Virus record (IMG/VR): IMGVR_UViG_3300037054_000059
Coordinates: 1 to 28,088 of that record
From: a virus
Direction: 5' to 3' (one strand)
Length of the DNA stretch: 28,088 nt
Shown: in pieces, positions 1 through 28,088 of the stretch
Layout: every line of letters starts with the position of its first letter
Numbering within the stretch: the stretch's first letter is position 1
Notes under the pieces: model-generated
Databases searched by the model: none
The model's input: the letters and a program-made list of their open reading frames with translations, nothing else
Told to the model about the DNA's origin: nothing
Translations under genes and position numbers: made by a program

Positions 1-200
1 GCCGTCGTGCCGGAGACCGCTTGGCAGTAGAAGAGTTCCAGGTCGATTGAAAGAACCGTCTCGGGACGAAGGGACGGAAGGATTGTCCCCGCCGGGTCAG
101 AGAGTAACAAGGACGTTGCACCAGCGGTGTAGGGACTCGCGAGTGTCAGGGCTTCCACCTGTTGGCCAGGTTGGATTCTCCGAAAGACTTGAGCAATCAT
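1..200 (-). CDS. Partial phage protein, probable virion protein (3' end outside window)
   Basis: An ATG six bases after the stop of the glycosyltransferase gene opens a frame of 66 codons that stays open to the window edge. It begins MIAQVFRRIQPGQQ and contains the stretches SPYTAGATSLLLSD and LSIDLELFYCQAVSG. Short beta-strand segments of this kind (PYTAGATSLxLSD, then IDxELF) recall small domains of phage tail or connector proteins; that is a recollection of pattern, not a search result. The close spacing and shared strand make it the next gene of the leftward virion operon. There is no strong Shine-Dalgarno, and translation may be coupled to the glycosyltransferase stop codon. The function is unknown. 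Confidence 0.62.
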   Translation of the reverse strand, partial: MIAQVFRRIQPGQQVEALTLASPYTAGATSLLLSDPAGTILPSLRPETVLSIDLELFYCQAVSGTT

Positions 201-205
201 CGAGC

Positions 206-1636
206 CTAGAGTTGCCACGCGCTCTCCCTTGGCATTGGCATTGCCTCAACCTCTTCAAGCGTGGGATTGTTCGTGTTCAATTTTTGCCCGCAGGTGATAC
301 AGAGAGCATGAGAAGCGGAGTAGTTCGGTATGCGTTCAAACTGCTCTGGGGTGAGACCGGATTCCAGAAGGACCATGTTCGGCGCACCGTCTTCCGCATC
401 ACCGTTCACCATCATGTTCTGAGGCAGGCACGAGAGGTCCAACAGTCCTGCATCAAAGAGAACACGCTTCACGTCCGCTGGCTCCCAGTAGTCCTTACCC
501 GGCTCAATTCTGTACTGCAATCCCCCGACTTCAAATAAATGAGGTTTAATCGAGCGCACCAGGTAACGACGGGGTGTGGGTTCCAACCACGTCACCGGTT
601 CTACGTCAGGAAGTCCAAGGTGATCCCGGCCTATTGCATCAAGGTATTTCCGTGCCGTTTCATCCCAGGTGAACTCTCGGCCTATGACTTCGGCGATGAC
701 TCGTGCCCTGAATACCGCTTTGTCGTAGTTGAGATAGGCGTCTTCCATCGCGAGACACAACTCATCGAAATCCGGCTCCCACCATGATCCGGCGGGTCCG
801 TGATGGAATGCTTGGGGCGGAGTTTCCTGTAGTGAGAACCCCAGCGGGTACGTGATTAGGTCCCCGAATGCGGCGTGGCCGTGAGCGTTGGTGGCGATTG
901 TCGGCATCCCTTGAGCCATGGCCTGCAAGGGTCGAAGCCCAAAACCCTCTCCTCGTGACGGCTGAACGTAAACGTGGCACATGGCGTACAGAGCACGCTC
1001 TTCATACGGGTCCAACTTGCCGGTGATGAGTTCAATTCGGTCATCGTTGGGCGTCTCATCTCGCTTGGCTGAGTGGAGGAATAGACGTGGACGAGGGCCA
1101 TCAGGGACACGACCATCGAACACCTTACGGAATGCTTTGATTACGAGGTCTGAGCCTTTGCGATGGCCACCACCAGAGATGAGGAAGGTGAAGTATTCCG
1201 GGTCTAACTTCGGGCGCACCACCGGGAACCATTCAGTCGGGTCAATGCCGAGAGGAACGAATTTCACGTTGTCGTGGTAGCGAGAAAACAACTCCTGGTT
1301 CTGCTGGCTGGGGACGACGATGGTATCGAATACATCCAACGACTCCCTAAAGGGTTCAGGCAAAAGGTTCGATTCCCACATCGTCAGGATGGATGCGCTC
1401 TGACCCTCCCATCTGCCTCGATAATGTCCTGGGGTTGAGACCCAAGAAGCGTGAGCACACACGCCGGTACGACCGTTGGTGTGGGGTATGAATTTCTGAG
1501 CGTCAGAGCCTTGAGGGTTTGGCAGGTCGTCGAAGATTTCTACGCCCGCACGCTTAACCGCGGCTGCAAGACAAACTCCTAATCGGCCATAGCCGAGTTG
1601 GTCATTATGGACGTATAATAAATTCATCTTAGGCAT
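206..1636 (-). CDS. GT-B fold glycosyltransferase (family 4-like) with C-terminal extension
   Basis: The 476-residue protein shows the layout of a retaining GT4-type glycosyltransferase. The N-terminal Rossmann half starts near NLLYVHNDQLGYG. An SGGGHRKGSDL segment (residues about 154-164) begins the donor-binding half, where R159/K160 match the usual phosphate-contacting basic residues. The signature GEGFGLRPLQAMAQG lies at 229-243. In the EX7E motif the second glutamate is a glutamine (E230...Q238), which I recall from other phage enzymes. Residues after about 350 (PHLFEVGGLQYRIEPG, then a CITCG motif) do not belong to the GT fold and look like an appended virion-type domain. AAGGG seven bases before the ATG supports the start; MNLLYVHN three codons downstream is the alternative. 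Its place in the virion operon suggests it glycosylates virion proteins, by analogy with mycobacteriophages. The acceptor is unknown. Confidence 0.85.
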   Translation of the reverse strand: MPKMNLLYVHNDQLGYGRLGVCLAAAVKRAGVEIFDDLPNPQGSDAQKFIPHTNGRTGVCAHASWVSTPGHYRGRWEGQSASILTMWESNLLPEPFRESLDVFDTIVVPSQQNQELFSRYHDNVKFVPLGIDPTEWFPVVRPKLDPEYFTFLISGGGHRKGSDLVIKAFRKVFDGRVPDGPRPRLFLHSAKRDETPNDDRIELITGKLDPYEERALYAMCHVYVQPSRGEGFGLRPLQAMAQGMPTIATNAHGHAAFGDLITYPLGFSLQETPPQAFHHGPAGSWWEPDFDELCLAMEDAYLNYDKAVFRARVIAEVIGREFTWDETARKYLDAIGRDHLGLPDVEPVTWLEPTPRRYLVRSIKPHLFEVGGLQYRIEPGKDYWEPADVKRVLFDAGLLDLSCLPQNMMVNGDAEDGAPNMVLLESGLTPEQFERIPNYSASHALCITCGQKLNTNNPTLEEVEAMPMPRESAWQL

Positions 1637-1646
1637 AGAAAACCCT

Positions 1647-1655
1647 TGCTATAGT
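1647..1655 (+). promoter_or_regulatory. Extended -10 promoter of the HNH gene, leaderless start
   Basis: TGC-TATAGT ends exactly six bases before the ATG, so the predicted transcription start falls on the start codon. No Shine-Dalgarno is present and there is no convincing -35. It lies in the 25-bp gap between two divergent genes. Confidence 0.55.
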
Positions 1656-1661
1656 TGGTAT

Positions 1662-2186
1662 ATGTACTACGGCAAATGGGACACAACAAGTCTCCAAAGT
1701 TTTATCTATTCTTCGCTCGACACGTCCGCAGGTCTTCACGAATGCTGGCCATTCATGGGGCAATGCAACGATATCGGATACGGAATTTTCAAACGACGTG
1801 GAATCCGATATCGCGCTCACCGGGTCGCATACGAACTGGCGTATGGAGCGATACCAGAAGGAAAGAGCATCTGCCACTCGTGCGACAACCCTCCGTGTTG
1901 TAACCCTGAGCATCTTTGGGCTGGGAGTCACCGCGAGAACATGGCAGACATGGGCCAGAAGGGTCGAGTCATTAATAATCCCCGGTGCGGAATCGCGAGC
2001 ATCCAAGCCAAACTCACCGACGATCAGGTCCGTTCCATCCGAAGCGAGTACGTGCGCCAGAAGCCAGGGCCAAGGGGGAAGAACGCGGTTGGCCTCAGCC
2101 GATATGAACTCGCTGCCAAGTACGGTGTCTCTCGGTCGCTGATTGACCATGTTCTGGACCGCACAGCGTGGAAGCACGTTGACTAA
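1662..2186 (+). CDS. HNH homing-type endonuclease with C-terminal HTH
   Basis: The 174-residue protein is an HNH_3-type nuclease. AHRVAYELAYGAIPEG (52-67) leads into the zinc and catalytic core CHSCDNPPCCNPEHL (71-85), with H72, N81 and H84 as HNH residues and C71, C74, C79 and C80 as zinc ligands. After a linker, residues about 118-172 (LTDDQVRSIRSEY, then ELAAKYGVSRSLIDHVL) form a helix-turn-helix of the kind found after HNH_3 domains in homing endonucleases. It is antisense to the virion operon, filling the space between two leftward genes and ending two bases from the facing gene. This points to a free-standing mobile nuclease inserted in the operon. It shares the AHRxxYELxxGxIPEG motif with the HNH protein beside terL. 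Confidence 0.92.
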   Translation: MYYGKWDTTSLQSFIYSSLDTSAGLHECWPFMGQCNDIGYGIFKRRGIRYRAHRVAYELAYGAIPEGKSICHSCDNPPCCNPEHLWAGSHRENMADMGQKGRVINNPRCGIASIQAKLTDDQVRSIRSEYVRQKPGPRGKNAVGLSRYELAAKYGVSRSLIDHVLDRTAWKHVD

Positions 2187-2188
2187 TC

Positions 2189-2596
2189 TCACTTCAGCCC
2201 CTCCGGAACGCCCAGCATCTCCTTGGCAGCGTTCATCTGTGATTCCATCTCTTTGCGGATATTGGGAGCCATCACTACCTTGTGCTCTACTTCAAACTTT
2301 GAATGGGCTTGGGCGGCGAGTTCTGCCGAGCCAAAGATGTTCTTGGGCTGATAGCCCTGGTGACGAAGATTCTTATACTCACGCATATCCCTGTCACGTT
2401 CTTTCTCCGTGAAGCGGTGTTGCCCTGCCTCCATGCCCTGGAATTGCACGGTTCTTAGTTTGATTGCAAAACAGGGCGGACAATTTTGATGTTGGCCGGT
2501 GTGAGCCTCGTAAATTTGTTCTTGCGCCACCACCACCTGTTCGTCGTTGCCCTTGGGGAGGAGGGATTCTTCGTACTCTTCAAAGATTGTTTTCAT
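2189..2596 (-). CDS. Conserved phage protein with CxxC motif, function unknown
   Basis: This 135-residue charged protein carries an HQNCPPCFAIKLRTVQF segment at about 37-53, then an acidic/basic helical stretch (TEKERDRDMREYKNLRHQGYQPKNIFGSAELAAQA). The order CPxCFAxKLR, D-x-D-x2-Y-x2-LR-x2-G-x-QPxxI-x-GSAELE recalls small proteins in actinobacteriophage virion operons, whose role I do not know. Two cysteines are too few for a zinc site alone, but the preceding His residues (HTGQHQNC) could complete one. The start overlaps the stop of the upstream gene (TAATG). The antisense HNH gene begins two bases beyond its stop, so leftward transcription must pass through that gene to reach the glycosyltransferase. 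Confidence 0.8.
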   Translation of the reverse strand: MKTIFEEYEESLLPKGNDEQVVVAQEQIYEAHTGQHQNCPPCFAIKLRTVQFQGMEAGQHRFTEKERDRDMREYKNLRHQGYQPKNIFGSAELAAQAHSKFEVEHKVVMAPNIRKEMESQMNAAKEMLGVPEGLK

Positions 2597-3675
2597 TAGT
2601 ACCCCGCTTCTACATTTAAGGCTCCGAGGGCGCTAAGTCCCGTGGTTCCCGCAAGTGTATTGCACACCGCGTCCAAACCGAGGTTGGTGGTCCCGGCTTT
2701 TGCGTTCAAGGCTGCGAGCAATCCCAAGTTCGTGGTGCCCGCGTAGGCGTTCGCTGCTGCCAGTTCGCCAAGGTTCGTGGTTCCTGCGAGAGAGTTGAGC
2801 ACGAACTGCCAGCCCATGGTTGGCGCGCCACCGCTGCCTCTAGTCACGACCCACTGGGCGTACAGTGTGACAGAAGCGGTGAATGGGTATGTCGCACCGT
2901 TGGCATAGGCCGTCCCGCTCCCGTTGGCTGCGGTATTCCAGCCGGTGAAAGTATGCCCGGTGCGAGTGAAAGTGTTGGTGGTGAGGGCCGTCGGTGCACT
3001 TTCAACCTGGGCCGTCATGCTTCCCGCTCCGCCGTTGTTGTTGAAGGTGACGGTGAAACTCTGGAGCGGCTTAATGCTTATCATCACTTCGTTCCAGTAA
3101 GCGGTTCCCGTCAACGGATAAGTAGTAGTATGGGCCAATGAATCAGTAGAAATCAATGTGGCCGAGGCAAGTATGTCTGGCGATCCTCCGTTATTGATTC
3201 GAACCGTGAAACCGTTAGTGGGCGAGATCGTGGTAATCGTCGCAGTCGCTGCCGTCGCGACAGCTATCCACATTTCGTTAGCCACAGCGGGGGTTGCGAG
3301 CGTCGGCGCAACCATCGTTGAAGTGTCGGCGTTATTCACGCCAGCCTGATCGACCCATGAAGAAGTGGCACAGCCCGAGAGTTCAAGTACCTCCGCAATA
3401 TATACGTAACTTGTTATGGCGACACTGATCGACGTGACCGATGACGTGCAGAGGCACGTCCAGATTTCGGCACTTTTGTAATTTGCAGTTGCAGCGATTC
3501 CTGCGGCTTTAGTCCAGGTGCCGCCTCCCGTTATACTCGTTACTCCGGACCCGGCCACGGTCAGCGTGCCGAACAGAAGAACCAGTATGTTTCCGACGGT
3601 CGTCGCGACTACCGTGATGGTTGGGTTTTGTGTAGCAAAATATTCCGGATTGTCATTGACTACCAAGATTGTCAT
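2596..3675 (-). CDS. Beta-rich virion protein with InlB-type repeat and AGTTNLG repeats
   Basis: The 359-residue protein starts at an ATG overlapping the previous stop (TGATG). A longer frame continues 130 codons upstream, but that part is Arg/His-rich and antisense-like in composition. Residues about 1-215 are Thr/Ala/Val-rich with beta spacing (TITVVATTVGNILVLLFG, then YWNEVMISIKPLQ), as in fibre or decoration domains. Next, SFTVTFNNNGGAGSM ... RTGHTFTGWNTAANGSG ... SVTLYAQWV is an InlB B-repeat (Listeria-Bacteroides repeat) of about 70 residues, a small beta-grasp-like adhesion module. The C-terminus is four 15-residue units of the AGTTNLGxxAAxNAx type ending EAGY. I infer an exposed virion or fibre protein whose repeats could bind the host surface. 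It is probably co-expressed with the tailspike gene upstream. Confidence 0.8.
   Translation of the reverse strand: MTILVVNDNPEYFATQNPTITVVATTVGNILVLLFGTLTVAGSGVTSITGGGTWTKAAGIAATANYKSAEIWTCLCTSSVTSISVAITSYVYIAEVLELSGCATSSWVDQAGVNNADTSTMVAPTLATPAVANEMWIAVATAATATITTISPTNGFTVRINNGGSPDILASATLISTDSLAHTTTYPLTGTAYWNEVMISIKPLQSFTVTFNNNGGAGSMTAQVESAPTALTTNTFTRTGHTFTGWNTAANGSGTAYANGATYPFTASVTLYAQWVVTRGSGGAPTMGWQFVLNSLAGTTNLGELAAANAYAGTTNLGLLAALNAKAGTTNLGLDAVCNTLAGTTGLSALGALNVEAGY
2599..2787 (-). repeat. Four tandem 15-codon repeats (AGTTNLG units)
   Basis: Four consecutive 45-bp units encode AGTTNLGELAAANAY, AGTTNLGLLAALNAK, AGTTNLGLDAVCNTL and AGTTGLSALGALNVE, then AGY and the stop. The nucleotide sequence has diverged more than the protein, which argues for selection on the repeated peptide. 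I recall similar NxLAGTTGL repeats at the C-termini of actinophage minor tail proteins. Confidence 0.85.
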
Positions 3676-5876
3676 CAGCAGGTAATCGCCGTCGCGGTCC
3701 ACGCCGCCGTAGTACCAGTCGTAACGGCGATGTACCAACCTGCCGGGAGACGAACGGTATAGAGGTCTCCTATGGCCGCAGCCAATCCGTTGACAATCAC
3801 CGTTGCTACCCCAGACGTTGGCCCTATGGCCACGGTCAAAGTCCCGGCGGTTCCCACGGCGATGTAGAGCATTGCGTCGGCTATGGTCTGGGCTAATTGC
3901 GCCGCTGCTCCGAGGGTTGGAGTAGCGACCGCCGCAGAACCAGAAGTGTTGCTGTTGGAATACCGCCAAAGTCCAGTCGCCCCGTTGAAGATGAAGTTGA
4001 GAGTCAGGGGCAACGTGGTTGAACCCGCGGATTGAACGGGGGGGCCGTTTTCGGTGTTGGTCCACGACAGGGTTTGGGGGACGTTACTAAAGTCGTAGAT
4101 TCTAAGAGTGAGCGGTTGCCCGTCTCTCGCCCCGGCGACCGAGAGACTGAGCGACATGATCGAAGCGGCGTAGTTGGTTACCGAGACGTTGCCGTAGGTC
4201 GCCTGGACCAACAGGTACGTGGAGGTCATCACCTGGGCGAGCATGTACTTCATGCCGTTGAACGTCACAGAGTTGGCGTTCGATGGCGAGCCGATCAGAG
4301 AGTCGGGCGTCAAGAACGTTCCTGCGGTGCTTCCGGCGATTCTCACGTCATTGCGAGTGGCGATATTGACAGTGCGAAGCACGTACGAGGCAGCCCCATT
4401 GCCACCAATGGCGATGTCACAGATCGCGCCGCTGCAACCGTCTAAGACCAGATCAGCGTAGTTGTAGGCGTTGGTGGTGTTGACCGCCACCGCGGCGTTG
4501 GTGCCGTTCGAGACGTTGACGAAGTTGCTCTTGAACGAGCAACCGCTAATGGTCACCCCGCCGCCAGTAGCAGAGCCACCAAATCCCTTTAGATAGAAAT
4601 TAGACGCACTGTTTTCTTGACAGTCCCATTGCGCCGTAATTTCACCCGAGTTGGAATCTAGATAAATTCCCGTCCCCCACGCCTGGGGGCTGGTAGCGGG
4701 AAGAACCACGAAGTTGGTCGAGTCGAGGCTCGGTTGGGTGGTGGACGATGCAAGAGAATTGATCGCTTGGCATATCTTGGTCGCAGCCTGGTCGTAGATC
4801 AACTGACCCGCGTAGACCGCCATGCCACTAATCCAAATGGCGTTAAAACCGTTGTTGTACGACTTGTTGGCTGCCCCTTGGCCAGAGCCGTGATTGAAGT
4901 AGCCGCCCCCAACACCATTAAATCCTGACTGGCAGTTAGAGAATTGAGTGTCGAACGAAGGGGTGATTCCGTTGCCCAAGTTATAAAGAAAATCACAGTC
5001 TGCGAAACTCGTGCCTGAGCGGCCGTTGGCGTAGAGTCCGTCGCCAGTGCAGGAACGCACGTAGACGTTGCGGTAGTAGCACTTCGGGTCGAAGTCAGGG
5101 TCGCCGGTGCCGGTCGAAGTGAGCGGGTTGGTCTGCGCATTGATGCCGTAGTGGTAACCACCCAAAGTCTGCTCTCCGTTGTTGCCGTGGATACACAAGT
5201 CTTGGGCGCCGGAAAAAAACGCATTACGGAGCGTGCTCGCGGTTACCCCTAGCAACGAGGATTGGCTTGAACTGTTGTATTGCATGTGCTGGAGAACATC
5301 GCAATTCGCGCCAGCCTGAATTTCAAGCGCCGTCGCGTACTTGCCCTGACCGATGAGGTTGACTTGCGGGGGGAGAATCAGCGTCTTTGAGGTTCCGATG
5401 TATCCGGCGGGCAAAATAATCTTGTACCCCGCTCCGGTCGATGCGCTGATGTACCAACACAGCATCATCAGCCCTTGAAGGGCACCCCAGTTGTCCGTCA
5501 CAGCGTTGTCTCCGACTACGCCAAAATCGGTAGCGTGGAACACGTCCCTTGAGCCGATATTGATGTAGTCAACCGAACTGATGAATGGCTGTCCCGTGGT
5601 CCCCGCGCCAGTCGTGACGGTCGTGGTGAAATAGATGAGGCGCCCGTAATAGATGACTAAATCCCCGCGGTTGTAAGTCGTCGAGTAGGCAATCGGGCCG
5701 CGAGAGTTAAAGGTCGTGGCGAACTTTGGTGCCGTAGTCGTCCCGATAAAGGTTTGGACGGCCACCATGGCATCATTGGCGTCGGTATGTTGTCCCGAGT
5801 GAGATGGAGAGTTCATCGGCTCGTTCGGTGTCGGGTCGGTGAACGAATCTATTGCGCCAGGAAAGTCAGTCGCCAC
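3675..5876 (-). CDS. Tailspike/tail fibre with right-handed beta-helix (pectate-lyase-like)
   Basis: This 733-residue protein starts at a GTG overlapping the upstream stop (TAGTG); a TTG six codons upstream is less likely. The N-terminus ATDFPGAIDSFTDPTPNEP ... HSGQHTDANDAMVAVQTFIG is an actinophage-style particle-attachment module. At about residue 108, HATDFGVVGDNAVTDNWGALQGLM ... IILPAGYIGTSKTLILPPQVNLIGQG matches the start of a Pectate_lyase_3 beta-helix: D-x-G-V-x-GD, a substrate-groove strand, then P-x-G. The following 350 residues have short Asn/Gly-rich turns typical of parallel beta-helix coils. The last 170 residues are Ala/Thr/Val-rich beta modules ending AWTATAITC. I infer receptor binding, possibly with polysaccharide depolymerase activity. 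The catalytic residues cannot be assigned by eye. Confidence 0.85.
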   Translation of the reverse strand: MATDFPGAIDSFTDPTPNEPMNSPSHSGQHTDANDAMVAVQTFIGTTTAPKFATTFNSRGPIAYSTTYNRGDLVIYYGRLIYFTTTVTTGAGTTGQPFISSVDYINIGSRDVFHATDFGVVGDNAVTDNWGALQGLMMLCWYISASTGAGYKIILPAGYIGTSKTLILPPQVNLIGQGKYATALEIQAGANCDVLQHMQYNSSSQSSLLGVTASTLRNAFFSGAQDLCIHGNNGEQTLGGYHYGINAQTNPLTSTGTGDPDFDPKCYYRNVYVRSCTGDGLYANGRSGTSFADCDFLYNLGNGITPSFDTQFSNCQSGFNGVGGGYFNHGSGQGAANKSYNNGFNAIWISGMAVYAGQLIYDQAATKICQAINSLASSTTQPSLDSTNFVVLPATSPQAWGTGIYLDSNSGEITAQWDCQENSASNFYLKGFGGSATGGGVTISGCSFKSNFVNVSNGTNAAVAVNTTNAYNYADLVLDGCSGAICDIAIGGNGAASYVLRTVNIATRNDVRIAGSTAGTFLTPDSLIGSPSNANSVTFNGMKYMLAQVMTSTYLLVQATYGNVSVTNYAASIMSLSLSVAGARDGQPLTLRIYDFSNVPQTLSWTNTENGPPVQSAGSTTLPLTLNFIFNGATGLWRYSNSNTSGSAAVATPTLGAAAQLAQTIADAMLYIAVGTAGTLTVAIGPTSGVATVIVNGLAAAIGDLYTVRLPAGWYIAVTTGTTAAWTATAITC

Positions 5877-6367
5877 TAGGTCACCACCATGCAATCGCCG
5901 TAGCCGATGCCAAATTCCGTGTAATCAGTGAGAAGCGTGGCTACGTCCTCGCTCACGGGATAGGTCGATGCGCCGTAAAAGTTCATCACGGGATAGACAG
6001 CGTGCGAGACCGTGTGGGCTGAAGGTATCTGAGGATTAACTCCAGAGTCAATGAAGTACGAAGTCACGTACGGCGCAGCAGCGTTATTCACATCCCACGG
6101 ATAAACCCCAGACATGTCGGTGTTGGAATTTTCAGGCGTAGCGGTGTCCTGAACCACGCTGCCGTCCGACATAATCCACACGTTCACTCCACGGTATCTG
6201 TTCTCGAAGTGAAGCCAGAGAGACTTTTGTAATTCAGTGGAATCGGGAAGAAACGGAGGGCGGTCTTTCACCAGCGGCGGCGTGAACAAATACGTAGTCG
6301 TGACGGCGATGTCGTCGTAGGTAGTTGTGGAATCGTAGGTGGTGGTGGAGTCATAGAGAAGTGTCAC
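5876..6367 (-). CDS. Virion-operon protein with YDSTTTYD tandem N-terminus, function unknown
   Basis: The 163-residue protein begins with a short tandem repeat (YDSTTTYDSTTTYDD) followed by LFTPPLVKDRPPFLPDSTELQKSLWLHFENRYRGVNVWIM. YDS-type tandem starts occur in actinophage minor tail proteins, as far as I recall. The rest is mixed, with aromatic-rich strands (GVYPWDVNNAAAPYVTSYFID, then YPVMNFYGASTYPVSEDVATLLTDY), and there is no catalytic motif I recognise. It overlaps its upstream neighbour by ATGA and its downstream neighbour by TAGTG, so it is translationally coupled between the glycosyltransferase-like protein and the tailspike. A minor tail or baseplate-type protein is plausible but unproven. 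Confidence 0.78.
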   Translation of the reverse strand: MTLLYDSTTTYDSTTTYDDIAVTTTYLFTPPLVKDRPPFLPDSTELQKSLWLHFENRYRGVNVWIMSDGSVVQDTATPENSNTDMSGVYPWDVNNAAAPYVTSYFIDSGVNPQIPSAHTVSHAVYPVMNFYGASTYPVSEDVATLLTDYTEFGIGYGDCMVVT

Positions 6368-7023
6368 TTCATCGCCTCCGTCACTCCGCCCACATCCATC
6401 ATCCGGTGGTGATCGACTATCCCGTGGACATGCGGTTCAAACCCGGCTTCTCGCAAGGTCTTGCCTAGCCCGGTGGAGACGTGATGCCAGTCGCGGAATC
6501 GCCATTCAAGGTCAATGAGAGCGTTAGGAACCGCGTCGATTATCTCCCTACGGAATCTCGTGCAACCCAAGATTCCATAGTGCCACGCTTCGGCGTCTTC
6601 GTCACTGAAGTTGCTGTAGCGAAATGTGCACCACGCCTCCGGGCAGAGATAGAACTCGTAAAAGACTTTCCGGTTCGCTCGTACGTCGTGTTCGATAATG
6701 GTGAAGTAATCGCTCCACCAGTCACATAGCGCTCTCCAGTAGTCGTAGGGGGAGTGCGAGACATCAATCCACGAGGCGTCCATCCCGTCCAATCCCTGCT
6801 CCGTGAAAGGGTGCTTGACGGTGTAAGGCACCAAGACGTTGCCTTCGCGTTCGCACACCTTCACGTACTCGCGCGGCTCGTCTTTCACTAACGTCATGGA
6901 ACTGTTGCCTATCTCGTCTTTGATGACTTCAAGATACTCGCCATTAGGGAGTAAATCGAAGTGGCTCTCCGTGACCAGGAACGGTCCCCGTCGCTCTCCT
7001 ATCTCATAGAACGCTTGGGCCAT
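6364..7023 (-). CDS. Possible GT-A type glycosyltransferase-like protein
   Basis: The ATG at 7023 follows GGGGCG and gives 219 residues; the 93 codons upstream in frame are Arg/Pro-rich and antisense to the neighbouring gene, so they are excluded. The protein contains SHSPYDYWRALCDWWSDYFTIIEHDVRAN (89-117), CPEAWCTFRYS (127-137), HYGILGCTRFRREIIDAVPN (148-167) and EWRFRDWHH ... FEPHVHGIVDHHRMM (173-209). A hydrophobic strand ending in an acidic IIEHD motif, then a WC/GCTRF segment and a late His-rich motif, fits a GT-A nucleotide-sugar transferase in which EHD would replace DxD. I recall similar phage proteins but cannot confirm the family. A sugar-transfer role on virion proteins would match the other glycosyltransferase in this operon. 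Confidence 0.7.
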   Translation of the reverse strand: MAQAFYEIGERRGPFLVTESHFDLLPNGEYLEVIKDEIGNSSMTLVKDEPREYVKVCEREGNVLVPYTVKHPFTEQGLDGMDASWIDVSHSPYDYWRALCDWWSDYFTIIEHDVRANRKVFYEFYLCPEAWCTFRYSNFSDEDAEAWHYGILGCTRFRREIIDAVPNALIDLEWRFRDWHHVSTGLGKTLREAGFEPHVHGIVDHHRMMDVGGVTEAMK

Positions 7024-7036
7024 CTGCGCCCCATTT

Positions 7037-7693
7037 CTAGGATAGGTAAATGAGAGGCGCTGCGGCGGCGGCGGTGGGCGTCGTGAACGTAGAGCCAACG
7101 GCCAGAACAGTTGTCTGACCCGTGGCGCACGGCCCGGAGTTGAATGGCGGGACGTTGCCGCGTCCGTGAGAACCCAACGTCGTTGCCGCAGCGAACGTCG
7201 GTCCCGTAGTCCCGGCGATGCAGAAGAAAATCCAATACTGCCCAGCCGTTGGAACGGTGTAGGGGGCAGCGAAGGCAAAGGTCTGCACCGCATCAGCAGC
7301 AACCACCGCAGTCAGCGTGTCTGCGGTAACAGCCAAAACCTTGGAAGTCGTTGCTACCGACGCAATTCCGGCCCACTGGTGGGTGGGCGTCGAGGTCGCG
7401 GTGACGGCATTGATGAGGCTGACGTTGTTGAGGATGAAACCTGCGGGCAAGGTCATAATCGAAGCGAACACGGTCCCTGCGGTAGCGGTGAGTGACGAGG
7501 TTGCGAGTTCGTCCGGGAACGTCTGGGCCGTGACACCAGTGAGTGCCGAAGGCCCGGTGTATCCACCATAGAACGCCTGCATGGCCATGACCGCTGGCCC
7601 GATGTTAGGGTCGTACGCCCTGTTGAGCGTGTCGAGGGCGCCCGGAAAGACCGAACCCGCGTTACCACCCGTGACCTGATCTTCTGTTGCCAT
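7037..7693 (-). CDS. Beta-rich virion protein with FPGALD attachment N-terminus
   Basis: The start MATEDQVTGGNAG is fixed by AAAAGGAG eight bases upstream; the frame continues upstream without support. The 218-residue protein has VFPGALDTLNRAYDPNIGPAVMAMQAFYG near its N-terminus, the same FPGA(L/I)D module that opens the tailspike protein. Residues from about 55 are Thr/Ala/Val-rich beta strands (LTATAGTVFASIMTLPAGFILNNVSL, then YTVPTAGQYWIFFCIAGTTGPTF), with the look of a carbohydrate-binding or decoration beta-sandwich. No enzyme motif is visible. It is probably a minor virion protein, anchored like the tailspike and exposed on the particle surface. It follows the 85-aa gene by two bases and runs into the glycosyltransferase-like gene 13 bases later. 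Confidence 0.78.
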   Translation of the reverse strand: MATEDQVTGGNAGSVFPGALDTLNRAYDPNIGPAVMAMQAFYGGYTGPSALTGVTAQTFPDELATSSLTATAGTVFASIMTLPAGFILNNVSLINAVTATSTPTHQWAGIASVATTSKVLAVTADTLTAVVAADAVQTFAFAAPYTVPTAGQYWIFFCIAGTTGPTFAAATTLGSHGRGNVPPFNSGPCATGQTTVLAVGSTFTTPTAAAAAPLIYLS

Positions 7694-7695
7694 TT

Positions 7696-7953
7696 CTATT
7701 CTCCTTTTGTGACTTTGATTTCGGGCACCAATGGCGCGTTGATACCACCTGCGGGAGCATTTACTCCCCACACGGGGTCTGAAACAAGGTTCTGCGGGGT
7801 CATTATCTGGGACGTGAAGTTATCCATCTTGTGTCCGCCAATGCTGGTATCAGCATCAGCGTAAGGGCGTGCGTCTCCGGCAGTTGGGGTGTAGCCCGCC
7901 TGGTCCGCTCCACCAGATTCTGGCTCTCTCGCGGCGCTCGCTGGGGCCGTCAT
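7696..7953 (-). CDS. Small hypothetical virion-operon protein
   Basis: The 85-residue protein has no recognisable domain. The N-terminal half is Ala/Gly/Asp-rich and probably disordered (REPESGGADQAGYTPTAGDARPYADAD). The second half is MDNFTSQIMTPQNLVSDPVWGVNAPAGGINAPLVPEIKVTKGE. The start is either the ATG overlapping the upstream stop as TGATG (chosen here) or the GTG one codon earlier, giving a GTGA overlap. Its last codons, AAA GGA GAA, also provide the ribosome binding site of the next gene. Its position among small genes downstream of the capsid gene suggests a head or connector accessory protein, but nothing in the sequence shows this. Confidence 0.72.
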   Translation of the reverse strand: MTAPASAAREPESGGADQAGYTPTAGDARPYADADTSIGGHKMDNFTSQIMTPQNLVSDPVWGVNAPAGGINAPLVPEIKVTKGE

Positions 7954-8393
7954 CACATACCGTCGTGATCTGTGTCGGGCCCGGTATCGCCGTCACCGTC
8001 TTGGTCACCGTTTGCCGGGTAATGCTCACCGAACTTGGTGAAACTTCCAACCTGAGGCCAGTCGGGCACTACGTCATGCGCGGTACGCTGCGCGACCTGC
8101 CAGCCATCGGGAGCCTCTCCGTCAACGTCGCCCAGTTGGTCCTGGGGAGCGTTGAAGACTTCACCCCTCGGGACTTCAGAGCCGAAGGTCTGGGTAATTA
8201 CAGGTTCTCCGAATTGACTCGGAGCGTCGATTGAGGTGTTGGGTTCAATCCCACGCAGGTTATCAGTCGGCCCAGGGTTGGTAGCGGAAGTCTCGGGAAG
8301 ATTCACCCCGTACCCGTCTTTGCCCCTGGAGCCTTCAACGTCCATTGGTGACAACGGGCTGACGCCTACCTGTCGGGCTGCTGCTAAATCCAT
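7953..8393 (-). CDS. Hypothetical acidic, disordered protein
   Basis: The 146-residue protein is rich in Gly, Asp, Pro and Asn with few hydrophobic runs, so it is likely largely disordered. It ends in an Asp/Gly repeat (NGDQDGDGDTGPDTDHDGM) that resembles calcium-binding DxDxDG loops, such as dockerin or thrombospondin-type-3 loops, but it has no full EF-hand. GAGAGG nine bases before the ATG supports the start, and it overlaps the gene upstream by 10 bases. Its function is unknown. The calcium-loop resemblance could be incidental in so acidic a tail. Confidence 0.72.
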   Translation of the reverse strand: MDLAAARQVGVSPLSPMDVEGSRGKDGYGVNLPETSATNPGPTDNLRGIEPNTSIDAPSQFGEPVITQTFGSEVPRGEVFNAPQDQLGDVDGEAPDGWQVAQRTAHDVVPDWPQVGSFTKFGEHYPANGDQDGDGDTGPDTDHDGM

Positions 8394-8641
8394 GGAATCG
8401 TCCTCTCAGGATTGATTTCTCCATCCATCCTACCTTCAGCAATAATCCCGTGGTCGAATGCCGCGTCATTGGCTGCGGCCCTTACTGGGCGAGGAGGTAA
8501 TGGGACCTCTTCTTGACCGGCGATCATGAGTAAATCGGGCTTTAAGCCCAGCCCTGATTGGGCACCCGACCACGGAACCTCTGCGGGAAGACGTGAACCC
8601 GTCGTCTCGGTGTTAAGTACTACGTCTGCTTCGTCAGCCAT
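8384..8641 (-). CDS. Small hypothetical protein
   Basis: The 85-residue protein MADEADVVLNTETTGSRL ... has no recognised domain, signal peptide or membrane segment. It contains a Pro-rich stretch (EEVPLPPRPVRAAANDAAFDHG) and ends INPERTIPWI. AGAGGT at suitable spacing precedes the ATG, and it overlaps both neighbours by 8-10 bases, so it belongs to the capsid-downstream cluster of coupled small genes. The MAD- start resembles that of the next upstream gene (MADADL). That may be chance, since both share the nucleotide context ATGGCTGACG. Confidence 0.7.
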   Translation of the reverse strand: MADEADVVLNTETTGSRLPAEVPWSGAQSGLGLKPDLLMIAGQEEVPLPPRPVRAAANDAAFDHGIIAEGRMDGEINPERTIPWI

Positions 8642-8903
8642 GAATTACCTCTTTCTTGCAACGTGAACAGCGCCAATCGGCGGGGCTAGCAGCTACGCCC
8701 CATCTGTGAATCCCAAGAAAACAACGAAGCCGAGAAGATTTCTTAAAGGCCCATCGTTCGTAGCGGCGAATGAACCACGAAAGTTTCTTGTCTCTCGACA
8801 TTCCTATCGGTTCGGGAGCGTCGTTAATCACTTTGCGCAACTCGTCTTGGGATTTGCAAGCATTGATTTTTGCAGCAAGGTCAATCAAGTCAGCGTCAGC
8901 CAT
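8634..8903 (-). CDS. Small protein with C-terminal zinc-knuckle motif
   Basis: The 89-residue protein has two parts. Residues 5-30 (DLIDLAAKINACKSQDELRKVINDA) form a predicted helical hairpin resembling the C-terminal end of the scaffold-like protein (DLAIAMRNAKSKQELMGIIGEV). Residues 58-89 carry C61, H66, C79 and C82 in the arrangement LRCFLGIHRWG ... DWRCSRCKK, a compact zinc-knuckle pattern seen in many small actinobacterial and phage proteins. I know no specific role. The shared helical segment suggests contact with the same partner as the scaffold-like protein. GAGG lies about 10 bases before the ATG. Confidence 0.78.
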   Translation of the reverse strand: MADADLIDLAAKINACKSQDELRKVINDAPEPIGMSRDKKLSWFIRRYERWAFKKSSRLRCFLGIHRWGVAASPADWRCSRCKKEVIHG

Positions 8904-9384
8904 TGGCGATTGCCTCGATTTCTGCTACTTGTTCGGGGGTGAGTTTGGTCAGGTCAATGCTCGTGGGAACGGGCTCAGAATCGGCTTCTGGGGCCGTCTC
9001 AACCGCACCTGCGGCCTCAACCGCTTCGGGCGTCAATGTCGCTAAGTGCGAACCATCTTCGTCGGGAACTTCCTGAACCGAGGAATCGCCGGTCTCTCCA
9101 GAGACATCGAAGGTTCCGGTGGTCCCGGTGAACTCTGCGGGGGGTCGGTCTTCGTCGCCTGGACGGTCGCGACGATTGAAGTCGTTGGGTTCTGCCTCTT
9201 GGATGTCCTTGCTCAGTTCAGGGACAGGAAAGCCCATGACCGAGAGTTCCGCGTTCTGGGCAACCGGGGTAACGACTTGACCCGTCTCGATGCTCGTGAG
9301 TGAGCCACAGGCGAGACATTGAAAGTTAGCAATGTCCGCTGCGAGTAAATCAGCCCTGCCACAGTTGGCACATTTTTCAGCCAT
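8896..9384 (-). CDS. Zinc-ribbon protein with acidic tail
   Basis: The 162-residue protein opens with a four-cysteine zinc ribbon (C5, C8, C23, C26: EKCANCGR ... FQCLACGS). The remainder is strongly acidic and low-complexity (GDEDRPPAEFTG, DEDGSHLATLTPEAVEAAGAVETAPEADSE) and ends in a predicted helix, DLTKLTPEQVAEIEAIANG. AAGGAG five bases before the ATG makes the start secure. It is the first gene after the capsid gene, beyond a strong hairpin, and could be a head decoration or connector-associated protein. No family was recognised. Confidence 0.78.
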   Translation of the reverse strand: MAEKCANCGRADLLAADIANFQCLACGSLTSIETGQVVTPVAQNAELSVMGFPVPELSKDIQEAEPNDFNRRDRPGDEDRPPAEFTGTTGTFDVSGETGDSSVQEVPDEDGSHLATLTPEAVEAAGAVETAPEADSEPVPTSIDLTKLTPEQVAEIEAIANG

Positions 9385-9402
9385 GTAAACTCCTTGGTCT
9401 TA

Positions 9403-9431
9403 GGTCGGGAGAGTTTTTACCCCTCCCGACC
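9403..9431 (-). terminator. 9-bp perfect hairpin downstream of the capsid gene (attenuator candidate)
   Basis: GGTCGGGAG and CTCCCGACC pair perfectly around an 11-base loop, 11 bases after the capsid stop and before the next ribosome site. There is no U-tract on the minus strand, so it is not a classical intrinsic terminator. Partial attenuation or 3'-end protection of the capsid message is more likely. Confidence 0.5.
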
Positions 9432-9441
9432 AGGACAAACG

Positions 9442-10452
9442 TTACAGGTCCTCCGTGGGCGTGTCAACGCCAGCGGTCGTGTTTTGACCAATCGAACTAG
9501 CGGATTCTTGACGCCAAATGGAAGCGGAACGGAACACCCCATAGGCGCCCATCCATTTAAATCCAAGCGGCTGGAAGCGGCGGAGGTAGTCAGTGATCGG
9601 GCCCATGACGATGACCGGGTGAGGGCCGTTGCCATCCTTCATTGCCCACACCTTGGCCAAGGCTTGACGACCTAGGAACAGGGTGCCGTAGACATCGGTG
9701 TCGGTGGTCGAAGACCCGGCGTCCGCGAACAGCGGAGCCGTTGGGGTCTCGATGAACCTCGCACCAGCGAAGGCGCCGATTTCACCACGGAACACTTCCT
9801 CGGGAGCCGAGTAGATGTGCGGGGCGATGAGCGCCTGGTTACCCGACTCTTGCCAGAGGTCGAAGGACACGTCCGGGTGGATGAAGGTGAGGTAGTACCC
9901 ACCGTATCCAGGGACGTTGTTGCGCTTCAGGGCCGCCACGTTGTAGCGGATGTCGTAGGCACGCATCGTGTCCAGTGGGGTGATCTGGTTCCTCGCGGTC
10001 GGCGGCTGTCCGGCCGTGCCGACAGTGACGCCAGGACCAGCGGAGTAGTTCACGTTCGAACCGCCCTGAAGCTGAATCTTCGCCACTTCGTCAACGGTTC
10101 GTCCGGCCCAGTAACCAACGGCGTTGGCCTGTACTTCGTCAATGGAGACAAAGGACTGTGCGCGAACGTCAGCCGTGGTGATGGTGCCACCACCATACTC
10201 AGCCAGAGTCAGGGTGACTTGGCTAGAGGTGAGGGCTACCGGCGTGATGTCGGTTGACTCATTGAGCGAGGTCGTTGCCAGCGCAAGGTCGTTCTGGACG
10301 TTAAAGACAACGCTAGAACCGGCCATTGACTGGTTGGTGGGCTTGATGTCCGCCACTTGGTCGAAGTACAACTCCGGTCGAAGGGCGTAGTAGGCCAGCA
10401 TGTCGTACGCAGTCTGTACGTAGTCAACTGTCCCCGTGGTGGTATATGCCAT
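9442..10452 (-). CDS. Major capsid protein, N4-gp56 family (HK97 fold)
   Basis: The 336-residue protein has the layout of N4-gp56-type major capsid proteins. The N-terminal helix region is DYVQTAYDMLAYYALRPEL. The early strand block contains GSSVVFNVQNDLALATTSLNE. Next come TLAEYGGGTITTADVRAQSF, the helix EVQANAVGYWAGRTVDEVAKIQL, the YLTFIHPDVSFDL strand (about 190-203) and VFRGEIGAFAGARFIETPTAPLF. The IHPDV ... F.GEIG...G.RFIET signature is what identifies the family. No N-terminal delta domain is visible, so a separate scaffold, probably the gene just upstream, is expected. AGGAGG ten bases before the ATG is the strongest ribosome site seen in the operon, fitting high expression. Confidence 0.93.
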   Translation of the reverse strand: MAYTTTGTVDYVQTAYDMLAYYALRPELYFDQVADIKPTNQSMAGSSVVFNVQNDLALATTSLNESTDITPVALTSSQVTLTLAEYGGGTITTADVRAQSFVSIDEVQANAVGYWAGRTVDEVAKIQLQGGSNVNYSAGPGVTVGTAGQPPTARNQITPLDTMRAYDIRYNVAALKRNNVPGYGGYYLTFIHPDVSFDLWQESGNQALIAPHIYSAPEEVFRGEIGAFAGARFIETPTAPLFADAGSSTTDTDVYGTLFLGRQALAKVWAMKDGNGPHPVIVMGPITDYLRRFQPLGFKWMGAYGVFRSASIWRQESASSIGQNTTAGVDTPTEDL

Positions 10453-10477
10453 GTATTAAGGGCCTCCTAGCCCCGAA

Positions 10478-10969
10478 TTAAATCGGTTCGGGCCAGACTC
10501 CAACGAGACCATCCCGGTTCTTGAAACCCGGCTGACCTACGACTTCACCAATAATTCCCATCAACTCCTGCTTGGACTTGGCGTTCCTCATGGCAATTGC
10601 GAGGTCAACATCACCTGATGCGGCTGGCGCTCCACCACCTGCGTTAAGAATCTGCCTCTGAGCAGCGATTTCCTCAGCCGAAGGGCCTTGGTTCTCTGCT
10701 TGAACTGCGACGATTCCGTACTTCTCGGCGTACGCCTTGATGTTCTCGGCGTCCATTGGACCGTCGTAATTCTCAAAGACAACTTCTCGTGCGGGGTGAT
10801 TCGGAACTCCTGCTGCGACAACTACGTCCATCTTCTCCCGCTTCGCATTGAGCAAAGTGGCGGCTTCTAAGTCTCTGGCGGCCTTGCGCCCTTGACGAAG
10901 TTGAGCCTGGATTGAAGGGGACAGTTGCTGTTCTTCTGGTGATAGTTGTTCTTCGTTCTGATCTGACAT
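10478..10969 (-). CDS. Scaffold-like protein upstream of the capsid gene
   Basis: AAAGGAG eight bases before the ATG places the start at MSDQNEEQLSPEE and gives 163 residues. The frame stays open 33 codons further (MPRQVRELFACEAMFGYP...), but that start lacks a ribosome site. The N-terminal 50 residues are Gln/Glu/Lys-rich and helical (SIQAQLRQGRKAARDLEAATLLNAKREKM). The middle has VFENYDGPMDAENIKAYAEKYGIV, a segment resembling one I recall in actinophage scaffolds, and the C-terminus ends in a helical DLAIAMRNAKSKQELMGIIGEV. Small size, high charge and position directly before the capsid gene support capsid scaffolding. It is probably the first gene transcribed from the promoter at about 11.15 kb. 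Confidence 0.8.
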   Translation of the reverse strand: MSDQNEEQLSPEEQQLSPSIQAQLRQGRKAARDLEAATLLNAKREKMDVVVAAGVPNHPAREVVFENYDGPMDAENIKAYAEKYGIVAVQAENQGPSAEEIAAQRQILNAGGGAPAASGDVDLAIAMRNAKSKQELMGIIGEVVGQPGFKNRDGLVGVWPEPI

Positions 10970-11127
10970 TTCAAATTCTCCTTTGGGTACGCGCCATCGT
11001 CGGAGTAACGACGCGGGATAGCCGAACATGGCTTCACATGCGAACAACTCGCGAACTTGACGTGGCATGGATTGTCAAGCCGGAATCGCACCGCACCTAG
11101 GTCAAACTATGACGCCAAGGCAACAGA

Positions 11128-11152
11128 CATGCTTGGTGAGAATTACAGCATG
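11128..11152. repeat. Inverted repeat CATGCT/AGCATG spanning the promoter start site
   Basis: CATGCT and AGCATG are separated by 13 bases and enclose the -10 element and the predicted transcription start of the capsid-module promoter. This is a typical operator position, although the six-base arms are short. Confidence 0.35.
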
Positions 11153-11170
11153 GTTATTTAGAAAAGTCAA
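11142..11170 (-). promoter_or_regulatory. Promoter TTGACT-N17-TGTAAT for the scaffold/capsid module
   Basis: On the minus strand TTGACT, a 17-base spacer and TGTAAT preceded by an extended TGC lie in the 206-base gap between the 411-aa virion gene and the scaffold-like gene. The predicted start is near 11135, leaving a leader of about 165 bases. This is the largest gap inside the virion operon and the natural place for an internal promoter boosting scaffold and capsid. Confidence 0.62.
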
Positions 11171-11175
11171 GCACC

Positions 11176-12411
11176 CTAACTTGTGCCGAAGCCCGCGCCC
11201 GCTACGCCGCCTTGATCGGAGGCGAATCCGCCGCCGCCTTCTGACGGAGCAGCGCGAGTCTGCGCGGCGCGTTGCGTCGCTTGTAGGGCTTGAGCGTTAC
11301 CTTCACCAGCGGCTAAGAGTTGTTGCTGGCTCACAACGCCAGGACCATTGGCCGCGGTTCCAAGTTGCGCCTGCTCAAAACCCGAGGCAGCCATGACGCC
11401 CAAACTCGCGAGACCTGAACCCGGAGAGGACGAGAAGAAGTTGGCGGCCTGCTCGGGAGACAACTGGTTCTGTCCCGAGTTAGAGAGGAAGGCTTGCAGG
11501 GCGTACGCCTGGGATTGTCCGATTTCCCCGAATCCCGTAGTCACCCCTTCGCCACCGGCCACCGCGGAGTTGAACTGTTGCTGCAACGTGTTGATGGTGT
11601 TGGCTGGGTTGAGGTAATAGGAAGCCAGTTGGCCGGTGGAAAGTCCTTGGGTATAGCCGTAGTTCTGTAATTCAGCCTGAATCTGAGGCTGAGCGTTTAT
11701 CGCGTTGGTGTATTCCGTAGTGATTCGGTCACTCATCTCGGAAGTAGATACGTCCCCGGCCCAGGCGTTTCCGATGTCTTGGGAAGTAAGAGTTCCCGGA
11801 ACCAATCCCGCGGTTTCGGCCATGGCCTGAAGTTGCTGGCGATAGGCCATGTAGCCCGCAATCCCCGCTCCGGTATTGGCGTCAGTGTTGGTGTAACCAT
11901 TGGTTATGCGCTGGTTGTAGCCCGGCATAATGGCGTCGAAGCCCGGCGCGTTGTTGATGGTCGCGCCAATCTGGGTCTGGATATCGCCCGCCGTCATGCC
12001 TTGACCGGCCAGCAGGGTGATCTGGGAATTGACCCAACCAGCGAGTGAACCCAGGCCGAAGGTCTGCATCTGCGCGTCAACGGTTGCCGTGGCTGATTGG
12101 GCGCTGGAGGTGTAGTTCGATCCAACGGTCCCCGGAATAACTGAACTCGTGCCGTCCGACATAATCTCGGTAACGGTGCCATCGGGACCGGTGGTGGTGG
12201 AAACTACCGTGGGCGCGGCGAGGGTCGGGGCTGGTCCAGCGGGAGCCGGAGCAGCGGGAGCCGGAGCAGGGACCTTTTTGTCAGCGGCCACGCGATCAGA
12301 TAAAGCCTCTACCGCGGCGGTGGTTGCTGGGGTCGGGTTCGCCTTCGCGGCGGCCTGGCGTACTTTAAGTTCAGCCTCGGCCGTTGAGAGAGCAGTAGAG
12401 ATATCAGTCAT
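11176..12411 (-). CDS. Virion structural protein, probable internal/ejection protein
   Basis: The 411-residue protein starts at an ATG overlapping the upstream stop (TGATG). Residues about 1-45 form a helical segment (STALSTAEAELKVRQAAAKAN), then an Ala/Pro linker (VPAPAPAAPAPAGPAP). From about 110 the body is Gln/Ala/Asn-rich and helical (QMQTFGLGSLAGWVNSQITLLAGQGM, YMAYRQQLQAMAETAGL, ELQNYGYTQGLSTGQLASYYLNP). The C-terminus is Gly/Ala/Gln-rich (PSEGGGGFASDQGG). The composition matches its two upstream neighbours, so the three may form one particle component. Gln/Ala-rich helical proteins of this kind are often phage internal core proteins. It is the last gene before the promoter of the scaffold/capsid module. 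Confidence 0.75.
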   Translation of the reverse strand: MTDISTALSTAEAELKVRQAAAKANPTPATTAAVEALSDRVAADKKVPAPAPAAPAPAGPAPTLAAPTVVSTTTGPDGTVTEIMSDGTSSVIPGTVGSNYTSSAQSATATVDAQMQTFGLGSLAGWVNSQITLLAGQGMTAGDIQTQIGATINNAPGFDAIMPGYNQRITNGYTNTDANTGAGIAGYMAYRQQLQAMAETAGLVPGTLTSQDIGNAWAGDVSTSEMSDRITTEYTNAINAQPQIQAELQNYGYTQGLSTGQLASYYLNPANTINTLQQQFNSAVAGGEGVTTGFGEIGQSQAYALQAFLSNSGQNQLSPEQAANFFSSSPGSGLASLGVMAASGFEQAQLGTAANGPGVVSQQQLLAAGEGNAQALQATQRAAQTRAAPSEGGGGFASDQGGVAGAGFGTS

Positions 12412-14090
12412 CAGACCCCACCGAAGCCCCACTGCTTGCCCAGACCCGTCATCACACTGTCCGACATTTGCTGGGCGTTATTAGACGTATTGAACTGCGG
12501 CATCGTCACCAGTTTCTGCTGCACCTGGTCCAAGGTTAGAGCCTGCTTCACTCCCGTCTTAGCATCGGGGGTGGCAATGACCCAGTTCCAGTCGGGAGAA
12601 GTGTAGTTAATGCTGCCCGGAGCGATTCCGAGGGTATTGGAAATCATCTGTGAGTAAGGCTGAGTGTACTGCGTCGGGGTTATTCCTTGGGCAATGGAAC
12701 TAGCCAGACTGGGATACATCTGGCTGGCCTGGGTTATCATCTGTTGAGTGAACTTCGCTTCCGCACCGGCGATGAGGTTCGATGAACCAAAGGAAGACCC
12801 CGAACCGGTGTAATCCTGCAAGGTCGATTCCACCTGATTCATCAGGCTCTGATTGGTCAAGAGACTGGCTCCGGGATTAGTGGGGTTATACATCAAATAC
12901 TGCTGGGCGATGTTCTGAAACCCGGCGTACAACTGGGATGAGATACCGCTCAGTCCGGTGGGTGCGCCCGTTCCGCTCGGGGTGGCCATTTGGGTGAAAT
13001 CACTCTGACCAGGAGCCAAGGTGGAGAAGTCCAAGGGGATTTTCCCGGTGTTCTGGCCTTGGATGTTTTCTAAAGTATCCACGATGGCCTGGTCCAGCCA
13101 CTCCGCCGCCGTCCCTGAGGCAGTACCAAAACTTCCCGAAGCCACGTAGTTGTTCTTCGCGTAGGCCAGAGCAATGGCGTCGAGTTGCTGTTTACTAAGA
13201 GTTACGCCTATTTGGTTAGCATCCGCCAGGACTTTCTCCTGGGCGTTCTGCAACGCTTGGTTGGCCTGGGCCGGGTCGGTCCCTGGCGATCCATTGGTCC
13301 CGTACGCCTCATCCCAATAACGACCATTGGAAGTGGTGGTCTTCCACCAATTCGTCTGAGCGAGCATGGACTGAAACTGGTTGGTCGCGGCGGCGTCGGT
13401 GGTGGACGGGTCTAGGTTCACCGCCGCATAGAGCATGACCGCATTCACCTGAGGAATGTTCTTCCACCAATTCGTCTGGTAGCCGTACTGCGTCTCCAGT
13501 TTCGTGTCTATCGTTTTCGCGTAACCAGGATCCTCGACATATTGCTTGATGGTCTGTTCCATCTTGCCGAGTTCAGTGGAATTGTTAAAAGGCGTCAGGT
13601 CGTAGCCATAGAAGCTCTTGATATTGGCACCCGCTATCGGGGCGACGGTCGGGGCCTTGGGAATGTTGACGGCGCCGACTTCTCCGGAGCCTCCTCCGCC
13701 TCCAGTACCTGCCGCTGTAGCCAGATAAGCGTCTAAACCCCCGTAGCCATTGGGCTTGCCGGTATTCCATATTGATGCTTCGACCTGCTGATTAATGTCT
13801 GATACGGAGCCAGCCTTAAAAGCGCTAATAATCGCCGGATAGTTCTTGAGGTTGGCGACGGTCGCGTTAATGCCTCCTTGGACGTTCCCAGAGGCTCCAG
13901 CCGCGTGCCCGGCCGGATTACCTACTCCGAGGGGGTTGCCCTTGTTGGCCTCAAATGCAGTGAGGTTCGGGCCGCCCTGTTCGTTAGCGAGCCAGTTGAC
14001 GAACCCCTGCACGGTCGTAGCGTTTACCGGCGCACCGATACCCTTGAGTACTCCATCAATGAACTGAGTCGCAGAGGCTGGGATTGTCAC
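12411..14090 (-). CDS. Virion protein with N-terminal lysozyme-like domain
   Basis: In this 559-residue protein, residues 9-125 read FIDGVLKGIGAPVNATTVQGFVNWLANEQGG ... NKGNPLGVGNPAG ... GGINATVANLKNYPAIISAFKAG ... EASIWNTG. This matches the lysozyme-like peptidoglycan-hydrolase module I recall from actinobacteriophage virion proteins; E37 in WLANEQGG is the likely catalytic acid. A glycine linker (about 128-138) separates it from a 420-residue helical body containing two TNWWK motifs and ending in YPSLASSIAQGITPTQYTQPYSQMISNTLGI. I infer a structural protein that opens the cell wall during DNA entry, comparable in role to the transglycosylase part of T7 gp16. The start overlaps its upstream neighbour by ATGA. 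Confidence 0.82.
   Translation of the reverse strand: MTIPASATQFIDGVLKGIGAPVNATTVQGFVNWLANEQGGPNLTAFEANKGNPLGVGNPAGHAAGASGNVQGGINATVANLKNYPAIISAFKAGSVSDINQQVEASIWNTGKPNGYGGLDAYLATAAGTGGGGGSGEVGAVNIPKAPTVAPIAGANIKSFYGYDLTPFNNSTELGKMEQTIKQYVEDPGYAKTIDTKLETQYGYQTNWWKNIPQVNAVMLYAAVNLDPSTTDAAATNQFQSMLAQTNWWKTTTSNGRYWDEAYGTNGSPGTDPAQANQALQNAQEKVLADANQIGVTLSKQQLDAIALAYAKNNYVASGSFGTASGTAAEWLDQAIVDTLENIQGQNTGKIPLDFSTLAPGQSDFTQMATPSGTGAPTGLSGISSQLYAGFQNIAQQYLMYNPTNPGASLLTNQSLMNQVESTLQDYTGSGSSFGSSNLIAGAEAKFTQQMITQASQMYPSLASSIAQGITPTQYTQPYSQMISNTLGIAPGSINYTSPDWNWVIATPDAKTGVKQALTLDQVQQKLVTMPQFNTSNNAQQMSDSVMTGLGKQWGFGGV
13340..13478. repeat. Two copies of a 19-bp direct repeat inside the lysozyme-domain gene
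   Basis: The 19-base string tcttccaccaattcgtctg occurs at 13340-13358 and again at 13460-13478, exactly 120 bases apart and in frame. It encodes QTNWWK in both places. Identical bases over 19 positions suggest a recent partial duplication or gene conversion rather than peptide-level convergence. Confidence 0.8.
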
Positions 14091-15730
14091 GGTGCTCCAG
14101 CCCCAACAGTGGTGGGTGCGGTCGTTCCCGCTTGATCGGCTACCGGTCCGGTGAAGGCATCAGACGCATTCTGGTTGTACATGCTCGTAGTGCCAGAGAG
14201 CATCTTGTTAAGGACCTCGCCCCAACTAGCTGACTGCGCGGCGTAGTAACCAGTGGGGTCAGACTGCTTGGCGGCTAGGTCCGCCTCCGCCGTGGCGTCG
14301 GGTGCCGTTGTTTTCACCGTAACGGCATCGTTGTTCACCTGATTCTGCAACGCGGTGATCTGATTATTCACTTCGCTGGCAACTGAATCACCAAAAGTCG
14401 TGAGGTTGGCGCCTTTAGAAGTCCCCAGCGGAGTGCCGGACGCAATGGCAGAAATGGCCTTGCTCCAACTTCCACCGTTCGCGTCGTAGGCGTTGGAGAG
14501 CAGAGAAGTAAAAGCGCCAAGTTGAACAGACGAGGGGGCGAGTCCCGGTGAGGTGAACTTCTTGGCCGCCGGGTAGAGTTTCTGCGCCTCGGTCCAGTCC
14601 GCCTGGTTAAGTGCATACGCACCGCCGTAGGTGGTAGAAGTCGGTTGAGCGAAGTGGGTGGGGGCGATTTGCTGATTGCCGCTCTTTACCTTCTCGTTCA
14701 CGGTTCGGCTGAACTTCGAAGTAACCACCGGCTGGCGCGACGTTACCGGCGCTCCCAAGCCACCAATATTGGGAAGCCCTTGGGAAAACTCTGACTGAGC
14801 ATTCTGCATCGACGTGGTGTTGGTCGCACCCTGAGGAGTAGGAAAGCCGGGAGGAAGTTTGGCGGTGGTCGTCTGGTTGACCGGTATCGACGCCGTTCCG
14901 TTCGCCGCAAACACCGGGCTCGTTCCCTCCAGGTTCGTTTGCGCGGGACCTTGCGTAGTTCCCGCTCCCGGTAGTTTGGTCCCTGTCACAGCCGCCTGGT
15001 AAGCAGAGATGACTGAATCAATCCCGTCAGGACCTAGTTTGTTTAAGGCCGAGACTTCCGAGTGCGCTTGGGCAATCTCAGCCTGCGCCGCGGCCCTTGG
15101 ACCTTCGGCGTAAGACGCGTCCTGTCCCTGAACCTGGCTGATGAAGGACTGAATCTGGGCCTGGTCGGGGGAGTAACCGAGAGCGTTCTCAAACGCTGAA
15201 GTTAAGGTTGCCGAGAGAGTAGTCGGATTCTCCTGATTTACAATGGTAGGCGCAGTGGCTGATTCTGTTGCCTTGGTGAGATCGGCGGAGATTTGGCTCC
15301 CGATGGCCGCGGTCGGGGTAGCGTTCTGAGTGAGGAACGAAATGACATCGGTTCCCTGCGATGCCGCGTCACCCTCCAATGACTTGAATGCAGAGACATT
15401 GGTGGAATTTGATATCCCGGTAGCAGCCGTCGTAGACAGAGCGCCTATCGCCACCATCTGGTCTTGAATGCTTTGACGTTCTTGCTGCGTCATGGCGACG
15501 TACGAGGCCAAGTCCGCGGCCTGCTGGTTCAACTGTCCATTGGTGAGGAAGAACTGCTGCTCGGCTGAAGTTATGCCGTAGGCCGGATCAGAGAAGAACT
15601 CCGCAGGAGTGGTGGACTTTTGGAACGCTGCTAGTTGCGCCGACGTGGTGCCATCAGAACCACCGGCGAAAGAACCCGAGGTCCCGGCTGTTGAATTTCC
15701 GGTCGGGTTGTAGGCCGCGATGGCACCCAT
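14087..15730 (-). CDS. Virion structural protein, probable internal/ejection protein
   Basis: The 547-residue Ala/Ser/Thr/Gln-rich protein has no enzyme motif that I recognise. Helical stretches (DPAYGITSAEQQFFLTNGQL, YVAMTQQERQSIQDQMVAIGAL, AFENALGYSPDQAQIQSFISQV, EVNNQITALQNQVNNDAV) alternate with low-complexity linkers (TTKLPPGFPTPQGAT region). The segment TSTTYGGAYALNQADWTEAQKLYPAAKKFTSPG lies in the middle. ATG overlaps the upstream stop as TAATG, and its own end overlaps the lysozyme-domain gene by ATGA. With its neighbours it forms a block of four coupled large virion genes between portal and scaffold. This resembles the set of ejected core proteins in podoviruses, though homology to those is not visible. 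Confidence 0.75.
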   Translation of the reverse strand: MGAIAAYNPTGNSTAGTSGSFAGGSDGTTSAQLAAFQKSTTPAEFFSDPAYGITSAEQQFFLTNGQLNQQAADLASYVAMTQQERQSIQDQMVAIGALSTTAATGISNSTNVSAFKSLEGDAASQGTDVISFLTQNATPTAAIGSQISADLTKATESATAPTIVNQENPTTLSATLTSAFENALGYSPDQAQIQSFISQVQGQDASYAEGPRAAAQAEIAQAHSEVSALNKLGPDGIDSVISAYQAAVTGTKLPGAGTTQGPAQTNLEGTSPVFAANGTASIPVNQTTTAKLPPGFPTPQGATNTTSMQNAQSEFSQGLPNIGGLGAPVTSRQPVVTSKFSRTVNEKVKSGNQQIAPTHFAQPTSTTYGGAYALNQADWTEAQKLYPAAKKFTSPGLAPSSVQLGAFTSLLSNAYDANGGSWSKAISAIASGTPLGTSKGANLTTFGDSVASEVNNQITALQNQVNNDAVTVKTTAPDATAEADLAAKQSDPTGYYAAQSASWGEVLNKMLSGTTSMYNQNASDAFTGPVADQAGTTAPTTVGAGAP

Positions 15731-18700
15731 TATGGAGTCTTCCAGTTCTTAGCAGTGAAGGTTCCCGGCGTAGCGTTCGCAATGTTCACCTGTGGAGCAG
15801 TAGCCGTAGGTATCGACATGAAGAGTCCGGTAATAACGTTAATCATCTCCGGGTCCGAGGTAGCAGTAGACACCAAGTAATTGTCCCACGAGTCCTTGGC
15901 TTCGGTTTGCATAGTGCTGGAACTTCCATCAGTAGTAAGGGTGGTTATCTGGTTCTGGTAGGCGGCGTAACCCTGCAATAAGGTCCGGGTGTTGTTGGCA
16001 ATGTCCGACGTAATGCCGGGATTCTCGTTGAGTAGTTTGGTCATCTGGATTATCGCCTGACCTCTTTCGGTCTCCCTTGAGTCAGAGTTGAACCAGTTGC
16101 CCCAGACGGGATTCTGCTGGGCGTACTTTCCTATCGTCCCACTACCTAAAGTACCGTTGCCCCAAAACGCCTGGTCAGCGTTGTATTTATCCGTTCCGGA
16201 AAGACTCTTGATCTGCGCTTCGTACTGCGCCAGCCACTTGTAGAAAATCGAATTACCGGCCGCGATGTACAAAGCATCGATGTACGAAGGCACCGAGCCG
16301 TTCTGCGTCCACTGCTCAGGGTCCAACTTGGACCTTAAGTTCTGGGCGATCTGCTCGTTGTAGACGGCCGCGTTGTACTTGGTCGATAACCCAGTGGTCG
16401 GCATCAGGAGAATCCCGGCATTGGGATAGCGGGTTATGAGGTCGTAGTTCTGGTTAATCCAATTCTCCGCCGCCGTTGAAGAGGGCACGCTCATCCCTGT
16501 TTGCTCCGAACTCTGCCAGACCGTGAACGGCGTAGCGTCGGGATGCTTGGAAAGGAACTCCTGCAAGCCCGCGCTCACAGACTTCTTCGCAGTGATATCA
16601 GCGGACAGTTCTTGAGAGAACTGGTTATAGACCTGGTTGGTCAACTCAGGCGAGACTGGAGTAACCGCACCAACTAATGCTTTCATGGTGTAGAGAATCC
16701 TGGTCTGCATTCTCACCCGGTCCATGAACGCTTGCATCACTCGGTAGTTACTCCCCGCGGGTGGAATCTTGCCTTCGTAGTCGAGCGTCGCCAAGGTCTG
16801 CATCATCGTGGAGTCAAAACTTCGTGTATTGAATCCTGGCATCCACGCTGTGAGCAGGCGCTGTGCAACGGTGTTAGGGATCATCTGCTCGTAGATGGGT
16901 TCGGTAGAAGTCGGGCCAAGAATGGTAGAGGCATCTGCCGACAGGTCAGCCTTCAATACTGGAGACAAGGTTTCGGGAAACGCTTGGGCGATGGCAGAAA
17001 CGGCAATGGAAACCAGTGGGCCAATATCTGGACGCACTCCTGCCGAGAGAGGGAAGATGACGCTAGAACTTGAGAGGTTCCAACCCATCCCAACGGGAGT
17101 AGATGAGTCAGCATCGACCCCCATCATCGAAAGACCAGCGACTGCACCGGAAGTTAAGAATCCAGTCCCCGGCATCACTAGGTAGCCTTGCCCATTCTTG
17201 CCAGAGAACACTTGGCCCACGTCGTGCATGTTGGAAATCATCAACTGGTACTTGCGAAAGGCTGCGGGGTCTTCGGCTAGCAACCTCCCCATCCTGCGAT
17301 ACGCCTGCTCTTGAGCGAAGTAGAACGGTGCCCAGTTCCTGAACGTCTCAGTCCACTGGGTTCTATCGGTCAGGTTGTGGACGTTCTTGATGACGTTCTG
17401 AGTCGAGGTAATCATGGCTTGAGCGTGCGCCTCTTCGTCAGTGCGTATGCCATCTTCTACTGACTGTTCCAGTATGCCTCGCTGCGCCCTGTACTCCGCG
17501 AAGGCAATTGGTTCACGAGAGAGGAAGTTGACCATTGGATTGAGGACCCTGCGAAATCCCGAGTTCGCGATTCTCTGTAATCTCGGATCACCGTTGGGCA
17601 GTGGCAATCTACCCGACACCATTGCGGGTCGGTCCTCACCAGAAATGTTGCGCAGTTCGTTGTCGTCAACGGTCTCGCCGTTTCTGATGTGGTCTAAGAG
17701 TTCCGTGCGTACAGTGCCGTTCTTTCCCGTCACGAGTCCTCGTACATTGTCCGTGACGGCTCGCGCCCATTCGTCGTACTGGTCCATGTCCGGAGGGCGA
17801 GGTGTCTCCTTGGGAAACGATGTGATGGTCTCCTTGGAACGAAGCATCTTGCCGCGTTCCTTTAACGGCATGTTGCGCTGGAAGTCGGCAACGTCAGGGT
17901 ACGCCGCGTGCGTCGCTTCATCAAGGCTGAGGCCGCTGTCTAATCCATCGCGCAGTTTGCCCGCGGCCAACTGCGAAGCATCGTCGTTACCGACTTCATG
18001 CAACCTTGCCTGCCATGCATCGTTGAACTGCGCGTGACCATCTTGGAAGATGCCGAAGTCGTCGCCCGTCTTGGGCTTCTTGGGAGAGTTGAAAAAACTG
18101 CTGCGCAACGCATTAGTGGATTTCTCGTCTCGCGGAGTCAGGTCATCAGCGAATGACTCCGAACCATGCCCCGCAGCCACGTTCAGAGGAACGCCAGTGG
18201 GGTCAGTTCCTTCTATGAAATCAACGGCGTAGTTGAGGTCCTTCTCCGTCGTGTTATCTATTACGCCCGGAGTCACCGCTCTCGCCCCACGAATGAGTTT
18301 CCACGCTAACGCCGCTACCACCGAGGCATCGCCCTCACTGACCTTCACGCCGATCTTGGCGGCGGACAGTTCCATGCGCGAGCGAACCATGTTCACTATC
18401 CCCAGACGAAGGGTGTTGGGTATCAACTCCGCGAGTGCAATGTGTAGCGCATACGAAGGCGACATCAGGACCCAGCGTTTGAAAATCGGCGCGGTCAGAT
18501 GGTCGAAGGCAAAGTCATCGAGCCCGCCAATCTTTGCCATTATCTTCTGATCGCCCAAGATGCGTGAGACGCGACGGGCCTGCAACATATCAAGACCGGA
18601 AATTGGACCCGTCTGATTCTTGGTTATCCCGGCGCTCATCGTCGTTCCGGTCTCGGTGTCGCGAACCTTGGAGATGTCAGCCATTGGATCGCCGCCCATC

Positions 18701-20220
18701 CCGTACACCGCGTCCTTGCCGAACATCCCCGTGTCAATGAAGCGAGTAATAGCATCGCCCCACATCTGTTGCACCTTGGGGTCCTCAGATTTTGACGCGA
18801 GGAAATCCTCCATTGAGATGCCGCGCATCTTGGCCGTGTTCGCCAATGTGGACCACACGAGCTTGCGCCAAATCTTTATCTTTCCCGGAAGGTCGGCGTT
18901 CGCGTACTCCGTCATGATGGCCGCAGCGACGGTTCGGTTCTCTGTGAATAACGCGGTACGTCCAACGAACAACGTCCCGTCATCTTCACCAACGGGGTTG
19001 AACTCTTTGTTGGTCCACACTTTCGTCGCGTCGTCAATTGATTCAGGTAAGCGAGAAGTCGCGTGATACAGCCGTTGCATTCCCGGCAATGTTGAATCGC
19101 CCATCGCTTCATGCGCCAACTGAAATGGCAGACGAGTGACTGACAACGTAGGTAACTTGTCGAAGTACACCATCTCGTGTGTGCGCACGATGTCACGGAA
19201 TATCTTGGTTACGTCTTCTTCCGTATTCGCATCACCTAACGCTTTTAGCAATTCACTCTGTTGGGCCAACGGTTTGTACGCCGAAGTGAGAGCAATCTCA
19301 CCCGCGTTCTTCGACGCGATATCCGCGAAGGCCCTACGGACGTTCCCACCACTGAACGAACCAAGGAGGTGGTCGAATGCCTCGGTCGTCTGTGGCGATT
19401 TTCCGGGGAACATATCACCCAGGGTTCCGCCTAATCCTGCTGCTGAATTTGCCTTACCCGCGAGCCCAAGTAACTCCGTTCCGCCCACGTTCATGTCGAA
19501 GATTCCGTCAATGAGGCCTGAAGTTATTTTAAACGCTGGACCGTTACGTTCAAAGCCGGGGACGCCGAGGCTGTCAAGTTCCGAGGTTAAGTCTCTACCT
19601 ATGGACACCTGTTGGTGGGTATTGGGGTCGGCGTAGGAAGCCTTGGCGGTGCGATCCCAGGAGTCCTTGTAAAAGAGTTGGCTCTCTATTCCAGTTGCCG
19701 CCTCGGCTCCCAAGTCAGCGCCGTAGAAACTACCGGTGGTCATGGCCCCCGCCACTGCTCCACCGGCTATGCCCAAACCTTCCAATAGCGCCGCGGTCAT
19801 GCCGTGGGTGGCTTCCACATCATGCAGATACCGATACTCGTGTTGAACAATTTGCATGGGTTTGTTCATGGTCGAAAGAACTTTGCTTCCTACGTCGATA
19901 GCGCCTTGCACTACGTCGTGTCCCACCGCGCCAACGTCAGCAACGACGTGATTTCCGAACCAGTCCAGAGCGTGCTGCAAGGTGTCGCTTCCCCCAACGG
20001 CAGTGGAAACGGCGGCGTGAGCGTTGGTATCCGAAAGGATGTTCGTCCCTCTGGCAACCGCTTGAGAGTTGCCCTGCACGTCACCACCGGCGCTGGCAAT
20101 CCCTACGCTAAGACCCGGCGATTTGCTTAATTCCGGCGCTGTGTTAAGAACGGTGTTAAGAGAAGTAGCGAATGCGCTCGGATCACTAGGAGGTGGCGCT
20201 TGACTAGAAGTGTCGGTCAC
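15730..20220 (-). CDS. Giant internal virion protein (1496 aa), polyvalent-protein-like
   Basis: This is the largest gene of the window. GTG follows AAGG by seven bases. Residues 147-163 (EGLGIAGGAVAGAMTTG) form a glycine-zipper hydrophobic segment that could insert in membranes. Residues 383-440 (RLYHATSRLPES ... LFVGRTALFTENRTVAAAIMTEYA) weakly resemble an ADP-ribosyltransferase core. Residues 580-605 (FKRWVLMSPSYALHIALAELIPNTLR) and 961-980 (RNWAPFYFAQEQAYRRMGRL) recall conserved helices of large actinophage virion proteins. The middle is charged and helical; the C-terminal 400 residues are Gln/Asn/Thr-rich. Size and place beside the portal suit an internal protein ejected with DNA, or a tape measure. 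A tape measure is less likely because no long coiled repeats or tail genes are seen. Confidence 0.8.
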   Translation of the reverse strand: MTDTSSQAPPPSDPSAFATSLNTVLNTAPELSKSPGLSVGIASAGGDVQGNSQAVARGTNILSDTNAHAAVSTAVGGSDTLQHALDWFGNHVVADVGAVGHDVVQGAIDVGSKVLSTMNKPMQIVQHEYRYLHDVEATHGMTAALLEGLGIAGGAVAGAMTTGSFYGADLGAEAATGIESQLFYKDSWDRTAKASYADPNTHQQVSIGRDLTSELDSLGVPGFERNGPAFKITSGLIDGIFDMNVGGTELLGLAGKANSAAGLGGTLGDMFPGKSPQTTEAFDHLLGSFSGGNVRRAFADIASKNAGEIALTSAYKPLAQQSELLKALGDANTEEDVTKIFRDIVRTHEMVYFDKLPTLSVTRLPFQLAHEAMGDSTLPGMQRLYHATSRLPESIDDATKVWTNKEFNPVGEDDGTLFVGRTALFTENRTVAAAIMTEYANADLPGKIKIWRKLVWSTLANTAKMRGISMEDFLASKSEDPKVQQMWGDAITRFIDTGMFGKDAVYGMGGDPMADISKVRDTETGTTMSAGITKNQTGPISGLDMLQARRVSRILGDQKIMAKIGGLDDFAFDHLTAPIFKRWVLMSPSYALHIALAELIPNTLRLGIVNMVRSRMELSAAKIGVKVSEGDASVVAALAWKLIRGARAVTPGVIDNTTEKDLNYAVDFIEGTDPTGVPLNVAAGHGSESFADDLTPRDEKSTNALRSSFFNSPKKPKTGDDFGIFQDGHAQFNDAWQARLHEVGNDDASQLAAGKLRDGLDSGLSLDEATHAAYPDVADFQRNMPLKERGKMLRSKETITSFPKETPRPPDMDQYDEWARAVTDNVRGLVTGKNGTVRTELLDHIRNGETVDDNELRNISGEDRPAMVSGRLPLPNGDPRLQRIANSGFRRVLNPMVNFLSREPIAFAEYRAQRGILEQSVEDGIRTDEEAHAQAMITSTQNVIKNVHNLTDRTQWTETFRNWAPFYFAQEQAYRRMGRLLAEDPAAFRKYQLMISNMHDVGQVFSGKNGQGYLVMPGTGFLTSGAVAGLSMMGVDADSSTPVGMGWNLSSSSVIFPLSAGVRPDIGPLVSIAVSAIAQAFPETLSPVLKADLSADASTILGPTSTEPIYEQMIPNTVAQRLLTAWMPGFNTRSFDSTMMQTLATLDYEGKIPPAGSNYRVMQAFMDRVRMQTRILYTMKALVGAVTPVSPELTNQVYNQFSQELSADITAKKSVSAGLQEFLSKHPDATPFTVWQSSEQTGMSVPSSTAAENWINQNYDLITRYPNAGILLMPTTGLSTKYNAAVYNEQIAQNLRSKLDPEQWTQNGSVPSYIDALYIAAGNSIFYKWLAQYEAQIKSLSGTDKYNADQAFWGNGTLGSGTIGKYAQQNPVWGNWFNSDSRETERGQAIIQMTKLLNENPGITSDIANNTRTLLQGYAAYQNQITTLTTDGSSSTMQTEAKDSWDNYLVSTATSDPEMINVITGLFMSIPTATAPQVNIANATPGTFTAKNWKTP

Positions 20221-20310
20221 AACTGGGCCTTAATCATCGTGTGGTCGTGGTGCGCCGTCGTGTGGGGTGGAAGCCTTATTGGCTTTGCGCTGTTCACTTG
20301 GCACCACTAG
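20200..20310 (+). CDS. Candidate 36-aa single-span membrane peptide (antisense)
   Basis: TAGGAGGTGG, a near-perfect Shine-Dalgarno, lies six bases before a TTG. That opens a 36-codon frame reading MTRSVGHNWALIIVWSW then CAVVWGGSLIGFALFTWHH, with one clear membrane span and an N-terminal Arg. It fills almost exactly the 86-base gap between two leftward genes, where other junctions in this part are overlaps or gaps of at most nine bases. Against it: it is antisense to the operon, the start is TTG, the Shine-Dalgarno is also the complement of Pro codons of the 1496-aa gene, and only a weak promoter (TTGCTT-N16-TAAGAA) precedes it. If real it could be a holin-like or superinfection-type peptide. 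Confidence 0.25.
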   Translation: MTRSVGHNWALIIVWSWCAVVWGGSLIGFALFTWHH

Positions 20311-20762
20311 GCGGCTCCCCCTTGAGCCCTTGCTGCTAAATCTTTAATCGCTGAGGTCGCGTTGGGTTGCGCGGCCAGCGAAGTAAGCAAGTGACTTAGC
20401 GTTCCCTGTTCAACTGCACCCTGACGTGCCGCTGCGCCAATACCTTGCAACGCTTCCGGACCCGCGCCCGGTCCCATTGGCAGTCCGTGGGTGACGGGTT
20501 CGTTGGGACGTTCGGTGGGACGAGTGAGAGGACCATTGGCACCAGGGACTGCTAAAGGCTGTTGAGGTGCTTGGGGCTGCGCCTGCGGAGGAGTCTGAGT
20601 CGGCGCAGCCCCAAGAGGTGGTTGACCCATGGGGATTGCTTGTGCTGCTGCACGCTGCGCGGCAGCGACACCGTAGGGTTGGTTCGGTACTGCTTGCGCG
20701 GAGGGCTGCGTGAGGTCAGCGCGATTCGGTTGCAGTTGGCGAGAGGCGCGAGCGTGTGGCAT
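20307..20762 (-). CDS. Pro/Gln/Ala-rich hypothetical virion-operon protein
   Basis: The 151-residue low-complexity protein is dominated by Pro, Gln and Ala (AAPTQTPPQAQPQAPQQP) with a short helical C-terminus (GTLSHLLTSLAAQPNATSAIKDLAARAQ). Its start overlaps the stop of the endonuclease gene (TGATG). Its composition resembles the Pro/Gln-rich C-terminal tail of the portal protein two genes upstream (PPPGQPPAPGQMPG). The two may once have been adjacent before the nuclease gene entered, but this is inference. The role is unknown. It is probably a flexible head or portal-associated protein. Confidence 0.7.
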   Translation of the reverse strand: MPHARASRQLQPNRADLTQPSAQAVPNQPYGVAAAQRAAAQAIPMGQPPLGAAPTQTPPQAQPQAPQQPLAVPGANGPLTRPTERPNEPVTHGLPMGPGAGPEALQGIGAAARQGAVEQGTLSHLLTSLAAQPNATSAIKDLAARAQGGAA

Positions 20763-21271
20763 CAGCGAAACCGATCAAGGTACGCGATGGCATTGTGCAA
20801 CAAAAGGGGACTGTCACGCAAATGACCAAGCCCGGAATTGCACGGGCGGCAAAGAAGTCCGCGAACACATGCGCCGCAACTCTTCTTTCCGGGACAGCAT
20901 GAATGGTCATGGTCTACAGCCCAGCCGCCTTTCTTGGTACCGGGATCGTCGCCCCCACAGATAGCGCAAACCCCTCCTTGCGAAGCCAGAAGATCTAAAT
21001 AGTCCTGTTCAGTGAGGTTATAGAAATTACGTAGAGCAATGATGCGCTGTTTCGCGTTCAATTCATCTTTGTTCGCTTCGTAATAAGCCCTGTCGTTTTC
21101 CTTGATTCGCTCGGCGTTACGCACACGCCATTCACGATGGTAGGAAGCCTGATATTCCTTGCGTCCAGAAGTCAATCGACGCTCAGCATCTCGTTCGCGG
21201 CCTCGGCGTAGCACCTCCTCGCGATTCGCCTCGCGGTACGCGCGCTGGCGCTCGGCGTCGTATTTGCTCAT
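20762..21271 (-). CDS. Endonuclease VII-type (His-Me finger) nuclease
   Basis: In the 169-residue protein, residues 1-80 are a charged helical region with repeated YREANREE/RAYYEANKDE units. The C-terminal half is the recombination endonuclease VII domain: CAICGG (C102, C105), WAVDHDHSCCPGKKSCGACVRGLLCRPCNSGLG (D120-H123 catalytic motif; C141 and C144 complete the zinc site; N145 is the last His-Me residue). T4 endonuclease VII resolves branched DNA before packaging, which would fit a gene beside portal and terminase. A homing-type mobile nuclease is the other reading. It overlaps the portal gene by ATGA and the next gene by TGATG, so it shares the operon's transcript, unlike the two plus-strand HNH genes. 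Confidence 0.92.
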   Translation of the reverse strand: MSKYDAERQRAYREANREEVLRRGRERDAERRLTSGRKEYQASYHREWRVRNAERIKENDRAYYEANKDELNAKQRIIALRNFYNLTEQDYLDLLASQGGVCAICGGDDPGTKKGGWAVDHDHSCCPGKKSCGACVRGLLCRPCNSGLGHLRDSPLLLHNAIAYLDRFR

Positions 21272-23142
21272 TGGGCTAGAGGACTCGGCGCTTGTTGACT
21301 CATGCTTTGTTCTGGACCGCTTTGTGCCGCTGGCTTTCTCAAGTTAGAAAGAATGCTTGCGAGTGCGCCTTGACCGGGAGGTGGCATCGGAACTCCGCCT
21401 TGCACACCGGGAGCGCCCGTCATACCGGGCATCTGTCCCGGAGCCGGGGGTTGACCGGGAGGCGGTGCGGCTGCTTGCTGCGCGGCTTGTTCCTTTTGCA
21501 TCTCGGCGTGGACCTTTACCAGAGCGTCTTCAGGATTCGTCTTTCCATCCTGCAACGCCTGAGCGAAGCGAGCAATGAACGTGGGGTCGATCTGACCCTG
21601 TGATGCACCGGTTTCGACACTGCTCATCATGGCCCGGCGAGCACCGCCGATGTTGATACGGGCCATCTCTTCCTGCACGTCTTCGACTACCGGGTCCATC
21701 TCCATGAACGTCTCTTGAGAGATCGTTTCCATTTGCAGACGTTGGCCCATGGCGATGACAAAAGAGTTGGCGTCGGTCCCGGTCATCCCATACTTCACAA
21801 CGTTCTGATCGTTGAAGAAGACTTCATCCGGAACGTAGTCGTTCTGAGTTATTTTTCCGGTTCGTGGGATGTAGAAGGAGAACTGCTTTTTTCCCCAGTG
21901 ACCCTTGACAACAGCCATCGCCCGGCGGTTCTCGGCTTCCATGGAGTCTTCAAATATCTCTTGATGCTCCTGAACCGGCATATCAATCGCTGCACCTAGG
22001 ACCGCCTCTCCCCTTCGGGCTGTACGGATATTGGTCGCACTTTCTCCGCCCAGTTCCGCAGGAAGTCCACCTGCCAAACGTCCGGTACGTTCAAGTCGGT
22101 CCTGCATTTGGGCTGCTTGAATACTTGGCTGGGTCTGGGTGTCTTGAATCTGGCCATTGCGTATCTCTCCGATTGTGTTGGTCAACCCGTCGGCGTAGGT
22201 GATTATCTGGGCCTGTCCGGGGGAGTTGGGATGTGAGACCAGCCACCTATCGGCAAAGATGCTTTGCTTGATTGCGATGTATTCCAGCGCAGCTAACTTC
22301 GATGCGTTGTGATAGAGCGGCATCAACTGGTCGAACATGCCGCAGAGTTTGTTGAGTGTCACACGTCCGGGATAGACCGTTAACGGAATCCCCGCCCGGT
22401 TCGGTACGCGAGTCAACTGCACACAACTTTGCGTGCCGACGTTCTCTCTCGTGAACCCTCCATACTGAGGTCCTTCATTGACTTTCGTTTGTCCTAAAGC
22501 CACCAAGACCGTTTCGTCACAGTCGTTGTATTCCAGAATCTCGAACATCGTTGACGGACTGGCGTTCTTGCCCTTGTAGAGAACATTAGCTTGGTCGGGA
22601 TACAGGCTCTGGAGCCACGAGAGGGGTTGTAAGTAGGCGTTGATGCAGTCACTGGGTTCGATGTCGTTGATGTCCACCGTGGGGGCGGGAAAGACACTCA
22701 TGGGATTCAACACTCGCCAGTGGGGAATCTCTCTCTTGTCCAACGGATTCACCGCGAGGAAGGAGATTGACACCGGCGAGGCCCCGTAGCCCAACAGATA
22801 CCGCGCCCGGCGACGCAGGATCATGTCCATGCGGTTCATATCCCAGTAACTGAGCAACGCTTTGCGTTTTGAATCAGTGACGTTCTCCGACCCTTTTTGA
22901 CCGGGCTTTAAAGGGTCACAGGAGATGTCCGGCATCGTCGAGGCAATACGCATGGCCAGTTGGTCGAGGCCCGGACCAAGCAAGTTGACGGCCATGGATT
23001 TCTCGTCTTTGTCTAATTCACTAACGGGCACGACGACATCGCCATCGGCCTGACGGTTGACCTCCGCCCAACGAGTGAGGAGAGGTCCGCGCTCTGCTTG
23101 ACGTTCTCGGTACCAGTTCTCGATCTGGAAGATGTCAATCAC
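21268..23142 (-). CDS. Portal protein
   Basis: The 624-residue protein starts at a GTG nine bases after the terL stop, with no strong Shine-Dalgarno. It begins IDIFQIENWYRERQAERGPLLTRWAEVNRQADGD. Typical portal features are the helical N-terminus, RRRARYLLGYGASPVSISFL (about 111-130), the wing region HWRVLNPMSVFPAPTVDINDIEPSD, a crown-side stem (FDQLMPLYHNASKLAALEYIAIKQ) and GRLAGGLPAELGGESATNIRTARRGE. The C-terminal 75 residues are Pro/Gly/Gln-rich (AAQQAAAPPPGQPPAPG) and probably disordered. Position directly after terL and size of about 620 residues support a dodecameric portal at the packaging vertex. No protease or MuF fusion is seen. Confidence 0.88.
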   Translation of the reverse strand: MIDIFQIENWYRERQAERGPLLTRWAEVNRQADGDVVVPVSELDKDEKSMAVNLLGPGLDQLAMRIASTMPDISCDPLKPGQKGSENVTDSKRKALLSYWDMNRMDMILRRRARYLLGYGASPVSISFLAVNPLDKREIPHWRVLNPMSVFPAPTVDINDIEPSDCINAYLQPLSWLQSLYPDQANVLYKGKNASPSTMFEILEYNDCDETVLVALGQTKVNEGPQYGGFTRENVGTQSCVQLTRVPNRAGIPLTVYPGRVTLNKLCGMFDQLMPLYHNASKLAALEYIAIKQSIFADRWLVSHPNSPGQAQIITYADGLTNTIGEIRNGQIQDTQTQPSIQAAQMQDRLERTGRLAGGLPAELGGESATNIRTARRGEAVLGAAIDMPVQEHQEIFEDSMEAENRRAMAVVKGHWGKKQFSFYIPRTGKITQNDYVPDEVFFNDQNVVKYGMTGTDANSFVIAMGQRLQMETISQETFMEMDPVVEDVQEEMARINIGGARRAMMSSVETGASQGQIDPTFIARFAQALQDGKTNPEDALVKVHAEMQKEQAAQQAAAPPPGQPPAPGQMPGMTGAPGVQGGVPMPPPGQGALASILSNLRKPAAQSGPEQSMSQQAPSPLAQ

Positions 23143-23151
23143 GTTGGCATT

Positions 23152-25026
23152 CTAAACTCTCTGCGGGGATTTTCCGAGCCATGATGGACGACGACTGGTT
23201 GAGGGTGATTTGGACACCGGCACCACCAAGTACTGCATCTGGAACATCGCGAACCAGGTGGACATGGTTAGGTCCGTAGTCGAGGATTCCGGGTAGCGAG
23301 TCACTTCATCGACAAGTCGCATAGATATTGCCCTGCCGATTCCTTTACCCGGTAAACGAACCCGTCCGAACTTGAAGTTCGGCGCAATCATCTGGACCCC
23401 ATACTCCTCGTCAGTCTTGTTCCTATGGGTGTCGTGGGGGATAATCATCACACTGTTTTTGCTCTGCCACCTTTGGGTGAAGTCGTAGGCGTAGAGGTAC
23501 TTCTGCGCCCCGTTGCGTTCAATAATCCAGTGGCTTATCGGTATCCCCAAGTCCCGAGAGGTCTGTTGCCACTCATCCATCAAACCTGAGAACGTCCCGT
23601 TGTTCTGGTTCCAATCTAAGAAATCAGGCGCGTCCATGCCCTTTTTTTCGAGGTCGATTAAAAACCATTGGTCCGAAGGTTCGTTATAGAGCCACCAGGT
23701 GATCCCCCAGTACCTACTAGGGCTTGGGTCCACCGAGACGATGGAATAGGACGGACTAGCAAGATTCCGAGGGAACTCCAACCTCCCGCGGTCCTTGTCC
23801 CAACACCCCAAGTAATTGCCGTAGCCGTTAATCCAGGCGGGGTCCACTAAGACTGAGGAAGCCGCCACGTCCTCTTGCTGATAGACCTGCGCGTACTTGT
23901 CGGGGCGGTTCTTCAGCATGGAAGAAATCTCGCGCCAGGCGCACCTTCTTGGGCTTAAGAGGCATCCCTCGGGATAGGGCGGCGTGTTCTGCTTGTGCTT
24001 TCCCTGACACAGTTCCTCGTAGTGGGCTCTGTAGACGATGTGGTGGTACTTCCTCGGCAACCCGTCTTCGCTTACCCGTAACTCAATCTCTTCTTCCTCG
24101 TCGTCATCGTCATCCTGGGTCACTTCCATGTCGAGGCAGTATCTATATAAGTCGTTGGCCCCCATCCGCTGGCCCTGGAGGATGAGTAAACCGCCGGGTT
24201 CCAAACGTCGTTCGGCGTAGGAGTCCCACCAGTCCCGGTCCTTCTCGATCATCTCGATGGTCCGTAATCTGTTAGACGTAACGAGGTCGTCCCAGATGCA
24301 GAAGTCGTACCTTCCCCCAATGAACTCCTGATCCCTACCTACCGCTGTCCACGTTGGTTCCTTCGAGGTAATAGAGGCCCCGTCAAACTGCTGGACGATG
24401 AAGGCGTCCTTGGTCCAGGACTCGTGATCTACCGGTTTGAACCTGCCAAAGTCCTCGGAAAGAGTAGCGACGGCATCCACGGCGACTCCTTTGAGTTTGT
24501 CCTCGTCGTCGGCCAGGATGGGTAGTGTCGCTTCAAGTGCCCTCCTTACAAGTGCTGTGTACTGCCCGGCCAACTTCGCAGTCGCGCTACCTACTAAGCC
24601 TCTAATCGCCCTATCCTTGACAGTCAACCACAGGGGTAGGGCGTAGGTGAAGTGCGAGGACTTCCCAGCCCCCGGAGGGGCATTCACAACCACGTACTCC
24701 TTCTCCTGGGTGACCAGCAGGCTCTCAATCTCGTGAGCCGATTGCTCCTGCCACGGCAGTCCAATCCGTCCTAGATACCGCAACTGGAAGTAGTTGAAGT
24801 CCGTCAACGCCCTTTTGGCCTCCGGGCACAGTTCCCTCGCCCTGATTGGATCAGGCTGGTTTCGAGCCAGCCGGGCGGAAGTCGTATATTGCCCTCTGTC
24901 GGGATGGCGGTTATCGTGATTCTTCGCACTACCTATGGATATCGAGGCAAGCCGGGCGGCCTTGGTCTGGTTTAACCCCTTGGCCCTGGCTTCCTCATAG
25001 ATCGTCCACTGCTGCTGGGAAATCAC
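23152..25026 (-). CDS. terL: Terminase large subunit
   Basis: The 624-residue packaging motor has both expected halves. The ATPase shows Walker A VVVNAPPGAGKSS (112-124), Walker B DFCIWDD (241-247) and a coupling motif LILQGQRMGAND. The RNase H-like nuclease shows SVDPSPS (D433), IIERNGAQ (E503) and TDLTMSTWF (D585). An acidic run (DDDDDEEEEIE, about 305-315) sits between the halves. An N-terminal HTH-like segment (LNQTKAARLASISIGSAKN, 18-36) could do the DNA recognition usually left to the small subunit, which was not found here. The start is GTG with a -10-like TAGTAT six bases upstream and no Shine-Dalgarno, which suggests a leaderless message and makes terL the first gene of the leftward operon. 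Confidence 0.95.
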   Translation of the reverse strand: MISQQQWTIYEEARAKGLNQTKAARLASISIGSAKNHDNRHPDRGQYTTSARLARNQPDPIRARELCPEAKRALTDFNYFQLRYLGRIGLPWQEQSAHEIESLLVTQEKEYVVVNAPPGAGKSSHFTYALPLWLTVKDRAIRGLVGSATAKLAGQYTALVRRALEATLPILADDEDKLKGVAVDAVATLSEDFGRFKPVDHESWTKDAFIVQQFDGASITSKEPTWTAVGRDQEFIGGRYDFCIWDDLVTSNRLRTIEMIEKDRDWWDSYAERRLEPGGLLILQGQRMGANDLYRYCLDMEVTQDDDDDEEEEIELRVSEDGLPRKYHHIVYRAHYEELCQGKHKQNTPPYPEGCLLSPRRCAWREISSMLKNRPDKYAQVYQQEDVAASSVLVDPAWINGYGNYLGCWDKDRGRLEFPRNLASPSYSIVSVDPSPSRYWGITWWLYNEPSDQWFLIDLEKKGMDAPDFLDWNQNNGTFSGLMDEWQQTSRDLGIPISHWIIERNGAQKYLYAYDFTQRWQSKNSVMIIPHDTHRNKTDEEYGVQMIAPNFKFGRVRLPGKGIGRAISMRLVDEVTRYPESSTTDLTMSTWFAMFQMQYLVVPVSKSPSTSRRPSWLGKSPQRV

Positions 25027-25032
25027 AGGTTG

Positions 25033-25038
25033 ATACTA
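25033..25038 (-). promoter_or_regulatory. -10 element TAGTAT for leaderless terL
   Basis: TAGTAT ends six bases before the GTG of terL, so transcription is predicted to start on the start codon. The -35 is weak and the extended TG is shifted one base. Divergent from the HNH promoter; the two -10 elements are 33 bases apart. Confidence 0.45.
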
Positions 25039-25068
25039 CAGCGGTACAGCGTCAGGATTATGAACACG

Positions 25069-25077
25069 TGTTACTAT
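25069..25077 (+). promoter_or_regulatory. Extended -10 promoter of the second HNH gene, leaderless start
   Basis: TGT-TACTAT ends exactly six bases before the ATG chosen for the HNH gene, repeating the arrangement of the HNH gene at 1.66 kb. No Shine-Dalgarno and no good -35 are visible. Confidence 0.55.
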
Positions 25078-25083
25078 GTACAA

Positions 25084-25386
25084 ATGGGCACACGCGAGAT
25101 GATCGTCGATTGGGAACTTAAAAGGATGATGCGCAAGGTCCAAGTCACAGATTCGTGCTGGGTGTGGATGGGAGCAACCAGTCACCACGGGTACGCAATG
25201 ACGACGGTCGCTGGTAAGCAGCGGGTGGCGCACAGAGCCTTCTATGAGTTGATTGTGGGCGAGATACCGGAGGGTCTGGTACTTGACCACCTTTGTCACG
25301 GATGGGACCAGGAATGTCGCAAGGGGAGCCTGTGCCCTCATAGACGATGTGTGAACCCAGATCACCTAGAGCCATTAACCTCATAA
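25084..25386 (+). CDS. HNH endonuclease (compact, HNH_3-like)
   Basis: Start ATG (MGTREMIVDWEL) is chosen because a -10 hexamer lies six bases upstream and the HNH domain begins soon after; in-frame ATGs further upstream add only unsupported sequence. The 100-residue protein reads DSCWVWMGATSHHGYAM (23-39), VAHRAFYELIVGEIPEG (48-64), then the core LDHLC ... CRKGSLCPHRRCVNPDHLE, with D68-H69, N91 and H94 as catalytic residues and C71, C78, C84 and C89 as likely zinc ligands. It resembles the HNH at 1.66 kb but ends right after the core, with no HTH, and has an insertion between the first zinc ligands. It lies divergently beside terL, a common site for phage HNH genes. Confidence 0.88.
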   Translation: MGTREMIVDWELKRMMRKVQVTDSCWVWMGATSHHGYAMTTVAGKQRVAHRAFYELIVGEIPEGLVLDHLCHGWDQECRKGSLCPHRRCVNPDHLEPLTS

Positions 25387-25453
25387 TCAAGGCGTCGTAA
25401 ATAGATAATGCCTGGTCAAAGTCCCTGGTCGGCGCACTATCTGCATGTTAAAA

Positions 25454-25524
25454 TGGTGGAACTAACGGGAATTGAACCCGTCGGAAGCCCGTCCAAATGG
25501 TCCCCCGGCGAACCTGCTAGTCCC
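25454..25524 (-). tRNA. tRNA-like element: canonical T-arm, acceptor and CCA, non-canonical body
   Basis: The 3' part is textbook tRNA: ACGGG-TTCAATT-CCCGT (T-arm), TAGTTCC, A, CCA. GGGACTA upstream pairs with TAGTTCC over 7 bp with one G-U pair. The 36 bases between do not form a normal D-arm and anticodon arm. They give a 5-bp hairpin (GGTTC/GGACC), and then either a weak GGA/TCC hairpin or an alternative 8-bp stem with one mismatch. No 7-base loop with U33 is seen and the element is about 5 bases short. It could be a degenerate phage tRNA, a tRNA mimic, or the tRNA-3'-end part of an attachment site. Confidence 0.45.
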
Positions 25525-25593
25525 GGAAGGGGGAAGTGATCTGACACCCGTACGATGGGCGACCAGATCACTTCCCCTTCCTTCTTTCGGGAC
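25520..25593 (-). ncRNA. Long hairpin directly 5' of the tRNA-like element
   Basis: Arms 25526-25543 and 25564-25580 pair over 17 bp with one bulged G. An outer GTCCCG/CGGGAC adds 6 bp across an A-rich internal loop. The apical part on the minus strand, CGCCC-ATCGTAC-GGGTG, is a 5-bp stem with a 7-base loop shaped like an anticodon arm (T33, CGT). The outer stem shares five bases of the tRNA-like acceptor strand, so the two folds exclude each other there. Confidence 0.55.
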
Positions 25594-25639
25594 CAGGAGA
25601 GAGAACGAAGAATGCGGGTAATTGTACCTGTCTAGAAGC

Positions 25640-25668
25640 AGTACAGTACTACTATTTTCTCTGGTCAA
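25640..25668 (-). promoter_or_regulatory. Promoter TTGACC-N17-TGTACT upstream of the structured RNA
   Basis: TTGACC and TGTACT are spaced 17 bases apart on the minus strand, with a predicted start near 25633. It closely resembles the capsid-module promoter (TTGACT-N17-TGTAAT). Transcription would run into the hairpin and the tRNA-like element within 180 bases. Confidence 0.5.
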
Positions 25669-25713
25669 AGGGCACATACCCGGTTAACGATTATTCACAT
25701 ACAGACGATCTGA

Positions 25714-25796
25714 AACAACTGTACTCATTGACTTATTAATCATTGTTGCATTGAATATGTAGTTGATAACAGTAGTTCAGTTGTTAATAAGCAATG
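25714..25796. repeat. Two interleaved inverted repeats (pseudoknot-like order)
   Basis: AACAACTG (25714-25721) is complementary to CAGTTGTT (25778-25785). CATTGaCTTATTAA (25726-25739) is complementary to TTAATAAGCAATG (25784-25796) with one bulged A. The order A-B-A'-B' is that of an H-type pseudoknot; as DNA they may be protein-binding palindromes. Confidence 0.5.
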
Positions 25797-25818
25797 TCAT
25801 CAGGTGATATGTGTATAT

Positions 25819-25861
25819 AGTAAACGCCGATATCGACCGTTATGTCAACTACAACGTTGTA
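25819..25861 (-). promoter_or_regulatory. Leftward promoter candidate with palindromes in and beside it
   Basis: TTGACA (25843-25848) with TTTACT 18 bases away forms a minus-strand promoter candidate; TACTAT at 20 bases is an alternative -10. The 8-bp palindrome CGATATCG lies inside the spacer and the 12-bp palindrome TACAACGTTGTA (25850-25861) just upstream of the -35. This arrangement fits a regulated promoter. Confidence 0.4.
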
Positions 25862-25900
25862 ACTCGTATTCAGAATGATCCATGAGCTTTCAAGTGGAAT

Positions 25901-25977
25901 TGAGCATTTAATCACTGGAATGCAAGAAATGTATGCTCATCCCTTACCTAAGACATTCATTAGTGATTAATTGCTCA
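25901..25977. repeat. Long imperfect inverted repeat TGAGCAWTTAATCACT
   Basis: TGAGCATTTAATCACT (25901-25916) and its complement at 25962-25977 match at 15 of 16 bases. GAATG/CATTC extends the pairing inward (25918-25922 with 25954-25958). The loop is about 31 bases. It may be an operator pair, a cruciform at an origin, or a terminator for leftward transcripts. Confidence 0.6.
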
Positions 25978-26056
25978 GAAGTGACGTATTAATGCGATCA
26001 CTGAATAATCAGAAGAATTTCGCTCGCTTTTTGGTAGAAGTTCTAGCACAGAATGA

Positions 26057-26476
26057 CTAGGAATGTTCACTCCGTTTACGTTGCTTCGGATTGTTGACAC
26101 CGTTGGATATCAAACAAGTGTCAGTGAGTCGTAAACACTTGCATTCACGACGCTCTTCGAGTGAATCGCTCCAGTGCATAATCCGCCGATCAAGCCCTAC
26201 ACGGTTCAAAGGTGGTTGGCAAAAGAACACCAATCCAGCTTCGCGATTCTTAGCCTCACGCCTGGTGTTAAATGCCTCAAGCGTAAAGAAAGATAATCCC
26301 ATAGAACGCTTAGACCGCCAGTGATCGTTAAGCCGCGAGACAACGTGCTCGGATTGTCCAACGTACATGATTTTGCCATCAGTATCGTAGAGCCGATAGA
26401 CGTAAAAGTGTTCATTATCAACGAAATCTCGTAGTTGGTACATCACGTCAGGGAATTTGCAGATGATTTCTTCCAT
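26057..26476 (-). CDS. GIY-YIG endonuclease
   Basis: The 139-residue protein has the full GIY-YIG nuclease layout: HFYVYRLYD (YVY, 25-27, in the GIY place), KIMYVGQSEHVVSRLNDHW (YVG 38-40; R48 catalytic), a helix with REAKNREAGLVF (E79 as metal-binding Glu) and PPLNRVG (N91). The remaining 45 residues are basic and Cys-containing (RRECKCLRLTDTCLISNGV) and may help DNA binding. It is a free-standing single-domain nuclease without a NUMOD tail, probably a mobile or homing-type enzyme. It is transcribed leftward from the edge of the AT-rich region, with a TAGTGT -10 six bases before the ATG and no properly spaced Shine-Dalgarno. Its base composition is more AT-rich than the virion genes, consistent with separate acquisition. 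Confidence 0.88.
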   Translation of the reverse strand: MEEIICKFPDVMYQLRDFVDNEHFYVYRLYDTDGKIMYVGQSEHVVSRLNDHWRSKRSMGLSFFTLEAFNTRREAKNREAGLVFFCQPPLNRVGLDRRIMHWSDSLEERRECKCLRLTDTCLISNGVNNPKQRKRSEHS

Positions 26477-26482
26477 TCACCA

Positions 26483-26491
26483 ACACTAACA
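26483..26491 (-). promoter_or_regulatory. Extended -10 promoter of the GIY-YIG gene, leaderless start
   Basis: TGT-TAGTGT ends six bases before the ATG, the same spacing as at both HNH genes. A partial -35 (TCAACA) lies 17 bases upstream. TAGTGT fits only the loose TAnnnT actinobacterial form, so the support is moderate. Confidence 0.42.
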
Positions 26492-26538
26492 GTTGGCACA
26501 ATAATTGTTGAGAAATAGTGCATGCTCTTATGTAACTC

Positions 26539-26566
26539 TTAACATTCGTCTGTATCTTGGTTCTAT
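26539..26566 (+). promoter_or_regulatory. Rightward promoter candidate TTAACA-N16-TTCTAT
   Basis: TTAACA (5 of 6 to the -35 consensus), a 16-base spacer and TTCTAT preceded by TGG lie just before the first gene of the rightward operon. The predicted start is near 26573, followed by AAAGGA and the ATG. The -10 itself is poor. Confidence 0.4.
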
Positions 26567-26590
26567 CGCAGTACTAATGAAAGGACTGAA

Positions 26591-26872
26591 ATGGGTAAAT
26601 TCGGAAGTTGTGTGGGGCGCGAGCCTGGTCCAGGCGAATTAAAAGCGCTGGAAATGATGACCAAAGCGCAATCGCGTAACGAAGTCGTTGAATGCGATGA
26701 ATGTGGTTTCAACCAAGGGGTTCGCAGTGAAATAGCTGCTGAGTTTTTGGGGTGGCGCTTCACTGATGAGGGTACGAAGTGCTCAAGGTGCGCTACGACG
26801 CCCAACCGGGCTTGCCGGTCAATTGTGATTGGTCTGCCCAGCAACGATTTTGGGAGTTCGCACACGTTCTAA
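26591..26872 (+). CDS. Small zinc-ribbon protein, function unknown
   Basis: The 93-residue protein carries two CxxC knuckles 25 residues apart: VECDECGF (C35, C38) and TKCSRCAT (C64, C67), with EIAAEFLGWRF between. This is a compact treble-clef or zinc-ribbon arrangement typical of small phage and actinobacterial proteins of unknown role. AAAGGA at five bases fixes the start. It is the first gene of the rightward cluster, behind a promoter candidate, and its stop overlaps the next start (TAATG). Early-gene regulators or host-takeover proteins are often of this type, but no function can be assigned from sequence. Confidence 0.78.
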   Translation: MGKFGSCVGREPGPGELKALEMMTKAQSRNEVVECDECGFNQGVRSEIAAEFLGWRFTDEGTKCSRCATTPNRACRSIVIGLPSNDFGSSHTF

Positions 26873-27249
26873 TGAGAAAAGAAACCGAAGAGGTGATTGC
26901 GGCGATTCTGGAGCGTTATCCGGACGATCCCTACGCTATCCACCTAACCCATGAAATCTGGAAAATGCTTGAAATTCACGAGGGGTACGCCCCTACCGTA
27001 GAAAGCGCCAAAACTCGCGCCGTTAACCACGTATCAATCGACAAGGTGATACTTGAGCACGAGGCAATTATGACGCCCTACGAATTGAAAGTCCAAGCCG
27101 AGATTGAGGAAGCCCGGGCCCAGTATTTTAAAGCGAATCATCCTAACCACGTCCTTGCTCGCGAGGTCTACACAATGGACGATAATGCTCGCTCCTATTA
27201 CGCGGTGATCGTAAACAAGTTTTGCCCGGAATGTGGAGCGAAGCTATGA
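26872..27249 (+). CDS. Small helical protein with C-terminal CPECG motif
   Basis: The start chosen is the ATG overlapping the previous stop; an in-frame ATG 31 codons upstream lies inside the preceding gene. The 125-residue protein is mostly helical and charged (KETEEVIAAILERYPDDPYAIHLTHEIWKMLEIHEGY, then YELKVQAEIEEARAQYFKANHPNHV). It ends NKFCPECGAKL, a half zinc-ribbon (C118, C121) that may pair with a second molecule or with a neighbouring Cys-rich protein. Its end overlaps the next gene by ATGA. The function is unknown. Confidence 0.76.
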   Translation: MRKETEEVIAAILERYPDDPYAIHLTHEIWKMLEIHEGYAPTVESAKTRAVNHVSIDKVILEHEAIMTPYELKVQAEIEEARAQYFKANHPNHVLAREVYTMDDNARSYYAVIVNKFCPECGAKL

Positions 27250-27671
27250 CTGACGCCGAACACTTTACGACCCCTAAAGACATGATTGAGTATTTCGGCC
27301 TTCAGCACCGTTATCCGCTCCTCTACGCCCCGAAAAACAATGGTTGCGACGTTACATGGGTAACTGGCATCCAGAGCCACAACTGCGAATTGCTGAAGGG
27401 TCACAAAGAATTGCATCGTTGCGGAGTGTGCAAAGGGCAGTTTTCAAACAAGCCCGCTGACGGATTTCGTTGGGATATGGCAACATTCGACGAAATGAGC
27501 GACTATTTGAGCGACGAGGAACTGGACGCGCTCTTTGAGAACTGCGACCACCGTTTTAGAATGCCTGGCGTCATGTTTGAGTCTTGCACCAGTTGCGGGG
27601 CTACCTTACGACGTTTGCCTCACATCCCCGAGCCTGAGCAAACAGATCGTGAGCCGGATTCGAAAGAATGA
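27246..27671 (+). CDS. Cys/His-rich zinc-binding protein, function unknown
   Basis: The 141-residue protein (MTDAEHFTTPKDMIEYFGLQ) has candidate ligands C34, C47, H53, H57, C59, C62 (GHKELHRCGVC) and a second group C100, H102, C114, C117 (ENCDHRF, ESCTSCGA), enough for two zinc sites. An acidic helix (FDEMSDYLSDEELDALFENC) separates them and the tail is charged. The start overlaps the preceding stop as ATGA; an upstream in-frame ATG eight codons earlier lies inside that gene. The CTSCGATLRRLP end resembles a small zinc-ribbon. It is the third coupled Cys-rich gene in a row, suggesting a common early-phase role that I cannot name. Confidence 0.76.
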   Translation: MTDAEHFTTPKDMIEYFGLQHRYPLLYAPKNNGCDVTWVTGIQSHNCELLKGHKELHRCGVCKGQFSNKPADGFRWDMATFDEMSDYLSDEELDALFENCDHRFRMPGVMFESCTSCGATLRRLPHIPEPEQTDREPDSKE

Positions 27672-27748
27672 CTGGACAAAATCCACGTTGGGCGAGTTTC
27701 ACAGAAACCAAGGTCTGTGATTCTCAGCCAAATTGGCTGGTGCAGTAA
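27668..27748 (+). CDS. Possible 26-aa peptide gene
   Basis: An ATG overlapping the previous stop as ATGA opens a 26-codon frame (MTGQNPRWASFTETKVC, then DSQPNWLVQ). The overlap is the same coupling seen at the neighbouring junctions, and the frame fills much of the gap before the next gene. It is too short for composition tests and has no domain. It may be only spacer. Confidence 0.35.
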   Translation: MTGQNPRWASFTETKVCDSQPNWLVQ

Positions 27749-27777
27749 AAATGGGAAGGAATTGGAAGGAATGGGAA

Positions 27778-28077
27778 ATGAGTGAAATCGAGATTCTTGA
27801 GGCCGAATGTGACCGCCAGGAAGCGAAATATGCGAAACTCCAGGAGGATTTTCTAACCGCAAGCGAGCGAATTGACACGCTAGAGCGCGATTGTGAGTCG
27901 CTAGACCAGGATAAGCGCGACATTGAGTGTCAGTACAACGACTTAGTTGTGATTTGCGACAAGGTGGACATCCAGCTACGTGATTTGTCGTGGGCCGTCA
28001 ATATCGGCCAGTCCGTCACCGCTCCACAATTAGAGAGCATTTCGCAGGTCTTCACCGGATTGACAGTGTTCGCATGA
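27778..28077 (+). CDS. Small coiled-coil protein
   Basis: The start MSEIEILEAEC is preceded by GGAAGGA at seven bases; an ATG nine codons upstream lacks a ribosome site. Of 99 residues, the first 65 form a strong predicted coiled coil with heptads of Leu/Ile and charged residues (LEAECDRQEAKYAKLQEDFLTASERIDTLERDCESLDQDKRDIE). A short C-terminal region (LSWAVNIGQSVTAPQLESISQVFTGLTVFA) follows. It may oligomerise or bridge partners; spanin-like or replication-accessory roles are possible but unsupported, and no signal sequence or lipobox is present. The stop overlaps a further ATG at the window edge. Confidence 0.75.
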   Translation: MSEIEILEAECDRQEAKYAKLQEDFLTASERIDTLERDCESLDQDKRDIECQYNDLVVICDKVDIQLRDLSWAVNIGQSVTAPQLESISQVFTGLTVFA

Positions 28078-28088
28078 CAGAGAGAGAG
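28074..28088 (+). CDS. Start of a further gene (partial)
   Basis: ATGA overlaps the preceding stop and the frame reads MTERE to the window edge. The overlap type matches the neighbouring junctions; only five codons are visible, so this is a tentative call. Confidence 0.35.

Follow-up and report, generated by a model that had tools for sequence, protein, structure and literature searches.

What does a tailed phage encode just ahead of its terminase operon, where the 3' end of a transcript looks like a tRNA and the remainder does not obviously do so? The question was raised by a stretch of 28,088 bases (hereafter the window), a tailed-phage fragment whose protein calls include a terminase, a portal and a major head protein. 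On its minus strand lie a promoter-like pair, a hairpin and a tRNA-like RNA, for which an earlier note had proposed a tRNA mimic, an RNA switch, a decayed tRNA or an attachment-site relic. Our comparisons support the direction of the first proposal, as the RNA falls into a tRNA-like family with conserved pairing.

Anatomy of the 71-nt RNA and its leader

Based on a covariance model (R3) and on covariation, the RNA at 25454-25524 (minus strand, as are all features of this section) is predicted to be a compact cloverleaf of 71 nt with a 7-bp acceptor, a tiny D arm, a middle arm, a T arm and CCA. According to the family comparison, the acceptor 5' strand GGGACTA (25524-25518) forms seven pairs with TAGTTCC (25464-25458), including G3:U70, and this 3' segment (25464-25454) ends with A73 and the encoded CCA (ACCA, 25457-25454). 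The T arm, ACGGG-TTCAATT-CCCGT (25481-25465), is recognizable by sequence pattern and as a family helix. Searching for the T-arm plus CCA pattern gave a single match in the window and none in 100 dinucleotide shuffles. Acceptor, T arm and CCA are present as first described. The body between them had been called non-tRNA, which proved wrong in part: the mini D arm GCAGGTTCGC (25517-25508, aligned helix 2), which has one A.C mismatch and directly abuts the acceptor with no 8-9 linker, and the middle, anticodon-like arm CGGGGG-A-CC-AUUUGGAC-GG-G-CUUCCG (25507-25482, from folds and helix 3 covariation) both match the family model. In the family register the loop AUUUGGA (25498-25492) shows U33, an "anticodon" UUG (Gln CAA) and A38; because the loop-closing pair is C.C, an 8-nt loop is equally likely. 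The tRNA elbow sequences, the D-loop GG and the T loop, are intact.

The promoter-like TTGACC-N17-TGTACT pair is indeed found at 25668-25640, with TTGACC at 25668-25663, TGTACT at 25645-25640 and a spacer of 17 nt. Folding further predicts a GC-rich leader hairpin (25594-25518) whose outer 7-bp stem includes the acceptor 5' strand. It consists of helices of 7, 5, 14 and 5 bp with small bulges between them, the last closing a tip loop of 7 nt (ATCGTAC), and no exact matches to the tip sequence were found. With -50.8 kcal/mol (z -7.65; 0/200 shuffles equally good), the hairpin is very stable, but its longest uninterrupted run is 14 bp rather than 17. The alternative pairing of the acceptor 5' strand with the outer stem (GGTCCCG/CGGGACT) is also real, at -71.0 versus -68.5 to -69.4 kcal/mol (about -69), which makes the two states near-isoenergetic, and in 200 shuffles of the upstream sequence no equally good complement to the acceptor arose. 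Stable hairpins (z < -2) lie close upstream of 10 of 20 actinomycete/viral family members, the window scoring z -8.1 here, and of only 1 of 27 Patescibacteria members. Since the family as a whole does not share the alternative pairing, an RNA switch is a possibility for this phage alone.

A variable slot ahead of the terminase operon

Among phages, the closest relative is L003 (terminase 83% identical), which matches the window DNA up to about 25609, including the -10 region and the leader; the -35 is not common to both. Past that point L003 carries a different small gene and then the terminase, without the tRNA-like RNA. No ortholog of the RNA was found in any of 11 terminase relatives, several of whose records are fragments. 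In the window, an HNH endonuclease gene (25030-25386, plus strand) sits on the opposite strand between the RNA and the terminase, and a GIY-YIG-type endonuclease gene (26057-26476, minus strand) lies on the other flank. The hairpin, the tRNA-like RNA and the HNH gene thus occupy a variable slot, with a conserved leader on one side and the terminase operon on the other.

Two observations concern the surroundings of the slot. L003 has an HNH homolog at a different location, and the tRNA-like RNA is absent from all 80 viral loci with HNH homologs. In addition, the motif AACCGGGTATGTGCCC at 25670-25685 (minus strand), which is followed by a GTARTAACTAT-like box, also occurs upstream of the terminase in L003-L013 and is kept in most relatives; motif and box likely form a shared operon control site.

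A family of compact alanine-type tRNA-like RNAs

Neither ARAGORN nor Rfam 15 at gathering scores recognized anything in the window, RF00005 gave no match there at E <= 1, and thus ARAGORN, a check that the earlier note had proposed, does not call the RNA. A search for the window's acceptor pair together with a T arm yielded three bacterial loci (two Acidimicrobiia and one Peregrinibacterium), all of them small cloverleafs and none called a tRNA by ARAGORN (0/3). Allowing a shorter body in the pattern brought in the viral loci L115, L116 and L110 as well as compact tRNA-Ala genes of tRNA-rich phages. Two loci in phage tRNA clusters, L109:6195-6265 and L114:4633-4703, are probable compact tRNA-Ala(UGC) genes that ARAGORN missed. 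A hand-aligned model of seven sequences, with a covariation of 0.643 versus 0.187 shuffled and <=0.138 slid, added more members from Acidimicrobiia; canonical tRNAs there reached ~45 bits or less. Moreover, a pattern of amber-like loop plus T arm that left the acceptor unconstrained retrieved the viral loci L153, L154/L157 and L156, all with G3:U70.

When a second model (R2) was applied to 333 Patescibacteria and 346 Actinomycetota genomes at E <= 1e-8, 21 and 5 genomes had matches, respectively, with up to four per genome. Since these include canonical-length tRNA-Ala genes in at least three Patescibacteria (L174, L177, L178) and probably one in Actinomycetota (L124), and since the two centre genomes were part of the set by design, we put the true prevalence at roughly 18/333 and 4/346. 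Altogether, pattern searches and covariance searches of Actinomycetota, Patescibacteria and viral contigs, together with one exact-pattern scan covering all genomes, gave about 45 relatives in these two phyla and in phages. No such family was found in Rfam 15 or in the literature searched (preprints and most subscription papers lay outside its scope), and the family is apparently scattered and undescribed.

The R3 model, built from 37 members with the window and all members sharing its acceptor left out, matched the window at 25524-25454 with 52.9 bits (E 4.1e-11), the next best match scoring 14 bits. The match has the four-helix compact cloverleaf with the mini D arm against the acceptor, and the window sequence itself carries G3:U70 and A73. 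With the sister model R2, canonical tRNA-Ala genes themselves score 50-52 bits, and thus the bit score indicates only an alanine-type cloverleaf, while shape and loop separate the two. The RNA is set apart from a canonical tRNA by the missing linker and variable loop, by its loop sequence and by the failure of ARAGORN and RF00005. Its membership in the compact alanine-type family is strongly supported by these sequence comparisons.

In an alignment of 50 sequences, comprising the 47 non-canonical ones on which the anatomical counts are based and three canonical tRNA-Ala, covariation was 0.715 versus 0.161 shuffled and <=0.121 slid and extended to all four helices, although fitting the alignment to the model favours the structure. 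The covariance search thus found relatives with covarying pairing, and conservation, which the earlier note had made a test of its claim, holds across the RNA family, though the nearest phage relatives are without the RNA. G3:U70 and A73 are present in 50/50 aligned sequences. The model itself favours G3:U70, and independent support for this pair comes from the amber-loop set because its acceptor was not selected. G1-G2-G3 and U70-C71-C72-A73 occur in all 47 non-canonical members and the remaining acceptor covaries. The D arm of 2 to 5 bp begins at position 8 with GG in its loop (helix 2 is 96% paired over the 50 sequences), and in the middle arm a mismatch zone separates an outer helix of 4 bp from a short inner one, which is closed by a loop of 7 to 9 nt.

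In the best-aligned register, which is uncertain for several loops, U33 is found in 38/47 and A38 in 42/47 loops. The loop triplets read stop, Thr, Ser, Gln, Leu, Lys, Arg, Gly, Ile, Asn and Val codons; an alanine anticodon occurs only in L112, a phage tRNA-Ala(UGC) kept as reference, whose row the automatic register displaces by one position. The loop conservation of L153, L154 and L156 is no evidence, because the loop was in the search pattern. Pyrimidines occupy position 37 in 28/47 and the loops differ in length, features that are unusual for efficient decoding and constitute the main grounds for doubt about it.

Probable antisense RNAs and neighbour genes

About a dozen Patescibacteria members and the locus L152 have a terminator-like hairpin after CCA followed by a copy of the D/anticodon segment (L097, L101, L158, L160, L162, L167, L169, L179-L183 and L152, downstream of the element in each). 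On the opposite strand this copy stands directly behind a TATAAT-like box, and in most cases the box is exact. Judging from this arrangement, the copies are probably genes for short antisense RNAs against the anticodon-like loop. Of 46 true body/flank pairs, 14 scored at or above the 99th percentile of mismatched pairs (11.2), where ~0.5 were expected; the tandem pair at L188 and the weak palindromic case at L185 were excluded from this evidence. The window element has no significant downstream copy (p about 0.08 in one test, not significant in the other), and the copy is also missing from most actinomycete/viral members, so it is not a general feature. Other Patescibacteria members show a TTGACA-N17-TATAAT-like promoter immediately after CCA.

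Several loci have a small protein gene directly upstream on the same strand (L148:6559-7071(-), L149:5827-6261(+), L150:6754-7230(-), L115:1736-2149(+), also L156 and L189). The protein resembles a coiled coil, its conserved C-terminal region is probably a winged helix, and no Pfam family was matched at its cut-off. IS1595 (ISXO2-like) transposase genes are neighbours at L149:6621-7577(-), L150:5523-6458(+), L190:350-1315(+) and L116:1598-2191(+), suggesting transposon carriage of these tRNA-like RNAs. The amber-loop loci L153, L154/L157 and L110 have in common a leader CGCGCCTCGGGG..ATCAGGGGCCA..GGAG 3' of the RNA and then a start codon, and their phages carry integrase-like genes.

Proposed function and alternatives

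Our preferred explanation, to which we give a probability of roughly 40%, is that the phage gene encodes a compact tRNA-like RNA that is charged with alanine, delivers it at non-alanine codons and is controlled locally. The leader would be transcribed from the promoter heading the terminase operon, RNase P would free the 5' end of the RNA just past the hairpin, and AlaRS would charge the 71-nt product. Minihelices of acceptor and T arm are substrates of both AlaRS and RNase P. G3-U70 is the main AlaRS determinant (PMC6451123). Taken together, these two points make alanine charging and 5' processing of the window RNA likely by analogy. The charged RNA would then enter the ribosome and insert alanine, with an outcome that may differ by member: missense, stop or frame suppression. 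Ribosomal action is the simplest assumption because the charged RNA would combine an anticodon-like loop with an intact elbow. In the phage, the leader hairpin could capture the acceptor strand and possibly hold activity down; in many Patescibacteria, the antisense RNA against the loop could exert control. The poor closure of the window loop and the absence of any sign of stop-codon recoding in the window count against decoding.

The RNA may alternatively use its charged end otherwise than in decoding, and this is the chief rival, appreciably less probable than alanine delivery. Such an alanyl-RNA would feed a tRNA-dependent ligase or bind a tRNA-handling protein, its loop acting as a recognition or pairing element. 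The loop variation, the pyrimidine at position 37 and the variable loop size fit this possibility, as do the UYGUCA/UYGACA-type loops frequent in Patescibacteria; an antisense RNA would suit a pairing element, and several actinomycete/viral members have the coiled-coil, probably winged-helix protein directly upstream. However, U33 and A38 are retained, the proportions of the middle arm are those of an anticodon arm, and a ligase was not recognized nearby.

The remaining possibilities are weaker. A phage tRNA-Ala that has decayed in its anticodon arm and variable loop is rather improbable: tRNA-cluster phages do carry shortened tRNA-Ala genes of related architecture and the closest phage relatives are without the RNA, but every arm is intact, with acceptor, CCA, T arm and loop, G3:U70, D-loop GG and middle-arm pairing retained, and pure decay would not give a family with covarying helices and non-alanine loops in all members except L112. 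The decay proposed by the earlier note is therefore disfavoured. Still less probable is a conditional leader, in which a switch or an RNase P/RNase III processing site heads the terminase operon and the RNA product is incidental. The near-isoenergetic folds, an acceptor complement unlikely to arise by chance and the position between conserved leader and operon argue for it, whereas the alternative pairing is not common to the family, in the nearest relatives the operon works without the RNA, and the opposite-strand HNH gene intervenes before the terminase.

We consider it very unlikely that the RNA is a mini-tmRNA, a tRNA-like domain without a message part that blocks or performs ribosome rescue. 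RF00023 does match end to end over 25524-25454 (19.9 bits, E 7e-7, 306 model positions deleted) and alanine identity is common to both, but ordinary tRNAs reach 20-37 bits with this model so that the match is not specific, its score is below the gathering score of 47, there is no tag frame, and a full tmRNA is encoded separately in three genomes that contain family members. A permuted tmRNA was rejected separately: the 5' partner GGGACTT pairs at 6/7 positions only, and the HNH stop within ~33 nt leaves no room for a message part. The attachment-site relic, in which the 3' end copies a host tRNA end, has the least chance of all: a tRNA 3' end is present on the phage, but it belongs to a complete small cloverleaf, its last 25 nt have no exact match in one genome per species of 84,980 species, its last 28 nt have none in viral contigs, and no integrase was seen near the site among the window proteins scanned.

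Returning to alanine delivery at non-alanine codons, we tentatively suggest a wider possibility, itself rather doubtful: stripped-down alanine tRNAs with reassigned anticodons may be RNA-only mistranslation modules silenced by antisense RNA or a leader hairpin. If so, such modules would be spread over phages, transposon-adjacent loci and reduced bacterial genomes, placing alanine at stop, Thr, Ser and other codons. RNAs with alanine acceptors on compact bodies are overlooked because tRNA finders key on a canonical cloverleaf and anticodon. If charged, they would alter codon meanings in phages and small-genome bacteria or provide alanyl-RNA for non-ribosomal chemistry, and the antisense arrangement suggests a new mode of control for a tRNA-like molecule.

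Comparison with known RNAs

The tRNA-like domain of tmRNA (RF00023, RF04321) is also an alanine-accepting end, from which the window RNA differs by having neither tag frame nor pseudoknots. The mascRNA/menRNA group (RF01684) has a compact cloverleaf with a mini D arm and is an RNase P-type substrate; matches over its whole model gave 20.2 bits for the window and 30.8 bits for L097, against a gathering score of 42.5, and the likeness of this animal lncRNA product to the window RNA is one of topology only. In bacteria, tRNA-ProX are mistranslating tRNAs whose amino-acid identity and anticodon disagree (PMC10365949), but they have proline identity, a canonical tRNA-Pro backbone and a partner, ProRSx (PMC10365949). 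With canonical tRNA-Ala (RF00005) the family shares the 7-bp acceptor with G3:U70, A73, CCA, the T arm, the D-loop GG and a U33-containing loop; in contrast, family RNAs lack the 8-9 linker and the variable loop and have a D arm of 2 to 5 bp set directly against the acceptor, a middle arm of ~26 nt and a non-alanine loop. Nearly identical in shape and acceptor are the compact tRNA-Ala(UGC) of tRNA-rich phages (for example L112 and L111), which, unlike the family, keep the alanine anticodon and are located in tRNA clusters. ARAGORN calls L111, L112 and L113, which have this same shape with a UGC loop and lie in phage tRNA clusters, tRNA-Ala, indicating that the compact shape is compatible with decoding.
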